From Clostridium thermobutyricum (GTDB lineage Bacteria > Bacillota > Clostridia > Ch29), in the NCBI GenBank assembly GCA_016842005.1, contig JAENYD010000004.1, positions 62,001 through 126,000 of the forward strand: a stretch of DNA of 64,000 nt, written 5' to 3'. Below are positions 1 through 64,000 of the stretch, piece after piece. Below the pieces are notes generated by a model. It was not told the DNA's origin, made no database searches, and saw only the letters and a program-made list of their open reading frames with translations. Every line of letters begins with the position of its first letter. Positions within the stretch are counted from its first letter, which is position 1. Made by a program: the position numbers and the translations under genes.

Positions 1-1635
1 AACACCGTTATTCTGCGCACTGGTGGATATAAGGGGAATACTCCCTATGTCAAGGCCCCCGTGTATATGGTAAGGCCCTTTATACGGATGCCCCAAAATA
101 TCCTTTAAGGCTACCTCTTTAAAATTACTATGATAGGCAATCTTTCCATCGGCACTCTCCATATTTATGCTTTTTATATCTTCTACAGGCAGAAGTCCTG
201 ACCATATCAGGAATGCCAGGAACTCCCTTAGCGTCTTCTCCAGTCCTTCTTTTATCTCTTCTACAGATAAGGGCTCTCTTTCTCTGAGATATGCCTCCGG
301 CACCAGTTCCAGTGATTTATCCCGTCTGTCCACAGGACAAACCACATGGAATCCTTTTACCTCTTCTAAAGCAGTATCGGGATCCTTTATAAAATCCTTG
401 ACCATTCGGGTTATCTGTTCAATATTGTTGTCCCTCTTTTCACAGGGCAGGCGCCGGCCTTTGACTTTCACATATCCGTCCGAAATGGCCCTGACCCACA
501 AGACCTTCCGGTCTTCTGGATGGGGAACACCTTTTTTTATAATTATCCCCGCTGTATGTATTCCGACGGGATAAAACAGGTCCTGCGGAAGGGTTATAAC
601 CGAGAGTAATGTATTGTGCCTTAGCAGACGTTTCCTGAACTGCCTGTCCTGTCCCTGTTTGACCAGCATAGAGTAGGGAACCACACTGAAAAGCAGCCCC
701 CCGTCCTGCATCTGCTCAAGGGCATGTTCAATGAACCTGAATTCCTTTTCGTCCCTCTCTTTCAATGAAAAAGGAGGGTTCATCAAGACCTTGGTTACAA
801 CTCTATTATTTCCGGCAGATTTGGATCTGTCCTCCTCTGTAAGAGATAAAAATCGTGCAGAGGAAAGACCGTTAACTTCTATACCCGTGAGACGCTGGGA
901 AAAACAGTCATTATTTATTATATTGTCTCTGGCCGCTCGGTGGAAAATCATGTTTGCAACCGCCAGGGCAGCGACTTTTGACTGCTGTTCCACGCCGAAT
1001 ACCCTGTTATCCCTGAAATCAGCAAATTCCCTATCGCTGCTGCATAGTCGCACCTTATTCAGGGCTGAAACCAGAAAGCCCCCTGTCCCACAGGTGGGGT
1101 CGTATACCAGGTCATTGTGATTTATGTCAAGCACCTCACAGGCAAATTCGGCTATATGCCCTGGGGTCAATACAATCCCGATGTCTTTGGGACCGTTGCC
1201 ATACCGGAGAAACGTATCATACAGTTTCCCCAGAACATCGGTTCCCGCATCCATAACCGCCCATATCTTCAGTTCTTCCAACAGCTCGGCCGCTTTCACA
1301 AGGGCTTTGTAAAACTTATCCCGGGCTTCTTTCCTGTCCGGCAGCCGTATTTCAATGTATTTATACAGTTCATTTTTATTGCGTCCAGAGAATGCACATC
1401 TGACCCTGTTATTAATCTCACTCACAAATTCTTCAGCCTCTGGTGTCGCATCCAGTTTTGAATACTGCTGCGCCAGCAACAGTGAGGTAACCACCATAAT
1501 CCTGTCGTCTTTATTTACCGACGCTGAATGCAGTACTTCATTCAACTGTTCTGCGATTTCAGATATATGTTTTTCATCAAACCCCGTGATACTCTTATTA
1601 GCATCATTCCCACAGCACTGGTTCCCATTACTCAT
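1..1635 (-). CDS. N-6 adenine DNA methylase with C-terminal specificity-like region (partial, runs off the left edge)
   Basis: This is the modification arm of a restriction-modification or related defence system. It transfers a methyl group from S-adenosylmethionine to adenine in DNA. The frame is open from an ATG at 1635, preceded by a strong GGAGGAGG site, to the window edge, giving 545 visible residues. The SAM-binding motif DPTCGTGGF is near residue 179 and the catalytic NPPF motif near residue 286, typical of the HsdM / gamma N6-MTase fold. After a normal-length methylase core the frame continues. The last visible residues (about 510-545, including LKDIL and IPLISTSAQNNGV) resemble the start of a type I S-subunit recognition domain. 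This suggests an M-S fusion, as in type IIG or BcgI-like enzymes. A nuclease, if present, lies outside the window. The call is secure for the methylase and moderate for the fusion. Confidence 0.85.
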   Translation of the reverse strand, partial: MSNGNQCCGNDANKSITGFDEKHISEIAEQLNEVLHSASVNKDDRIMVVTSLLLAQQYSKLDATPEAEEFVSEINNRVRCAFSGRNKNELYKYIEIRLPDRKEARDKFYKALVKAAELLEELKIWAVMDAGTDVLGKLYDTFLRYGNGPKDIGIVLTPGHIAEFACEVLDINHNDLVYDPTCGTGGFLVSALNKVRLCSSDREFADFRDNRVFGVEQQSKVAALAVANMIFHRAARDNIINNDCFSQRLTGIEVNGLSSARFLSLTEEDRSKSAGNNRVVTKVLMNPPFSLKERDEKEFRFIEHALEQMQDGGLLFSVVPYSMLVKQGQDRQFRKRLLRHNTLLSVITLPQDLFYPVGIHTAGIIIKKGVPHPEDRKVLWVRAISDGYVKVKGRRLPCEKRDNNIEQITRMVKDFIKDPDTALEEVKGFHVVCPVDRRDKSLELVPEAYLREREPLSVEEIKEGLEKTLREFLAFLIWSGLLPVEDIKSINMESADGKIAYHSNFKEVALKDILGHPYKGPYHIHGGLDIGSIPLISTSAQNNGV

Positions 1636-1849
1636 CCTCTGACCTCCTCCGGCTGAAATTAATAATTGCTATTAAATATTCTTGGGATTGCACCTTTTTC
1701 CTTCCTTTTTTCCCCCGTAATATGCTCTTCCTGATTTCCCTCGCTACACAAAAAAGTTTGGGATATGATTATATAAATACTTATATTCAGTTTTCCCCTT
1801 TATAAACCGATAAATATAATAAGAATGATCACAAATGGGGGCTGGGGTT

Positions 1850-2944
1850 ATGAAGATACAATCATCATCTGTAAAGATGAAAAGCAATCATCATTATGAA
1901 CAAAAAACCGAAGAATATGAGAAGCTGCTCTACTGGAACCGAAACAGGCAGCTACAGTTCGGACGCAAAGGAGTAGAACTGACAATATCTGACGCAGCAC
2001 GAAAATTATATGAAAATACAAAAAACCAGGGCTCAACCGAATTATGCATCCTCCCTGTTGAACAGGAAAAAGATTTCCTGCTTGAGATAAGTGACAAAGA
2101 CAAATATAAAATCGCATTACTTGAGAGCATGCTTCAAGCCTTAACAGGGAGAAAAGTAAAGATTATGGTACCGGATAAGATAAAACTGGACAAGGCCAGC
2201 GGAAAAAGACTGGCACTGCTGAAGTACCACCTGGAAACGCAAAAGGCCCAGGGACAAAACCGGCCTATGCAGGGCTGGGGATTGGAATATGATTATCATA
2301 AATCCTACCATGAAACCGAGCTAACCTCTTTTAAAGCAGAAGGTATTGTCAGAACATCAGATGGCCGGGAAATTCAGCTCTCCGTATCTCTGAACATGGC
2401 CCGCAGTTTTGCATCATCCACGGATATTTCTGTCCGTGCCGGGGATGCCCTTCTTAAGGACCCTCTTGTCATCAATTTTGACGGTACTGCAGCTCAATTG
2501 ACTGATACTAAATTTCAATTTGACCTGGATGCGGACGGACTGCCTGACCAGATATCCTTTGTAAACCCCCACAGCGGATTCCTGACCCTTGACCGGAACA
2601 ATGACGGTATTATCAATGATGGGACCGAACTATTCGGCGTTAAGACGGGAAATGGGTTTGATGAACTTAGAAAGCTGGATAGCGACAGCAATGAATGGAT
2701 TGATGAAAATGACCCGGTTTTTGATAAGCTCCGCATATGGATTAAAGCCGAAACCGGAAAGGACAAGCTGATTGCCCTTGGTGAAAAAGGTGTGGGAGCT
2801 ATTTACCTGGGCAATGTGGAAACACCCTTCAACCTTAACAGCATGGATAATGAGACAAATGGCCTGGTAAGGAATACCGGCATATACCTGAAGGAAAACG
2901 GGGCTCCGGGTACCCTTCAGCAGATTGACCTGTATGTGGGATAA
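1850..2944 (+). CDS. Hypothetical protein with EF-hand-like calcium-binding segments
   Basis: The function is not recognised. The 364-residue protein has no signal peptide and no clear membrane segment. Its C-terminal third holds three Asp/Asn-rich loops: DLDADGLPD, DRNNDGIINDGTELFG and DSDSNEWIDENDP. They look like EF-hand or dockerin/VCBS-type calcium-binding loops and are followed by a compact beta-rich tail. The N-terminal half is lysine-rich and low in recognisable motifs. An ATG at 1835 is also in frame, but the ATG at 1850 follows a G-rich stretch and gives a cleaner N-terminus (MKIQSSSVK). The gene stands alone, diverging from the methylase, and ends just before a short G-rich repeat. 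Proteins with such tails are common hypothetical entries in Clostridia. A structural or Ca-responsive role is only a guess. Confidence 0.75.
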   Translation: MKIQSSSVKMKSNHHYEQKTEEYEKLLYWNRNRQLQFGRKGVELTISDAARKLYENTKNQGSTELCILPVEQEKDFLLEISDKDKYKIALLESMLQALTGRKVKIMVPDKIKLDKASGKRLALLKYHLETQKAQGQNRPMQGWGLEYDYHKSYHETELTSFKAEGIVRTSDGREIQLSVSLNMARSFASSTDISVRAGDALLKDPLVINFDGTAAQLTDTKFQFDLDADGLPDQISFVNPHSGFLTLDRNNDGIINDGTELFGVKTGNGFDELRKLDSDSNEWIDENDPVFDKLRIWIKAETGKDKLIALGEKGVGAIYLGNVETPFNLNSMDNETNGLVRNTGIYLKENGAPGTLQQIDLYVG

Positions 2945-2950
2945 AAACTT

Positions 2951-2999
2951 TGTCAGGGGGAAATGTCAGGGGGATGTCAGGGGGACGGTTCTGCTGACA
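2951..2999. repeat. Triplicated TGTCAGGGGGA repeat ending in a hairpin
   Basis: Three copies of TGTCAGGGGGA begin at 2951, 2964 and 2975. The last continues into GGTTCTG and the inverted end CTGACA, so TGTCAG (2975) can pair with CTGACA (2994-2999). The unit looks like a REP-type palindromic repeat placed directly after the upstream stop codon. No transposase is nearby. Confidence 0.5.
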
Positions 3000-3074
3000 A
3001 TGTCAAGGTCAAGAGAATACAATCATCATATGTAAAGCCCGTATGTAAAATGAACATTTGATATACTTAACCTC

Positions 3075-3115
3075 CCTGAATAGAAAAACCCATACCAGGG
3101 ATTTTTTTATTCAGG
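3075..3115 (-). terminator. Terminator of the cobalamin operon
   Basis: CCTGAATA at 3075 pairs with TATTCAGG at 3108-3115 around an inner CCC/GGG pair flanked by A and T runs. On the minus strand this gives a stem followed by T-rich sequence, five bases after the cbiJ stop codon. It is the likely 3' end of the long cbi transcript and may also stop plus-strand transcription from the upstream gene. Confidence 0.6.
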
Positions 3116-3120
3116 AAGAC

Positions 3121-3852
3121 CTATACTCCATCATCAACTATAAGCTTTACAAGCTTTTCCATATCACTTATCCCTTCTTCATCCCTTCTACCAATCACCA
3201 GGGGGGTAATACCCAGATTTTTACAGGCCTCGAGTTTTTCGGAGATCCCCCCCTCTGTGCCGCTGTCCTTCATTACCACATAATCCGCCCCGAATTCTTT
3301 AAACATTGCTTCATTTAATTCCCGGGATACAGGCCCCAGCACACACACCAGATCTTCCATCTTTATCTTGTTTCGGGCACATAGCTCAAGACTTGCCACC
3401 GATGGCAGCACCCTGTAAATAAAGCGGCTGCCATTTTTAACTCTTTCAAAAATGGGGATATATTTTGTCCCTGTTGTAAAAAATACTGTCCCGCTAATTT
3501 CCTTTATGAATTCAGCACATTCCTCCAGGGATTGGAAATAGTGTTTTGTATGAGAGGCAGATTTCTTCCTGACATATCTGATATAGGTAATGCCGCTCTT
3601 CTTCGCAGCATTCATGGCATTTCTAGTAACTTCACAGGCATAAGGATGAGAAATATCAACTATTTTACTGATATAGCGGCTTTTAATAAACTCAATCATC
3701 TCTTTCTCGTTCAAACGCAAGATCTCCACACCGGGACGGTTCAGTCTTTCTTTACCGCTGCGAGTAGCCACTGTTACAATATACGACATTTTCCCTTCTA
3801 TGCGATTCAACAGCTGTGCTGTTTCCACAGTTCCCCCGATAATCCATATCAA
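3121..3852 (-). CDS. cbiJ: Cobalt-precorrin-6A reductase
   Basis: CbiJ (CobK family) reduces cobalt-precorrin-6A with NAD(P)H in the anaerobic corrin ring pathway in the cytoplasm. At 243 residues it has the normal family length. It begins with the nucleotide-binding start MIWIIGGTVETAQLL and contains the typical 'DISHPYACEVTRNA' segment and a C-terminal 'VVMKDSGTEGGISEKLEA' block conserved in CobK/CbiJ. Its start overlaps the end of cbiH by four bases (ATGA), so translation is probably coupled. It is the last gene of the riboswitch-controlled cobalamin operon. Confidence 0.92.
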   Translation of the reverse strand: MIWIIGGTVETAQLLNRIEGKMSYIVTVATRSGKERLNRPGVEILRLNEKEMIEFIKSRYISKIVDISHPYACEVTRNAMNAAKKSGITYIRYVRKKSASHTKHYFQSLEECAEFIKEISGTVFFTTGTKYIPIFERVKNGSRFIYRVLPSVASLELCARNKIKMEDLVCVLGPVSRELNEAMFKEFGADYVVMKDSGTEGGISEKLEACKNLGITPLVIGRRDEEGISDMEKLVKLIVDDGV

Positions 3853-4568
3853 AGACTATACCCCCTCGGAGTAATCATTTTATCATTTTTTATGTAAGTC
3901 CGGCTGTTGCCGATTATTATTACAGTCCTCATGTCTATGAAGTCATCCTTTATTTCTGACAGTACCGTAAGGGTCTTCTCATTATCTGGCCTTCCCGCAT
4001 TCCTTACAATTCCAACCGGGGTATCGGGGCTTTTATATTCCTCTATGATATCTATTGCCCTTCTAAAATGATTTTTCCTTCCATTGCTTCTGGGATTATA
4101 CAGGGCTATGACAAAATCTCCCTCGGCAGCACATCGGAGCCGTTTTGAAATCACTTCCCATGGTGTAAGCAGGTCACTGAGACTGATACTGCAGAAATCA
4201 TGCATTATTGGTGCTCCTAATTCTGCAGCTGCGCAAAAGGCCGAGCTGACACCAGGTATTACTTCAACCTCCAGACCTTCAGTCATTTCATGGACCGGAC
4301 CGGCCATTCCATAAAGACCCGCATCACCAGTGCTCACAATACAGGTGTCCAATCCCCTTTTCGCCTTGTCAATGGCAATCCTGCACCTCTCTATTTCGTC
4401 TCTCATGCCGGTTTTTATAACTTCCTTACCCTCCAGCAAATCCTCTATTAAATCAATATAAAAATCATACCCTACTATCACCCCGGATTGCTCTATGGCT
4501 TCCAGGGCTTTTACGGTAAAATGTTCCCTTCCTCCCGGACCGATCCCTACTACATAGAGCTTTGCCAT
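3849..4568 (-). CDS. cbiH: Cobalt-precorrin-3B C17-methyltransferase
   Basis: CbiH methylates C-17 of the corrinoid macrocycle and drives ring contraction in the anaerobic B12 pathway. The 239-residue protein has the tetrapyrrole methylase fold: an N-terminal GIGPGG SAM loop, 'STGDAGLYGMAGPVHEM' and 'EVIPGVSSAFCAAAELGAP' in the middle, and 'ALYNPRSNGRK', diagnostic of CbiH/CobJ. It lies one base downstream of cbiG and overlaps cbiJ, consistent with polycistronic expression. Confidence 0.94.
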   Translation of the reverse strand: MAKLYVVGIGPGGREHFTVKALEAIEQSGVIVGYDFYIDLIEDLLEGKEVIKTGMRDEIERCRIAIDKAKRGLDTCIVSTGDAGLYGMAGPVHEMTEGLEVEVIPGVSSAFCAAAELGAPIMHDFCSISLSDLLTPWEVISKRLRCAAEGDFVIALYNPRSNGRKNHFRRAIDIIEEYKSPDTPVGIVRNAGRPDNEKTLTVLSEIKDDFIDMRTVIIIGNSRTYIKNDKMITPRGYSL

Positions 4569-4569
4569 G

Positions 4570-5544
4570 TTAAACCTCCTTTGACACCGCTATTGTAACC
4601 CCGGCCTCAGCAATCCTGCTTATTATAATATTTTTGCCGCAGAGATATGCACAGGGCTCCGCTACCGCCCTTACCCCAAGCGCTGCTTCTACAAAATCAC
4701 TTCCTCTGAACAAATGCTGCACTCCCTCAATCTCTCTGGCAGAAAACACTCTCATCCGGCATCCGAAATGCGTACAGGCTTCCATAATCCCCTCTTCTTT
4801 TTTCTTAGCCTCAATGGTTCCTATGGAACCTATACTCAAGCTTGAATAGTTGTTTTCCTGAAGAGTTTTTTCTATAAAGCCGACTATTATGCTGCCGGGT
4901 ACATCTTTTTTGCACCCAATGCCTATATGCAGTGTTTTAGGTCTCAGAACGACACATGGTTTGTTATCTGCTGTGCTCAAACGGGAAGACACTATTATGC
5001 GGCCTTCTCCTTTTTCTTCCACAATATTATGATATCTTATCTTCGCATTCAGCTCGGACAGGAACTCGATTTTCCTGTTATCCACCATCAGGGCGGTAAT
5101 CTTCCTGGCATCTTCCATATTCTCTATTACGTAATCGTTTCTAAGGGCAAAAACATCAACAGCTTCAAAGTTTCTCCCGTCCGAGGCTGTGGTTATAACC
5201 GGCAGGGCGTGTATTATATCTGCAATGTGTTCGGCCAGTTCATTGGCTCCCCCGATATGTCCCGATAAAAGACTGACAGCGTATCTGCCAAGGTCATCAA
5301 TTACAACCACCGCGGGGTCCTGCTTTTTATCCCGGATGTAGGGGGCAATCATTCTCACCGCTATACCGATTGCAGAGAAAAACACCAGGGCATCATATTC
5401 CTCAAAGGCTTTCCCGCAGAAGGCCCTGAGGTTCTTACCATAATGCTCTCTGTTATAGATATCAATATCAACAGGGGACTTCTCCTTGAGATTACAAGCA
5501 AGGATTTCTCCGCTTCTGGTAAAGGTAAAGCAGGCTATTCTCAT
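4570..5544 (-). CDS. cbiG: Cobalt-precorrin-5A hydrolase
   Basis: CbiG opens the delta-lactone of cobalt-precorrin-5A and releases acetaldehyde. This step is specific to the oxygen-independent route, so the gene marks the pathway as anaerobic. The 324-residue protein shows the CbiG N-terminal and core signatures ('VFFSAIGIAVRMIAPYI', 'LLSGHIGGANELAEHIA') and a C-terminal domain ('LHIGIGCKKDVP', 'SAREIEGV'). It is not fused to CbiH or CbiF as in some genomes. It sits between cbiF and cbiH in the operon. Confidence 0.93.
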   Translation of the reverse strand: MRIACFTFTRSGEILACNLKEKSPVDIDIYNREHYGKNLRAFCGKAFEEYDALVFFSAIGIAVRMIAPYIRDKKQDPAVVVIDDLGRYAVSLLSGHIGGANELAEHIADIIHALPVITTASDGRNFEAVDVFALRNDYVIENMEDARKITALMVDNRKIEFLSELNAKIRYHNIVEEKGEGRIIVSSRLSTADNKPCVVLRPKTLHIGIGCKKDVPGSIIVGFIEKTLQENNYSSLSIGSIGTIEAKKKEEGIMEACTHFGCRMRVFSAREIEGVQHLFRGSDFVEAALGVRAVAEPCAYLCGKNIIISRIAEAGVTIAVSKEV

Positions 5545-5554
5545 CTCTCATATA

Positions 5555-6313
5555 TCATCCTTTTCTTCCATCTCTGAACCCGTGGGAAAATTCCGGGTGA
5601 TAAAGGAAGGAGCGTTCCCCTATTCCTTTCAAAAAATCTCCCGCCAGTATCTGTGCACATCTATCAATACCTTCGTCGTGAACTTTGCGGGATATGTCTT
5701 TCAATGTCCCCCTTATAATTTTCTGGTCCTTCCAGGTAGCTTTATAGACCACCGCCACCGCTACATCATCTCTGCCATATCCTTTTTTAAGTTTTTCCAC
5801 CACCTCGTCTATATGTAAAACCGACAAAAATATGGCCATGGAACATTTATGGGCAGCCAGACTTTCCAAGTCTTCCTCCCGGGGTACAGGTGTCCTTCCT
5901 TCCAGCCTGGTTATTATAACAGTCTGGCTTACACCGGGCAGAGTATACTCCCTGTTCAATACCGCACAGCTGGCAGTGAAGGAACTTACCCCCGGAACTA
6001 CCTCGTAAGGTATGCCTCTAAAGTCCAGTGCATCCATCTGTTCCCGGATTGCTCCGTATATTGTGGGGTCACCGGTGTGCAATCTGATTACACTCTTACC
6101 CTGTCTGTAACCTTCAACCATTACTTCAACCATCTCTTCCAGGGTCATGGAGGCACTATCATATACCGCACAATCCTCCCTGCAGAATTTTAAATGTTCC
6201 TGTGATACCAGGGAGCCTGCATAGATAACAACATCCGCCTTTTCCAGAAGATTTCTCCCCCTGACAGTAATTAGATCAACATTTCCCGGTCCGGCTCCTA
6301 CAAAATAGATCAT
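5555..6313 (-). CDS. cbiF: Cobalt-precorrin-4 C11-methyltransferase
   Basis: CbiF adds the C-11 methyl group to cobalt-precorrin-4. The 252-residue protein has the VGAGPGNVDLITVRG start, 'DVVIYAGSLV', 'RLHTGDPTIYGAIREQM' and 'YEVVPGVSSFTASCAVLN', all characteristic of CbiF/CobM tetrapyrrole methylases. It follows cbiL by two bases and precedes cbiG by ten, in the same operon. Confidence 0.95.
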   Translation of the reverse strand: MIYFVGAGPGNVDLITVRGRNLLEKADVVIYAGSLVSQEHLKFCREDCAVYDSASMTLEEMVEVMVEGYRQGKSVIRLHTGDPTIYGAIREQMDALDFRGIPYEVVPGVSSFTASCAVLNREYTLPGVSQTVIITRLEGRTPVPREEDLESLAAHKCSMAIFLSVLHIDEVVEKLKKGYGRDDVAVAVVYKATWKDQKIIRGTLKDISRKVHDEGIDRCAQILAGDFLKGIGERSFLYHPEFSHGFRDGRKG

Positions 6314-6315
6314 CC

Positions 6316-6972
6316 TTATTTCCTCCTCCCGATGATAAGGGACATGTAATCATCATCCATCTTAATCCTTTCTTTATCCGTCAGTATTTCCTGACCGCTC
6401 ATAGTGCCCCGCTTTATATAGGCGTATTCAAAACCCTCTTCCTCCAGCCTGTCAATTATAGGCCCCTTGCTCTGATTGACCTTGAGTATGCAGATACTGT
6501 CTGCCTTTCTCAGTATTTCCCGGTCTATTCCCCTATCACAAAGACAGAAGGTTTCATCCCTCATGACTACAGGCATATTGATTAAACTGGCAGCGGCATT
6601 AAAAGAGGTTATACCCGGAACCGTCTCAATTTCCATTCCGGTTTTCTTCGCCTCCTCCATAAGATAAATATATGTACTGTATGTAAGAGGGTCTCCGAGG
6701 GTAAGGAAAACCCCTTTGTGTCCGTTTCCCAGTTCATTCTCTATGCTTATGGCGGCTGCCCTATAATTTTCCCTGTTTTCATCTCCCATGGTAAAATCCA
6801 GATAAACGGTTTTTTTGTATCTGATATAGTCCCTTACGATGCTGCCTACCAGACTCCGGCCTTTGCTCCTGGGAATGAATACACAGTCGCACTCCCGTAT
6901 CAGGCGCAGCCCCTTTACGGTAATCAGTTCCTTGTCCCCCGGGCCTACTCCTATACCGTACAGCTTTTTCAA
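6316..6972 (-). CDS. cbiL: Cobalt-precorrin-2 C20-methyltransferase
   Basis: CbiL performs the first corrin-specific methylation after cobalt insertion, at C-20. The 218-residue protein begins MKKLYGIGVGPGDKELITVKG, followed by 'FIPRSKGRSLVGSIVRDYI', a stretch typical of CbiL/CobI. The SAM-contact region 'FLTLGDPLTYSTYIYLME' and 'ETVPGITSFNAAASLINMP' are intact. Its 5' end overlaps cbiT by four bases. Confidence 0.94.
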   Translation of the reverse strand: MKKLYGIGVGPGDKELITVKGLRLIRECDCVFIPRSKGRSLVGSIVRDYIRYKKTVYLDFTMGDENRENYRAAAISIENELGNGHKGVFLTLGDPLTYSTYIYLMEEAKKTGMEIETVPGITSFNAAASLINMPVVMRDETFCLCDRGIDREILRKADSICILKVNQSKGPIIDRLEEEGFEYAYIKRGTMSGQEILTDKERIKMDDDYMSLIIGRRK

Positions 6973-7529
6973 AGGTTCCTCCCCCTTATCAGAATGACAG
7001 GATTTTGCCCTTTAAATATACCTGTGCAGGCATCCAGTATCGAAGACTGTATTTGTCTGACTTCAATATCCTGATAACCGGCTGCCGTCAGCAAACCCTT
7101 AAAACAGCATGCATTCTCCAGGCGGATAAAATTGCCTGCCAGTATTCCTCCTTTTGGCAGAGCCCGATTGACCCTGTAGAAAATCTCCTTCAGATGCCCC
7201 CCGCTGCCTCCTATAAAGCACTTGTTGAATAAAGGCAGCTCATCTATTCCTTCAGGGGCAGTTTTATTGATAATATGTATCCCCGCAGCAAACCTCTGCC
7301 CGTTCTCTCTGATAAGCCTTACCCCTTCTGTATCCTTTTCCATAGCATAGACAGTGGCTCCCTGGAGGGCAGCTTCTACAGAGACAGACCCTGTTCCCGC
7401 GCCAACATCCAGTAATACGTCTCCCTCTTTTATCTCCAACAGGGCTATGGCAAGGATCCGGGCGTCAAATTTTGTCATGGGAAGACTGCCCCTCACAAAG
7501 GCTTCATCTTTAATCCATCTCATTTTCAA
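6969..7529 (-). CDS. cbiT: Cobalt-precorrin-6B C15-methyltransferase (decarboxylating)
   Basis: CbiT methylates C-15 and decarboxylates the C-12 acetate side chain. It is a class I SAM methyltransferase of 186 residues with the family's 'KDEAFVRGSLPMTK' entry segment and the SAM-binding loop 'LLDVGAGTGSVSVEAA'. 'CFIGGSGGHLKEI' matches the CbiT core. The gene is separate from cbiE, unlike the fused CobL of aerobes, but overlaps it by 20 bp. Confidence 0.94.
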   Translation of the reverse strand: MKMRWIKDEAFVRGSLPMTKFDARILAIALLEIKEGDVLLDVGAGTGSVSVEAALQGATVYAMEKDTEGVRLIRENGQRFAAGIHIINKTAPEGIDELPLFNKCFIGGSGGHLKEIFYRVNRALPKGGILAGNFIRLENACCFKGLLTAAGYQDIEVRQIQSSILDACTGIFKGQNPVILIRGRNL

Positions 7530-8106
7530 TCACCACCAGTGACAAACTGCTTATATCTTCAATTTCTTCCCCTATCTTCCCCGAAATTATTCTCTCATTG
7601 TCATATGAAAGATTGAATCCTGCATGGATAATACCCCTGCATCCCCTATCCCTGAGCTTCAGGGATATATACCGGGGGCTATGGCAGTCGTCAGTAAGGA
7701 TGACTGACAGAGGACTTTCGATTGCTCTGTCCATATCCTCCTCTCTCCCGTGAAGACTGATAAAACAGGCATTTTGCCAGCTTTTCCGGAGCCTTGCCAT
7801 CATGTACTGGAAGGAAGTAATGCCGGGTATAACATTATCAATACCAATGCCCTGCCTCTGCAGGTACTCCAGGATGCCATAAAAACCCGGATCTCCCGAT
7901 GCCAGTATGGCAGTGGTTCTGTCCTCTTTTATACAGCCTGAGATATCCGTCGCCCTGTCTATCCTGGTAACGGGATTTTTTATCTTTTCGGCGGTTTTAG
8001 CTATCCGGCCGAATGCAATAACTTCATCGCAGTTTTTTATAACTTCCACTGCCTCCTGAGTTACATACCTTAAATCTCCCGGACCCATACCCACCAAATA
8101 TATCAT
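7510..8106 (-). CDS. cbiE: Cobalt-precorrin-7 C5-methyltransferase
   Basis: CbiE methylates C-5 of the corrin ring and works with CbiT. The 198-residue protein has the tetrapyrrole methylase start MIYLVGMGPGDLRYVT, 'ASGDPGFYGILEYL' and 'NVIPGITSFQYMMARL'. It overlaps both neighbours (cbiD by 4 bp, cbiT by 20 bp), which points to coupled translation of the methylation block. Confidence 0.93.
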   Translation of the reverse strand: MIYLVGMGPGDLRYVTQEAVEVIKNCDEVIAFGRIAKTAEKIKNPVTRIDRATDISGCIKEDRTTAILASGDPGFYGILEYLQRQGIGIDNVIPGITSFQYMMARLRKSWQNACFISLHGREEDMDRAIESPLSVILTDDCHSPRYISLKLRDRGCRGIIHAGFNLSYDNERIISGKIGEEIEDISSLSLVVIENEMD

Positions 8107-9167
8107 AGAATCCCCCTGCTCATTGAATAAATAATTACCTCAATATCAAACTGCCTGTCTTTGACATATTGGCGAATTCTCTCTTCGCACCCCCGGGCCA
8201 TCTTCCCGACAACCCTCTGATAGCCTTCTTGGTAAATAACGTCTAAAGCCTCTTCGGCGGTTATGCACTGTACGATTTTATTAATAACTTCAGGCGGTGC
8301 CCCTTCCAGGGCAAGATAATATATGAACGCCTCAATCCTTGCATCGCATATCCTGCTGTGGGTATTGAAACACCCTATGGACAACTTGCTGAGTTTCCCT
8401 ATATGGCCAACAAGTACAGCCCTGGTAAATCCCTTGTTATGACAATACAGAAGGGCATCTCCGACAAAATTGGAAACCTTGACCCCTTTCATCTCCAGAC
8501 CAAGGCTTTCGGCAATACTTTCCCCGTAGTTGCCCGGGAAGAAAACAATCTCCCTGTACCCTTCATCGAATAATTTGTCTATTGAAAGATAAATGGTTAT
8601 TTTGAGGGCCTCTTCGGACATGGGCTCCACTATCCCCTTTGTACCGATTATTGAGATACCCCCTTCAATGCCTATATTGGCATTAAAGGTCTTTTTGGCT
8701 GTTTCCTCTCCTGCCGGTGCGTATATAACTATGTCAAGCCCTTCATCTGTGATTTCGGATACCGCTTTCCTGATCATACCCCTTGGAACCGGATTTATGG
8801 CGGCTTCGCCAACCCTTCCCCAGAAACCCTCCCGGGTAATCCTCCCTATACCCTCTCCCCCTTCTATTGAGACTTTCCCATCCTGCCTTGCCGCAACCCG
8901 GGCATATATCTCAATGCCATCCGTCACATCGGGGTCATCCCCCGCATCCTTTACAATACAGCATGAAGCATAGGTTTCTGTAAGACAGGGTTTCTCCACT
9001 TTAAGATGCAGGCGTATCCCTGAAGGCGTTTCAATATCCACATATTCCGGTATCCTGCCTTCAATGAGCATAATAGCTGCAGCCTTGGCTGCTCCTGCTG
9101 CACAACTTCCTGTGGTATAGCCGCATCTAAGGGGTTTTCCTTCTACAATCCTGTAGTTATCATTCAT
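8103..9167 (-). CDS. cbiD: Cobalt-precorrin-5B C1-methyltransferase
   Basis: CbiD methylates C-1 in the anaerobic pathway. The 354-residue protein has the diagnostic 'LRCGYTTGSCAAGAAKAA' N-terminus. It also has 'IPRGM/NPVPRGMIRKAV'-type motifs and the late 'SRICDARIEAF' and 'ARGCEERIRQYV' segments. The ribosome site before its ATG is weak, and the start overlaps the end of cbiC by 8 bp, so it probably relies on coupling. Confidence 0.94.
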   Translation of the reverse strand: MNDNYRIVEGKPLRCGYTTGSCAAGAAKAAAIMLIEGRIPEYVDIETPSGIRLHLKVEKPCLTETYASCCIVKDAGDDPDVTDGIEIYARVAARQDGKVSIEGGEGIGRITREGFWGRVGEAAINPVPRGMIRKAVSEITDEGLDIVIYAPAGEETAKKTFNANIGIEGGISIIGTKGIVEPMSEEALKITIYLSIDKLFDEGYREIVFFPGNYGESIAESLGLEMKGVKVSNFVGDALLYCHNKGFTRAVLVGHIGKLSKLSIGCFNTHSRICDARIEAFIYYLALEGAPPEVINKIVQCITAEEALDVIYQEGYQRVVGKMARGCEERIRQYVKDRQFDIEVIIYSMSRGIL

Positions 9168-9786
9168 CCCGTCCCACCGCCATGTATAAGAGTGAATTTA
9201 CAATTGCAGCCGCCACATTACTGCCCCCCTTGGTACCTGTAGTGCTGATGGAGGGAACATCAAGCTGCCTGATACTCTCTTTGGCCTCTGCCGCCCCCAC
9301 AAAACCAACGGGTACCCCGATGACAAGGTCGGGTTTTATTTTGTTTCCCTCTATAAGCTCCCCCAGCCTGAAAAGGGCGGTGGGGGCATTTCCGATGACG
9401 AAAATATGGAAGCCTGTTTCTGCCGCCAGGTCCATTGCCGCCATTGAACGGGTTATTCCCCTGCTTTTTGCGGCCCTGAAAACCTTATCCTCCCCTATAA
9501 AACAATCAAGAGTACAGTTGGCTTTCTGTAAAGCTTTTCTGTTAATACCCGAGAACGCCATCCTGGTATCGGTTACTATCCTGCAACCTGCTTTAATCCT
9601 GATTATCGCCGTTTCTACCGGTTCCCTGTGAAATACAACAATGCTTTTATAGTCAAAATCACCGGTAGTATGAATAATACGCTTTACCACGGTTAATTCT
9701 CCGGGCTTGAAGGAATGGGCCCCCATACCTTCTTCAATGATTTCCATACTTTTCTCTTCTATTTCCTCCGGTCTGGTTATATACAT
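9160..9786 (-). CDS. cbiC: Cobalt-precorrin-8 methylmutase
   Basis: CbiC moves a methyl group from C-11 to C-12 to give cobyrinate. The 208-residue protein carries the family's 'RIIHTTGDFDYKSIV' segment with its catalytic histidine, 'TDTRMAFSGINR', and the conserved 'VIGVPVGFVGAAEAKE' near the C-terminus. It overlaps the end of cbiA by 10 bp and has its own GGAG site before the ATG. Confidence 0.94.
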   Translation of the reverse strand: MYITRPEEIEEKSMEIIEEGMGAHSFKPGELTVVKRIIHTTGDFDYKSIVVFHREPVETAIIRIKAGCRIVTDTRMAFSGINRKALQKANCTLDCFIGEDKVFRAAKSRGITRSMAAMDLAAETGFHIFVIGNAPTALFRLGELIEGNKIKPDLVIGVPVGFVGAAEAKESIRQLDVPSISTTGTKGGSNVAAAIVNSLLYMAVGRDE

Positions 9787-11093
9787 GACTTCACTCCTTC
9801 AGCACAGTCCAGCAGGTTCGCAAAAGCCTTGCGGTTGCCCAGGAAATGAATATGAGGATAGCCTCCCAGAACATTTTTGTACCTGTATCCGCAGTACCAG
9901 CTTTTATTGCCCATGGCTTTGCTGACAGCATAAACGGCACTGCCCGGTATTGACACGGCTGATTTGTGGAACTCATGGGCTGTCAGGCAGTCTCCCTTCC
10001 TGCCAAGTAGACAGTCTTCCTCCAACCGGAGGTCAACATATCCAAATCTCTGGAGGCTGCCGGTCATCCGGCACTGCCCCCCGAAAATCCCCGTCATCTT
10101 TGCCCCTTCAATACTTTCACAGAGGTACATAAATCCTCCGCATTCCGCATAGATAAATCCCCCGTCTTCAGCGAACCTTCTCATGCTGTTCAGCATGGAA
10201 GTATTGAGGGCAAGTTGGTCTCTGAAAACTTCAGGATAGCCCCCTCCCAGGTATACCAGGTCACAGGGAGGAAGCTCCGGGTCATACAGGGGAGAAAAAT
10301 ATACTACATTGCAGGCCTCTTCAAGCATGCGGAGATTTTCGCTATAATAAAAGGTAAAGGCTTTATCCTTTGCAACAGCCACGGTTACAGGCCTTTTATC
10401 AAAGGCAGGCTGAGGGGGTACATCAACCGGAGACATCAGACGGATAAATGCATTCATATCAACCTTTTCCCTTACAATCCTCGCAATATGCTCAATCCTG
10501 TCCTCCAGGGCATCCACTTCCACACTCTGTACCAGGCCCAGGTGTCTGCTCTCCAGGGCAAATTCCTCAGCCTGTGGTATAAAACCTATAACCCTTACTC
10601 CCGTATATTCCTCTATCTGCTGTTTCAGCATAAGGTAAGTTTTCTCGGTCACTCTGTTCAAAATTACCGCTTTTATCCGGGCATCTTCGAATTCCACCAT
10701 TCCTTTTATCTTGGGCACCGATGAAAACATTTCTCCTTCGGGGGCGTATATCAATACTGCCGGTACTCCCAGTTCCTTTGATATATGATAGCTGGAATTG
10801 GTATATGTATTATGAATGCCGTCAAAAAAACCCATTGCCCCCTCAATTACCGCACATTCACCGGGGAAAAAGGCCAGGGCCTCCCGCATCCCGCTAACTC
10901 CCTGGAGGAAAATGTCCAGATTCCCTCCTGAGTTTCCCGAAGCTTTTTCCAGAAACGCCCTATCTATATAGTCCGGCCCTGTTTTAAAGGGGATTACATT
11001 CTTACCCGCATTTCTGAGCGCCCTTACTATTCCCATACTGATGGTGGTCTTTCCTGAACCGCTCCGGGGGGCAGTAACCATAACGGCTTTCAT
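9777..11093 (-). CDS. cbiA: Cobyrinate a,c-diamide synthase
   Basis: CbiA amidates the a and c carboxylates of cobyrinate using glutamine and ATP. The 438-residue protein has an N-terminal P-loop ('APRSGSGKTTISMGI') and 'FKTGPDYID'. Its C-terminal type 1 glutamine amidotransferase domain has 'YLGGGYPE', the nucleophile in 'YAECGGFMYL', and a histidine in 'THEFHKS/AHEFH'-type context near residue 365. It is the last enzyme of the ring pathway encoded here. CbiP, CbiB and nucleotide-loop genes are absent from the window. Confidence 0.94.
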   Translation of the reverse strand: MKAVMVTAPRSGSGKTTISMGIVRALRNAGKNVIPFKTGPDYIDRAFLEKASGNSGGNLDIFLQGVSGMREALAFFPGECAVIEGAMGFFDGIHNTYTNSSYHISKELGVPAVLIYAPEGEMFSSVPKIKGMVEFEDARIKAVILNRVTEKTYLMLKQQIEEYTGVRVIGFIPQAEEFALESRHLGLVQSVEVDALEDRIEHIARIVREKVDMNAFIRLMSPVDVPPQPAFDKRPVTVAVAKDKAFTFYYSENLRMLEEACNVVYFSPLYDPELPPCDLVYLGGGYPEVFRDQLALNTSMLNSMRRFAEDGGFIYAECGGFMYLCESIEGAKMTGIFGGQCRMTGSLQRFGYVDLRLEEDCLLGRKGDCLTAHEFHKSAVSIPGSAVYAVSKAMGNKSWYCGYRYKNVLGGYPHIHFLGNRKAFANLLDCAEGVKSCI

Positions 11094-11111
11094 CGTATTT
11101 CTCCTTCCACC

Positions 11112-12545
11112 TTAATTGCTCTCTGATTCAATCTGTTTTATTCTTTCAAGGGCCTTGACAACCTCTGCCCCCGTAACCGGGTCAAGGGGATTGAACTCAT
11201 TATTTTTTAACTCCATTAACCCGTTTTCCACAACTATTTCTACCATCCGCGGGCTGTCACAGGCATTTATATCCTTTATATCCGGAGTACCCGCAAGGTC
11301 TTCCAGGTCGGCCAGCATAAACAATACTTCAGCCAGACCTTCCCTTGTAATTTTTTCATCCGGACGGAATTCATCCCCATAGCCGTCCATGTACCCTGAC
11401 AGAACAGCGGTTTCGATATAGTCAAACCCGGGATGGTCAACTCCTACATCCGAAAATCCACCGTATACATGACCCCTGTGTGGCTGTCCATAATATTTTG
11501 AGGTGGGTGAGAATATGCTTTTATGCCTGAACATGACAGCAATCCTGGCCATTTTTTCCCTGGTAACAGGCTGATTATCATTGAATACCCCAATATCGTC
11601 AAATACCTCCGGGTAGAACATGCGGGCCAGCTCTTTTACTCCTTTGGAAAAGCGGAATGTAGGGCTGGAAACCAGCTTTTCATCAATGTTGTATATCCTC
11701 CCCTCTTTCACCGCCTTTATGGCATAAAAGCCCGGACGGGTCTGTATTCCATGGGGAGTGCCCCCTGAATTCATAGCCCCCCTCTGGGCAACGTATACAT
11801 CTATATCTCCGGCCTTCTCAAGAATCCTTTCTATCCCATACGATGCAATACTGCTCCCTTCCCTTACGGCTTTTGCATCCGATGCGATATTGATACCCCC
11901 TGCATATTCGACGGCATGGGCCGCAATGGAATCCGGCGTTACGGTGCGGTACTGGGTTTCTGTGGACTCAAAATAAACCCTCACCTTTGGTTCAATGCTA
12001 CCGGTTATTTGTGATATTCTCTCTATATCCCCTTTAAATTCGTCAAGCAGCTCTTTTGCTTTTTCTTCCCTCCCTGACAGCAGGGCCAGTTTCTCAATAT
12101 ACGGGACAAATTCTTCATAGCTTTCAGGGTACAAACACACAACATTTATGCCCGCCTTTTCCAGGGCCTCTACAAATGCGGGGCTGCTGTTCTTTATAAA
12201 TGGCCTGATCAGAACCAGGTCCGGATTGGCGGCGATCACCTTCTCAGGGTCCGAACCATAGTCATATACATCCTTCTCTACAACCCGGGGCGGATAAGCC
12301 TCACTTTTCCCCACGCCGATTATTTCCCGGTCCAGCCCCAGGGCAAATAAATTTTCGGTATGGGCGGAATACAATGAAATTATCCTCTCGGCCGGCTTAT
12401 CCATATTAATTTCATGACCCAGGTCATCGGTAAAATGTATACCGGTGGAAGTTTTTTCCTGGTTTATTGTTTCCTCGCCGGTGCAGCCGGGCAATATTAT
12501 GGCAATACATATTACAAAGACTAATAATAATCTGGACTTGTACAT
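11112..12545 (-). CDS. btuF: Cobalamin-type ABC transporter binding lipoprotein fused to S-layer homology repeats
   Basis: This is the likely surface binding protein for the BtuCD pair encoded upstream. The ATG at 12545 is chosen because AAGGAAGGGG precedes it; an upstream in-frame ATG has no such site. The 477-residue product has a lipoprotein signal with lipobox LPGC near residue 21. A helical-backbone periplasmic binding domain of the BtuF/FhuD type follows (to about residue 300), with 'ERIISLYSAHTENLFALGL' and 'VCLYPESYEEFVPYIEKLA'. The last ~150 residues look like two to three S-layer homology modules, for example 'FSDVGVDHPGFDYIETAVL' followed by 'GYMDGYGDEFRPDEKITRE'. It could therefore be held both by a lipid anchor and by the cell-wall polymer. 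The substrate (B12, cobinamide or another chelate) is inferred from context only. Confidence 0.85.
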   Translation of the reverse strand: MYKSRLLLVFVICIAIILPGCTGEETINQEKTSTGIHFTDDLGHEINMDKPAERIISLYSAHTENLFALGLDREIIGVGKSEAYPPRVVEKDVYDYGSDPEKVIAANPDLVLIRPFIKNSSPAFVEALEKAGINVVCLYPESYEEFVPYIEKLALLSGREEKAKELLDEFKGDIERISQITGSIEPKVRVYFESTETQYRTVTPDSIAAHAVEYAGGINIASDAKAVREGSSIASYGIERILEKAGDIDVYVAQRGAMNSGGTPHGIQTRPGFYAIKAVKEGRIYNIDEKLVSSPTFRFSKGVKELARMFYPEVFDDIGVFNDNQPVTREKMARIAVMFRHKSIFSPTSKYYGQPHRGHVYGGFSDVGVDHPGFDYIETAVLSGYMDGYGDEFRPDEKITREGLAEVLFMLADLEDLAGTPDIKDINACDSPRMVEIVVENGLMELKNNEFNPLDPVTGAEVVKALERIKQIESESN

Positions 12546-12605
12546 ATTTCCCCTTCCTTTCATGGGCAGTATGATAGACAGGGCTCTTGGCTTCAGGTTA
12601 TGAAA

Positions 12606-12647
12606 GCAATACAAGTGAATAGAATCTCTTCTATTCACTTGTATTGC
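12606..12647. terminator. Perfect 19-bp hairpin between cbiK and btuF
   Basis: GCAATACAAGTGAATAGAA (12606-12624) and its exact complement (12629-12647) flank a four-base loop. On the minus strand the stem is followed by only TTTCAT, so termination may be partial. It lies inside the operon and could lower or stabilise expression of the downstream genes. Confidence 0.6.
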
Positions 12648-12667
12648 CCGGTTAATCCCGAGCAGAA

Positions 12668-13570
12668 TTATTCGGCCTGATGCCCCATCGGGTATCCATC
12701 AATGCAATCCTGTACATGATTTATATATATCTGCTGGTACCCGGGGTTTTCTCCCAATCCGTGAAGGTATGTCTTTACAACAAATCCCTCTTTTTTCAGG
12801 ATGGTTTTCCAGGAATCATCTTCATCGCCGGCCATATCATTTTGGGCATGGTCTCCTGCAACAACCATATAGGGCACCAGAGTAACCTCTTTTATGTCTG
12901 CCTCTTTTAGCCTGGCTGTAACATCATCAAGCCCGGGATATCCCTCAACAGTACCGACAAATACGTTGGGCATCATGTCTGATATTACAAGTTGCAGACA
13001 TGAATAAGAGGCATTGGCCGGATGAGGGGTTCCGTGCCCCATTAATACAACTGCCTGGTCCTTCTTGAGTTGGGGTAGCTGGGTTTTCAATGCCTCTGCC
13101 GCAGCCTTATAGTCATCAATAGTCGTCAGAATAGGCCTGCCGACAACCAGTTTCTCAAAAGCCCCCTCAAAGTCCGCAACGGTTTCCAAAACCTCAGTAT
13201 ACTCTTCACCGGTAATGATATGCAAAGGTTGTACAATGACCTCGGTAAAACCTTCTTCTTTCATCTTTGTCAATGCTTCCTCAGGGCTGTCAACAAGGAT
13301 GTTATCCCTGTCCTTCAAAATATTCCTGATTATACTGGAAGTGAAGGCCCTGCGCACTTCATATCCGGGAAAATGTTCTGCTATCCTGTTTTCACAGGCC
13401 TCAATGGTTACCTTTCTGGTATCTGCATAGCTTGTTCCGAAGCTTACAACCAGTATGCCTTTTTTATCAAGCCCCTGTTCCCGGGTCCCCGAAGCCTGCT
13501 GTGCAGCACATCCTGTAATTATTAAGACTGTAACAAGGACTACCAGAAACATGCATGAATATCTTCTCAT
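12668..13570 (-). CDS. cbiK: Sirohydrochlorin cobaltochelatase, lipoprotein form
   Basis: CbiK inserts Co(II) into sirohydrochlorin, the entry step of anaerobic B12 synthesis. The 300-residue protein shows the CbiK fold motifs: 'GILVVSFGTSYADTRK', 'VQPLHIITGEEYTEV' (metal-ligand histidine), 'VVLMGHGTPHPANASY' and 'VPYMVVAGDHAQNDMAGD' (second histidine). The unusual part is the start: MRRYSCMFLVVLVTVLIITGCAAQQ is a lipoprotein signal with lipobox ITGC, so the enzyme should sit outside the membrane. Exported CbiK forms are known from Desulfovibrio. Here the gene lies between the BtuCD and BtuF-like genes, which suggests a role in cobalt or tetrapyrrole handling at the surface, although cytoplasmic synthesis would need a chelatase too. 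The start ATG has a GGAG site. Confidence 0.9.
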   Translation of the reverse strand: MRRYSCMFLVVLVTVLIITGCAAQQASGTREQGLDKKGILVVSFGTSYADTRKVTIEACENRIAEHFPGYEVRRAFTSSIIRNILKDRDNILVDSPEEALTKMKEEGFTEVIVQPLHIITGEEYTEVLETVADFEGAFEKLVVGRPILTTIDDYKAAAEALKTQLPQLKKDQAVVLMGHGTPHPANASYSCLQLVISDMMPNVFVGTVEGYPGLDDVTARLKEADIKEVTLVPYMVVAGDHAQNDMAGDEDDSWKTILKKEGFVVKTYLHGLGENPGYQQIYINHVQDCIDGYPMGHQAE

Positions 13571-13656
13571 CCTATCACTCCTCTTTTCACAGCTTATTTA
13601 TTATAAACAACAGTCACACCCTAGGACCGGACTGCAGCCTATAACCGCCATAACAA

Positions 13657-14418
13657 TTACAACTGTGGTACAATAACCAAACCTCTGCTGCCCACCTTTT
13701 CAATCTTTACCTTAAACAATCTGTTTAAAAATTCGGGGTTCATTACCTCTTCCCTTCTACCCCATCCAATAAGTCTTCCTTCATCCAGTGCAATAACCGT
13801 ATCACTGAAGGTATCAGCCATATTCAAGTCATGCATTATGGATACTACCGTCATCCCCTGTTCCGTCACCAGTTTTCGTAACATGTTCAGAGACTTGATA
13901 CAGTAGCATATATCCATGGAAGAAAAGGCCTCATCCAAAAACAATACCTCAGGGGTCTGGGCCAGGGCCTTTGCCAGAACAATCCTCTGGCGTTCGCCTC
14001 CGCTTACCTCAGTTATAAATGCATCAGCATACTGCAGGGTATTTGTTTCTTCCATACAACGGTAAACAATTTCCAGGTCCTTTTTACCAAATACTTTCAT
14101 CCGCTCCTTAAACGGGGTCCGTCCCATCATGACTACTTCCAGACAGGTAAAAGGGAACCGAAAATTTACATCCTGGGATACGACAGCCATCTTCCTGGCA
14201 AGCTGGTTTATACTGTATTCATTTATTGGTCTGCTATCAAAATAAATTTTCCCTTCCTGAGGCTGCATAAACCCAGTCAGGAGGTTTAACAGGGTAGTTT
14301 TACCGGAACCGTTGGGGCCTATTACTGCCGCAAATTTCCCTTTTCTTATGGAAAAATTAAGATTGCATAGTACCTTTTTATTTTTGTAAGAAAAGCTGAG
14401 ATTCTCCACTTCCAACAT
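13657..14418 (-). CDS. btuD: Cobalamin/iron-siderophore type ABC transporter ATPase
   Basis: This is the ATPase of a type II importer of the BtuCD/FecBCDE class. It has Walker A 'GPNGSGKTTLLNLL', signature 'VSGGERQRIVLAKAL', Walker B 'EVLFLDEAFSSMD' and the H-loop 'SIMHDLNMAD'. The ATG at 14418 is preferred because GAGGGTG precedes it. An ATG at 14433 overlaps the btuC stop codon (ATGA) and is an alternative that would add five residues. It forms an operon with btuC and, further on, the binding lipoprotein. The B12 assignment rests on the riboswitch and the cbi genes. Confidence 0.9.
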   Translation of the reverse strand: MLEVENLSFSYKNKKVLCNLNFSIRKGKFAAVIGPNGSGKTTLLNLLTGFMQPQEGKIYFDSRPINEYSINQLARKMAVVSQDVNFRFPFTCLEVVMMGRTPFKERMKVFGKKDLEIVYRCMEETNTLQYADAFITEVSGGERQRIVLAKALAQTPEVLFLDEAFSSMDICYCIKSLNMLRKLVTEQGMTVVSIMHDLNMADTFSDTVIALDEGRLIGWGRREEVMNPEFLNRLFKVKIEKVGSRGLVIVPQL

Positions 14419-14429
14419 CGCTGTCACCC

Positions 14430-15491
14430 TCATTGATAAAGTGATCTGTTCCTGGTTATAAAAATATATATGAAAAAAGGTCCGCCAAGAAGAGTGGTCA
14501 ATACGCCAACAGGTATCTCCACGTCCATCATCACCCTTGCCCCTGTATCGGCAACAAGCAGGAGCACCCCGCCCATCAGTGCCGATAATGGAATAAGGAT
14601 ACGATTATCGGAGCCTATGGCAAACCTCAGCATATGGGGCACGATCAGACCAACAAACCCTATAATCCCGCTTACAGAGACACATACAGCGGTAATCAGT
14701 GCTCCGCAGACCAGAAATATTCTCCGCAGCTTCTGAGTATCAATACCCAGAGACCTGGATGCCTGTTCACCAGCGCACATTATGTTCAAATCCTCAGAAA
14801 AATATATGCAGACAAGCACGCATACAGTAATAATTGGAAATCCCATGGCGACATGTTTCCAACTACGCGCGGCCAGGCTTCCCATAAGCCACGATACAAT
14901 AGCTGCCACATGCTCGCCGGAGGCACTTTTTATAAAACTGATAGCCGCCGAAAGGATGGAACTTACTATAATCCCTGCAATAACCAGGTTGGCTGAATTC
15001 AAATACCCTTTTATTCTGGCTATGAAAACCACAATGCCCAGTGTCAGCAATGCCCCGGCAAAGGCACACAGGGTTATGGGAAGCTCAATCCCCGGCATAA
15101 ACAGATTCAAGTGTATTGCCATTGCCGCTCCGAAGGCCGCTCCTGTTGAAATGCCCATGGTATAGGAATCGGCCAGGGGATTCATTAACAGGGATTGGAA
15201 TACCGCTCCGGAAACCGCAAGTCCGCTCCCAACAAGTACGGCCGTCAGTATTCTTGGCAGCCGGATATCCCACACGATTGCCCGGTAAGATTCACTGATG
15301 CCGGCCAATAATTTTTCTTTTCCGCTAATCTTTCCCGCAACTATCTTCACCAGTTCACCGATGCCTATTTCTGCCCTTCCCATATTGACCGACAGTACTA
15401 TCGACAGGATAAGGATTACCAGGAGCAGGGTCGCAGCAGCTTTAGCCCTTAAGTATTTGTTTTTCAGAATAACCGAAAAATCCGTCGGCAT
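14430..15491 (-). CDS. btuC: Cobalamin/iron-siderophore type ABC transporter permease
   Basis: This is an integral membrane permease of the FecCD family, 353 residues with about ten hydrophobic segments. The hallmark stretches are present: 'IVWDIRLPRILTAVLVG', 'LAVSGAVFQSLLMNPLADSYTMGIS', and 'GIIGFVGLIVPHMLRFAIG' with the GxxLPH-like coupling helix. It is the first gene after the riboswitch leader, whose 5' untranslated region here is unusually long because a structured element lies between terminator and start. The ribosome site (GGATGG) is weak. Confidence 0.92.
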   Translation of the reverse strand: MPTDFSVILKNKYLRAKAAATLLLVILILSIVLSVNMGRAEIGIGELVKIVAGKISGKEKLLAGISESYRAIVWDIRLPRILTAVLVGSGLAVSGAVFQSLLMNPLADSYTMGISTGAAFGAAMAIHLNLFMPGIELPITLCAFAGALLTLGIVVFIARIKGYLNSANLVIAGIIVSSILSAAISFIKSASGEHVAAIVSWLMGSLAARSWKHVAMGFPIITVCVLVCIYFSEDLNIMCAGEQASRSLGIDTQKLRRIFLVCGALITAVCVSVSGIIGFVGLIVPHMLRFAIGSDNRILIPLSALMGGVLLLVADTGARVMMDVEIPVGVLTTLLGGPFFIYIFITRNRSLYQ

Positions 15492-15523
15492 GCCATTACC
15501 ATCCCTGTATTAAAGTAAAATTT

Positions 15524-15729
15524 CCATTAGTGCGGATGCTTTTATCCTCACTAATGGTTAATTGAACTAATCGGGGTGTTAGCGTCCGTTGTCCTCGCTT
15601 CAACGGTCAGGAGGCACCCCCGGCAAAACTGAAGTTTATTCCCCGGGAGCTTGAATTTCCCCAACTATAGTGAAGGAGGGGCTTACGGACGGTTACGCCC
15701 CGATAAAGTGAAAATTCCGTCAGTGAGGA
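15524..15729. repeat. Structured ~185-206 bp element with terminal inverted repeats in the btuC leader
   Basis: This stretch has no credible ORF and nested inverted repeats. CCATTAGTG/CACTAATGG form a hairpin at 15524-15557. TCCTCACTAATGG (15545) matches CCGTCAGTGAGGA (15717-15729) inverted at 11 of 13 positions. ATCGGGGTGTTAGCGTCCGT (15570-15589) is the inverted match, with few mismatches, of 15685-15704. Inside are further GC-rich stems (CCCC...GGGG, AAACT/AGTTT). The whole can fold into one long branched structure. It may be an inserted non-autonomous element (MITE-like or an IS605/HEARO/omega-RNA type scaffold) or an added regulatory RNA. Its identity cannot be settled here. Confidence 0.55.
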
Positions 15730-15787
15730 CTTTTCTTCATCCATATCCTCGTCCAGGGGAAATCCCGGGAGATTAGCCCGTCGAACT

Positions 15788-15815
15788 AAAAAATCCCTTA
15801 GCTATCAGCCAAGGG
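15788..15815 (-). terminator. Intrinsic terminator of the cobalamin riboswitch
   Basis: On the minus strand CCCTTGGCTGATAGCTAAGGG is followed directly by TTTTTT (15788-15793). It lies about 80 bases downstream of the aptamer and before btuC, the expected place for a B12-controlled transcription terminator. Confidence 0.85.
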
Positions 15816-15892
15816 ACGGTTACCCGCAGAACCAACCTCAACAAATTAATTAATAACAGTCCTTCCCTGGACGGTTATTATACCTCTGGGCA

Positions 15893-16049
15893 GGTCTTCT
15901 GGCTCTCGCATCATCCTCCTCCCACGCCTTCCCACAATCCTATATACGGATTGCAGTGGCAAAACGGGGATTCGTCTCCGATTACAGCGGCGGGTCCGCA
16001 CCGGATTTTCACCGGTTTCCCTATTATCCCGATTAAGGGCACCCAAAAG
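15893..16049 (-). promoter_or_regulatory. Cobalamin riboswitch aptamer
   Basis: On the minus strand the conserved B12-box elements occur in order: GGGTGCCC, AGGGAAACCGGTGAAAATC, GGTGCGGACCCGCCGCTGTA, GCCACTG, GGGAAGGCG and GAGCCAGAAGACCTGCC. CTTTTGGG (16042-16049) can pair with CCCAGAGG (15893-15900) as the closing P1 stem. A short minus-strand reading frame over this RNA (15846-16115) is a chance frame. The riboswitch should switch off the transporter and cbi genes when adenosylcobalamin is plentiful. Confidence 0.97.
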
Positions 16050-16115
16050 CAATAAAGTGTATTCACTTGTTGTTCTGCTGTTAATAATTAGCAGCAGGTC
16101 TCCTGTTTCAAACAT

Positions 16116-16144
16116 ATTTTATTACAAAAAACCCAACCGGTCAA
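16116..16144 (-). promoter_or_regulatory. Sigma-A-type promoter of the cobalamin operon
   Basis: On the minus strand TTGACC (16139-16144) and TAAAAT (16116-16121) are separated by 17 bases, close to the vegetative consensus. The start of transcription would fall about 60 bases before the riboswitch aptamer. Confidence 0.7.
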
Positions 16145-16243
16145 TGTTTTTGTCCATGCAATCCAAACCCCTTGATAAAACAACATTTTATGTTTATACT
16201 AAAAAAATAAAACAATAAAACTATAGAAGCAAAGGAGGCCGCT

Positions 16244-16966
16244 ATGCTGAAATCAACAAAATCAGATAATAAATGGCTTCTCACACCTGTTAAAAAGGCC
16301 TCGATACAGTACGGCATGATTGAAGAAGGGGACCGCATTGCCGTGGGGTTGTCAGGCGGTAAGGACAGCGCTGTCCTTTTTTATATATTGACAGTACTCC
16401 GGAGACATGTGCCTTTCAAATTTGACCTGGTGCCTATATGCGTAGATTTAGGGTTTGAAGACATGGATTTTACCCTCCTTGATAAATATGTGACGGAACT
16501 CGGAAATAAGCTCCACATTAAATCAACCCTTATCGGCAAAATCATCTTTGACGTAAGGCAGGAAAAGAACCCCTGTTCCCTGTGCGCCAATATGCGGAGG
16601 GGTGCATTATACGATGCAGCCAAATCACTGGGATGCAATAAAGCTGCCCTGGGCCATCACCTGGACGATGCTTTTGAAACATTCCTGATGAACCTGATCT
16701 ATAATGGCAAACTGGGAACTTTTCAGCCAAAAACCTATCTTGACAGACGGGATATTACCGTGATACGACCGGTAATTTTCCTGGAGGAGAGTGTCATTGA
16801 AAAGGCCGTCCGATTAAAAAATATCCCGGTAGTCAAAAATACCTGTCCTGCCAACAAAAAAACGAAGAGAGAAGAGATGAAACATCTGATCCATGATTTA
16901 AGCCAGCGCTATCCGGATATTCGCCATAAATTCCTGACAGCCCGGGGGGCGTGGGGTCAGGCCTGA
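16244..16966 (+). CDS. TtcA-family tRNA thiolation protein (PP-loop ATPase)
   Basis: This is a member of the TtcA/TtuA group that adenylates and thiolates tRNA bases. The 240-residue protein has the PP-loop '[15 protein letters not shown]' near residue 34, the CxxC pair '[10 protein letters not shown]' that would hold an iron-sulfur cluster, and '[15 protein letters not shown]'. A late cysteine in '[14 protein letters not shown]' completes the TtcA pattern. AAAGGAGG precedes the ATG. The exact base modified (s2C32 or another) cannot be read from the sequence. The last three codons lie in a palindrome shared with the convergent helicase gene. Confidence 0.88.
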
Positions 16967-16975
16967 CCCCTTTTT
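16953..16975 (+). terminator. 18-bp palindrome over both stop codons, followed by a T-run
   Basis: GGGGTCAGGCCTGACCCC is a perfect palindrome at 16953-16970 followed by TTTTT. It contains the TGA of the plus-strand thiolase gene (16964-16966) and the TGA of the minus-strand helicase (16957-16959). Both proteins therefore end Gly-Gln-Ala. The T-run makes it a terminator for the plus direction. Confidence 0.7.
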
Positions 16976-18354
16976 CTGCCATGCTTTTGCCGATATCCCT
17001 GTCTTTTGTGTTTGCCCTTTCTTCCTTTCCTTGAGTTGAAGGCGGTATCCTCTGTCAGTTTCACCTGGGTGGTATCCGGCTCTTTGGTGAGCAGTTTTAA
17101 GGCTGCAGATAAGAGGGAAACAGAATCAGTAACATCCAGCAGCCCCTCAGCCAGCTCTTTATATTTGAGAGTATCGCCATCCTCCACCGTTTTCATCAGT
17201 TTTTCTACTGCTATCCTCTGGAGACCTTCTATTGCTTCACTTACCGTGGGAACGGGTTTTCGGACCACTTTCCTCCTAGTAATACGTTCAATCAGTTTAA
17301 GCTGGCTTATCTCCCGGGGGGTTACAAAAGTAGTGGCCAAACCTGTTTTACCTGCCCGCCCGGTACGTCCTATCCTATGAACGTAGCTTTCTGGGTTCTG
17401 CGGGATATCAAAATTATAAATATGCGTTATACCGCTGATATCCAATCCCCTGGCAGCTACATCTGTAGCCACAAGTATTTCAACAATACCTCTTCTGAAA
17501 CGGCCCATTACGCTGTTACGCCTGGCCTGTGTGAGGTCACCATGGATGCCTTCCGCAGAATATCCCCTCTTGTTCAAAGCTTCATAAACTTCATCCACCC
17601 GTTTTTTGGTCCTGACAAAAACAATACATCGTTCGGGAGGTTGAATGTCCAGCAGCCTGCACAGTACATCGAATTTCTGTTTTTCCTGGACCTCGATATA
17701 TACCTGTTCAATATGTGGAACAGTAACCTCTTTTGTTTCCACCCTGAGAAACTCCGGGTTGTTCATGAAACGCCCGGCCAAACTCCGAATGGGCTTGGGC
17801 ATGGTTGCCGAAAAGAGCATGGTCTGACAATCTTTTGGGATCTCTTTCAGGATGGTTTCAATATCCTCTATAAAACCCATATTAAGCATTTCATCGGCCT
17901 CATCCAGAACAACTATTTCTATCTGATGCAGTTTGACAGTTTTTCTTCTCATATGGTCCATCAAACGACCGGGAGTTCCCACAATGATCTGGGGCTTATT
18001 CTTGAGGGCCTTTATCTGCCGTTTGATATCCTGCCCCCCGTATATGGGTAAAGCACGGACGTTTTTAATCTGGCCGATTCTGTTTATCTCTTCGGCTACC
18101 TGTATGGCCAGTTCCCTGGTAGGTGTAATTACAAGTCCCTTGGCATTCTCATATTGCTTTCCAAATCTCTCTATCATGGGAATGGCGAAAGCTGCTGTTT
18201 TCCCTGTTCCGGTCTGGGCCTGACCTATAATATCCCTACCAGCCATTGCCTGGGGTATTACCTTTTCCTGAATGGGCGTTGCTTCTTCAAAACCCATGTC
18301 ATCCGTTGCCCGGACTACCTCATGGCTGAGTCTTAATTCATTAAATGTTGTCAT
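16957..18354 (-). CDS. DEAD-box ATP-dependent RNA helicase (CshA-like)
   Basis: This cytoplasmic RNA helicase probably acts in ribosome assembly, RNA decay or cold adaptation. The 465-residue protein carries the full motif set: '[14 protein letters not shown]' (Q motif), '[11 protein letters not shown]' (I), 'TPTRELAIQ' (Ia), 'TPGRLMDH' (Ib), 'VLDEADEML' (II, DEAD), 'FSATMP' (III), '[11 protein letters not shown]' (V) and '[13 protein letters not shown]' (VI). The tail is short and very basic ([10 protein letters not shown]...), typical of CshA. Its neighbour is a cold shock gene on the same strand, which fits a cold-response role. It converges on the TtcA-like gene and overlaps it by 10 bp. 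Confidence 0.95.
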
Positions 18355-18438
18355 TAATATAACTTCTCCTTTAACTGTTTTCTTTATTATTTATTCTTTC
18401 TGAACAGTTTATAATTCATTACAGAAATAATAAATAAG

Positions 18439-18464
18439 GGCATTCCCGCGTTGCCGGGAATGCC
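18439..18464 (-). terminator. Terminator of the cold shock gene
   Basis: GGCATTCCCG and CGGGAATGCC pair around a short loop 28 bases past the csp stop codon, followed on the minus strand by CTTATTTATT. It separates the csp transcript from the helicase gene. Confidence 0.75.
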
Positions 18465-18491
18465 TCTTCTAACAACAATGTTATTATTCTC

Positions 18492-18689
18492 TTACAGACG
18501 AACAACGTTAGCTGCTTGAGGTCCTCGCTGGCCATCTACAACATCAAATTCCACAGACTGGCCTTCTTCCAATGTCTTAAAACCTTCACTCTGAATAGCA
18601 GAGAAATGAACGAAAACATCTCCACCTTCATCAGATTCGATAAACCCATAACCTTTTTCTGCATTGAACCATTTTACTTTGCCTTTCAA
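18492..18689 (-). CDS. csp: Cold shock protein
   Basis: This is a small single-domain nucleic acid chaperone that melts RNA structure. The 65-residue protein has both RNA-binding motifs, 'KGYGFI' and 'VFVHFSAI', and the usual acidic C-terminal half. A TTG start at 18689 is chosen: AAGGAGG lies nine bases before it, and the product then has the standard length and the canonical KGKVKWFN start. Earlier in-frame ATG codons would add 17 unrelated residues. A long 5' leader, usual for csp mRNAs, lies upstream (18690-18900). Confidence 0.95.
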
Positions 18690-18903
18690 TTTGCAGGCCT
18701 CCTTAAAAATTAATTGCATCAAAAAGCGGAATAACATCAATCACCTTCAATCCATACTGTAACCAGAGGCCTAAGGATCATATCTGTTCTTCACGGCTTT
18801 TTAATATCCTTTGTAATATTACCACAACCTTGAAAAAATTGCAAGCCTTTTCAGGCAAATTCATTGTTTCAGAGTAACTGTTGCTATTGGAGACAAAGCT
18901 AAA

Positions 18904-20295
18904 CTAAATGTTTGGCTTTATCCACCCTCCAAAATTTTTTTCTATATCCTGTGCAACTTTCAGGCAGATGTCCTCTCTCCACTTTTTAGATACGATTTGA
19001 ACACCGATCGGAAGTCCCTCTTTTGAGAACCCGGCCCTCACTACTGCAGACGGATTTCCGGTAAGGTTAAAAATCTTGGTATAGCTAAAAGCTTTTCTGT
19101 TTTCTCTGCTTAAAGTTTCCCCGTGCTTCATGGCTGGTTTTGCATTAACAGGACAGATTAAAACATCGTATTTATTAAAAAATTCCTCCATGCTTATTTT
19201 CAGTTCATCCCAGTTCTTAATCAATTCAGCAAATTCACAAACAGTCATCTCGGGTTTTCCTTCACAATTAAACGCCCACTTCAGTGAAGAATGTATCTCA
19301 TAAGTTTTACACTTATTAATAATTTCCCTTATCCATTTGCCGCCATCTGCACTGAATATTTTCCCGTACAGCTTGTCTATGCTGTCTATATCTTGCGGCT
19401 TATCTTCTTCTATTACTTTTACCCTGCCTTTTATATAAGCTGCTACATCCCGGACAGTCTTGACAACATCTCCGGTTGGCGTCATTATTCCATTATCTTC
19501 AAAGTATGCAACCTTTAAACTGCTCAAATCAACATCTTGGAATTTTTTCACTTCTGCATCAACAGTGGACGGGTCTCTATAATCATATCCCTGTATAATA
19601 TTATATGCTAATGCCAGATCCTCAACATATCTTGCCATAGGACCTATCTGTGTAAGTGCGTCCAGTATACCTCCATAAGATATTATATGGCCATATCTTG
19701 ACACCCGTCCCATGGTTGGCTTTAACCCCGCTATGCCGCAAAAATGCGCCGGAAGCCTTATACTTCCTCCGGTATCACTGCCTATGCCTATATACGAGAC
19801 CCCGGAAGCAATCATTGCAGCCTCTCCTCCACTGCTCCCGCCCGGAGTTCTACAAATATCATAGGGGTTGTTGGTTTTACCATATAGCAGATTATCCGTT
19901 TCAAATATCAGTGTAAGCTCAGGGGTATTGGTTTTACCCAATATTATGGCCCCTGCCTTTTTTAATTTCTCTACGACAGCCGCGTCTATACCGGGTATAT
20001 AGTCCTTTCTTCCCAGTGTTCCGTAGGTAGTGGTTAAATCTTTGGTATCAAAAGAATCCTTTATGGTTACCGGCACTCCATGTAGAGGCCCCAGACATTT
20101 TCCTTTATTGAGATAGTCATCGTATTCTTCAGCCTGTTCCAGGGCTCTTCCATTTATCTTAACAATGCCGTTCAGCCTGGGGTTGACTTTTTCTATTCTC
20201 CCGAGCTGCTCATTTACTATCTCCCTTGATGTTATTTTTCTGCTCCTGATCATACTTGAAATCTTAACAGCCGATAAATACAGCAAATTATCCAT
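18904..20295 (-). CDS. Amidase (amidase signature family, GatA-like)
   Basis: This enzyme hydrolyses a carboxylic acid amide with a Ser-cisSer-Lys triad. The 463-residue protein has the catalytic lysine region 'PVTIKDSFDTKDL', the Gly/Ser-rich signature 'GGSSGGEAAMIASG', and 'GIGSDTGGSIRLPAHFCG' with the nucleophilic serine. It resembles GatA in length and motifs. No gatB or gatC is adjacent, so it is more likely a stand-alone amidase whose substrate cannot be told. GGAGGG precedes the ATG. A copy of the dispersed repeat lies directly upstream. Confidence 0.88.
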   Translation of the reverse strand: MDNLLYLSAVKISSMIRSRKITSREIVNEQLGRIEKVNPRLNGIVKINGRALEQAEEYDDYLNKGKCLGPLHGVPVTIKDSFDTKDLTTTYGTLGRKDYIPGIDAAVVEKLKKAGAIILGKTNTPELTLIFETDNLLYGKTNNPYDICRTPGGSSGGEAAMIASGVSYIGIGSDTGGSIRLPAHFCGIAGLKPTMGRVSRYGHIISYGGILDALTQIGPMARYVEDLALAYNIIQGYDYRDPSTVDAEVKKFQDVDLSSLKVAYFEDNGIMTPTGDVVKTVRDVAAYIKGRVKVIEEDKPQDIDSIDKLYGKIFSADGGKWIREIINKCKTYEIHSSLKWAFNCEGKPEMTVCEFAELIKNWDELKISMEEFFNKYDVLICPVNAKPAMKHGETLSRENRKAFSYTKIFNLTGNPSAVVRAGFSKEGLPIGVQIVSKKWREDICLKVAQDIEKNFGGWIKPNI

Positions 20296-20371
20296 AGTAA
20301 CCCTCCATATATGTTGATATTATGTTACTGAGCAACTCCGGATATTTCTTCCTTTCTATAACCATAATAAC

Positions 20372-20498
20372 ATAAACCGGATTCTTGGTTCCAGGTAAAG
20401 TTTTAATCCCATCTGAAGCTTAGAAACCGTTATCCAGGGACGTACTCATACAGTAGGTAATACCCCAAAAACCTGCAGTATGTCAGCCATTATCATGT
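20372..20498 (+). repeat. Dispersed two-hairpin repeat, copy 1 (most divergent)
   Basis: It shares the start ATAAACCGGATTC and the core ATCTGAAGCTTAGAAACCGT, then TTATCCAGGGACGTA, with the copies at 29613, 47481 and 49521. The second hairpin differs in sequence but is kept in position (CATAC...AGGT / ACCT...GTATG). The closing end is degraded (CAGCCATTATCA instead of TAGTCATCGGATAA). It is intergenic, upstream of the amidase gene. Confidence 0.65.
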
Positions 20499-20572
20499 CA
20501 AAAAATACGACCGGGTAGAGGATGTTGATACCCGGTCTTCCCATTATATACACTCTTTTGGCGGTGCTTATA

Positions 20573-20683
20573 CTAGTACTTACATCCTGCCCCAGCAGCA
20601 AAAAATATTATTATTATCACCAGAAGCAGGAATAAAGTACCCCCGCCTTTGCCAAAGAAACTGTCCAAGAAACTACCTGACAT
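20573..20683 (-). CDS. Very small hydrophobic protein (YjcZ/sporulation-type)
   Basis: This 36-residue protein, MSGSFLDSFFGKGGGTLFLL followed by a Val/Ile/Phe-rich segment and GAGCKY, has one membrane-spanning stretch after a glycine-rich start. An AGGAGG site stands eight bases before the ATG. It resembles the YjcZ-type small proteins made during sporulation in Firmicutes, but the match is by appearance only. Confidence 0.6.
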   Translation of the reverse strand: MSGSFLDSFFGKGGGTLFLLLVIIIIFFAAGAGCKY

Positions 20684-20795
20684 TACAATCGCCTCCTCTT
20701 TTTTGTACTACATTCTATGACGGGAGTTTACTTCTGGTGAATAAAAAGAAGATTAATATTATCCCCTCACCACTGGCAATTATTACTGTATCATT

Positions 20796-20848
20796 CAGGG
20801 CAGCTGCCCTGCAAGAAAGGGGATAAAGCATCATCCTTTATCCCCTTT
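20796..20848 (-). terminator. Palindrome and terminator after the ABC exporter operon
   Basis: AAAGGGGATAAAG and CTTTATCCCCTTT (20816-20848) form a long stem 19 bases beyond the stop codon of the ABC gene. Directly beside it CAGGGCAGCTGCCCTG (20796-20811) is a perfect 16-base palindrome. Together they end the exporter transcript. Confidence 0.65.
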
Positions 20849-20866
20849 GTATATATCAGCCTGGTA

Positions 20867-22756
20867 TTAACCTGCAGAAACAGCCCTGTTTCGCTTGCCA
20901 CTGAACTGGCTGTTATAAAGGTCTGCGTAGAAACCTCCCTGTGCTAAAAGCTCTTTATGAGTACCCTGCTCTATTACACGGCCATTATCCATCACCAGTA
21001 TTAAGTCTGCATTACGTATTGTAGACAGCCTGTGGGCAATGACAAAACACGTTCTTCCTTTCATCAGCCCGGTCATGGCTTTCTGAATATAGATTTCTGT
21101 TCTGGTATCCACACTGCTGGTGGCTTCGTCCAGAATCAGGATTGCCGGGTCTGCCAGGAATGCACGGGCAATAGTCAAAAGCTGCTTCTGTCCTTGAGAA
21201 ATATTACTGGCTTCTTCATTGATTATGGTGTCATACCCATCGGGAAGTGTACGGATAAAGTGATCAGCATGGGCCGCCTTTGCCGCCCTGACCACATCTC
21301 TAAAGGTAGCATCTGCACGACCATAGGCTATATTCTCCCGGATAGTGCCGTTAAAGAGCCATGTATCCTGGAGCACCATACCAAAAATACTGCGCAAATC
21401 TCCGCGTTTTAGATCCCTGATATCTATCCCGTCCACAGTGATTTTTCCCTCTCCTATTTCATAAAAACGCATCAGCAGGTTTACAAGGGTAGTCTTGCCT
21501 GCCCCGGTCGGTCCCACAATAGCAATAGTCTGGCCCTGTCTTACATCCATATTCATATCTTTTATCAACGCCACATTTTCCTTATATCCAAATTCAACCT
21601 TCTCAAATCTCACATTACCCCTGGGAGATGGAATATTTTTTGGATTTACCGGTTCAGGAACCTCTTCCTCCTCATCCAGCAGCTCAAATACGCGTTCAGC
21701 CGATGCAACAGTAGACTGAATAATATTGGCTATATTGGCGGTATGAATAATCGGACGGGTGAACTGTCTGGAATACTGGATGAATGCCTGGATATTCCCT
21801 ATTTCAATTATTTTTTGGGTAACAAAGATACCCCCTACTACGCATACCAGTATATATGCTATATTGTTTATAAAATTCATTAAAGGCATGATGATGCCCG
21901 AGATGAACTGTGCTTTAAATCCTGCATCGTAAAGCTTATCATTAATTTCATTGAACTGCTTGATGGATTTGGACTCGCATCCGAAGGCCTTTATGATTTT
22001 ATGTCCTGTATACACTTCTTCCACATGACCGTTTAGCTGTCCGAGCGTCTTCTGCTGTTCCGCAAAATACTTCTGTGAACGAATGGCAATCGCCCTGGTA
22101 ACAATCCCATAAACAGGCAGTGTTCCAACAGCAATCAGAGTCATAACAGGACTGATTGTCAGCATCATTATCACAATACCTGCAAGGGTAGTTACTGACG
22201 TAATAAGTTGTATCAAACTTTGCTGCAGCGTATTGGCAATATTATCGATATCATTGGTAACCCGGCTTAAAACCTCACCATGGGTACGGGCATCAAAAAA
22301 CTTGAGGGGCAGTCTGGACAGCTTATCATTTACATGGTTTCGCATGTCAAAAACGGTTTTCTGTGCTACCCCGGCCATAACATATCCTTGAATATAGCTG
22401 AAGAAAGCGCTTATAAGATATAACCCTGCCAGAATCAGAATTATTTGCAGGATATAATTGAAGTCAATACCCGCACCAGGCACATCCATATACTTGACCA
22501 TAGCCCCCTCAAACAGCTTTGTGGTGGCCTTACCCATGATTTTGGGACTGACAATGCTGAAAACCGTGCTCAATACCGCAGCCAATAATACTGCAAATAA
22601 TTTAACCCTGTAGGGTTTTAAATAACCTATCAACCGCTTCAATGTTCCTTTAAAATCCTTTGCTTTCTCTACCGGCCTGCCCATTGGTGGTCCGCTCATA
22701 TGCCGGCCCCCGCCGGGACCTCTGAAAAATCTGTTCCCTGTCTCTCCCCTGTTCAT
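20867..22756 (-). CDS. ABC exporter subunit (TMD-NBD half-transporter, catalytic Walker B)
   Basis: This is one half of a heterodimeric multidrug-type exporter in the membrane. The 629-residue protein has six transmembrane helices followed by a nucleotide-binding domain with Walker A 'GPTGAGKTTLVNLL', Walker B 'AILILDEATSSVD' (Glu present) and H-loop 'IAHRLSTI'. Its signature reads ISQGQ rather than LSGGQ. It carries a proline- and glycine-rich N-terminal extension before the first helix. Translation is probably coupled, as its start overlaps the stop of the partner gene by four bases. The pattern of consensus and degenerate sites matches the BmrCD, LmrCD and TM287/288 class. Confidence 0.92.
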   Translation of the reverse strand: MNRGETGNRFFRGPGGGRHMSGPPMGRPVEKAKDFKGTLKRLIGYLKPYRVKLFAVLLAAVLSTVFSIVSPKIMGKATTKLFEGAMVKYMDVPGAGIDFNYILQIILILAGLYLISAFFSYIQGYVMAGVAQKTVFDMRNHVNDKLSRLPLKFFDARTHGEVLSRVTNDIDNIANTLQQSLIQLITSVTTLAGIVIMMLTISPVMTLIAVGTLPVYGIVTRAIAIRSQKYFAEQQKTLGQLNGHVEEVYTGHKIIKAFGCESKSIKQFNEINDKLYDAGFKAQFISGIIMPLMNFINNIAYILVCVVGGIFVTQKIIEIGNIQAFIQYSRQFTRPIIHTANIANIIQSTVASAERVFELLDEEEEVPEPVNPKNIPSPRGNVRFEKVEFGYKENVALIKDMNMDVRQGQTIAIVGPTGAGKTTLVNLLMRFYEIGEGKITVDGIDIRDLKRGDLRSIFGMVLQDTWLFNGTIRENIAYGRADATFRDVVRAAKAAHADHFIRTLPDGYDTIINEEASNISQGQKQLLTIARAFLADPAILILDEATSSVDTRTEIYIQKAMTGLMKGRTCFVIAHRLSTIRNADLILVMDNGRVIEQGTHKELLAQGGFYADLYNSQFSGKRNRAVSAG

Positions 22757-24480
22757 GCAATCTCCTCCTCTGATAGCTGAGAGGATACAATTTCTCGATA
22801 CACCTTACAGGTATTTATAAGCTCACGGTGTTTCCCTATTCCCGCTATTCTCCCCTCATCCAGAACAATAATACGGTCTGCGCCCATAACAGTGCTCACC
22901 CGCTGGGCTACAATAATTACGGTGCCATTCATGGTTTCCCTCTTCAGTGCCGCCCGGAGCCTGGCATCGGTTTTAAAGTCAAGGGCAGAAAAGCAGTCAT
23001 CAAACAAATATATTTCCGGTTTTCTCACAAGGGCCCGGGCAATGGAAATACGTTGTTTCTGCCCTCCAGAAATATTGGTGCCTCCCTGTGCAATGACAGA
23101 ATTAAATCCTTGTTTCATTTGTAGAATAAATTCTGTGGCCTGGGCGATATCTGCGGCATGACTTACTTCCTCATCGGTGGCGTCTTGTTTCCCATATCTG
23201 ATATTGTCGGCAACAGTCCCGGTGAAAAGAACCACGTTCTGGGGTACAAAGCCAATCTTTTCTCTCAGGCTTTCCTGGGGCATTTCCCGGACATCTACGC
23301 CATCCACCAATACTGCTCCGCTATCCACATCGTAGAAGCGGGGAATAAGGTTTATCATCGTTGATTTACCTGAACCGGTACCGCCAATAATGGCTGTAAT
23401 CTCCCCCGGCCCCGTACTGAAAGAGATATTGCAAATGGCCGGCTGCTCCGCACCAGGATAGCTGAAAGTGACATTCTTAAACTCTACAAATCCCTTTTTT
23501 TCACTGCCGTTTTTTGTCTGATCCGGATCCACGATTTCGGAAACCATATCCAGGACCTCATTAATCCTTACAGCTGATGCCTGTGCCCGGGGGACCACGA
23601 CGAACATCATGGAAACCATAATCAGGGAAAACATTATCTGCATGGCATACTGGATAAACGCCATCATGTCCCCGACCTGCATATAACCATTGTCAATACG
23701 AATACCGCCGAACCAGATAATGGCTATGGTAGTGAAGTTCATAAGCAACATCATAACAGGCATAAGAGCTGCCATTAATTTATTTACCCGGATTGCCGTA
23801 TCGGTAAGGTCCTGGTTTGCCTCATAGAGACGTTTCTTTTCATAATCGGTACGGTTAAAGGCGCGGATTACACGGATACCTGTAAGGCCTTCCCGTAAAA
23901 CAAGATTCAATTTATCCAGCTTCATCTGCATAGCCCTAAAAAGCGGTACGCCCTTTCTGGCAATAATAAATATTACTGCTGCAAGGGCGGATATCACCAC
24001 TACAAAAATAACTGACAGGGCGGCATCCTTTGATACAGCCATGACAATTCCGCCGATACACATCATGGGTGCACTGATCATCATACGCAGCATCATTATC
24101 AATACCTGCTGGACCTGAGTAATATCATTGGTTGTTCTTGTAATAAGGGAAGCTGTACCGATTCTGTCAAACTCATTAAGTGAAAAACTTTCCACTCTGG
24201 AAAAAACCTTGCCACGCAGAATTTTACCAAATCCTACTGCAGATTTTGATGACAGATAACTTCCCCAAATGGTGCATATGGCACCAATGCCGGCTACAAT
24301 CAGCATAATTCCGCCGATCCTTACAATATACCGAGTATCACCCTTGACAATACCCGTATCCACAATATCAGACATCAGGGTTGGCAGATAAAGCTGGGAT
24401 ATGGATTGAAAAAGCGTCAAAACAAAAACAGCTATTATAGCTGCTGTGTAGGGTCTTATGAACCTGAGCAACTTGAACAT
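22753..24480 (-). CDS. ABC exporter subunit (TMD-NBD half-transporter, degenerate Walker B)
   Basis: This is the partner half of the heterodimeric exporter. The 575-residue protein has six N-terminal helices, Walker A 'GGTGSGKSTMINLI' and signature 'ISGGQKQRISIARAL'. Its Walker B reads 'YLFDDCFSALD', with Asp where the catalytic Glu should be, and its H-loop reads 'VAQRVSTV' with Gln instead of His. It therefore supplies the degenerate ATP site together with the ISQGQ signature of the other subunit. It follows a MarR-family gene and is probably repressed by it. Drug export is inferred; the substrate is unknown. Confidence 0.92.
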   Translation of the reverse strand: MFKLLRFIRPYTAAIIAVFVLTLFQSISQLYLPTLMSDIVDTGIVKGDTRYIVRIGGIMLIVAGIGAICTIWGSYLSSKSAVGFGKILRGKVFSRVESFSLNEFDRIGTASLITRTTNDITQVQQVLIMMLRMMISAPMMCIGGIVMAVSKDAALSVIFVVVISALAAVIFIIARKGVPLFRAMQMKLDKLNLVLREGLTGIRVIRAFNRTDYEKKRLYEANQDLTDTAIRVNKLMAALMPVMMLLMNFTTIAIIWFGGIRIDNGYMQVGDMMAFIQYAMQIMFSLIMVSMMFVVVPRAQASAVRINEVLDMVSEIVDPDQTKNGSEKKGFVEFKNVTFSYPGAEQPAICNISFSTGPGEITAIIGGTGSGKSTMINLIPRFYDVDSGAVLVDGVDVREMPQESLREKIGFVPQNVVLFTGTVADNIRYGKQDATDEEVSHAADIAQATEFILQMKQGFNSVIAQGGTNISGGQKQRISIARALVRKPEIYLFDDCFSALDFKTDARLRAALKRETMNGTVIIVAQRVSTVMGADRIIVLDEGRIAGIGKHRELINTCKVYREIVSSQLSEEEIA

Positions 24481-24541
24481 TGGTGATCATCTCCACTCTG
24501 CTAATATTATCTATGCTGCAAATATGATTTAATATTGATTG

Positions 24542-24973
24542 TTATTTAATCAACAATCCTTTCAAGGTTTCAAGTCCGGCAAGAATAGCGTTTATCTCTT
24601 CTCTGCTTGCGTCGCGTAAAATATTTTCCAAATAGTTATTCATTAAATTATGAACGTCTTCATGTATTTCTTCCGCTCTGTCCGAGATCTCGACATAGAC
24701 AATTCTCTTGTCCTCTTCGCTGCGTACTCTTTTCACCAGGTCCATCTTTTCGAGCCGGTCTACAATCCCGGAAACGGTGCTGGCGGCAAGATTCATTTCA
24801 CTGCTTAATTCAGTCACTTTAAGTCTTTTTCTCTTGGAAAGTATGCGGATTGCCATCATCTGCGGAAAGGTCAACCCGCAATTCTTAAAAGTATTTCTGA
24901 TGTTTTCTTTAAGCATCAGATTAATTTCCCTTAGCAACAGAGCAATCTGAGAGCCTGTTCCCATCTCCGGCAT
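24542..24973 (-). CDS. MarR-family transcriptional regulator
   Basis: This winged-helix repressor probably senses a toxic compound and controls the exporter genes downstream. The 143-residue protein has the MarR core 'LTFPQMMAIRILSKRKRLKVTEL', 'AASTVSGIVDRLEKMDLVKR' (recognition helix) and the wing 'SEEDKRIVYVEIS'. Two tandem palindromic sites lie 18 and 33 bases upstream of its ATG, next to a -10 element, so it very likely represses its own operon. Confidence 0.92.
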   Translation of the reverse strand: MPEMGTGSQIALLLREINLMLKENIRNTFKNCGLTFPQMMAIRILSKRKRLKVTELSSEMNLAASTVSGIVDRLEKMDLVKRVRSEEDKRIVYVEISDRAEEIHEDVHNLMNNYLENILRDASREEINAILAGLETLKGLLIK

Positions 24974-24990
24974 TTTATCACCACCCGGTT

Positions 24991-25036
24991 GTTTAGTATG
25001 CTAATGTTTAGTATGCTAAATACGATTTATATTATA
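24991..25036 (-). promoter_or_regulatory. Tandem MarR operators and -10 element of the exporter operon
   Basis: GTTTAGTATGCTAA occurs twice (24991-25004 and 25006-25019) one base apart. Each core TTAGTATGCTAA is nearly palindromic. On the minus strand TATAAT (25031-25036) stands just upstream, so both sites fall over the expected transcription start. No clear -35 was identified. Confidence 0.75.
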
Positions 25037-25169
25037 ACATCCCGGCTCCAAAAATGCTACAGTAAGTTTTTTCAGTAATAAAAAATGCCCCTTCTATTAT
25101 GGACATCTAATCGGTTAAAGCTATCTTAAGATATTAAATAAAGAAAATCGTACATTATGTACGACAAAT

Positions 25170-25325
25170 TTACAGATTCTCATATGCCTGACCTCTGGTT
25201 CCTATATCGATAAGCAATATTATGAATTCTTTGTCATTCTTAGTAAAAATACTTCTGAAATCTCCAACCCTAAGTCTATAGTACTCATAACCTTTTAACT
25301 TCTTTACATCTCCTTGCTTATACAT
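25170..25325 (-). pseudogene. RelE/ParE-type toxin, N-terminally truncated
   Basis: These 51 residues contain the C-terminal half of a RelE-fold toxin: 'GDVKKLKGYEYYRLRVGDFR' followed by a beta strand and 'IGTRGQAYENL'. The first ~30 residues with the N-terminal helices are missing; the frame begins at an ATG inside the end of the antitoxin gene. A working nuclease is unlikely. A 17-base inverted repeat (TCGTACAT/ATGTACGA, 25148-25164) follows the stop codon. Confidence 0.7.
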
Positions 25326-25473
25326 TGTTCCATACCTCATCATCAATGTCGTTATTCCAAAAGTCCATACTGCTTTCGCTCGCTAACTCTAAATCTTTAA
25401 ACGCCTGGTTATCTTTCCTGGCTTTTAAAAAACTGATAAAATCAATTACTTCTGGAATTTGGCTTTCACTCAC
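25318..25473 (-). CDS. Antitoxin fragment of a RelE-type module
   Basis: The frame begins with GTG at 25473, overlapping the rlmH stop codon, and encodes 51 residues ending 'SSMDFWNNDIDDEVWNNV'. That ending is a typical toxin-binding tail of small antitoxins paired with RelE/ParE toxins. 'ESQIPEVIDFISFLKARK' matches the middle of the same family. The DNA-binding N-terminus is absent, so the module looks decayed. Toxin and antitoxin frames overlap by 8 bp. Leftover expression by coupling to rlmH is possible. Confidence 0.6.
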   Translation of the reverse strand: MSESQIPEVIDFISFLKARKDNQAFKDLELASESSMDFWNNDIDDEVWNNV

Positions 25474-25949
25474 TTATGATACGGCTCCCCCCTGTTTATC
25501 CTAAACCACCTGTATATCTGCTCCAGCAGAATCAAGCGCATCAACTGATGGGGAAAGGTCATCTCGGAAAAGGAGAGCTGCATATCCGCCCTCTGTAATA
25601 CGTCCTCCGACAGTCCGTTGGACCCGCCAATAATAAAGGTAATATTGCTGCTGCCCGTAACACCCAGCCTGTCCATATATGTGGCCATTTCTTCAGAGGA
25701 CATTCTTCTGCCCTTTATATCCAGGGCTATTATATGGGTGTTTCCTTTTATATTTTTCAGGATATTTTCCCCTTCCTTACGCCTGACCTCCTCCATCTGC
25801 GCAGGGCTTAGGTCTTCGGGGGCCTGAACATCCGGAACTTCGGCTATTCTCAACCGACAGTAACGCCCCAGCCTCTTCCGGTATTCTTCTATACCGCTCT
25901 TCAGGTATTTTTCTCTGACCTTTCCGACAGCTATTATGGTTATATTCAT
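25470..25949 (-). CDS. rlmH: 23S rRNA pseudouridine-1915 N3-methyltransferase
   Basis: RlmH is a SPOUT methyltransferase that modifies helix 69 of 23S rRNA on the assembled 70S ribosome. With the ATG at 25949 the protein has 159 residues, the standard length, and starts MNITIIAVGKVREKYL. Conserved parts are 'HIIALDIKGRRMSSEEMA', 'NITFIIGGSNGLSEDV' (SAM knot) and the C-terminal 'MRLILLEQIYRWFRINRGEPYHK'. The ATG overlaps the stop of a small membrane-protein gene. The locus walJ-htrA-rlmH is conserved in Firmicutes. Confidence 0.96.
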   Translation of the reverse strand: MNITIIAVGKVREKYLKSGIEEYRKRLGRYCRLRIAEVPDVQAPEDLSPAQMEEVRRKEGENILKNIKGNTHIIALDIKGRRMSSEEMATYMDRLGVTGSSNITFIIGGSNGLSEDVLQRADMQLSFSEMTFPHQLMRLILLEQIYRWFRINRGEPYHK

Positions 25950-26122
25950 TTTTTTCTTCCCCTGACTTTTCCCTTGGTATTTTTGCTGACACCGTATTTT
26001 TTGTCCACCTGGGAGGTCAGTTTGAAAAACCTGACGAAAGAAATGATTACAGGGGTCAGCATAACCAGGACCAGCAGCCCGTATAAAACAAAAGGATTTA
26101 TCTGCACTGGCGTATCCGGCAA
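25946..26122 (-). CDS. Small single-pass membrane protein coupled to rlmH
   Basis: TTG at 26122, preceded by AAGGAGG with nine-base spacing, opens a 58-residue frame. It starts MPDTPVQINPFVLYGLLVLV, continues with one hydrophobic span, and ends in a basic tail (KNTKGKVRGRKK). Its stop codon overlaps the rlmH ATG (ATGA), which argues that it is translated. No family is recognised. Confidence 0.65.
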   Translation of the reverse strand: MPDTPVQINPFVLYGLLVLVMLTPVIISFVRFFKLTSQVDKKYGVSKNTKGKVRGRKK

Positions 26123-26231
26123 AATAAATTCCTCCTTCCAGAAACAAAAAAAGAATACAACATGTTCTTCATAATTATATCACTAAATACTCCGGGGAGA
26201 CATTCCAAAATCATATGTACCCTTTATCACA

Positions 26232-27374
26232 TCAATACCCCTGAGGCCGGGGTAGCAGCTTGACACTCTTACTGAGAGTTTTTCCATCCCTTTTTATCTT
26301 GACATTCACTGTCTTTTCCTCATCCATTATTCCATACAGTATGCTTCTCATCTTTATCAGAGTGTTTACTTCCTTTCCGTCAATCTCCAGGATTATATCC
26401 CCTTCCCTTATGCCTGCCCGGTCGGCGGGAGTATTGGGATGAACTTCGATTACATAGATACCCTTTTGTATATCAACATCCGAATTGTAGTACCCTGCAA
26501 TTTCCCTGTCAAAACCGTCTACTCCCAGGTACATGGGACGAAAGCTTCCCTTCTCCACCATCTGTTTGATAACAGGCTTGGCTATGTTTATAGGGACGGC
26601 GAATCCAATGGCCTCTGCTTCAGAAGCTTTGATAGTGTTTATTCCTATGACCTGTCCCCTGCTGTTCAAAAGTGGTCCTCCACTGTTGCCGGGATTTATG
26701 GAAGCATCCGTCTGTATCAGGTCTTCCATAACAACATCCTCTTCATCTCCCGGGGCAAGAATTGTCCTGTTCAAAGCGCTTATAATTCCTGACGTTACTG
26801 TCCTTTGGAACCTCAGTCCCAGGGGACTGCCTATTGCAACAGCGATATCCCCCACCCTTACGGTGTCAGAGTCCCCCAGTTCCGCATACGGTAGTCCTTC
26901 AGCATTCACCTTTATCAATGCCAAATCTAGGCTTGCATCCCGCCACAGGGCTTCTGCCGTCATCCGGTCCCCATTTTCAAAAAGCACCACAATCTCCCTG
27001 GGGTTTTCCCCAACAACATGGTCATTTGTAAGGATATAACCATCTGCCGTAAGTATTACTCCAGAACCGACTCCTCTTGTTTCAACTGCTCTGAATATTT
27101 CATCCCTACTTATCTCTACGGTAGTAATAGAAACCACTGATGGAATACTCTTCTGAGCAATGGCACTCACAATCCCCGGTTTTTCTTCTTCCGGGTAAAT
27201 GATTTTTATCGGCCCTTCCTCCGGTATCCTGCTATACTGCATCGGCCGTCTCTGAGCCATATATCCGGCAGAAAAAATACTCCCCGCCACCCCTCCGATG
27301 ATGGCAGCTATTAATGCAATGATTAAATAGGTATAGAAGTGACGTCCTGTCCACCGCAACCTTTCATTCCGCAT
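26232..27374 (-). CDS. htrA: HtrA/DegP-type serine protease, membrane anchored
   Basis: This envelope quality-control protease cleaves misfolded exported proteins. The 380-residue protein has one N-terminal membrane anchor (about residues 15-35) and a trypsin-like domain with His in 'LTNDHVVGENP', Asp in 'RDASLDLALIKV' and Ser in 'NPGNSGGPLLNSRGQVIGI'. One C-terminal PDZ domain contains 'VHPNTPADRAGIREGDIILEI'. The ATG at 27374 has a GGGAGG site and overlaps the walJ stop (TGATG). The order walRK-HI-walJ-htrA is the classic Firmicutes arrangement. Confidence 0.95.
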   Translation of the reverse strand: MRNERLRWTGRHFYTYLIIALIAAIIGGVAGSIFSAGYMAQRRPMQYSRIPEEGPIKIIYPEEEKPGIVSAIAQKSIPSVVSITTVEISRDEIFRAVETRGVGSGVILTADGYILTNDHVVGENPREIVVLFENGDRMTAEALWRDASLDLALIKVNAEGLPYAELGDSDTVRVGDIAVAIGSPLGLRFQRTVTSGIISALNRTILAPGDEEDVVMEDLIQTDASINPGNSGGPLLNSRGQVIGINTIKASEAEAIGFAVPINIAKPVIKQMVEKGSFRPMYLGVDGFDREIAGYYNSDVDIQKGIYVIEVHPNTPADRAGIREGDIILEIDGKEVNTLIKMRSILYGIMDEEKTVNVKIKRDGKTLSKSVKLLPRPQGY

Positions 27375-28186
27375 CAATATACCTCCCGACTGGATATATT
27401 ATATACCTTACTTATTTTATCCCTGAAGGACAGGTCAATATTCACCGCCTTATCCACCTCTATTCCTGCCTCCGATAGTATTCCCTTTACTGTTGCCAGG
27501 GCCAGGGGAGGATAATTATTTTCTTTGCTAAGGTGCCCCAACAGAACCCTTTTAATTTTTCTTTCCGCCAGTTTCACCAGGGTATATCCCGCTTCTTCAT
27601 TGGACAGATGTCCCCTGTCTCCCAATATTCTTTTCTTTAAGAACCAGGGATACCGGCCCACTTTTAACATCTCCACATCGTGGTTGGACTCCAGCATCAA
27701 AAAATCGCTGTCCATTATCTCTCCAATAATATCATCGGTAACACAGCCCAGGTCGTTTGCTATGGAGACCTTCACATTGTCCTTATGAAAAGAAAAGCCT
27801 ACAGGGTCTGCCGCATCGTGGGATATAGGATATGGTTTAATATACAGGTCTCCAATAAAAAATGCCTCTCCGGTACAAAACTCCCTCATATTATCCGGAC
27901 AAATATCACCTATTTTGCTTTCCATGGCCTTCCATGTCAATTGATTGGCGTAAACAGGGATATTATAACGCCTTGACAGTACTCCTACCCCTTTAATATG
28001 GTCATCATGATCGTGGGTTACAATAACGGCCTGTATGGATTGAGGGGATATGTCCGCATCTTTCAGCAGCTTTTCCACCCTTTTGCCGCTGAAGCCTGCA
28101 TCTATGAGAATGGAAATCTTACCTGTAGATATGTACAAGCAATTACCACCGCTTCCACTGGATAAAGAACAAAATTTAACTGTCAT
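27374..28186 (-). CDS. walJ: MBL-fold metallohydrolase WalJ (YycJ)
   Basis: WalJ is a metallo-beta-lactamase fold hydrolase, reported as a 5'-3' double-stranded DNA exonuclease in related bacteria and linked to the WalRK system by gene order. The 270-residue protein has the metal site 'VTHDHDDHIKG' and an N-terminal 'CSLSSGSGGNCLYI' typical of YycJ. It also has 'RGHLSNEEAGYTL' and a histidine in 'LLGHLSKENN'. GGGAGG precedes the ATG. A terminator-like hairpin stands in its short leader. Confidence 0.93.
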   Translation of the reverse strand: MTVKFCSLSSGSGGNCLYISTGKISILIDAGFSGKRVEKLLKDADISPQSIQAVIVTHDHDDHIKGVGVLSRRYNIPVYANQLTWKAMESKIGDICPDNMREFCTGEAFFIGDLYIKPYPISHDAADPVGFSFHKDNVKVSIANDLGCVTDDIIGEIMDSDFLMLESNHDVEMLKVGRYPWFLKKRILGDRGHLSNEEAGYTLVKLAERKIKRVLLGHLSKENNYPPLALATVKGILSEAGIEVDKAVNIDLSFRDKISKVYNISSREVY

Positions 28187-28209
28187 AAATACCTCCCTGC
28201 CGGAACGTT

Positions 28210-28230
28210 AAAAAACGGACTTGAAGTCCG
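28210..28230 (-). terminator. Hairpin with T-run in the walJ leader
   Basis: On the minus strand CGGACTTCAAGTCCG (28216-28230) is followed by TTTTTT, only about 25 bases before the walJ ATG. It lies downstream of the murA terminator and of an AT-rich promoter-like stretch. It may be a second terminator or an attenuator for walJ-htrA-rlmH. Confidence 0.55.
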
Positions 28231-28301
28231 CTTAGGAGCCCCGGGTTGTTATTCATTTATTTATAATATAATATATCAGAGAATGGGTTCTCCCCATGCA
28301 A

Positions 28302-28328
28302 AAAGAATACACTTAAAGTGTATTCTTT
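28302..28328 (-). terminator. Terminator of murA
   Basis: AAAGAATACACTT and its complement form a perfect stem overlapping the murA stop codon, followed on the minus strand by TTTTTG. It should end the wal-murA transcript. Confidence 0.75.
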
Positions 28329-29586
28329 AAGTGTTGGTTCTGCAAATATCCGCTCCCAGACACCTCAGCTTATCCTCAAGCTGTTCGTACCCTCTGTCAA
28401 TATGATATATGTCACCGACTTCCGTTCTGCCCTCAGCTATCAGTCCTGCTATAACAAGAGCAGCCCCTGCCCTCAGGTCAGTGGCATATACACTGGCCCC
28501 GGACAGCTTGCCGATACCTTCAACCACGGCAACCCTTCCTTCAACTTTTATATCCGCTCCCATTCTTTTCAGTTCGTCAACGTGTTTAAAACGCCCTTCC
28601 CATATGCTTTCGGTAATCATACTTGTTCCCTCCGCCACCGAGAGAAGGACTGTGATAGGCTGCTGAAGGTCTGTAGGAAAGCCGGGATAAGGCAATGTCT
28701 TGATATCAGTGCTCCTGGGCCTGCCTCTGCTGATAACGCGAACAGAATCACCGTTCTCCCGGACATCTATTCCCATTTCAATTAATTTGGCAGTAATTGA
28801 TTCCAGATGCTTTGGAATAATATTTTCTATTACAACATCCCCTCCAGGAATAGTAGCTGCTGCTATCATATAGGTTCCTGCTTCAATCTGGTCGGGAATC
28901 ACCATATAATTGGTTCCGTGAAGCTGTTTAACTCCCTTTATTCGTATGACATCGGTGCCGGCACCTTTTACTTCCGCTCCCATTGAGTTGAGAAAATTGG
29001 CTACGTCAACCACATGGGGCTCCTTGGCAGCATTTTCAATAACCGTAATCCCTTCTGCCATTGTAGCCGCTATCATGATATTTATAGTGGCTCCCACACT
29101 TACGACATCAAGAAATATCTGCTTGCCCACCAGTCTGTCCGCCCTGATTTTTATCAGGCCGTGCTCAATATCCACATCAGCGCCCAGGGCCCTGAAACCT
29201 TTTATGTGCTGGTCTATTGGCCTGACTCCTATATCACAGCCTCCGGGATAAGGCATGGTCACCCTGCCGAAACGGGTCAGCAAAGCCCCCAGCAAATAAT
29301 AGGATGCCCTTAGTTCTTTAACAAGACCGTTCTCAATGTTCCAGCAGTCCAAACCGGATGAATCCAGTTCCAGTGTCCCGGTTTCTTTCAGCTCTGCTTT
29401 AACACCTATTCCATTCATGATATCCCTTAACACCAGTACATCTCTTATTGCAGGCAGGTTCTCTATACGGCATTTATCGTCAGCCAGCAATGCTGCCGGT
29501 ATTATTGCAACAGCTGCATTCTTGGCTCCACTTATTCTAACGCGCCCTTTAAGGGGTTTTCCTCCTTCGATTACCAGCTTCTCCAC
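28327..29586 (-). CDS. murA: UDP-N-acetylglucosamine 1-carboxyvinyltransferase
   Basis: MurA transfers enolpyruvate from PEP to UDP-GlcNAc, the first committed step of peptidoglycan synthesis. With the GTG at 29586, preceded by AAAGGAG, the protein has 419 residues and begins like other MurA proteins ([14 protein letters not shown]). The catalytic cysteine, the fosfomycin target, is in '[13 protein letters not shown]'. '[18 protein letters not shown]' and 'FPTDLQQPI' are standard MurA segments. A GTG at 29607 would add seven residues but has no ribosome site. Its placement inside the wal locus links wall synthesis with the WalRK regulator. Confidence 0.95.
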
Positions 29587-29612
29587 CCGGGTCGCAACTC
29601 CTTTCACTGTAT

Positions 29613-29743
29613 ATAAACAGGACTCTGGGCTTCAAGCAGAATTTTAACCTCATCAGAAGCCTAGAAATCGTTATCCATGGACGTATCACCGCTTATCTTC
29701 CGCCTAGAACATGGAAATACTAGCGGCAGTAGTCATCGGATAA
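29613..29743 (+). repeat. Dispersed two-hairpin repeat, copy 2
   Basis: ATAAACAGGACTC opens the copy. GGGCTTC/GAAGCCT give hairpin 1. GTTATCCATGGACGTA follows, then CCGCTTATCTTCCGCCTAG with CTAGCGG as hairpin 2, and TAGTCATCGGATAA closes it. It lies between yycI and murA, ending a few bases upstream of the murA ribosome site. Confidence 0.75.
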
Positions 29744-29833
29744 CTCCCTGCAATTGACACTAATATATTAATTTCTACAAAACTTTCAAAATTCCTTTAT
29801 ACAAATAATATATGTTTTTTTGAATTATAACCT

Positions 29834-30676
29834 TTATTTGTCATATTGCCCGGTTAAAGCATTGATATAGTAACTTTTGCCTTCAACCTGCACTTTCCAG
29901 GCAGGGAAAGCCTCTCCCTCTTTTGCTCCTTCCCAGTTAAAATAATTTACCAGCGTTATATCGTCAATCCGGGATGGGGGATTATCTGCAAACTCTTTGG
30001 AACTCACTATTTTTAATAGCGCCTGGGCCGCAGGCATTATTTTTTTTCTCCCCTTTTCCATATGCTTTGGTTTGAGCCACAACATATTCATTGAATATAT
30101 TCCCTTAGGAGTAACCTCCAGTTGAACATAACTCACTTCCAGTAGGACGTCCTTATATTCCTGGACATAGCTTATGGAATAACCTTTAGAAGTGGGTACT
30201 ATTTCATCTACAACCATTGCCGGAGTGTATAAGCCCGTTGTCTTTAAAAAACTGTTACCTGTTTTAACGGCATCTTTAGCTGTAAGGGTCCCTTTTTGGT
30301 CATCTTTCAATGCCAGATCAAGATAAATGATTTCCCTGTTATTCTTAATTTCAAGCTTCTTTTCATCTTTCATGTAAATGGTTGTTCCATTCTGAATTAT
30401 AGGCTCTATGTCCGAAACCCCAAAAAAAATGGATGCCAGGTGCTGTGGCGAAATCTCCTGGTACTCCACGGTTAAGATCCCCGGCACCGAAACATCCCGG
30501 GGAATATCGGGAATGAGTTCAATCCCTTTATTCTCAAGCACATCGATAACTTCATTGATTTCCTGGTTATCGGCGGTCAGATGCCTGTAATTATTATCGT
30601 ATATATTAAACAGCAAATAAAGGTTTGTCAGTAAAAACGCAATAATTAACAAGCTTTTTGCCCTTGACCAGTCCAT
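29834..30676 (-). CDS. yycI: YycI-like regulator of the WalK kinase
   Basis: YycI is a membrane-anchored extracytoplasmic protein that, with YycH, tunes WalK activity. The 280-residue protein has the family start MDWSRAKSLLIIAFLLTNLY, whose hydrophobic part is the single anchor, and a YycI-type C-terminal beta domain ('YFNWEGAKEGEAFPAWKVQV', 'YYINALTGQ'). It lies 23 bases past yycH and is part of the walRK operon. Confidence 0.9.
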   Translation of the reverse strand: MDWSRAKSLLIIAFLLTNLYLLFNIYDNNYRHLTADNQEINEVIDVLENKGIELIPDIPRDVSVPGILTVEYQEISPQHLASIFFGVSDIEPIIQNGTTIYMKDEKKLEIKNNREIIYLDLALKDDQKGTLTAKDAVKTGNSFLKTTGLYTPAMVVDEIVPTSKGYSISYVQEYKDVLLEVSYVQLEVTPKGIYSMNMLWLKPKHMEKGRKKIMPAAQALLKIVSSKEFADNPPSRIDDITLVNYFNWEGAKEGEAFPAWKVQVEGKSYYINALTGQYDK

Positions 30677-30699
30677 AAACACCTTACCCCCAGAAACAT

Positions 30700-32088
30700 T
30701 TAATTCAATATTATACCCTTATACGCGTCAATAATATACATAGTATGGCTTTTCTTGATATACCAGACCGGAATGGCTTGGTAGTCTTTTCCGTTTACTG
30801 CATCTATAAAATAACCCAGATACATATCCTGTATGTCTGACCAAGACTGGGCTTCATTGCTACTGTCCTTCATGAGCATAACATTAAGGGCCTCAATGGG
30901 ATTCAACAATGTTTCTTTAACTATGGTAAATCTCTTTATATGGTGAACCAGTCTTTTATAACCAACAACACTGTTATTGATAACAGATACTTCTATCGGG
31001 CTAAAATCCTGACTTCCGGCATAAACAAAAGGCAGCCCGTCACTACAGTAGTTAAACCTGAACAAAAATCCCCTGCGCTGGTTATCGGATACTGTCTCAA
31101 CCTCTCTCAAAATCAGCTGTTCAGGAATGCCCCCGTGATTGTCTATATAGTTCAGTGCAGCATTAAGGGCCTCTCCAATATCATTTAATTGAATGTCCGA
31201 AGTGCTCACGTTATATATAAGGTATTCGACATATCCATTGGTATAAACCTTCAAGGCACTGCTCCCGTCGGTAAATATTACCGAACCGCTTGTCTCGGTG
31301 ATTTTCCTTACAATAGACATATCCTTAAAAAAAGAAGAAGCGTACATCAGAATTGTCTGTTCCTCCGAAGCATCTATTTCCTGCTCCGCAATGCCTATAG
31401 GCAGGTTGATGGACCGCATCTCTAGCGGCAGATAAACGCTGCTGTTTTCGCTAAATCCAATCTCCTGGAAAGTCCAGTATTTTACCGGATCTATCTCTTC
31501 CAGTTCATCTATCAGCTTTATCAGGCGGTCTCCTGAATGGGGCAGCAGGATTTTGTAAATTTGTCCCTGTACATCATCCTTTATCAATATGCTGGCTTCA
31601 GTACCCACGGTTACAACCAGACTTTTTATACTGTTCAGGAGGGATAAATCCAGACCCGCTTCCGGAAAAAACGCTTTCTGGACTAACGCTGCCGATAAAG
31701 GGCGTTCAAAATTCAACTCTACCGATTTTGCGGACTTTGCAATGGTCCATTCTTCAATACCGGCCTGTTTCAATACTCCCTGCTGCCCATCCTCAGCAAA
31801 ATGCTTGAAAATATCAATCGATGCCCGGAGTATCTCCCTGTAATACTTATACCCTCCGGAGTTCCTCAACAGCATTGTATGGGACTGACCTCCAAAATTG
31901 ACTGTTATCCACCGGGGTAAAACAAAATCAGACAGGTTATAGTTTTTTTTACTATCCTGCCTTTCAGGAAGCTCCGAAACAGATGCAATTCTGCCAATGG
32001 GGACGTCAAGCCATAGTTGAATGGTAAGCATTATGCTCATTAATACAAGTCCTGTCAGAATTAAGCTTTTTATCCTCTCCCTGTTCAT
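30700..32088 (-). CDS. yycH: YycH-like regulator of the WalK kinase
   Basis: YycH is the second membrane-anchored partner of WalK. The 462-residue protein starts MNRERIKSLILTGLVLMSIM, a short cytoplasmic tail and one membrane helix, followed by a large external region. The family's 'LPHSGDRLIKLIDEL', 'IMYASSFFKDMSIVRKI' and 'ALNYIDNHGGIPEQL' regions are present. The ATG at 32088 has GGAG nine bases upstream. It precedes yycI in the operon. Confidence 0.9.
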   Translation of the reverse strand: MNRERIKSLILTGLVLMSIMLTIQLWLDVPIGRIASVSELPERQDSKKNYNLSDFVLPRWITVNFGGQSHTMLLRNSGGYKYYREILRASIDIFKHFAEDGQQGVLKQAGIEEWTIAKSAKSVELNFERPLSAALVQKAFFPEAGLDLSLLNSIKSLVVTVGTEASILIKDDVQGQIYKILLPHSGDRLIKLIDELEEIDPVKYWTFQEIGFSENSSVYLPLEMRSINLPIGIAEQEIDASEEQTILMYASSFFKDMSIVRKITETSGSVIFTDGSSALKVYTNGYVEYLIYNVSTSDIQLNDIGEALNAALNYIDNHGGIPEQLILREVETVSDNQRRGFLFRFNYCSDGLPFVYAGSQDFSPIEVSVINNSVVGYKRLVHHIKRFTIVKETLLNPIEALNVMLMKDSSNEAQSWSDIQDMYLGYFIDAVNGKDYQAIPVWYIKKSHTMYIIDAYKGIILN

Positions 32089-32120
32089 TTTAATCAACTC
32101 CGTAGTTGTGTACCATAATT

Positions 32121-32600
32121 CTACTGAATTATTTTCTTTATAATGTCAATAAAATTGAAATTCAAAAGATTCTCAACCGCTTCTCTGATCTCTTCTTTTG
32201 TGGACAACATTACTTCCCCTTCTATTGTCTCTTCGTCACCAGAAGGACTGACTGCCTTTATGACTACTTTGTTATAGCCCTGTTTCAATTCAATCTCTTT
32301 GGCAAAAAAACCGGTAGGACCTACGACTATGCAGTTGTTTTCCCCCTGCTGGTCATATTGTTTCCATTTATAGACATCCGTACCGTTATCATTTACCACT
32401 TCTCTGCTGAACACGGTTATTTCCACCGTTGTGTCCATCTCTGCCCAGCCTGAAATAATTATGTTCTTGTTAACCGTTTTAATATCCGATATGGGTTTTA
32501 TCAACTCCACAACCCGGGGAGCTGCCAGAACCGGTGCTGATAATGCATCGACCACTAATATTAAGCTGAGTACTATTACTGTCAATACTTTTCTGGGCAT
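32121..32600 (-). CDS. Secreted protein of unknown function between walK and yycH
   Basis: No family was recognised. The 159-residue protein has an N-terminal signal peptide (MPRKVLTVIVLSLILVVDAL...) with an Ala-rich cleavage zone. A single beta-sandwich-like domain follows with 'ISGWAEMDTTVEITVF', 'GPTGFFAKEIELKQGYNKV' and 'VSPSGDEETIEGEV', reminiscent of Ig-like or Bacterial_Ig extracellular modules. An amphipathic C-terminal helix follows. AGGAGG precedes the ATG at 32600. Its place inside the wal operon suggests a cell-wall or signal-input role. Bacillus lacks a gene at this position. Confidence 0.75.
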   Translation of the reverse strand: MPRKVLTVIVLSLILVVDALSAPVLAAPRVVELIKPISDIKTVNKNIIISGWAEMDTTVEITVFSREVVNDNGTDVYKWKQYDQQGENNCIVVGPTGFFAKEIELKQGYNKVVIKAVSPSGDEETIEGEVMLSTKEEIREAVENLLNFNFIDIIKKIIQ

Positions 32601-32711
32601 AGTAATTCCTCCTGATTCCCTTATGCAAACACTCCCCCAAGTAAAATTATATCTTAACAATATTACAATCTTGTTACAGATAAATTAAGTTATTCTAACA
32701 AAAATATACAA

Positions 32712-34496
32712 TCACGCTGGAAATTGTATGGTAACGGTGGTTCCCTCCCCCTGCACACTGCTTATCGAAATATTTCCGTTATGGGCTTCAATGATCTGCT
32801 TCGCAATTGACAGGCCCAGGCCTGTGCCGCCCAGTTCCCTGGAACGGGCCTTATCCACCCTGTAAAACCTTTCAAATATCCTGGGCAGGTCATCCTCGGG
32901 TATACCGATACCATTGTCTTCTACAATAATACGGATATTACCGCCTACATAATCCATCACCACTTTTATGCTACCATTATCCGGTGTGTACTTAATCGCA
33001 TTGCTCAATATATTTAGTATGACCTGTTCGATTCTGTCTTTATCTCCAATAAACACAGGTAATGGCGACAGCTTCTCTATAGCGATGGTTTGATTTTTCT
33101 CCTTTGCAGTAATTTCCAGTTTTTTGACCACCTGCTCCACCATCTCCTCCAGGTCAAACCGGGATTCGTTCCACTCTGTCTGCTGGTAATCCAGTTTGGA
33201 CAGCTGGAGCAGGTCTTTAACAAGCCTTGTCATACGAACCGCCTCGCTGTTAATAACCCGGAGGAAATCCCTGGATAGTTCCTTTTCTTCTTCCGGAACA
33301 CCTTCCAGCAGCGTTTCTATATAACTTCTGATGGACGTTAGGGGTGTCCTTAGCTCATGGGATACATTGGCGACAAATTCTTTCTGCATTGTTTCCAGTT
33401 TATGCTGCTCGGTAATGTCCTGAAACACTATTATATATCCCATAATTTCTTTCTCTTCGTTCTTGAAAGGCGCTACTTCAACCCTTATAACAACATCCTT
33501 AACCTGTACAATCTTATCCTTAATGGCTTCATAGGCCTTCAGGTCTTCAAAGGCCATGTCAATACCTGTTCTAGAAAAAAGCTGATCAAGTTTTATATCC
33601 AGGAGATTTTCATTCTCTATACCAAGAAACCTCAGGGCGGAAGGATTGGCGTGGATAATGTCTCCCCTGTCATTTACCGCTATCACTCCATCTGTAAGGT
33701 ATGTCAGGATAGCTTCCATTTTACCCTTCTCACTGGCAATCTCTCCTAAAGTATCTTTAAGCTGTCCGGCCATATAGTTAAACATCTGAGTGAGCTGTCC
33801 AATCTCATCATTGGACTTTACCCCCAGTCTGTGGTCAAAGTCCCCCTCAGCCATCCTTTTTGCCTTGGAAGTTACCTCTTTTATCGGGCTGGTAATGCTC
33901 CTTGCCAGTAAAGAGCCAAGAAAAACCGTGATAATTAACGCTATAAGTGTTGCATAAGTAAGAATATTTTTTGCCTCCGAAAGGGTATCGTTAATCTGCT
34001 CCATCTTCGCCCGCAGATATATTATTTTTTCCACCTTCCCGGAAGAATTTTGAATTGGAAAGGCATAGTCCATAAGATATGCTTCTCCCCTGTCATTTTC
34101 CACAATATCCGTTCCTTTTTTCCCTGTAAAAGAAGCCAGCAGTACACAGGGGGGATCAAAGTTCAATACTTCCCCGACAGGCCTGTTGACAGCTTCTTTA
34201 ACAGTACTGGCTATAACATCTCTTTCGGCGTTAAGTATATATACTTCCCGGATCTGAGATTCAAGGCTGCCCAAAAACCATCTTTCTACAATTTTCTGTA
34301 TATCCGGTGCCTCCATAAGGCTCTTCTCTTCGATCTGGAACTCCAGAAAATTGGCCGTCTCATCCAGGGACTTGGTAAGGTTGTTTTTATGATACTGTTC
34401 CAGCTCATTTATGATATACAGCCCTATTATCTCCATAGCCAGGAATACCAATAAGAAATAAATGATAACTATCTTCCACTGAATGCTTCTGAACAT
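32712..34496 (-). CDS. walK: Sensor histidine kinase WalK
   Basis: WalK is the membrane sensor of the essential cell-wall two-component system. The 594-residue protein has two membrane helices (about 8-28 and 180-200) around an external PAS-like sensor domain of ~150 residues. These are followed by HAMP ('SITSPIKEVTSKAKRMAEGDFD'), a cytoplasmic PAS domain, HisKA with the phosphorylated His in 'NVSHELRTPLTS', and HATPase with 'NILSNAIKYT', 'VEDNGIGIP' and 'GTGLGLSIAKQI'. It follows walR by four bases. The start has an AGGAGGG site. Confidence 0.95.
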   Translation of the reverse strand: MFRSIQWKIVIIYFLLVFLAMEIIGLYIINELEQYHKNNLTKSLDETANFLEFQIEEKSLMEAPDIQKIVERWFLGSLESQIREVYILNAERDVIASTVKEAVNRPVGEVLNFDPPCVLLASFTGKKGTDIVENDRGEAYLMDYAFPIQNSSGKVEKIIYLRAKMEQINDTLSEAKNILTYATLIALIITVFLGSLLARSITSPIKEVTSKAKRMAEGDFDHRLGVKSNDEIGQLTQMFNYMAGQLKDTLGEIASEKGKMEAILTYLTDGVIAVNDRGDIIHANPSALRFLGIENENLLDIKLDQLFSRTGIDMAFEDLKAYEAIKDKIVQVKDVVIRVEVAPFKNEEKEIMGYIIVFQDITEQHKLETMQKEFVANVSHELRTPLTSIRSYIETLLEGVPEEEKELSRDFLRVINSEAVRMTRLVKDLLQLSKLDYQQTEWNESRFDLEEMVEQVVKKLEITAKEKNQTIAIEKLSPLPVFIGDKDRIEQVILNILSNAIKYTPDNGSIKVVMDYVGGNIRIIVEDNGIGIPEDDLPRIFERFYRVDKARSRELGGTGLGLSIAKQIIEAHNGNISISSVQGEGTTVTIQFPA

Positions 34497-34500
34497 TCAA

Positions 34501-35196
34501 TTATACCCTCCTGAAGTAATAGCCTACTCCTCTTTTTGTAATAATGTATTTTGGATTACTGGAATCATCCTCGATTTTCTCCCTGAGCCGTCTTATGGTA
34601 ACGTCTACTGTTCTGACATCCCCATAATATTCATACCCCCATACATCTTCAAGCAAGGACTCTCTGGTAAATACCTGCTCTTCCTGGGAAGCAAGGTATT
34701 TCAAAAGCTCGAACTCTCTCAGGGTAAGATCAATCACCACATCCTCTTTCCTTACCTCGTATTTGTTCAAATCTATGGACAGATTTCCCGATTTAATGAT
34801 ATTCCCCGGTAATTCGCCGTCTGTCTGGGGAAAATCCGCTCTCCGTATATTAGCTTTCACCCGGGCCAGAAGCTCTCTGACCCCAAAAGGCTTTGTTATA
34901 TAATCGTCTGCACCTAGCTCCAACCCCAGGACTTTGTCCACCTCTTCCTCTTTGGCTGTAAGCATGATTATGGGCACCTGACTGCTTTCCCTCAATTTTT
35001 TACACACCGCAAAGCCGTCCATCCTGGGAAGCATTATATCCAGGATTATCAGGTCCGGCTTCAGCATATTAGCCTTCTCAATGGCCTGACATCCGTCGAA
35101 GGCCAGCTCAACCGCATATCCTTCTTTTTGCAGGTTATATTTTAGTATATCGGCAATCGGCTTTTCATCGTCCACTACCAGGATTTTCTTGTCCAA
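34501..35196 (-). CDS. walR: Response regulator WalR (OmpR/PhoB family)
   Basis: WalR is the DNA-binding partner of WalK and controls autolysin and wall genes. The 231-residue protein has a receiver domain with acidic pocket 'VVDDEKP', phospho-acceptor in 'LIILDIMLPRMDG', 'MLTAKEEEVDK' and the Lys in 'DYITKPF'. Its winged-helix domain has 'LTLREFELLKYLA' and 'VDVTIRRLREKIEDD'. It begins with TTG, since upstream in-frame codons run into a stop; GAGGTGAT serves as ribosome site. It is the first gene of the wal operon. Confidence 0.96.
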   Translation of the reverse strand: MDKKILVVDDEKPIADILKYNLQKEGYAVELAFDGCQAIEKANMLKPDLIILDIMLPRMDGFAVCKKLRESSQVPIIMLTAKEEEVDKVLGLELGADDYITKPFGVRELLARVKANIRRADFPQTDGELPGNIIKSGNLSIDLNKYEVRKEDVVIDLTLREFELLKYLASQEEQVFTRESLLEDVWGYEYYGDVRTVDVTIRRLREKIEDDSSNPKYIITKRGVGYYFRRV

Positions 35197-35446
35197 AGTT
35201 TCATCACCTCAACCATATTTTATAGGATATATTACACTTTACACAGGCTTTTTCCTTCAAATATTTAATTTTAGGACAAATATCCCGGTTTTATGTGGGA
35301 CATTTGTCCCTGCAAAAATAAACTGCTATTCCTATGGACTTTTGTCCAGAACCGTTTAAAATATAATATAGACAATCCAATTTTGTACAAGCATATCGAA
35401 TTATGTCAATTATTCGGTATGATCCCCAAGCAATCCCCCAATTTTG

Positions 35447-35479
35447 AATATACAAGGGTATCCCCAACCCTTGTATATT
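35447..35479 (-). terminator. Terminator after the peptidase MA gene
   Basis: AATATACAAGGG and CCCTTGTATATT form a 12-bp stem four bases past the stop codon. The remaining bases to walR (35197-35446) hold only AT-rich sequence that should include the wal promoter. No further feature was resolved there. Confidence 0.6.
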
Positions 35480-35482
35480 TTC

Positions 35483-36286
35483 TTATATGCTCTTTTCAAG
35501 GTCTTCTGGCGAATAACCGGTAACAGCTTCAAAGGCCCTGTCAAAGGGTACTCCTTTTTTCAGCATCCCAAACAGTTCTAATAACCGGCCTGTATCATTC
35601 TTTTCCATTACAGCTTTAACTAACAAAAAAGACTGCCGGTAGGCCAGCATCTGTTCCAATTCATTAAAATGATGGGTTAATTCCTCCAGAGAATAGGGTT
35701 TATTATTGAACAGGTAATTCTCCCCCCATTCGAACCCGGTATTTTTATATTCCTGGTAGAGAGCCATCCCTTCGGTAAACCAGATTGGATAGTTGCCTGC
35801 AGCCATTTCATCCATTATTAAATGGGTCAGTTCATGAATATACAGCCCTTTTTCCGCCTGGTCCCCTGCTTTTCCCCATTCATTGGGAGAAAGTATGCTG
35901 ATGGTTCCTGAATAAAAGGCACCCAGCGTGGCGTCCTCCGAGGGAAGCCTTAATCCTTTTTCTAATTCCTCTTTGCTTGGATATATTATTAATGTGATTT
36001 TGTCATCAGGATAAAATCTGAAATAGCCGGTTATGGTACTGTATTGTTCTTCAGCTTCCTGTACCACCCTATCCAGCACATTGGCATCCTGGGTGGTATA
36101 TTTTATCCTGAAATGCTCTGTATCCTCCGTACTGTATCCTGAAGTAATAGCCTCCAGTCTTGCGCTTTCAACAATCTCCACTATATCCGATATCAAAATT
36201 TCAACACTGGAAAAACTGTATACCATCACAAATACAAGTAAAACAAAAAACCCGATTACACGGCTCCTTTTGTCCCCCCTCAACAT
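35483..36286 (-). CDS. Peptidase MA-family metallopeptidase, membrane anchored
   Basis: This is a probable zinc peptidase outside the membrane. The 267-residue protein has one N-terminal hydrophobic anchor ('VIGFFVLLVFVMVYSF'), then a domain with the zinc motif HELTH in 'YIHELTHLIMDEM' near residue 155. 'PIWFTEGMALYQEY', carrying the third ligand Glu, completes the gluzincin pattern of the peptidase MA-like clan. The ATG at 36286 is preceded by GGAGGGGAGG. The target is unknown. Confidence 0.85.
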   Translation of the reverse strand: MLRGDKRSRVIGFFVLLVFVMVYSFSSVEILISDIVEIVESARLEAITSGYSTEDTEHFRIKYTTQDANVLDRVVQEAEEQYSTITGYFRFYPDDKITLIIYPSKEELEKGLRLPSEDATLGAFYSGTISILSPNEWGKAGDQAEKGLYIHELTHLIMDEMAAGNYPIWFTEGMALYQEYKNTGFEWGENYLFNNKPYSLEELTHHFNELEQMLAYRQSFLLVKAVMEKNDTGRLLELFGMLKKGVPFDRAFEAVTGYSPEDLEKSI

Positions 36287-36347
36287 ATGACCTCCCCTCC
36301 AAACCAATTATAACAAAATATTATGTAAACTACATAGGTAAATAATC

Positions 36348-37466
36348 CTATCTGGGCATAAATATTGCCCTGTCATCTTTTTTTATCCCATGGGTACCCG
36401 GATTATCGCTCAGTTTGATTATTTTATCTATAATGTATTCCCTTCTCCAGTCTCCGGGAACGACAGGCTGAGATTTATTCCATATATAAATGGGTACGGC
36501 GGAAACCTGAATAATCTGATCCCCTTCACAGACAATTTCCAAAATTACACTTTGTTTGTTGTTTTCATCATTCTGGTCAAATACAAAATTGCCCAGACTG
36601 TATGCAATCAGCTTGCCTTTGTAAAACTCCAGCCCCTGCAGAACATGAGGATGATGCCCCAGAATTATATCCGCCCCCCAATCGATTATCCTGTAAGCAA
36701 GCTCCTTCTGATTGATATTGGTATGGTTGCTGTCCTCTGTTCCCCAGTGCAAGGACACCACCAGGATATCACATATCTCCCTGAGCTTTTTTATATCCTC
36801 TTGGATAATATCTTCTTTCATGGGCGCAGTTCCGGCCTGAGTTGTGGTGGCTTCAAAGGTCCTCCTGTAGTAAGGGCTGTAATAATAGTTATAGAACTCA
36901 TTATAGGCCAAAAAACCCACTTTCAAATTATCTTTTATTATTACAAGGGGCTGCCGTGCTTTTTTGAGGTTTTCCCCGGCTCCCACATACCCAAGGCCCT
37001 TTTTTTCAAGGGCATCAATGGTTTCCATCAAAGCCGGCGTATCATAATCAAGAATATGATTGTTGGCAATGGACAGGATATCAAACCCTGCATTTTTTAA
37101 GCCTTCTGCCGACGCCGGTTCAGCTCTGAACCATATTCCCTTTCCCGGAAGTTTGGTCCCCCCGGTGGCCAGGGTGGTCTCCAGATTGCCAAATGAAATA
37201 TCACCGCTGGCAACTATATCCCGTGTCTGCTGGAAAGGGTAATCTGCCGAATTTCTCTTTATCCATCCTCCTACTCCTCTCGAAAGCATTATGTCCCCCA
37301 CTGCTATAATGGTAATACCGGGAGCCGAGACCTCATTATTCATCTCTTCCTCGGAATTCATCTCTTTCCCGGACCCGACCGGCTGCTGACCGGTTTCAAC
37401 GGTAGTTAAAGAACATCCTGCAGTTAAGAAAATAATCCCTATACATATTATTAAAATCTTCTTCAC
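36348..37466 (-). CDS. CapA-family metallophosphatase-like lipoprotein
   Basis: This protein belongs to the CapA/PgsA family (poly-gamma-glutamate synthesis accessory; calcineurin-like fold). The 372-residue product starts at GTG with a GGAGGGGG site. It has a lipoprotein signal (LTAGC) and shows the family motifs 'VGDIMLSRGVGGWI', 'FGNLETTLA', 'SIANNHILDYD', 'VVSLHWGTED' and 'LGHHPHVLQGLEFYKGKLIAYSLGNFVFD'. No pgsB or pgsC is nearby, so polyglutamate synthesis should not be assumed. Confidence 0.9.
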   Translation of the reverse strand: MKKILIICIGIIFLTAGCSLTTVETGQQPVGSGKEMNSEEEMNNEVSAPGITIIAVGDIMLSRGVGGWIKRNSADYPFQQTRDIVASGDISFGNLETTLATGGTKLPGKGIWFRAEPASAEGLKNAGFDILSIANNHILDYDTPALMETIDALEKKGLGYVGAGENLKKARQPLVIIKDNLKVGFLAYNEFYNYYYSPYYRRTFEATTTQAGTAPMKEDIIQEDIKKLREICDILVVSLHWGTEDSNHTNINQKELAYRIIDWGADIILGHHPHVLQGLEFYKGKLIAYSLGNFVFDQNDENNKQSVILEIVCEGDQIIQVSAVPIYIWNKSQPVVPGDWRREYIIDKIIKLSDNPGTHGIKKDDRAIFMPR

Positions 37467-37637
37467 ATTATCCCCCTCCAGAGAATGGCCCCTTCACGGG
37501 CACACACCGAATCTTAGCCTGACTTGTCTACTGTTTAACTATAATTTATCATCAAAATATTTTGCGTGTCAATTAACCATCGACCGTGGTCCGGCATAAT
37601 ATGTATATACCGACTAATTTTGCGGGAGTGAGTTGAT

Positions 37638-38879
37638 ATGGCAGCCATTGGTGGAATAATAAACAGGGTGCTTTTTCCCGAAAAGCTTGATCCGTGTGTT
37701 AAGGCAAGCATAGATTACAAAAACATAAAACATGTTTCGGTAATCATCCAGTTCATTGAGGAAATAAACGACAGGGTAAAAAAAGGCATAATAAAACGGG
37801 GTGGAATAATTAAAACCATATATCCCTTTATTAATGCGTGTCATGCAACAGTGCCGCCTGACCGCATTAAATCCCTGGAAGCCATGTACCCTATATCTTT
37901 TATTTCCCTTGACTATCCCGTGACATCCCATCTCAGTACTGTCACAAACGTGCTGGGAGCAACTGTCGCCCACAATCTCAATTATTCAGGTAAAAATATT
38001 ACGATAGCTTTACTGGATACAGGTACATACCCCCACCCGGATATAATAAGACCGAGGAACCGTATTATCCGGTTTGCGGACCTGGTAAACCGCTGTGAAT
38101 TCGCCTATGATGACAACGGTCATGGCACCTTTATGGCGGGAATACTGGTAGGAAACGGCAGTATGTCTAAGGGAGAATACACAGGTATTGCCCCCGAAGC
38201 CTATCTGATAAGCATAAAAGTGCTGAACCAGACCGGCACTGGCAGAGTATCGACTGTATTGGCCGGCCTGCAGTGGATATATGACAATAAAGACAGGTAC
38301 AGGATTAAGGTGGTATGCATACCTCTGGGCTGCACCGGCCATTTGCCATGGACCAGAGACCCTCTTGCCTGTGCTGTACAGGTATTATGGGATGAAGGGC
38401 TGGTTGTATGCGCTTCCGCAGGAAATAATGGGCCCGCAGCATCCAGTATATCATCTCCCGGTATCAACCCGAACATAATAACGGCAGGTGCAGTAAGGTC
38501 ATATGGAAATGATGGCCTTTTGTCCGAGCCCCTGTGCGGTTTTTCGAGCAGAGGTTCCACAAGAGACGGAAACCAGGGTCCCGATGTAGTGGCACCGGGT
38601 TCAAATATAACCTCCCTTGAATGTGACACTGCTTTCATTCCCCGGTCCCAGGCAGCATATAAGGGAGCCAAACTGTCCCAGTACTACCGCTGTGGTTCGG
38701 GTACCTCCGCAGCCTGTGCATCAATAGCCGGAATAGTATCGTTAATGCTTGATAAAAACCAGCAGTTAAGTCCTGATGAGATAAAATCTCTATTGAAATA
38801 CAGCTGTAAAAGCCTGAATCTGTTAAAAGTGCAACAGGGCTGGGGCCTCCCAGACTTGAACAGGATTCTGGGGGTATGA
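37638..38879 (+). CDS. S8-family serine protease (subtilase, AprX-like)
   Basis: This subtilisin-fold protease has no signal peptide, so it may act in the cytoplasm or in spores like AprX. The 413-residue protein has the catalytic Asp in 'ITIALLDTGTYPHPDI', His in 'DDNGHGTFMAGILVG' and Ser in 'CGSGTSAACASIAGIVSLML'. The oxyanion Asn is in 'SAGNNGPAASSI'. The first ~110 residues look like an inhibitor-type propeptide. It diverges from the CapA gene and ends in a bidirectional terminator shared with the M23 gene. Confidence 0.93.
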   Translation: MAAIGGIINRVLFPEKLDPCVKASIDYKNIKHVSVIIQFIEEINDRVKKGIIKRGGIIKTIYPFINACHATVPPDRIKSLEAMYPISFISLDYPVTSHLSTVTNVLGATVAHNLNYSGKNITIALLDTGTYPHPDIIRPRNRIIRFADLVNRCEFAYDDNGHGTFMAGILVGNGSMSKGEYTGIAPEAYLISIKVLNQTGTGRVSTVLAGLQWIYDNKDRYRIKVVCIPLGCTGHLPWTRDPLACAVQVLWDEGLVVCASAGNNGPAASSISSPGINPNIITAGAVRSYGNDGLLSEPLCGFSSRGSTRDGNQGPDVVAPGSNITSLECDTAFIPRSQAAYKGAKLSQYYRCGSGTSAACASIAGIVSLMLDKNQQLSPDEIKSLLKYSCKSLNLLKVQQGWGLPDLNRILGV

Positions 38880-38880
38880 A

Positions 38881-38909
38881 AAAAAAGAGGGAATTTCCCT
38901 CTTTTTTTT
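38881..38909. terminator. Bidirectional terminator between convergent protease genes
   Basis: AAAAAAGAGGGAA and TTCCCTCTTTTTT form a perfect palindrome directly between the subtilase stop (38877-38879) and the M23 stop (38908-38910). There are A- and T-runs on both sides, so it works in both directions. Confidence 0.9.
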
Positions 38910-40431
38910 ACTGGTCAAGATATTGTATCGGGTTAACAGGTACCCCGAATTTCCTCACCTCAAAGTGAAGGTGTGGACCGGTGGTGTTTCCGGTGCTCCC
39001 GGACAGGGCAACTGTCTGGCCTTTGTGCACCTTGTCACCTTTTTTCACCAAGAGCTTGGAGTTATGACCGTAATAGGTTTCATAGCCCTCTCCGTGGTCA
39101 ATAATAACCAGCAGACCATAGCCCCCGTAGTTTCCGGCGAATTTTACGGTACCTCCATCTGAAGCTTTGACGGGAGTCCCGGAATTTAAGGCTATATCTA
39201 TACCATTGTGTCTCCTTCCCCATCTCCAGCCAAAGCCTGAAGTAATTCTTCCCCTGGCAGGGTATGAAAAGGTACCGGTCCCCTGCCTGGGCGGAGGGGG
39301 TTTAATGCCAAGGGCCACCAATCGCGTTACCGGTTCCTCCACTACTGTTTCCTCCAGTATTTCCCTGGTTACTTCTACGCCGTTTTCTTTGATTATCCTG
39401 GCAGTAACTTCCTTCTTGCCGTATTTCCCGTATTTGGTTATTATTGATTCCCCTTTGTAGAATTCGCTGCTTTGCTTATAATCAGTATCAAAAGGAATTT
39501 TCTCTGAATAAGTGGCTATTTCCTCAGTAACTACCGTCAGAAAAGGTTTGGGCACTATCATGTTTATCTTCTGCCCTATCTGAAGCCGCTTGGGGCTTAT
39601 GCCGGGATTGGCTTTTTCCAAGTCTTCAACGGATATATTGTTGTTTCTGGATATAAGCCATAAACTGTCCCCTTTTTTTACGGTATAGACCTTCTCTTCG
39701 GTAGTACCATTCAATAAGAATTTATAGGCGTCTTCATAAATCATGAGTTTATTTATATCTACCGCCTGTTCCAGGAGCTCCACTTTTTCTTTTATGTAAA
39801 TTCTGTCGGTTTCTATTCCTTTCCCATCCGGAATAAAAGATGCTTTAATATCTTCCAGTAATTTCTCCGCCTGTTCCCTTCCCATTATGGACAGCACAGG
39901 GCTGCCGCCTATCATAACGGTAACCGCCGGTCTTTTTATACTGATGTTTTTCATCATGTTTTTCTTTAATACATCCTTGTCAGTCAACCTGTTATCAGAA
40001 AGTTTTACTTTTTTTATATCCAGTGCCGCACCCACTACAATATCCCCGGTTTCATACCCTGCCCCAATTTCCTGGGTAAGTTCAGCAATTGCATCCTTTG
40101 CTTCAGCCTTGCTTCTGACTGTCCCGACAGGAATACCATTAATATACACATCATATCCGGTATTGTATACTTGAATCCCCACAATTACCAGCACAACTAA
40201 CAGTACTACAGAGATTACGCCTGCCTTTTTCCCCGATAAGCCGAACCTTGAAAAACTAAATCTGGTTAAATCAATTTTTTTAATTTTGCGTTTTACCAGA
40301 TTGAGTTTATTGAGGCTGAACTCCGCCAGGTTGAACTTCCTTAGGTTAAACCTTCCCAGATTTGTTCTTAAAAAGTGGTTTTTCTCCGGAATAAGTCTAC
40401 CTAAAGGGTTCTTATTAGGCGTTTCATCCAT
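38908..40431 (-). CDS. M23 endopeptidase with LysM and G5 domains
   Basis: This is a cell-wall hydrolase anchored in the membrane. The 507-residue protein has an odd cytoplasmic N-terminus with repeated five-residue units (about 20-65) and one membrane helix (about 68-85). It also has a LysM module ('YTVKKGDSLWLISRNN'), a G5 domain ('TYSEKIPFDTDYKQSSEFYKG' to about residue 390) and a C-terminal M23 domain with 'GRRHNGIDIALNSG' and 'GPHLHFEVRKFG', which carry the zinc ligands. The ATG at 40431 has AAAGGAG upstream. Architecture and length match SpoIIQ-like or DD-endopeptidases of Clostridia. Confidence 0.92.
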   Translation of the reverse strand: MDETPNKNPLGRLIPEKNHFLRTNLGRFNLRKFNLAEFSLNKLNLVKRKIKKIDLTRFSFSRFGLSGKKAGVISVVLLVVLVIVGIQVYNTGYDVYINGIPVGTVRSKAEAKDAIAELTQEIGAGYETGDIVVGAALDIKKVKLSDNRLTDKDVLKKNMMKNISIKRPAVTVMIGGSPVLSIMGREQAEKLLEDIKASFIPDGKGIETDRIYIKEKVELLEQAVDINKLMIYEDAYKFLLNGTTEEKVYTVKKGDSLWLISRNNNISVEDLEKANPGISPKRLQIGQKINMIVPKPFLTVVTEEIATYSEKIPFDTDYKQSSEFYKGESIITKYGKYGKKEVTARIIKENGVEVTREILEETVVEEPVTRLVALGIKPPPPRQGTGTFSYPARGRITSGFGWRWGRRHNGIDIALNSGTPVKASDGGTVKFAGNYGGYGLLVIIDHGEGYETYYGHNSKLLVKKGDKVHKGQTVALSGSTGNTTGPHLHFEVRKFGVPVNPIQYLDQ

Positions 40432-40544
40432 GTCTGTGCTCCTTTCTGAAGAACATTTACCTATCAACAGGTAATATCCTCTTCTCTATAATATTATTTA
40501 TCCTCTTTTATTGTTTTTATACATTTTCGTCATCATGTGGAAAA

Positions 40545-42014
40545 TTAGCGGTCTCCCTTAAGCCGCTGCATTACTTCGTTTTCAATCGGTTTCTCAGCTA
40601 CATCCTGCATAATTTCAATAAAATCCCCGGTGGTTGCATTCTGGAATTTATATGTATCGTAATATTTCCTGAGACCGCGGAAAAACAGTTCGTCTCCGAG
40701 CTGCTTCCTGAGCCAGTCAATTATCAATGCTCCGCCAGCATATACCAATGACGAGTATTCCTGCCAGCTACCGTATTCTTTAAGGTCCTCCAGTATGACT
40801 GTATCATTGTTTTGCCGGCTGTCCCGGAAACTGTAATACGGTTTTTCTATGACGCTGTTTAATATTCTTTCACCGGTTTCAGGACCGTACCTCTCATAAT
40901 AATACAACACGGTGGAATACTCGGTTAACCCCTCATCCAGCCACGCTTCGGCTATTTCATTGTTGCCGACAACGCCATACCACCACTGGTGGGCAGTCTC
41001 ATGGGCCACCACATATTCCAGGGAGAACAAACCGCCTTTATTATATAATTCTTTGTCTATAAAAACAAGGTTTGGATATTCCATCCCCCCGATGAAAAAA
41101 TCCGAGGCAGCTACAGAATAGGTTCTATAAGGATAATCCCCGAAAAGTTCGCTGAAAATCTCAACAGCTCTGGCTGCAGTTTCCAGGGCTTTCTCTCCCC
41201 CGGTTTCATCAAAAAAATAGGATTTAATCTCTGTGCCTTTTACCTTTTTCTTCTTTACCTTGTAAGATTTACTGGCAATCCATGCAAAATCCCTGACACC
41301 TTTTCCCTCTGCCATCCATTCCCTGTACCCTTTTCCAATCTTACCGGCCCTCCTGACCTGTCCGGTTGAAGCTACAGTATATTCATCCGGCAGGGTTATG
41401 CGCACATGATAGTCGCTGATGTCACTGTAGAAGGGGTCACCGATAGGATAATAGGGGTCCAGGTTCCATCCTTTGTCGTCAAAAACTGCTGCCACAGGAT
41501 ACCAGTTGGCTGCCCTTAAGGTATTCTCTCCATATCCGAACCTGCCGTGGCACAGGGGAAATTTCAGTGTATAGTTCATATCAATAGTGAGTGCCTGTCC
41601 CGGTTGCAGGGGTTTATCCAGGCTTATTTTCAAAACATTTTTGGCAGCATCCTGGTAGCCCCAGCTGTATACCCTGCCATCCACATCCACATTGTGAACC
41701 TCAATAAAGCCCGGATCAAAACCCAGTGGATATGCCTGAGTAAGTTCATCCGGGAGAAAAGGGGCGGTATTCTTCTCCTGAAATGCATTGGGATACAGGT
41801 GAAAGTATATGTTCTCCAGTATTTCCTCTTCTTTATTGTAATATGTTATCTGTTGATAGCCTTTAAGCACTTTCTCCACTTCATCAAAATAGCAGTTAAT
41901 ATAATACCTGTCCCTGATTTCCCCGTTCAACCGGATTTCATGCCGGTTAACAGGTACACAGGATGATATTATTAAAACTAAAAGCGATATTAAGATAATC
42001 AGCTTTTTCACCAT
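40545..42014 (-). CDS. M1-family metallopeptidase, lipoprotein
   Basis: This aminopeptidase-type zinc enzyme is bound to the outer face of the membrane. The 489-residue protein has a lipoprotein signal (ISSC), a beta-rich M1 N-terminal domain, and a gluzincin domain with 'VVAHETAHQWWYGVVGNNEIAEAWLDEG', the HExxH-18-E pattern. An exopeptidase-type 'GGMEYPN' motif (GxMEN-like) precedes it. It is shorter than PepN, as usual for the membrane M1 group in Firmicutes. The promoter region is shared with the divergent dnaD-like gene. Confidence 0.92.
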   Translation of the reverse strand: MVKKLIILISLLVLIISSCVPVNRHEIRLNGEIRDRYYINCYFDEVEKVLKGYQQITYYNKEEEILENIYFHLYPNAFQEKNTAPFLPDELTQAYPLGFDPGFIEVHNVDVDGRVYSWGYQDAAKNVLKISLDKPLQPGQALTIDMNYTLKFPLCHGRFGYGENTLRAANWYPVAAVFDDKGWNLDPYYPIGDPFYSDISDYHVRITLPDEYTVASTGQVRRAGKIGKGYREWMAEGKGVRDFAWIASKSYKVKKKKVKGTEIKSYFFDETGGEKALETAARAVEIFSELFGDYPYRTYSVAASDFFIGGMEYPNLVFIDKELYNKGGLFSLEYVVAHETAHQWWYGVVGNNEIAEAWLDEGLTEYSTVLYYYERYGPETGERILNSVIEKPYYSFRDSRQNNDTVILEDLKEYGSWQEYSSLVYAGGALIIDWLRKQLGDELFFRGLRKYYDTYKFQNATTGDFIEIMQDVAEKPIENEVMQRLKGDR

Positions 42015-42127
42015 TTTCTCCTCCCTGTGGGTATATAGTATTTCTATTCAGAATTAGGAAGGGTAATGCCAATATGCTATAATATAATAACAGGTGGCTG
42101 GCAAAAATAAGCCCATGAGGTGATATT

Positions 42128-43162
42128 ATGCATTTTGTCAAAGGGAAAACCGATATTGACCTGGGGGATACCCCTGTTGAAAATCTCTTTATAGATACGT
42201 ACATGCCTACAGCAGATGGGAATTATGTTAAGGTTTACCTGATGGGTTATAGATTTGCCTGCGACCCCTGTTCTTCGTCCGGCTTTACCAATGAAAGGAT
42301 TGCAAAAGACCTGAATATACTGCTGTCCGATGTGTTAAAGGCCTGGGACTACTGGGAAAAGAAAGGTATCATTAAAAAACACTACCAGAATGAAGGCAGT
42401 AAAGATGACTTTACAGTAGAATTCCTTAATCTGAAGCAGTTAATTATTAATAACTGCTATCTGCCTACTACCGAAGAAAATACAGAGTACAAAAATAAAT
42501 CCTATTCTCCCTCCGACCTTACCGAAGCCATGCGGGACGAAAGAATCAGGGACATGTTTCATAACGTACAGCAACTGATGTGCAGACCCCTCAACCCCTC
42601 TGAAAGTCTCCAGTGCCTGGAATGGCTTTACGATTTTAAAATGTCGCCCCAGGTGATTGAAGAGGCCTTCAGGTATTCCATAGACAAAAAAGGGATAAAA
42701 AATATCAAATATATAAACGCCATTATAAGCAACTGGTATGATAAAAATATAAACACCCTGGAAAAACTCCATGAACATCTGGAAAACTCGGATAAGAAAT
42801 ACAGTCTGTATAATATAGTAATGAAAGCCGTTGGCAGCTCAAGAAACCCTTCCAAAAAAGAAAAAGAGCTGATGAACAAGTGGTTCTACGAGTACAGTAT
42901 GCCCCTGGAAGTAGTGATAAAAGCCTGTGACACCGCCTTTGTGAGGAAACCGAATCCTACACTGGCTTACATAGACGGCATTATCACAGACTGGTTCAAA
43001 AATAATATCAAGACCATTAAAGAAATTGAAGATGATATAAAAAAAACCCCCCCGCCACACCGTAAGAATGCCAAGAATAAGTATCACAATTTTCATCAGC
43101 CGGCATTAAAATATACAAATGACCAGTTGAAGAATATGTGGAATAAAAAAGAAAATATCTAA
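42128..43162 (+). CDS. DnaD/DnaB-type replication initiation protein
   Basis: This helicase-loading protein acts at the origin and at stalled forks in Firmicutes. The 344-residue protein has an N-terminal winged-helix region ('TNERIAKDLNILLSDVLKAWDYW') and two DnaD (DDBH2) domains, ending in 'YINAIISNWYDKNI' and 'YIDGIITDWFKNNIKT'. Both carry the YxxxIxxxW motif. Two such domains resemble Bacillus DnaB more than DnaD. GAGGTGAT precedes the ATG. It is followed 18 bases later by the dnaI-like ATPase, so the pair forms a loader operon. Confidence 0.9.
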   Translation: MHFVKGKTDIDLGDTPVENLFIDTYMPTADGNYVKVYLMGYRFACDPCSSSGFTNERIAKDLNILLSDVLKAWDYWEKKGIIKKHYQNEGSKDDFTVEFLNLKQLIINNCYLPTTEENTEYKNKSYSPSDLTEAMRDERIRDMFHNVQQLMCRPLNPSESLQCLEWLYDFKMSPQVIEEAFRYSIDKKGIKNIKYINAIISNWYDKNINTLEKLHEHLENSDKKYSLYNIVMKAVGSSRNPSKKEKELMNKWFYEYSMPLEVVIKACDTAFVRKPNPTLAYIDGIITDWFKNNIKTIKEIEDDIKKTPPPHRKNAKNKYHNFHQPALKYTNDQLKNMWNKKENI

Positions 43163-43180
43163 TACAGGGGAAGAATGATA

Positions 43181-44161
43181 ATGGATGGAATAGCAAGAAA
43201 AATCCAGAATGAATACCAGGCAATAAGGGCCCGCATTGATAAAGAAAGAAAAGAGAGAATAAAAGAAATATATAACGTAATTCCCAGAATTAAAGAAATA
43301 GATGACAGAATTCAGAACCTGGGCATCCGCTGTGCGAGGGCATTACTGAAGTCGGACAATGCTTCTGACAAAAGATTCGTTGATATACTAAGGGAAGAGA
43401 TTACTTCATTGAAACAGGAAAAGATTAAACTTCTGGAAAAGTATATGTATTCGCCCGATTACATGGAAATACATTATGAATGCAGCGCATGTAAGGATAC
43501 AGGATATGTTGGCCGGGAAAAATGTAAATGTTTCAAACAAAAACTGATTGACAGGGCATACCAGCAGTCAAATCTGGGCAATACCCTGGAAAAAGAAAAC
43601 TTCAGCAACTTTGATATAAACCTTTTTCCCGATGAGAAATACGATAATTATTCCTTAACACCCCGGGAAAACATGAAAAACATAGTAAGTACCTGCGAAG
43701 GCTTCGTAAACAATTTTCATAAAGACAACGGCGAGAATCTTCTCTTTTACGGAAGTACAGGCCTGGGAAAAACTTTTCTCTGCAACTGCATCGCCAAAGC
43801 ACTGCTGGACAAAGGAGAGCTTGTGATCTATCTTACTGCTTTCAATCTGTTCCGAATACTGGAGGAATACCGCTTTAATCATAGTGAAAATCTGCAGAAC
43901 CGTGAACAACTGGACAGTATACTAACCTGTGACCTTCTGATAATTGACGACCTGGGTACAGAGCTGTCCAACGCCTTCACTGTATCAGAGCTTTTCAACA
44001 TAATAAACACAAGACTTCTGTCAAAGAAGAAGGTTATAATCTCAACCAACCTCGAACCTGAAGAACTATTGAAAACTTACAACCAAAGAATATTCTCGCG
44101 AATTTCCGGAAATTACAGGACCCTTGAATTTTATGGCCCTGACCTGAGATGGGAAAAATAA
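43181..44161 (+). CDS. DnaI/DnaC-type helicase loader ATPase
   Basis: This AAA+ ATPase loads the replicative helicase DnaB onto DNA. The protein (326 residues from 43181) has an N-terminal coiled-coil region and a zinc finger 'CSACKDTGYVGREKCKC'. Walker A is 'YGSTGLGKTFLCN', Walker B 'LLIIDDLGTEL', and sensor 'VIISTNLEPEEL'. An ATG at 43175 is also in frame but sits too close to the GGGGAAG site. Its likely partner helicase gene lies at 51938-53275. Confidence 0.92.
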   Translation: MDGIARKIQNEYQAIRARIDKERKERIKEIYNVIPRIKEIDDRIQNLGIRCARALLKSDNASDKRFVDILREEITSLKQEKIKLLEKYMYSPDYMEIHYECSACKDTGYVGREKCKCFKQKLIDRAYQQSNLGNTLEKENFSNFDINLFPDEKYDNYSLTPRENMKNIVSTCEGFVNNFHKDNGENLLFYGSTGLGKTFLCNCIAKALLDKGELVIYLTAFNLFRILEEYRFNHSENLQNREQLDSILTCDLLIIDDLGTELSNAFTVSELFNIINTRLLSKKKVIISTNLEPEELLKTYNQRIFSRISGNYRTLEFYGPDLRWEK

Positions 44162-44176
44162 AATATTCTCATAAAT

Positions 44177-44204
44177 AAAAAAGCGGGTAAAATCCGCTTT
44201 TTTT
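44177..44204. terminator. Bidirectional terminator between the helicase loader and tRNA genes
   Basis: AAAAAAGCGG and CCGCTTTTTT form a stem around GTAAAAT. It ends the loader operon on the plus strand and the tRNA operon on the minus strand, three bases past the tRNA-Thr CCA end. Confidence 0.85.
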
Positions 44205-44206
44205 AA

Positions 44207-44282
44207 TGGAGCTGGTGATGGGACTCGAACCCGCAACCTGCTGATTACAAGTCAGCTGCTCTGCCAGTTGAGCTACACCAGC
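44207..44282 (-). tRNA. tRNA-Thr (anticodon TGT)
   Basis: The minus strand shows a full cloverleaf: acceptor GCTGGTG/CACCAGC, anticodon loop CTTGTAA with TGT, T-loop GTTCGAGTC, and an encoded CCA end. It is the last gene of a three-tRNA transcript. Confidence 0.96.
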
Positions 44283-44288
44283 AGAATA

Positions 44289-44365
44289 TGGCGACCCGGA
44301 AGGGACTTGAACCCTCGACCTCCAGCGTGACAGGCTGGCATTCTAACCATCTGAACTACCGGGCC
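44289..44365 (-). tRNA. tRNA-Asp (anticodon GTC)
   Basis: The acceptor pair is GGCCCGG/CCGGGTC, the anticodon loop CTGTCAC with GTC, and the T-arm GGTTCAAGTCC, with encoded GCCA. It lies between tRNA-Lys and tRNA-Thr. Confidence 0.96.
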
Positions 44366-44370
44366 GCATT

Positions 44371-44446
44371 TGGTGACCCATCCGCGACTCGAACGCGGGA
44401 CACCCTGATTAAAAGTCAGGTGCTCTACCGACTGAGCTAATGGGTC
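44371..44446 (-). tRNA. tRNA-Lys (anticodon TTT)
   Basis: The acceptor pair is GACCCAT/ATGGGTC, the anticodon loop CTTTTAA with TTT, and the T-arm CGTTCGAGTCG, with encoded ACCA. It is the first gene of the tRNA operon. Confidence 0.96.
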
Positions 44447-44461
44447 ACTGGGCACTAATAT

Positions 44462-44490
44462 ATAATAAACGAATTTATTTTTATTGTCAA
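44462..44490 (-). promoter_or_regulatory. Near-consensus promoter of the tRNA operon
   Basis: On the minus strand TTGACA (44485-44490) and TATTAT (44462-44467) stand exactly 17 bases apart, about 15 bases before tRNA-Lys. This fits a strong vegetative promoter for stable RNA. Confidence 0.88.
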
Positions 44491-44526
44491 TACCAATTAT
44501 GGTTTTAACCGATCAGTACCTGACGG

Positions 44527-45864
<1,338 letters not shown>

Positions 45865-45972
45865 TTATGATACCACACAACCATATGATTTAAAAGCAAT
45901 ATGTCCTGCTTTATAGCCCTTGAAAATTACATTATCTCAAATACTTATCATAATATTCGGGTCTTGATAGGG

Positions 45973-46005
45973 AAGGTCCCTTTAAGGAGCATATGAAGGG
46001 ACCTT
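45973..46005 (+). terminator. Hairpin in the purA-chemoreceptor intergenic region
   Basis: AAGGTCCCTT and AAGGGACCTT form a 10-bp stem followed by TTC on the plus strand. No plus-strand gene is known to end here, so its role is uncertain. It may mark the border of an old insertion. Confidence 0.4.
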
Positions 46006-46024
46006 TTCAAAGCCTGTCAATTAG

Positions 46025-46339
46025 CAATGTGACGTACTCCCACCACTTGTTTGTCATCACTGGATTTGGATTGTTGAAATACTGAATTTTGACAGCAAAC
46101 TTGCCGATGAATTCTATTATTCTGATGCGAACTATGACACCCATACTGAAGAATACAGGATAGTGCTTCATGATAAAGAGCCGGTATATAAACCAGTATG
46201 GCCTATTACCTTTGATATGCAAAACATTATTCTCTTTGACCTTATGGAAGATTACAAAAAAGACTGCATTCTTTCTCAACGGCTAAAAAATAATGCCCTG
46301 AAAAATGTAATGAATAAACGACGGGATATTAAGGTTTAA
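46025..46339 (+). pseudogene. Unrecognised gene remnant (3' fragment)
   Basis: An open frame without a credible start codon or ribosome site runs from just after a TAG to a TAA at 46337. From about 46070 it reads like a real acidic, soluble protein (for example 'EILNFDSKLADEFYYSD', 'EEYRIVLHDKEPVYKPVWP', 'LFDLMEDYKKDCILSQRL'). The opposite-strand frame over the same bases is aromatic and basic and looks like a shadow. I read this as the 3' end of a lost gene. Its last bases overlap the chemoreceptor stop codon. No family was recognised. Confidence 0.4.
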
Positions 46340-47436
46340 GTACTGATTGACAGATAGTCGGACAAGAGTTTCAGCATTTTGTTAAACTGCTGGACGGATG
46401 ATGCCATTTCTTCGGTAGATGCAGTCTGTTCTTCTACACAGGCACTCATCTGCTCCACCGCTGCAGATGTCTCTTCTGTTATTGAAGAAATATTCTCAAC
46501 AGACTTTAAAACTTTATCCTTCTCCTTGCTGATTGCTTCAATGTCCTTATTCAATAACTCTATCTGCTCAACAGTCTCATCTACTGATACATTTATATCG
46601 CAAAATGCTTCCTTGGTATCTTCAAGGGCAGTATTCGCTCCGATTATAGTTTTTTCGGTATATTCCATATCATTTTTGGCTTTTTCTATATCCTGTTTTA
46701 TTTCTTCAATAATCTCCCTTATTTCTTTGGTAGCAAGCGAAGATTCCTCGGCAAGTTTCCTTATTTCTTGAGCAACAACGGCAAACCCTCTGCCCGCCTC
46801 TCCGGCTCGTGCCGCTTCTATTGCCGCATTTAACGCTAACAGATTGGTCTGTTCGGCGATTGAATTGATAGTATTCAGTATTTTCCCTATGGATTTGGAT
46901 TTATCTGATATTCCCTGTATGCTTACAGCCAAATTCATAACAGATTCAATATTGTTTTCAAACTTATTCTTCAGGTCATTAATGGACTTGGTACCCAGAT
47001 CATTTTTTTCTTTCATCCTTCCGGTACTTTGTGAAGTTATGTGTAGTTTGTTCAGCATATCAGCTATTCTATCGGTAAAACAGCTTACTATACTAAAACT
47101 TTCTTCGGCTTCTTTCGCTTGCTCGGATGCTCCTGAAGCCAGCTGCTGGATGGCGCTTGAGAGTTCTTCACTGGAAGCATTGATTTCCTCAGATGATGTT
47201 GACAATACTTCCATGATATTCTCAAGCTCCTCTGTGGCTCCTTTGATATCACCGATCAATTCCTCACGACCTGCAGCGGTCTGGCTGATAATACTGAATA
47301 TCTCTGCCATTTCACTGTCATGTTCATTTTTTATATTTTCTGTAGCTTCATCAAATGTTAATTCTCCGTTTTTAATCCTGTCCAGATATTTTCTTAATAC
47401 TGCAATCTTTCGTGTTGTACGCATTTTACCAATCAT
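46336..47436 (-). CDS. Soluble methyl-accepting chemotaxis protein
   Basis: This is a cytoplasmic chemoreceptor with no membrane helix or recognisable ligand domain. The 366-residue protein has a short N-terminal part (about 1-50) followed by the long MCP coiled coil. Its hairpin tip is '[38 protein letters not shown]', the CheA/CheW contact region. An AGGAGGG site precedes the ATG. Repeat copy 3 lies directly upstream. No che genes are in the window. Confidence 0.93.
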
Positions 47437-47480
47437 AGGTTGTTTTTCCCTCCTCTATAGAACATATCTCTTTAATGCGG

Positions 47481-47607
47481 ATAAACGGGATTCCTGTCTT
47501 CAGGTGGGGTTTTAAGCCATCTGAAGCTTAGAAACCGTCAGGGGCTTAGCGCCACTTATCTCCCGCCTAAGAGCACGAAAGCATTAGCGGCGGTAGTCAT
47601 CGGATAA
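47481..47607 (+). repeat. Dispersed two-hairpin repeat, copy 3
   Basis: It opens with ATAAACGGGATTC. CTTCAG/CTGAAG form hairpin 1 around GTGGGGTTTTAAGCCAT. CCGCCTAA/TTAGCGG form hairpin 2, and it ends TAGTCATCGGATAA. Hairpin-1 loop sequence is shared exactly with the copy at 49521. It is intergenic, upstream of the chemoreceptor start. Confidence 0.8.
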
Positions 47608-48016
47608 AATTTGTGAATAAGCCATCAATATACAATATTCTATTCATATTGGGTGCCTTAGTAAATTATTTTATTGAAATTATTTTTTATTAATTTAAGA
47701 AGGAATTTCCATGTTTTTGTCTAATTATGCAAGTAAATGTCTAAAACTGCCGAATTTTTATATGATAAATCTTATGAATTAAGGGTAAAAGCCTCTATAT
47801 ATTAATATCGTTAATATTCGACAAATATTTATAAATTCCTTCATTTTGTACATAATATTACTTTTTGTACAAATTTTTTCTTTTTGTGAAGGATTTTCCT
47901 TGAAAACGTCTAATAGAATACATTAGTACAATTGTAAAATCTTTATAATTATTCCACATGGGTAAGGGTAAGTTTGAATTAACAGATATGAATACCAGAC
48001 GAAAGGAAGTGACCAA
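47608..48016. other. AT-rich intergenic region with three 19-bp-spaced repeats
   Basis: The region is very AT-rich and without a convincing gene. TTTTGTACA at 47844 and 47863 and TTTTGTGAA at 47882 are direct repeats with a 19-bp period, as in an operator array. A TATAAT-like -10 lies at about 47951, and AAAGGAAGTGA before 48017 serves the next gene. A 23-codon frame at about 47711 was not accepted as a gene. Confidence 0.4.
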
Positions 48017-48391
48017 ATGTATTCGGTTAAAAAGGATTTACAAAAAAATAGGATTTATGCCACTCTCAAAGGCATGATTTCTCCTGAAGAGGCTAAAGAG
48101 TATTTTGATAACTTTGTAAAAGAGATCGATTATTTCTACAGACAATCAACCCCCTTCACCGTTTTAGCCGATATAAGAGAATTTAAGACCTCTTCACAGG
48201 ATGTTAAACAGATATTTGTGGATATCCAGAAAATATCTGTGCAGAAGGGATTAATAAAAAGTGCCGTTATTATGCCCGAGAGTGCTTTGAGCGGTCTCCA
48301 GGGCAAAACAATTGCCAAAGAAAGCGGAGTAGCAGGTACTGAGAGATATTTCTCCAATCTTAGTGACGCTGAAAAATACCTGGACGAATAA
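48017..48391 (+). CDS. Small STAS/SpoIIAA-like protein
   Basis: A 124-residue soluble protein with alternating strands and helices: 'NRIYATLKGMISPEEAKEYF', 'FTVLADIREFKTSSQDV', 'SAVIMPESALSGLQGKTIAKE'. The pattern resembles the SpoIIAA/STAS-like fold family found in many bacteria. No catalytic motif is seen. AAAGGAAG precedes the ATG. It lies 71 bases upstream of the FabH-like gene on the same strand, so the two are probably cotranscribed. Confidence 0.7.
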   Translation: MYSVKKDLQKNRIYATLKGMISPEEAKEYFDNFVKEIDYFYRQSTPFTVLADIREFKTSSQDVKQIFVDIQKISVQKGLIKSAVIMPESALSGLQGKTIAKESGVAGTERYFSNLSDAEKYLDE

Positions 48392-48462
48392 CTAAATTTA
48401 AGCTTCCCTTACTCCATTAGTGGAATATATCCTCAGTTTAAATTAAAGAAGGGAAGAAGAAT

Positions 48463-49479
48463 ATGCTGAAAGAAATTGTCAATGCAGGTATTTGGGGCAT
48501 CGGCATCTATATGCCTGAAAAAATTAGAAAAAACGATTTTTGGGGAGAAGAATTTGTTAAAAATCTTCCTTCCCATAAAATCAAAGATCCTTTTGACGGA
48601 ACTATTGAAAGGCGTGTTTTCCCCAGCGACATCAATCCATCTGATATTGAAACCGAAGCGGGTAAAAGAGCTTTGGAAGATGCTGCAGTCACCCCGGATG
48701 AGATAGACCTGGTAATGGTTCATTCCATGCTTCAGGATGAAATTATCCCCGGCAATGCTAGTCTTGTACAACATAAATTGGGCCTGAAAAATGCTGCTGC
48801 ATGGAACATGGATACATGCTGCTCAAGTTTTGTAACAATGGTTATAACGGCATCCCATTTAATAGCTATGAAAACATTCAGAAAAATACTGATTATTACA
48901 TCAGTCCCTCATTCACGGATGGTTGACTATGCAGATTATCTGTCGGTTAATGTCGGAGATGGGGCTGCAGGAGTGGTAATGGGTGAAGTAAATAACGGCA
49001 AAGGCTATATAGGGTCATACTGCTGTTCTAATGGCGCATACCACGACGCTTTCACCATGAAAGAAAGAATGCCTTTGGGACAGGTAAAAAGGCATTACGA
49101 ACCATCACCCGTGCAACCTCTGCTTACTATTAATCCGGAAACCGCAAGAGAAATAGGCAGACATTCCAATGAGACAATGAAAAATTCTCTTATGCAATGC
49201 CTTAAGAGAAGTAACATATCGTCTGACATGGTTGACCTTTTTGTTTCACACCAGCCGTGCAGTTGGGCTCATGATGTCTGGAGAGATTCTGTTGGCATCC
49301 CGAAAGAAAAATCCCATCAAACATATAAAATATACGGTAATTTAGCCTCCACCTCTATCCCCGTTAATCTGTGGGAAGCTAGAAAAACCGGAAAGCTGAA
49401 AGATGGGGACCTCGTTCTTATGGCCTCTTCGGGAGCAGGCGAGAATCATTCGATATGCACGCTGAGATGGGGCAGGTAA
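48463..49479 (+). CDS. Stand-alone FabH-like 3-oxoacyl-ACP synthase III family enzyme
   Basis: This thiolase-fold enzyme performs decarboxylative or non-decarboxylative Claisen condensation of acyl thioesters. The 338-residue protein has the nucleophile in 'NMDTCCSSFVTMV', a His in 'FVSHQPCSW' (HQAN in FabH), and an Asn in 'YGNLASTSIPVNLWEA'. The triad thus looks complete but with altered surroundings. 'VNVGDGAAGVVMG' is a standard KAS III segment. No fab, acp or other lipid gene is nearby, so it is unlikely to be the housekeeping FabH. A signal-molecule or secondary lipid role is possible. Confidence 0.85.
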   Translation: MLKEIVNAGIWGIGIYMPEKIRKNDFWGEEFVKNLPSHKIKDPFDGTIERRVFPSDINPSDIETEAGKRALEDAAVTPDEIDLVMVHSMLQDEIIPGNASLVQHKLGLKNAAAWNMDTCCSSFVTMVITASHLIAMKTFRKILIITSVPHSRMVDYADYLSVNVGDGAAGVVMGEVNNGKGYIGSYCCSNGAYHDAFTMKERMPLGQVKRHYEPSPVQPLLTINPETAREIGRHSNETMKNSLMQCLKRSNISSDMVDLFVSHQPCSWAHDVWRDSVGIPKEKSHQTYKIYGNLASTSIPVNLWEARKTGKLKDGDLVLMASSGAGENHSICTLRWGR

Positions 49480-49520
49480 CAATCAAATTCTAAACTCCGG
49501 CAGCCTGATCCATTATGCCA

Positions 49521-49650
49521 ATAAACAGGATTCTAAGCTTCAGGTGGGGTTTTAAGCCATCTGAAGCTTAGAATCCGTTATCCAGGAGCGTAGAACCGCT
49601 TATCTCCCGCCTAAGGGGACGGGAGATAAGCGGCGGTAGCCATCGGATAA
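49521..49650 (+). repeat. Dispersed two-hairpin repeat, copy 4 (best preserved)
   Basis: GATTCTAAGCTTCAG (49529-49543) is perfectly complementary to 49561-49575. CCGCTTATCTCCCG (49596-49609) is perfectly complementary to 49620-49633. TTATCC (49578) and GGATAA (49645-49650) can close the second hairpin into a branched structure. It starts ATAAACAGG and ends CATCGGATAA. It lies after the FabH-like gene and before a convergent minus-strand operon. Confidence 0.85.
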
Positions 49651-49724
49651 AGTTGTGAAATAACTTGCGAATATGGAGACCACAGGATTACTTGAGGGTA
49701 TAATATAACACAAACAGGGGCATT

Positions 49725-50147
49725 TTATTCTCTCAAAAATATATTATCACTGTAAAGCCCGCTGTAAAAGGCCTCTTCACACAGGTTTTCATCAATTCCG
49801 CCGTCCAGGTAGCCGTCCCTGTGTTCAGTCAGCATGCCGTACACCTTCTTCAGTTTCTCATTGTCTATCTCGTAAGCTTTCAGTACTTTCCCCAGGAACC
49901 GGAGACTTCTCCTGCAAATATTCTGAATATCCGCAGGGATATTCGGGTTGGTCAGACAGTTCAATTCTTTCTGGTATTTATTGATACCGCCCAGCTTGAT
50001 GAAAACGCCGGCCAATAACTGTGCAAGGGCGAAACAGTACAGTTCGGCGCTGTCAAAGCTGTTGTCCCGCGAATTATAAACAATATCCGCAAGTTTGCAC
50101 CTTAATTCATCCGAGGTTATAGTGACCACCCGCCTTCCCTTTATCAA
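49725..50147 (-). CDS. Hypothetical helical protein downstream of a flavoprotein
   Basis: No family was recognised. The 140-residue protein is mostly helical and acidic, without membrane or signal segments ('AELYCFALAQLLAGVFIKLGG', 'RRSLRFLGKVLKAYEIDNEKL'). The TTG start overlaps the end of the flavoprotein gene by four bases; a GTG at 50129 is an alternative. Coupled translation suggests it is expressed with the flavoprotein. Confidence 0.65.
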   Translation of the reverse strand: MIKGRRVVTITSDELRCKLADIVYNSRDNSFDSAELYCFALAQLLAGVFIKLGGINKYQKELNCLTNPNIPADIQNICRRSLRFLGKVLKAYEIDNEKLKKVYGMLTEHRDGYLDGGIDENLCEEAFYSGLYSDNIFLRE

Positions 50148-51541
50148 TCTTTCTTCATCAGTTCCCGTGCAAAATAAACCCCGTTGCAGTTTGCCTGTAC
50201 CAAGCCCCTGGAAATACCGGCTCCATCGCCCAGAACATGCAAATCAGGTATATTGGTTTCAAAATTGTTATATACCTTTACCTTATTGGAATAAAATTTT
50301 ACCTCTACTCCGTACAGCAGCGTTCCCGTACTGGCTATCCCGGGAGTTATATTTTCCAGCGCCAGTATCATTTCATCTATATCCTTCATGATCCTGTACG
50401 GCAGTACGAGACTGAGATCGCCGGGCACCGCATCTTTCAGTGTCGGAATAATATTGTTCCTGAAAAGTCTTTCCTCGGTGGTTCGCCTTCCTTTTTTGAA
50501 ATCCCCGTATCTCTGTATGATTATTTTGTTTCCTGAGAGCATATTCCCCAGCCGGGCAATATATTTTCCATATTCTATGGGAGATTTGAAGGGCTCGGTA
50601 AAATTTTTGGATACCAGCAGGGCAAAATTTGTATTGTCCGTCTTCCTGTCCCGGGATTTATAACTGTGACCATTAACAACAGCGAGATTACCGTCATAAT
50701 ACTCGGTAGTAACTTCTCCCCCGGGATTGGCACAAAAGGTCCTGACCTTGTCATCAAAAGTGGGGGTATAGTAGACAAGTTTGGTCTCATACATCGCCTC
50801 GTTCAGTTCTTTCATAATTTCATTCCTTGTTTCAACCCTCACTCCAATGTCTACAATACCGGTTTCCGTATTAATACCATATTTTTCACACATCTTCTTA
50901 AACCATTCAGAGCCTTCCCGCCCGACAGCTATGGCAATCTTATCGGCATAATAATTTTTGTCCGCTTCAACCCCTACTGCCTTTCCATTTTCAATGATAA
51001 GGTCGGAAACAGGATTGCGGAACAGTATATCCACACCCAATGCTTCCAGATGATGCTGGATTTTAGCGTATATTGAATAACCTACTTCGGTTCCTAAATG
51101 TCGGATGGGACATTCGATGAGTTTTAAGCTGCTTTCAATGGCTTTTTTTCTTATATTTTCAATTTTTTCAGGATTATCAAGACCATAGATTTTTTTATCC
51201 GCTCCAAACTGCAGGTATATATCATCTATATATCTGATCAACTGCCGGGTTTTGTTATATCCAATGTATTCAGGCAATATGCCTCCCACGTCCGGAGACA
51301 AGGACAGTTTTCCGTCAGAATAAGCCCCTGCCCCTGCGAATCCGGTGGTAATGTTGCAGGGATTACACCCCACACATACCCCCGTTTTTCTCTTGGGACA
51401 TACCCTGTCCTCTATAGGGCTCCCTTTTTCTATCATCAGTATTCTCAATTTTTCTTCCAGTTTCTTCAGCTCCAGTGCCGCAAATATCCCGGCAGGCCCG
51501 GCCCCTACAACTATAACATCATATTTTTCTTTAAGAGTCAT
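50144..51541 (-). CDS. FAD-dependent oxidoreductase (COG2509-type)
   Basis: This putative FAD-dependent dehydrogenase has an unknown substrate. The 465-residue protein has an N-terminal dinucleotide fold 'DVIVVGAGPAGIFAALEL', a cysteine-rich 'RVCPKRKTGVCVGCNPCNI', 'TTGFAGAGAYSDGKLSL', and a C-terminal FAD motif 'LHVLGDGAGISRGLVQA'. The cysteine segment is typical of this family in anaerobes. The ATG at 51541 has AGGGAGAG upstream. An ATG at 51613 would add 24 residues without support. Confidence 0.9.
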   Translation of the reverse strand: MTLKEKYDVIVVGAGPAGIFAALELKKLEEKLRILMIEKGSPIEDRVCPKRKTGVCVGCNPCNITTGFAGAGAYSDGKLSLSPDVGGILPEYIGYNKTRQLIRYIDDIYLQFGADKKIYGLDNPEKIENIRKKAIESSLKLIECPIRHLGTEVGYSIYAKIQHHLEALGVDILFRNPVSDLIIENGKAVGVEADKNYYADKIAIAVGREGSEWFKKMCEKYGINTETGIVDIGVRVETRNEIMKELNEAMYETKLVYYTPTFDDKVRTFCANPGGEVTTEYYDGNLAVVNGHSYKSRDRKTDNTNFALLVSKNFTEPFKSPIEYGKYIARLGNMLSGNKIIIQRYGDFKKGRRTTEERLFRNNIIPTLKDAVPGDLSLVLPYRIMKDIDEMILALENITPGIASTGTLLYGVEVKFYSNKVKVYNNFETNIPDLHVLGDGAGISRGLVQANCNGVYFARELMKKD

Positions 51542-51618
51542 GGATAGCTCTCCCTTCCTCTCATAATCCCATGATATACTACCAAAAAGCATACCTGCAG
51601 TCAACAATGCCAATGAAT

Positions 51619-51647
51619 AGAATAAACAGCCCGAGGCTGTTTATTCT
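51619..51647 (-). terminator. Terminator of the DUF1858 gene
   Basis: AGAATAAACAGCC and GGCTGTTTATTCT form a 13-bp stem with loop CGA at the end of the DUF1858 gene, followed by ATTCATT on the minus strand. Confidence 0.75.
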
Positions 51648-51853
51648 CCTTTGTTCGCAAAATATTGGTTTAGGTCGTCCACCAGTTTATCCGCATCAAT
51701 ACCATGAACAGCACTTGCCTGGTCTATGCTTTCCCCGGCAGCGGCAGGACATCCCAGGCAGTGCATGCCGTGTTTCATAAAAATCTGTGCCGTACCCCTG
51801 TCCATCATCAATACACTGGTAATTGTCATGTCTTTGGTAACCTTGTCAGCCAT
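51641..51853 (-). CDS. DUF1858 domain protein
   Basis: A 70-residue protein of the DUF1858 family, found in anaerobes and often next to hybrid-cluster or redox proteins. It shows 'VTKDMTITSVLMMDRGTAQIF' and the signature 'HGMHCLGCPAAAGESIDQA' with a CxxC pair that may hold a metal or disulfide. Its function is unknown. It lies between dnaB and the flavoprotein gene, with its own terminator. Confidence 0.9.
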   Translation of the reverse strand: MADKVTKDMTITSVLMMDRGTAQIFMKHGMHCLGCPAAAGESIDQASAVHGIDADKLVDDLNQYFANKGE

Positions 51854-51937
51854 TTTTCCCCTCCTTTATTTTGCCTGTATGTTATTCATTATATTATTAC
51901 CCGTATGGGATAATCAAACACAATTGGTCAGGCCCCT

Positions 51938-53275
51938 TTATTCATCCCTGTACTTAGCCAGGTCTGCAAATTTTGTATACTTATCCATCCAGGCCAGCTC
52001 TATAACACCGGTAGGGCCGTTTCTCTGCTTGGCGATAATAACCTCAGCAATATTCTTTTTATCGGTTGTATAAGGGTTATAGTATTCGTCTCTGTAGAGA
52101 AACATTACTACATCGGCATCCTGTTCTATTGCCCCTGATTCCCTCAGGTCGGAAAGCATGGGTTTGTGTTCCGAACGCATTTCAGGTGCCCTGCTGAGCT
52201 GTGAAAGGGCTACAACAGGACAATCCATCTCCCTTGCAAGGGCCTTCAAAGACCTGGAAATCTCAGATATCTCCTGCTGTCTGTTTTCGGCCCTCCTGCT
52301 GGCCTGCATCAGTTGCAGATAGTCTATTACTATCAGGTCAAGGGATTTCTCCAGTTTAATTCTCCTGGCCTTTGACCTCATTTCGGCTACTGTTATACCG
52401 GGAGTATCGTCTATGTATATCTTGGCCCTGGACAGCCTTTCAACAGCTTCCACCAGCCTCGGCCAGTCATCTTCCTCCAGATTCCCTGTTCTCAGTTTGT
52501 GACTGTCGATATTGCCCTCAGCACATATCATACGATTTACCAGTTGCTCTTTTGCCATTTCAAGGCTGAATATTGCAACAGACGCCCCATGTGATAACGC
52601 TGCATTCTGGGAGATATTCAGGGCAAAAGCCGTCTTACCCATGGATGGTCTTGCTGCTATTAAAATCAGGTCGCTTTTCTGGAGACCGGAAGTCTTATTG
52701 TCTATATCTACAAAACCTGTAGACAGGCCGGTAATTTTTCCTTTACTGCTGTAGAGTTCCTCGATTCTGTTAAAACTGGTCACCAGCACTTCCTTAAGAG
52801 GGGTAAAGGAACGGGACAATCTTCTCTGGGAGAGGTCGAATATCCCCTTCTCAGCCTGGTTTATTATATCAAGAATGTCTTTTCCGCTTTCGTAGCTCAT
52901 ATCCGTTATTTCGCTACAAATCCTTATCAGCTTTCTCAGAAAAGATTTCTCCTGAATAATTTTTGCATAATGGGCTGCATTTGCAGTGCTTGGAACACCG
53001 GAGGACAGGTCCGCCAGATATTCCACACCGCCTACTCCTTCCAGCACATCCTTTTGCTTTAATTGCTCGGATAAGGTTATCAGGTCCACAGGTTCCCCTT
53101 TTTCAAAAAGCTCTATTACAGCCTCGAATATTTCCCTGTGACTGTCTTTGTAGAAATCTTCAGGTCTGATTGACTCCAAAACGGATATTATGGCCTCCCG
53201 GTCCAGCAGCATGGCACCCAGCACCGATTGTTCCGCTTCTATACTGTGGGGCGGGATTTTTCCGATAGCCTTCAT
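51938..53275 (-). CDS. dnaB: Replicative DNA helicase
   Basis: This hexameric helicase unwinds DNA at the fork (named DnaC in Bacillus). The 445-residue protein has the N-terminal primase-binding domain ('IPPHSIEAEQSVLGAMLLD') and RecA-like C-domain with Walker A 'IAARPSMGKTAFALN', 'AIFSLEMAKEQLVNRM', Walker B 'LDLIVIDYLQLM' and 'VVALSQLSRAPEMRS'. The ATG at 53275 is preferred to a GTG at 53284 because of GGGGAG spacing. Its loader genes are at 42128-44161. Confidence 0.97.
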   Translation of the reverse strand: MKAIGKIPPHSIEAEQSVLGAMLLDREAIISVLESIRPEDFYKDSHREIFEAVIELFEKGEPVDLITLSEQLKQKDVLEGVGGVEYLADLSSGVPSTANAAHYAKIIQEKSFLRKLIRICSEITDMSYESGKDILDIINQAEKGIFDLSQRRLSRSFTPLKEVLVTSFNRIEELYSSKGKITGLSTGFVDIDNKTSGLQKSDLILIAARPSMGKTAFALNISQNAALSHGASVAIFSLEMAKEQLVNRMICAEGNIDSHKLRTGNLEEDDWPRLVEAVERLSRAKIYIDDTPGITVAEMRSKARRIKLEKSLDLIVIDYLQLMQASRRAENRQQEISEISRSLKALAREMDCPVVALSQLSRAPEMRSEHKPMLSDLRESGAIEQDADVVMFLYRDEYYNPYTTDKKNIAEVIIAKQRNGPTGVIELAWMDKYTKFADLAKYRDE

Positions 53276-53293
53276 AACATTCACTCCCCGGGA

Positions 53294-55198
53294 CTACTTG
53301 CTAAAGAGTATTTTCAAAACTTCATCGGCATTTTCCACGGCATAAATCTCTATGCCAGTAAGGTCATCCGGCACGTTATTAATATTGTCTGCAGGAATTA
53401 TTATCCCTGTCATATCGCTTTGTTTCGCTCCATATATCTTTTCAATTATTCCGCCTACAGGCTTAACATATCCCTGAATGGAAATCTCCCCGGTCACAGC
53501 TATATCCTGTCTCACCGGTTTTTCCTTTATGGCACTTATAATAGCAGCCATAATTGCGATACCGGCTGAGGGACCGTCAATTCTGCCTCCTCCGACACAA
53601 TTTACATGTATGCTGTAGTCGCTGATATTCTCACCGCTCAGTTTTTTTATTACTGCAGCAGCATTAAAAAGCGAATCCTTTGCCATAGTTCCTGCAGTAT
53701 CATTAAATCTTATGGTACCCTTTCCCTTTTCCTGTGCCGGAAAGGCTATGGCTTCAACCTCCAGTAAAGTGCCTACATAACCTGTGACGCCCAGGGCCAG
53801 TACCTTCCCCACTCTATGGCCCCTGTTGCCTTTTATCCGCACATAGGGCGTTAAACGGCTTGTCTGAATAACGGTATATATATCATTGCATGTAACACAA
53901 ACCTGTGAAATACTGCCGGCATGATTATTCAATGCGAAGTTATAGGCATCCGCCAGAATATTTACAGCCTTCCGCCCTTCTATGGTATACTGGCTTATTA
54001 TTCCGGCAGCCCCTTTTTCCAGTTGAGCTCCCAGTTTGTTTGCAGCATTATTCACAATCTGTATAATATCCTTGGGAGTAAGCGGTTCAAAGAATACTTC
54101 GGTACACCGGGAACGCAGAGCTGGATTAATCTCTTCCGGCTGCCGGGTGGTAGCCCCTATCAGAATAAAGTCCGCAGGAGCACCTTCCTGGAACAATTTC
54201 TTTATATAAAGGGGTATATTTTTGTTGGATTCATCGTAATAAATGGAATCAAACTCAACTCTTTTATCTTCAAGAACTTTTAGCAGCTTGTTCTGAAGAA
54301 TTGAATCCAGTTCCCCTATTTCATCAATAAACAGTATCCCTCCATGGGCTTCGGTCACCAGACCGGTTTTAGGTTCGGGAATGCCCACAGCCGCCAATTC
54401 TTTATTGCTCCCCTGATAAATAGGGTCATGGACAGACCCCAAAAGGGGATTGGCTATTCCCCTGGGGTCCCATCGCAGGGTTGTCCCATCCACCTCAACA
54501 AACTTTGCATCCCTGGAAAATGGGGAATAATCCCTGGAAACAGCCAGCTGCAAAGCCAGCCGCGCCACAGATGTCTTGCCTACCCCCGGAGGCCCGTAAA
54601 TTAACACGTGCTGGGGATAAGGAGAAGCAATCTTGGAAATTACAGCCTTCACAGCCCTTTGCTGCCCCACTATTTCATCAATGGTAGAAGGCCTTAACAA
54701 TTCCATCATGGAACTGCTGAGCTTCTTCTGTTCCATCTTTTCCAGGATTGCATATTTCTTTAGGGTAGATGGATTTTCCGGGCTGGAATGCTTGTTCAAT
54801 ATTTCCAGCTTCAGCTCTTCCAGGTACTGTTCCTGCCGTTTTTGGATTTTTATCTCCAGTTCCTTTTTCAAACGCTCTTTAACCACCTTGTCTGCCAGCA
54901 AACCGGTAATCTCTTTTCGCAATTGAACTATAATCTGAGGAATCCTGGCGGCTGAAGGCGGAGAACAGTTTTCTCCCAGTATCAGCTTTTGCAGCGCGTG
55001 AATTTTTTTGCACTGGTCTTTCCAGAGTAAAAAATCTTCAATGTTGAGGTCTTTTATCTTCTGATTGTATACCTTCCTGCCCAAACCGTCCATGGCCATT
55101 TCGTTTAATATTTCAATCTGCTTGCTCAATATATCCGAGTCCATACTATGTAAAACATTTTCATCCTTTGCTATGTATTTTTCTATATCGTCAACCAC
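53294..55198 (-). CDS. Lon-family ATP-dependent protease (LonB/LonC-like)
   Basis: This AAA+ serine-lysine protease has ~190 N-terminal residues rich in charged coiled-coil helices instead of the LonA substrate domain. The 634-residue protein has Walker A 'LIYGPPGVGKTSVAR', Walker B 'GGILFIDEIGELDS', arginine finger region 'NPALRSRCTEVFFEPL', and a C-terminal protease domain with the Ser in 'GGGRIDGPSAGIAIM' and Lys in 'VGGIIEKIYGAK'. It lies between rplI and dnaB, a common place in Clostridia. No membrane helix is seen, unlike archaeal LonB. Confidence 0.92.
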   Translation of the reverse strand: MVDDIEKYIAKDENVLHSMDSDILSKQIEILNEMAMDGLGRKVYNQKIKDLNIEDFLLWKDQCKKIHALQKLILGENCSPPSAARIPQIIVQLRKEITGLLADKVVKERLKKELEIKIQKRQEQYLEELKLEILNKHSSPENPSTLKKYAILEKMEQKKLSSSMMELLRPSTIDEIVGQQRAVKAVISKIASPYPQHVLIYGPPGVGKTSVARLALQLAVSRDYSPFSRDAKFVEVDGTTLRWDPRGIANPLLGSVHDPIYQGSNKELAAVGIPEPKTGLVTEAHGGILFIDEIGELDSILQNKLLKVLEDKRVEFDSIYYDESNKNIPLYIKKLFQEGAPADFILIGATTRQPEEINPALRSRCTEVFFEPLTPKDIIQIVNNAANKLGAQLEKGAAGIISQYTIEGRKAVNILADAYNFALNNHAGSISQVCVTCNDIYTVIQTSRLTPYVRIKGNRGHRVGKVLALGVTGYVGTLLEVEAIAFPAQEKGKGTIRFNDTAGTMAKDSLFNAAAVIKKLSGENISDYSIHVNCVGGGRIDGPSAGIAIMAAIISAIKEKPVRQDIAVTGEISIQGYVKPVGGIIEKIYGAKQSDMTGIIIPADNINNVPDDLTGIEIYAVENADEVLKILFSK

Positions 55199-55213
55199 AG
55201 CGAATTCCCCTTC

Positions 55214-55660
55214 CTATTCTTCCCTCGTTTCCACTGCCAGATGGGCAGATATTTCCGGATATATCTTAACCTCTACACTAATCACCCCCAAATTCTTTAT
55301 CGGTTCATCAAGGACAATTTTTTTCTTGTCTATTTTTATTCCATGTTGTTTTTCCAGCCCTTCAACAATGTCTTTGGCATTGATTGAACCGAAGAGTTTG
55401 CCTTTTTCACCGGCCTTAACACTTAGAACCACCTTCAACCCTTCCAGCTTCTCCTTGAGCTTCAAGGCTTCTTCCCTCAGTTGTTTCTCTTTTCGCCTCT
55501 GAGCTTCCTTTTCTTCTTTTACCTTCCTTTTACCACTTTCGGTAGCTTCCAGTGCAAAGCCCTTCGGTATTAGAAAGTTCCGCGCATATCCGTTACTGAC
55601 CTTTACAACATCTCCCTTTTTCCCCTGGCCTTTTACATCTTTAAGCAGGATAACTTCCAT
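55214..55660 (-). CDS. rplI: 50S ribosomal protein bL9
   Basis: bL9 binds 23S rRNA near the L1 stalk. The 148-residue protein has the signature '[21 protein letters not shown]', '[17 protein letters not shown]', the long lysine/glutamate helix and a C-terminal domain with '[12 protein letters not shown]'. The ATG at 55660 follows AAGGAGGGGG. Its first bases overlap the gdpP stop codon (TGATG), as in other Firmicutes. Confidence 0.97.
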
Positions 55661-57657
55661 CAAAAATCCCCCTCCTTAATATTTTCATCCATATATTCTT
55701 CAATGGCTTTTAACAGTATCTGTTTCGCCTCTTCAATATCAACATCCTCCAGTTGGGCTCCTGCAACTGTAAGGTGCCCGCCGCCTCCCAGTTTTTCTGC
55801 AATAAGCTGTACATTAACTTCTCCCAGGGATCGGCCGCTTATATAAACGCTTCCGTTATACCGGCAGATTACAAAAGCAGCTTTTATCCCCTGGATTTTC
55901 AGCAATTCATCGGCAGCCTGGGCAGTTACAATCAGGTGGTTTTTTACATTCTCCGCACATATGGAAATAGCTATTGTATCTCTTATTATCCGGGCATTCA
56001 TAACCGTTTCAGCTTTGCCTATGAACGTATTTATATCGTCCTGGAACAACTGTTTGACGGATGTTGTATCTGCCCCCATTCTTCTCAGGAAAGAAGCGGC
56101 TTCAAAAGTCCGCACACCGGTCTTAAATGTAAAGTTTTTGGTATCTACAAAAATCCCTGCCATAAGGGCTTCTGCTTCTATAGGCCTGAGCTTCACGTCA
56201 TCAGTGATGTACTGAAGTATTTCGGTAACCAGTTCGCAGGTGGAGGAGGCATAGGTCTCCTGATATACAAGGGCTGCTTCCTTTATGAAATCAGCGCTCC
56301 TTCGATGGTGGTCAATAATTGCCAGGTTGCTGACCTTATCCAGTATATCCGGGCATTCGGTATAGCCGGGCCTGTGGGTATCCACAATTATTATCAGGGT
56401 ATCATCCCCTGCAACCAGCTGAGCATCCTTGCAGTCAATGAACAGGGTCTTGTACTCATCATCTTCCATTATACGGGAGTAGAGAATTTCAATGGAAGGG
56501 TTAGGGGCATTCATGATGATACGGGCATCTTTACCCAGTGTTTTTATCCCCCTGTACATACCCATGGCAGCCCCAAGGCAGTCCGGATCAGCCATTTTAT
56601 GTGTCATGATCAAGACTTTTTTACTCTGGTTTATCAACTGACGCAGGGCATGGGCCATAACCCTGGATTTTACTTTAGTCCTCTTCTCCACTTCCCTTGT
56701 TTTGCCACCGTAAAAATACAGCTTTTCCCTGTTTTTTACTACCGCCTGGTCTCCACCTCTCCCCTGGGCAAGGTCTTTTGCTGCCCTGGCGAACTCATTC
56801 AGCTGTAAGAAATTATCTCCACCCACACCTACCCCGATGCTCAGAGTGGGGGATATGGAGTTTCCGACACTTATATTCCTTATATCATCAAGTATGTCAA
56901 ATTTTCTGTCCTGTAAAGAGGGGAGATATCTTTGCTCCATGAAGACAATATATTTGTCGTCATCGTACTTTCTGACATAACCCTGAACCTCTTCAACCCA
57001 TTTATTAATCTTCTTGTCTATTTCCGCCACCAGTAAGGGTCTGCTCGCAGTATCCGTACTTTGAAGTATCTCTTCATAGCTGTCAACATGAATAATAAAC
57101 AACACCGGTCTACTGTCCCTGTAGCATTTTTTTATATTCACAGAATAGGTCACGTCTACAAAATATATGATGCACAGCCTCTTCTCCTTTGTTTTTACTA
57201 TATTACACATTGCTCTGTAATGTCTATCTGTAGTTGTTACCTCCATTTCCATGTCTTCTTTTTCCTTCATGATGGATTCAATCTCCAGGCTTTCAAAATA
57301 GTCCTTTATATTTCTGCCCAGTATGATTTTCTCCCCTATTATCTCTGAAAACTTCGAATTGTACCAGTTAATACTTCCTTCCTCCTCCGTAACCACCAGG
57401 GGGAAAGGCAAATGTACAAGGATATCTTTTATGTTTTTGCCTACATTGAAGGATATATTTTCCATATACTCTGTCAGCTGTTTTTTCCTGCTGTAAATGG
57501 AACTCCTGTTGTAATACATGAGATAAGTAAGCACTATAGCCCCTGCAATACCTGCGACAAAATTATAGTAAAGAAGAAAAGCATCCATAACAGCAATAAT
57601 CCACAGGTATATGGCTGCACTGGGTGTTATTAACTTCATGAAGTTTCTGGTTTTCAT
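55660..57657 (-). CDS. gdpP: Cyclic-di-AMP phosphodiesterase GdpP
   Basis: GdpP (YybT) degrades c-di-AMP and so affects potassium balance, wall stress and beta-lactam tolerance. The 665-residue protein has two N-terminal membrane helices, a PAS domain (about 60-170), and a degenerate GGDEF domain without the GGDEF motif. Its DHH-DHHA1 phosphatase domain has '[17 protein letters not shown]', '[11 protein letters not shown]', '[13 protein letters not shown]' and '[16 protein letters not shown]'. It follows yybS and overlaps rplI. Confidence 0.96.
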
Positions 57658-57678
57658 ATTAACCTCTCCATAATAAAT

Positions 57679-58626
57679 CTATTTCCCCGCAGATAATTTT
57701 CTGAAGTCCAGGATGCCATCAATCAGACCGATAAAAACTACTGCCAGTACCAGGATATTATTGAACAGTATCAATACAGATACCGCTATCTTTCCGAACT
57801 TGGGCCACCCTTTGGACGTCATGTAATAATATATTACTGCAAGCCCCTGTATTAAAAACACCGAATTGAAAAGTAAAAATATATTGCCCATTATTACCTC
57901 TGTATTGTCCAAACCAAAATATCCCCCTGCATAAGTGAGGGCGATCATCATAATAAATCCAAGGGCTATGTTTCTCGGAAATCTCCACCTGGCAAAAGGG
58001 GGAAAGGGCTTCATCTCAAGCTTTAATCTCTTCAGTATTGTCCTGGACACGATATAGTTTATGAATGAGTCCACAACTGATACCGAGATTAACAAAGCTG
58101 GTATCATTATCTTAAAAAACTGTATATAGCCGGTGAACATCTCTTCAATATTCTCAATATTATTCAGGCCTATGCTCTTATAGAATTTACTGGAAAGATG
58201 AAAAGATTTTTCAATGGCCTCAATCTGAAAATCCAGGGGATTAATCCCCATAATCCTGGTAACCATATAAATCAGCAACAGCTTGGACATCAGCGAAGCT
58301 ATGGAAGAAACAATGAGCGTAACCCCGGCTGAATAGTCTTTGCTAACCCCCAGACCTATGGTAAGCCCTATGGCTCCAAAACCCAGTATTACATACGCTG
58401 CATAAAGGGGCTGTGAAATCATTCCCACTATCAGCCCCGAGACAACGGTTACATAGATACCATACCTGAATCCATATCTCTTTATTATAATGATTACCGG
58501 CACAGGCCATAAAAATGAAGCAATGGACATAAAAGGGACAAACAGCCCGATGACTGCGATTATAACAGCTATTGCAGAAGATAGTGCAGTATTGACCAGT
58601 GCTCTGGTACTGTCATTTCTATCCAT
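57679..58626 (-). CDS. yybS: YybS-family membrane protein (DUF2232)
   Basis: An integral membrane protein of 315 residues with about eight hydrophobic helices, matching the YybS/DUF2232 family that precedes gdpP and rplI in Firmicutes. It looks like an ECF-transporter S-component relative ('ALSSAIAVIIAVIGLFVPFM', 'LWPVPVIIIIKRYG'). The substrate is unknown. Confidence 0.9.
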   Translation of the reverse strand: MDRNDSTRALVNTALSSAIAVIIAVIGLFVPFMSIASFLWPVPVIIIIKRYGFRYGIYVTVVSGLIVGMISQPLYAAYVILGFGAIGLTIGLGVSKDYSAGVTLIVSSIASLMSKLLLIYMVTRIMGINPLDFQIEAIEKSFHLSSKFYKSIGLNNIENIEEMFTGYIQFFKIMIPALLISVSVVDSFINYIVSRTILKRLKLEMKPFPPFARWRFPRNIALGFIMMIALTYAGGYFGLDNTEVIMGNIFLLFNSVFLIQGLAVIYYYMTSKGWPKFGKIAVSVLILFNNILVLAVVFIGLIDGILDFRKLSAGK

Positions 58627-58636
58627 TTATTTCCCC

Positions 58637-58942
58637 CTATTCTCTATTTCTATTCATGTATTCTGAAAGTTGTGACAAATCCCGGTACCATTTTTCCACT
58701 TCATGTTGCTCGGTAATGCCAAGCTTTATCTTGTCGCGAATCTTTAAATCCACCGCTGCAAAAGTTATTCCCAGTCTCCTGGCAAGCAAATAGGATACAA
58801 GCACTATATTTGCAATGGCATCGGTAATAGCTTCCTGGCTTCCCCTGTTCACTTTAAACAATAATCGGTAGAGAGCTGCTATGCCGCTTAATAATTCGCT
58901 TTTAAGCCATTCTATCAGTTTTATGTTTTTGGTAATGTCCAT
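58637..58942 (-). CDS. MazG-like family protein
   Basis: A 101-residue all-helical protein of the MazG-like group often encoded beside rpsR in Clostridia. It shows 'LKSELLSGIAALYRLLFKVN' and 'DAIANIVLVSYLLARRLGI'. The usual EExxE metal motif of active NTP pyrophosphatases is not evident, so catalysis is doubtful. The ATG at 58942 has GGGAGA upstream; a GTG six codons earlier is less likely. Confidence 0.8.
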   Translation of the reverse strand: MDITKNIKLIEWLKSELLSGIAALYRLLFKVNRGSQEAITDAIANIVLVSYLLARRLGITFAAVDLKIRDKIKLGITEQHEVEKWYRDLSQLSEYMNRNRE

Positions 58943-59089
58943 GCTGTCTCCCGTATCCACCGGACACTAACCCCCCTCAACAGCCATTCTTCATCTGCAA
59001 AAATAATACAGTAACTATATAATATTCTCCAAAAAAAATCCATTCCCTTCAGGTTCATCTTATCCTGCAGAAAAAAGCAAGTTATAAAA

Positions 59090-59110
59090 AAGAGAGCATA
59101 TAGCTCTCTT
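59090..59110 (-). terminator. Terminator of the rpsF-ssb-rpsR operon
   Basis: AAGAGAGC and GCTCTCTT pair around ATAT at the rpsR stop codon, followed on the minus strand by TTTTTTATAAC. Confidence 0.85.
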
Positions 59111-59336
59111 AATCTACTGTGAATGGTAAAAGGGCAATGTTTCTGGCTCTTTTCACTGCAATAGTCAACTGTCTCTGATGTCTGGCACAGTTTCCGTTTA
59201 TTCTTCTTGGGATGATCTTGCCTCTTTCGGATATATATTTTCTAAGTCGTTTGACATCTTTATAGTCAATTTTATTTATGCCATCCACGCAGAAACTGCA
59301 TACCCTTTTTTTACTTCTGCGAGGTCTGCGTTTCAT
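59109..59336 (-). CDS. rpsR: 30S ribosomal protein bS18
   Basis: bS18 binds 16S rRNA as a heterodimer with bS6 on the platform. The 75-residue protein has '[24 protein letters not shown]' and '[29 protein letters not shown]'. Its N-terminus has 'KKRVCSFC', a CxxC zinc-ribbon half site. It is last in the rpsF-ssb-rpsR operon. Confidence 0.97.
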
Positions 59337-59351
59337 ATAATTCCCTCCTTC

Positions 59352-59771
59352 CTAAAATGGAAGATCTTTATTATCATCGTCTATGGGGAGGAAGTCATCG
59401 TCTATACCATAATCCTCCTGGCTGCTTACGGCATCGTTACCGCCACCGGTAGCCTTATCCAGGAAGGTCACTTCATCGGCAACAACCTCGGTAATATACC
59501 GTCTTTTCCCTGCTTCATCCTCCCAGCTTCTCGTCTGGATCCTTCCGGCCACCGCCACAAGTCTGCCTTTTGAAAGATAGTTGGCGCATAATTCTGCCAG
59601 CTTCCTCCATACTACAATGGGTATAAAATCTGCATCCCTGTTTCCCTGCTTATTCTTGAAATTTCTGTTCACAGCAAGGGTAAATGTAGTAACCGGAGTA
59701 CCCGACTCAGGCAAAAATCTCATTTCAGGGTCCCGCGTTAATCTGCCTACAAGACATACTTTGTTTAACAC
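59352..59771 (-). CDS. ssb: Single-stranded DNA-binding protein
   Basis: SSB coats single-stranded DNA in replication and repair. The 139-residue protein has the OB fold ('[18 protein letters not shown]', '[14 protein letters not shown]', '[19 protein letters not shown]') and the acidic partner-binding tail [12 protein letters not shown] start at 59771 is preferred, since GGTGGTGAT precedes it and the product begins at the family position. GTG codons at 59783 and 59780 are alternatives. Confidence 0.97.
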
Positions 59772-59789
59772 AAAAATCACCACCCTGAT

Positions 59790-60074
59790 TTATTCATCTT
59801 CATTGATTATCAAATATCTCATTACATTTTCCGTAATCCCGAACACCCTTGTCAGCTCGTCGACCACATCAGGCTTTGACTTGAAATTCATTAAGACATA
59901 GTAACCTTCGTTTTTTTTATTAATGGGATAGGCCAGTTTTCTTACTCCCCATTCATCAATGCTGGTAACCTCTCCCGACGTTTCAATGATGCCTTTAAAT
60001 TTGGACACCTCGGCCGCTTTCGCTTCATCATCCAATTCGGCATCCAAAATATAAAGTGCCTCGTACTTATTCAT
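59790..60074 (-). CDS. rpsF: 30S ribosomal protein bS6
   Basis: bS6 partners bS18 on the 30S platform. The 94-residue protein starts MNKYEALYILDAELDDEAK, with 'GVRKLAYPINKKNEGYYVLMNF' and 'RVFGITENVMRYLI', all typical. AAGGAGGTG precedes the ATG. It is first in the operon with ssb and rpsR. Confidence 0.97.
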   Translation of the reverse strand: MNKYEALYILDAELDDEAKAAEVSKFKGIIETSGEVTSIDEWGVRKLAYPINKKNEGYYVLMNFKSKPDVVDELTRVFGITENVMRYLIINEDE

Positions 60075-60098
60075 CCCTTCACCTCCTTATGGACTAAT

Positions 60099-60118
60099 CG
60101 GCCCTGAAAAATCAGAGC
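60099..60118 (-). promoter_or_regulatory. Possible S6:S18-binding leader hairpin
   Basis: On the minus strand GCTCTGA and TCAGGGC form a 7-bp stem with loop TTTT, followed at once by CCG. It lies 25 bases before the rpsF ATG. Leaders of rpsF operons in many bacteria carry a hairpin with a CCG that mimics the S6:S18 site on rRNA. The match is by position and the CCG only. Confidence 0.4.
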
Positions 60119-60169
60119 AAGGACGTACTTATGTATTCTATCATAAGAATATCTTGTTTTCAATAATAA

Positions 60170-60370
60170 TTATTCCCCTTTTTCAGAGGGAGTTAGTATT
60201 TTTTTTACTCTTTTTTCAAATTTTTCTCTTGGCATAAGAATCTGCCTGTCACATTTCAAACATCGTATCCTTATATCCATACCTATCCTTGTGATTTCCC
60301 ACCTGTTACTGCCGCAGGGATGCTGCTTCTTCATCTGGACAATATCCCCCAGGGCCAGTTTCATGGGCAT
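60170..60370 (-). CDS. DUF951 family protein
   Basis: A 66-residue protein of the DUF951 family. It has 'LGDIVQMKKQHPCGSNRWEI', 'GMDIRIRCLKCDRQILMPR' and a basic C-terminus. Two conserved cysteines (PCGS, CLKC) suggest a small zinc- or nucleic-acid-binding fold. The ATG at 60370 has AGGAGG upstream, which lies inside the end of the mscS gene. Confidence 0.9.
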   Translation of the reverse strand: MPMKLALGDIVQMKKQHPCGSNRWEITRIGMDIRIRCLKCDRQILMPREKFEKRVKKILTPSEKGE

Positions 60371-60372
60371 GA

Positions 60373-61224
60373 TTATTCCTCCTCTGCCTGGTTTATCACA
60401 ACAATCTTTGGATAGGGAATCTCTATCCGGGCATTCTCCAGGGTTTTCTTAATCCCTTTTTTCAGTTCCCGGGCGATCCGCCACTGCTCCATGGGCCGGG
60501 ACGTAGCCCATACCCGCAATTGAACCGAAGATTCCGCCAGTTCCTGAACTCCCAGCACCATCGGCCCTTCTATTATACATGGCTCTTCCTTTTTGTATTC
60601 ATCCAGGTAATTCTGTATTATTTCCACAGCCCTGTCCACATCCTCGCTATATGCAATGGATACATCAAACATGACCCTCATATTCCCCCTGCTGTGGTTT
60701 GTCACATTTACTATTTGCCCATTGGGGACAATATGTATGTCTCCGTTGAAGTCTCTTATCTGGGTTATTCTCAGCCCTATCTCTTCCACAATACCCGAGT
60801 ATTTGTCAATGGTAATATAATCTCCCACAGAATACTGGTCCTCAAACAGAATAAAAAACCCGGTAATAATATCCCTGACCAGATTCTGGGCACCAAAGCC
60901 TATGGCGAGGCCCCCGATCCCTGCCGTGGCCAGCAGGGATGATACGGGAAGCTCTAAAACTCCAAGTATGGTAGTTATCCCGATAAAATAGAGGGTATAC
61001 TTGACAACACTTTTTGTAACAGTGCTCATTGTAGTAACTTTCTTGGGGACCATCATCTTAAACCTGCTGTTAGCCTGTTTTTCGAAAAATTTGTTTATGA
61101 CCACTGCCGAAACCCTGACAGACAGCCGTACGGCTATAAATATCAAAACTACTTTAAGTATTTTCTGGCCTGCAATCAACAGAGAAATCTGATCCAGGTT
61201 TAATCTGTCAAGCAGCCACTCCAT
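60373..61224 (-). CDS. Small-conductance mechanosensitive channel (MscS family)
   Basis: This channel releases solutes on osmotic downshift. The 283-residue protein has three N-terminal membrane helices with the glycine-rich pore helix 'SSLLATAGIGGLAIGFGAQNLVRDIITGFFIL'. The beta domain ('QYSVGDYITIDKYSGIVEEIGLR', 'IVPNGQIVNVTNHSRG') and a C-terminal alpha/beta domain follow. The ATG at 61224 is preferred (GGAGGGAG upstream). It resembles Bacillus YkuT. Confidence 0.94.
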   Translation of the reverse strand: MEWLLDRLNLDQISLLIAGQKILKVVLIFIAVRLSVRVSAVVINKFFEKQANSRFKMMVPKKVTTMSTVTKSVVKYTLYFIGITTILGVLELPVSSLLATAGIGGLAIGFGAQNLVRDIITGFFILFEDQYSVGDYITIDKYSGIVEEIGLRITQIRDFNGDIHIVPNGQIVNVTNHSRGNMRVMFDVSIAYSEDVDRAVEIIQNYLDEYKKEEPCIIEGPMVLGVQELAESSVQLRVWATSRPMEQWRIARELKKGIKKTLENARIEIPYPKIVVINQAEEE

Positions 61225-61248
61225 ATTCCCTTCTCCCTCCAAATATTG

Positions 61249-61515
61249 TTAAAAATCCACTTCGACATATATGTTGCCCCCATCGTATTCCATGCCTCTG
61301 TACAGTCTCATGTGGGCCCTGTCAAATTCCAGCACCTCTTTTATGTTGTGCAGCATTTCTTCACCAAACCTGATGGCCAGACCGCAGCTTACCGTGATAT
61401 CCCTGGGAGTAGGTATCATTTCCATTTCCAGCAGTCTGTCCTGCAGCAACTTTTTTGCTTTGATTGCATGGTGGGTTGAGTTAAATGACAATACGTAAAA
61501 CTCTTTAGCTGGCAT
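61249..61515 (-). CDS. DUF3343 protein
   Basis: An 88-residue protein of the DUF3343 family, a putative small Se/S-carrier-like domain commonly next to yedF. It has 'EFYVLSFNSTHHAIKAKKLLQ', 'MEMIPTPRDITVSCGLAIRF' with one conserved cysteine, and an acidic end. It follows yedF by 12 bases. Confidence 0.88.
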   Translation of the reverse strand: MPAKEFYVLSFNSTHHAIKAKKLLQDRLLEMEMIPTPRDITVSCGLAIRFGEEMLHNIKEVLEFDRAHMRLYRGMEYDGGNIYVEVDF

Positions 61516-61527
61516 AGATCTACCTTC

Positions 61528-62121
61528 CTAAACAGTAATAGTGTTAACCGCATTGAAGAGTTTTTCCGCAATTGTGTACATGTTGGATATCTGCCCTACT
61601 GCCAGTTTCTCTTCCAGATTGAAATAATTGAGACATGTACCGCAGGACAATATTTCTACCCCCATTTTCTCAAGTTCTTTAAGGCTGTTTATTACCTCAG
61701 AACCTTCTACTGTCAGATTAACACCGCTATTGAGAAAAATCATCGTTTCTGGAAAGGGGTATACTTCCAGCAATGTTTTGATAAAACCCTTGATAAGCAC
61801 CTGCCCCAGCTCTTTGTCCCCCGCGCCCATGCAATCTTTACCAATCAGCACCACCAGCCCGTTCTTGCCTGCAGGGTCCTTTAAATGGACTTCTTCACCG
61901 GGCTTTTCCTTAAATATGTTTATATAATAGTCCTGACCTATCTCTTCTATGTTCACACTGCAGGTCATATTCCGGGCCAGTTTTACCACATTTTCCTTCG
62001 CAGTTTTGTTGTCAACTATTGTGGTTATTTGTCCCTCTTTTATCTGTTCCAGGGCCTTCTTGGTAAGTATCACCGGCTGCGGGCAGATCAATCCCCTGGC
62101 GTCAATTTCCTTTCTCATCAT
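61528..62121 (-). CDS. yedF: YedF: TusA-like and DsrE-like sulfur/selenium protein
   Basis: A 197-residue two-domain protein. The N-terminal TusA-like domain has 'IDARGLICPQPVILTKKALEQ', the CPxP cysteine that carries persulfide in TusA. The C-terminal DsrE-like domain has 'LVVLIGKDCMGAGDKELGQVL' and 'GVEILSCGTCLNYFN'. This is the domain set called YedF, linked by genomic association to selenium metabolism. The role here is not proven, and no selA, selB or selD is in the window. Confidence 0.93.
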   Translation of the reverse strand: MMRKEIDARGLICPQPVILTKKALEQIKEGQITTIVDNKTAKENVVKLARNMTCSVNIEEIGQDYYINIFKEKPGEEVHLKDPAGKNGLVVLIGKDCMGAGDKELGQVLIKGFIKTLLEVYPFPETMIFLNSGVNLTVEGSEVINSLKELEKMGVEILSCGTCLNYFNLEEKLAVGQISNMYTIAEKLFNAVNTITV

Positions 62122-62205
62122 AATCGGGCAGGAATTTCCCTGTTTTTGAAGTTAGGGAAGAATTGCCCTTCTCTCCTTTCTGTTTTTTGTGTGATACAGT
62201 AATCA

Positions 62206-62329
62206 AGAAAAATTCGTCAGCCTCCTATGTCCTGAAGACATTAGCCCGTTCCCGCTTCAGAACCTGAAAACCCTTGGTTTCTATTGGGCAGTTACAGGCC
62301 CCGCCTCTATGGTCAGCAGGCCCCCGACA
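62206..62329 (-). ncRNA. Possible structured non-coding RNA or yedF leader
   Basis: The spacer between cvpA and yedF is GC-rich and hairpin-forming on the minus strand. GTCGG near the 5' end can pair with CTGAC near the 3' end, followed by GAATTTTTC. ATGTC/GACAT form a small hairpin. CCTGTAA and TTTTCAGG can close an apical stem over GCCC/GGG. A closing stem, an inner small hairpin and a U-run are compatible with a free small RNA (for example 6S-like) or a leader with terminator. No known class was securely matched. Confidence 0.35.
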
Positions 62330-62953
62330 TTAATTCAGCATACTGTTAATCATTTTTGCAGCCCACGATATTATAAAATTATACTGGCAAAAATATACGG
62401 CAAGGGAAGACTGGTTGATCGCCGCGGTCAGCCATTCAATGCTAAAAATCTGGGTCAGAGGCAGACATAGGGCAAACAGTATCATAATACCCAGAATACC
62501 CTTGGCAAATCCTATTACAATACCCCCCAGCCTGTTGAACTGTTTTAATACAGGAAGTTCAACAAGGGCGTTAAGAAAATGCAATATTATTGTAAAGGCC
62601 AGTCGGACAGCAAAATATATCGCCAGTATACTCAATATATAAATTATTACAGTGCTGACGGCAGAGGCTGCATTGTCGAGCCCCCCATGGCTGCCGGTTT
62701 CCACAACCGTGTTGAACAGGGTTCCCATTGCGTTGTTCTTTTCAATGCCTTTTGAAATAAACGCATAGAGTTTGTCATATAGTTGGGTATTTGTTATTAT
62801 ATATCCGGCCAGCTCTCTAAAATATAGTTTCGCTGCAATTATTGCCACAACAATACCTGTCACATTGAGCAAAGAAACAACAAGACCGTCCAGATATCCT
62901 TTGATTGTAGCAATTACCATTATTGCAATGATAGCTACGTCCACCCAGTTCAT
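62330..62953 (-). CDS. CvpA family membrane protein
   Basis: A 207-residue membrane protein of the CvpA/colicin V production family with four hydrophobic segments. The start MNWVDVAIIAIMVIATIKGYL and 'GYLDGLVVSLLNVTGIVVAI' match the family's conserved helix 1-2 region. Its function in Gram-positives is poorly known. It follows the beta-propeller gene by 13 bases. Confidence 0.92.
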   Translation of the reverse strand: MNWVDVAIIAIMVIATIKGYLDGLVVSLLNVTGIVVAIIAAKLYFRELAGYIITNTQLYDKLYAFISKGIEKNNAMGTLFNTVVETGSHGGLDNAASAVSTVIIYILSILAIYFAVRLAFTIILHFLNALVELPVLKQFNRLGGIVIGFAKGILGIMILFALCLPLTQIFSIEWLTAAINQSSLAVYFCQYNFIISWAAKMINSMLN

Positions 62954-62966
62954 GGTCCCACCCCAA

Positions 62967-64000
62967 TCACTTTATTTTGCTGAAATACGTATCTCCCCCC
63001 GACACATAGGCCAGAGACATGTCTCCCAGCAGAAAAACCCTGCTTACATCCCTGTCAAATTTCATGTATGCTTTCTCATTCCCCTGAAGGTCAATTAATT
63101 TCATTTCCCTGGAAGCGAAAAGGGCTGCATGACCTTCCCCCTCGGCCAGGCCTGCAATCCTGCCGTTAAGGTGATATGTTCCCTTTATAACGCCTTTCCC
63201 GTCAAAAAGCAAGGTCTTTTCATCCATTGAACCCGGCAAGCCGCTTCCATAATCGTCTGCTGTGGCTATCAGGGAAAACCCCCTTGGGGATAGCAGCACC
63301 TTTGTGACATACCCCTTAAGCTTATGATACCATTGTATATCCCCTTTATTGCTGAGACTGATAACCCTTTCTTCGTTCAATACGAGGATATCCCCTTTGT
63401 CGGTTATCCTCAGGGCAAGTATAATGATGTCATTATACTTTTGAGCCCATCGGATTGCGCCGTCTTTCCTGTAATAACCCAGACTGCTTACCAGCTGCCT
63501 GCCCTGTATCCCCAGTGTGCAAACAGCCACGTACTCTCCATCCGGAGAAACCGATACCCCGGTGATTTCCTCTTTGCCGAATGCAAGGCTTGCTGTTTTT
63601 TCCCCTTTCTGGTTCACTATCTCAACTATGTTATTCCCGTCATGAACAGCCTTAATCCACATAAAATTTTTATCCGCTCCCACCCTGCTGATTCTCCCCC
63701 CGGATTCGTAGCTCCAGACTGTTTTGCCTTCATTATTGACACCATATACTATTCCTTTGTCCATATCCGCTGCAACAATACAATCCTTCAGCATCCCCAG
63801 AAAAGGTGTCCCGGATTTGATCGGGCTATTCCAGATAATATTCCCTTCTCTGTCAAACAGCTTCAATCCTGTTTTCTCCAGATTAAGCAGCTGATTTTCA
63901 TATACTTCAAAAGCCCCGGAAAAAACTCCCTGACTGCGATGAGAAGCTATTTCCATCAACTCTTTGGGGTTGAGCCGCACATTAATGAAAGTTGAATAAA
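62967..64000 (-). CDS. Beta-propeller protein of unknown function (partial, runs off the right edge)
   Basis: The frame is open to the window edge. A GTG at 63980 is possible, but the upstream codons (YSTFIN) continue without a stop, so the N-terminus probably lies outside. The visible part has repeated four-strand units, for example 'LKLFDREGNIIWNSPI', 'IVYGVNNEGKTVWSYESGG', 'VEIVNQKGEKTASLAF' and 'VISLSNKGDIQWYHKL', each with a DG/NxGxxxW core. They resemble PQQ- or DUF5711-type propeller blades. It precedes cvpA and may be membrane-anchored at the missing end. Confidence 0.8.
   Translation of the reverse strand, partial: YSTFINVRLNPKELMEIASHRSQGVFSGAFEVYENQLLNLEKTGLKLFDREGNIIWNSPIKSGTPFLGMLKDCIVAADMDKGIVYGVNNEGKTVWSYESGGRISRVGADKNFMWIKAVHDGNNIVEIVNQKGEKTASLAFGKEEITGVSVSPDGEYVAVCTLGIQGRQLVSSLGYYRKDGAIRWAQKYNDIIILALRITDKGDILVLNEERVISLSNKGDIQWYHKLKGYVTKVLLSPRGFSLIATADDYGSGLPGSMDEKTLLFDGKGVIKGTYHLNGRIAGLAEGEGHAALFASREMKLIDLQGNEKAYMKFDRDVSRVFLLGDMSLAYVSGGDTYFSKIK

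Follow-up and report, generated by a model that had tools for sequence, protein, structure and literature searches.

The structured DNA between a cobalamin riboswitch and btuC in Clostridium thermobutyricum is very probably a copy of a bcr1-type mobile repeat, MITE-like and non-autonomous. The copy spans positions 15511-15707 of the window, the 64-kb stretch of a C. thermobutyricum contig that was analyzed, and the repeat, which is dispersed and carries no genes, has two hairpins and a fixed TTTA(T) motif at either end. MITE-like insertion is preferred to a regulatory leader, a HEARO or an omega RNA because copies are dispersed, sites are found both filled and empty, the leaders of relatives lack the element, and no Rfam family matches it. 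The repeat is called bcr1-type, not bcr1, since copies occur outside the Bacillus cereus group and the likeness is one of description. The supposed second regulatory RNA is thereby dropped from the B12 leader, and the element and a four-copy family noticed earlier in the same DNA are explained as parts of one repeat superfamily. If the element is of the bcr1 type, this kind of repeat also exists outside the B. cereus group, and the question of its mover is open to comparison across many genera, with filled and empty sites and copy-rich genomes devoid of Y1 transposase genes. A literature search found no report of the element sequence itself.

Anatomy of the element and its place in the btuC leader

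The leader lies on the minus strand, where the cobalamin riboswitch (RF00174, 15872-16061; 122.6 bits, gathering threshold 31.5) is followed by an intrinsic terminator-like hairpin (15793-15817), an order also seen in relatives. The element comes next, and downstream of it is btuC (14430-15491, minus strand), which encodes a FecCD permease (PF01032, E=9e-91). A preliminary description of this DNA had noted roughly 300 bases between terminator and gene, and about 295 nt of leader indeed separate the terminator (15817-15793) from the btuC start (15491). The riboswitch leader adjoins the element and presumably shares a transcript with it, but neither the riboswitch nor its terminator needs the element to be complete. 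The btu gene cluster also contains a homologue of CbiK-type cobalt chelatase (PF06180, E=4e-101; 12668-13570, minus strand), flanked by an ABC ATPase gene and a periplasmic binding protein gene.

The element (family A copy L001, about 197 bp) is matched end to end by a profile of foreign copies, which come from Bacillaceae and a Clostridia MAG, with no copy from the C. thermobutyricum genome. This profile matches the window at 15511-15706 over profile positions 1-144 of 145 (E=1.3e-23). The HP1-first strand is the plus strand, and the btuC mRNA reads the opposite one. The element begins with TAAAG (15511-15515) and ends with GATAAA (15702-15707), which corresponds to TTTA(T) on the minus strand at both ends. 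Terminal inverted repeats, which are typical of DDE-type MITEs, are absent: in the alignment, TAAAGTGAAACTT at one end of the element does not correspond to TTTATCCCGGTGC, the reverse complement of the opposite end.

The hairpin HP1 (15524-15557, plus strand), identified by repeat search, folding and covariation, has 14-nt arms that are 93% complementary (CCATTAGTG...CACTAATGG) and a 6-nt loop. A linker (15558-15570, plus strand; family consensus TTAGTTGAACNAAT in a 44-row alignment) joins it to HP2 (15571-15704, plus strand), a long imperfect hairpin recognized by folding, repeat search, alignment and covariation. The conserved arms of HP2, CGGGGTGTTAGCGTCCGT and ACGGACGGTTACGCCCCG, lie at 15571-15589 and 15685-15704, so the inner 20-base inverted repeat reported earlier (15570-15589 with 15685-15704) is the HP2 stem, and its partner arms are found together in other genomes. 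The earlier limits of 15524-15729 enclosed real structures but not the true extent of 15511-15707. The sequence then read as inverted ends is present, but 15704-15729 is the first HP1 arm of a second, truncated copy. That copy (15704-15737, plus strand) abuts the first, retains the first arm and loop of HP1, and matches profile positions 1-34 with E=4.6e-4; accordingly, 15704-15729 is a 26-nt direct repeat of 15511-15536 at 81% identity.

The structured stretch upstream of btuC is real, since it folds beyond shuffles and its pairing is backed by covariation. Compared with dinucleotide shuffles, the region 15515-15745 folds to -84.4 kcal/mol on the minus strand (z -6.1) and to -86.1 kcal/mol on the plus strand (z -5.3), and none of 200 shuffles was as good in either case. 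Across the 44 aligned rows, which include one noise row with wrong coordinates (L055), 23 of 41 pairs changed on both sides, whereas shuffles gave 12.2 +/- 2.1. Of all cells, 86% were paired, compared with 31-50% when one arm was slid. Ten of the 15 pairs of the HP1 helix changed on both sides.

The preliminary description had also suggested a second regulatory RNA on the same transcript. A strong fold on the transcribed strand, conserved pairing and a position in the leader would also be expected of a cis-regulatory RNA in the btuC transcript that acts after the riboswitch, and bcr1-3 repeats are reportedly transcribed within UTRs (PMC3446304). However, mobility explains the conserved pairing. 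Other copies of the family lie at unrelated intergenic sites, oriented either way relative to adjacent genes, no Rfam model matches the element, and the btu leaders of relatives carry the same riboswitch without it. The leaders compared (L100-L104 and L109, and the more distant L107 and L110) have the order riboswitch, terminator, btuF, btuC, and R1, a covariance model of the left part of the element, had no match between riboswitch and first gene in any of them. Removal of 197 nt would leave about 100 nt between terminator and start codon, compared with about 50-110 nt in relatives as judged by eye. The window site has no strict empty-site partner, as btuF and not btuC comes first after the riboswitch in the relatives. 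A second regulatory RNA at this place is thus very improbable.

The other suggestion made earlier was a HEARO or omega-RNA-like scaffold. A guide RNA scaffold of this kind, left behind by an IscB/TnpB transposon, agrees with the hairpin-rich, transposon-like and intergenic character of the stretch, but there is no cargo-bearing copy among 117 distinct copies of the family. A search of the window region with 4227 Rfam families returned only the riboswitch and chance matches at E values up to 10, and nothing but the riboswitch at the gathering threshold. The Oceanobacillus copies had no Rfam match at the gathering threshold. A guide RNA scaffold is therefore the least credible of the readings and can be set at a few chances in a hundred at most.

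As a mobile repeat lying after the riboswitch terminator and before btuC, the element would be transcribed with HP2 first. The copy in the leader is most likely a passenger that may modestly affect mRNA folding or stability.

Dispersed copies and filled and empty sites

A DNA search of the C. thermobutyricum genome found a second copy, and more were found by a short motif. R1, which was built from five copies of this genome including that of the window and omits the HP1-loop insertion of copy A3, has six matches in the genome at E<=2.5e-9; many further matches cover HP1 only and belong to family B. Copies are also present in genomes of the same taxonomic family as C. thermobutyricum, and a pattern scan of genome contigs located near-identical elements in Oceanobacillus, Aquibacillus and a Clostridia MAG. 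In the preliminary description, an element that occupied one shared site in every relative and occurred nowhere else was to speak for a regulatory leader. What was found is the opposite: the btu leaders of relatives are without the element and the copies are dispersed.

Some genomes are rich in copies, with at least 68 matches in Oceanobacillus manasiensis, at least 76 in Aquibacillus sediminis, at least 118 in Oceanobacillus jordanicus and at least 40 in the Clostridia MAG (G063), counted among 150 scored candidates. Occurrence is patchy, as the element is found in at least 6 of 245 sampled genomes of the class of C. thermobutyricum and in at least 28 of 300 from the Oceanobacillus class, with few candidates scored in each genome. 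Hosts of the family are Oceanobacillus, Aquibacillus, Peribacillus, Pseudalkalibacillus and Clostridia. The copies are intergenic and 109-198 bp long (146-159 bp for most in Oceanobacillus). Nearly all have TAAA at both ends, and most begin with ATAAAG at the left end. Those of Oceanobacillus lie in unrelated intergenic places and in either orientation relative to the neighboring genes. No copy with a long gene-bearing insert was found among the 117 distinct copies; a right end lies within 330 nt in 90 of them, 26 have no recognizable right end, and the single apparent long pair, with ends 6.7 kb apart, is taken as two separate copies.

Movement is shown by comparison of O. manasiensis and O. 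jordanicus, in which 640-820 kb of contig C1 of the former is collinear with 160-340 kb of contig C11 of the latter. The O. manasiensis copy at 641256-641412 is absent from O. jordanicus, where flanks that are 93% and 91% identical meet at ...actaaatttcat..., and the copy at 783286-783433 is absent from O. jordanicus at ...ctaattaattatggg.... Reciprocally to the latter, the O. jordanicus copy at 305471-305612 is absent from O. manasiensis. These sites have one TTTA(T)-like motif when empty and one at each end when filled, with clean junctions; the empty-site motif is somewhat altered at the 641256-641412 site, and the picture at a fourth site is less clear. As the motif does not vary, a target duplication and a right-end motif belonging to the element itself look alike. 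Position polymorphism is thus observed between two Oceanobacillus species, not in C. thermobutyricum. These filled and empty sites, together with the dispersed copies and the lack of cargo, support the earlier suggestion that a mobile non-autonomous element was inserted into a leader.

An enzyme supplied in trans would recognize the hairpins and join the element to TTTA(T) targets, and the window copy would have reached the btuC leader by such an insertion, probably by chance. A HUH (Y1) transposase is a candidate for this enzyme that would suit the lack of inverted ends, the hairpins set inside the ends and the fixed target motif. The landing site may have been the TTTA end of a previous copy, since truncated; comparable tandem insertions exist elsewhere, with copies meeting at a common TTTA end at four loci (L119, L138, L228 and L237). 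Three of these (L138, L228 and L237) are arrays of complete tandem copies spaced about 115-142 nt apart with the TTTA/TAAA end motif in common.

Four genomes of two genera (G004, G003, G005 and G001; loci L083, L084, L086 and L089) share an insertion position, with a copy that follows a small ORF and precedes pgsA-lepB, and the first bases of this copy provide the stop codon of the small ORF (GTAAAGTGA). The presence of same-site copies before pgsA across genera suggests that some insertions are old or have been kept. Phages had no match to the full element, and the viral contigs of IMG/VR include a few family members. A family member is also found in CP079755.1 (L124), which is labelled as Klebsiella grimontii plasmid pNY3A; its flanks have 26-43% GC, which is unusual for Klebsiella, and the record is either foreign DNA or mislabelled. 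A match in a Bifidobacteriaceae MAG (L121) seemingly lies inside a coding sequence and was taken as chance.

Family B and the nested module M

The four-copy family of the window, here family B, was earlier held to be unrelated to the element. That view does not stand, as a bridge profile matches all four members (E=1.6e-10 to 1.7e-4) and also, weakly, the left half of the btuC-leader element (E=0.012). The profile consists of three copies from two other Clostridia genomes (L224, L225 and L227) in which the left end of family A is combined with an HP2 of the family B type. It matches the members at 49521-49651 and 47481-47608 (E=1.6e-10 each), 29613-29743 (E=3e-6) and 20372-20444, which is partial (E=1.7e-4), all on the plus strand. 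Because of these intermediate copies, families A and B are treated as subfamilies of one repeat. Family B would be a distant subfamily, joined at the level of sequence to the btuC-leader element mainly through the intermediates. There are about 20 further copies of family B or more elsewhere in the genome, some with a second small repeat, module M, inside HP2.

Module M is about 66-68 nt long (GGGGACATTCCTGTCCACAG...CAGGTGTGTCCCCTGACC) and is found in the loops of both families (L065, L066, L071, L074, L078, L053, L058, L059 and L086), as well as in another genome of the same taxonomic family. It seems to be a small repeat in its own right, one that inserts into hairpin loops. The HP2 loop of the window copy contains a probable decayed module M at 15600-15665 (minus strand); the match is weak (E=0.082), yet it is the best match of the M profile in the 64-kb window, and the profile matches other copies in loops of the repeat family with E values down to 8.5e-24. 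A nested module M would explain why the window copy is 197 bp long when its closest sister, L002, has 126 bp.

Known repeats and candidate movers

Among known repeats, bcr1 of the B. cereus group is the nearest by description, as it too is a short, gene-less, high-copy repeat with TTTA(T) ends and tens to more than 100 copies. As described in 2004, bcr1 is reportedly about 155 bp long with TTTAT at each end. According to two papers (PMC6542083 and PMC3446304, citing Okstad 2004, Klevan 2007 and Kristoffersen 2011), there are 18 B. cereus repeats of 100-400 bp, bcr1 has a mean of 39 and up to 130 copies per genome, and its mobility is linked to TTTAT. PMC3446304 describes bcr1-3 as MITE-like and often located in UTRs or operon gaps. 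However, bcr1 has been described as a repeat of the B. cereus group only, and the present family occurs in other Bacillaceae genera and in Clostridia. Plasmid searches gave no match to the element among B. cereus-group plasmids. An approximate bcr1-like query, which is not an independent test and carries no weight here, gave significant matches to already known records only.

The CGTC-tagged REPs (PMC3733652) resemble the element in that they are palindromic, dispersed and without a known dedicated transposase, but they are 20-40 bp long, have 8-9 bp stems and are reported from five phyla that do not include Firmicutes. Identity with CGTC or GTAG REPs was rejected, as size and structure do not fit. 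An integron attC site was also rejected, as inspection by eye did not show the core-site consensus.

The element shares several features with miniatures derived from IS200/IS605 and with REPs moved by Y1 enzymes: subterminal hairpins, no terminal inverted repeats, a fixed short target motif, and tandem and nested copies. Those elements, however, are built on a 20-40 bp palindrome with GTAG, whereas the present element has two long hairpins in 130-200 bp, no linked Y1 gene, and copy-rich host genomes that in some cases are without Y1. It is a possibility, on balance a doubtful one, that the element is a REP- or PATE-like IS200/IS605 derivative, the hairpins of which are recognized by a Y1 (HUH) transposase with single-stranded excision and insertion and with TTTA(T) as both target and right-end cleavage site. 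Two subterminal hairpins without terminal inverted repeats, the same short motif at target and element end, and the single motif at empty sites are all consistent with such a derivation. Strand bias points the same way in O. manasiensis, where 26 of 27 copies on contig C1 of G060 have the same orientation with respect to GC skew (p=4e-7, two-sided), with the HP1-first strand opposite to the leading-strand sense, and in Aquibacillus (5 of 5). However, there is no such bias on contig C11 of O. jordanicus (6:8) or in the C. thermobutyricum genome (12:14). Y1 genes occur somewhat more often where the element is present (13 of 16 genomes) than where it is absent (7 of 17; p=0.03). Against this, of 55 Y1-transposase loci not one has element ends on its two sides, and no Y1 match was obtained in the Clostridia MAG G063, with its at least 40 copies, or in G403, G445 and G337, which between them, in no assigned order, have at least 4, at least 5 and at least 9. 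Additionally, guide pairing of the IS608 type is not evident by eye, and the three Y1 genes of C. thermobutyricum are flanked by other repeats.

A further reading, at about one chance in four, is a wider TTTA(T)-targeting two-hairpin mobile family that extends across Bacilli and Clostridia, is moved by a non-Y1 enzyme through an uncharacterized transposition route, and includes bcr1 as its B. cereus branch.

One Y1 gene that adjoins an element (L204) was rejected as a partner, being an ordinary IS200-type gene beside a half copy. The three Y1 transposase genes of C. thermobutyricum (L096, L097 and L098) encode proteins of 247-270 aa, and the GGGGACGGTTCTT / GGGGACAGGGACTTGTC-type repeats at their flanks are REP-like and unrelated to the element.
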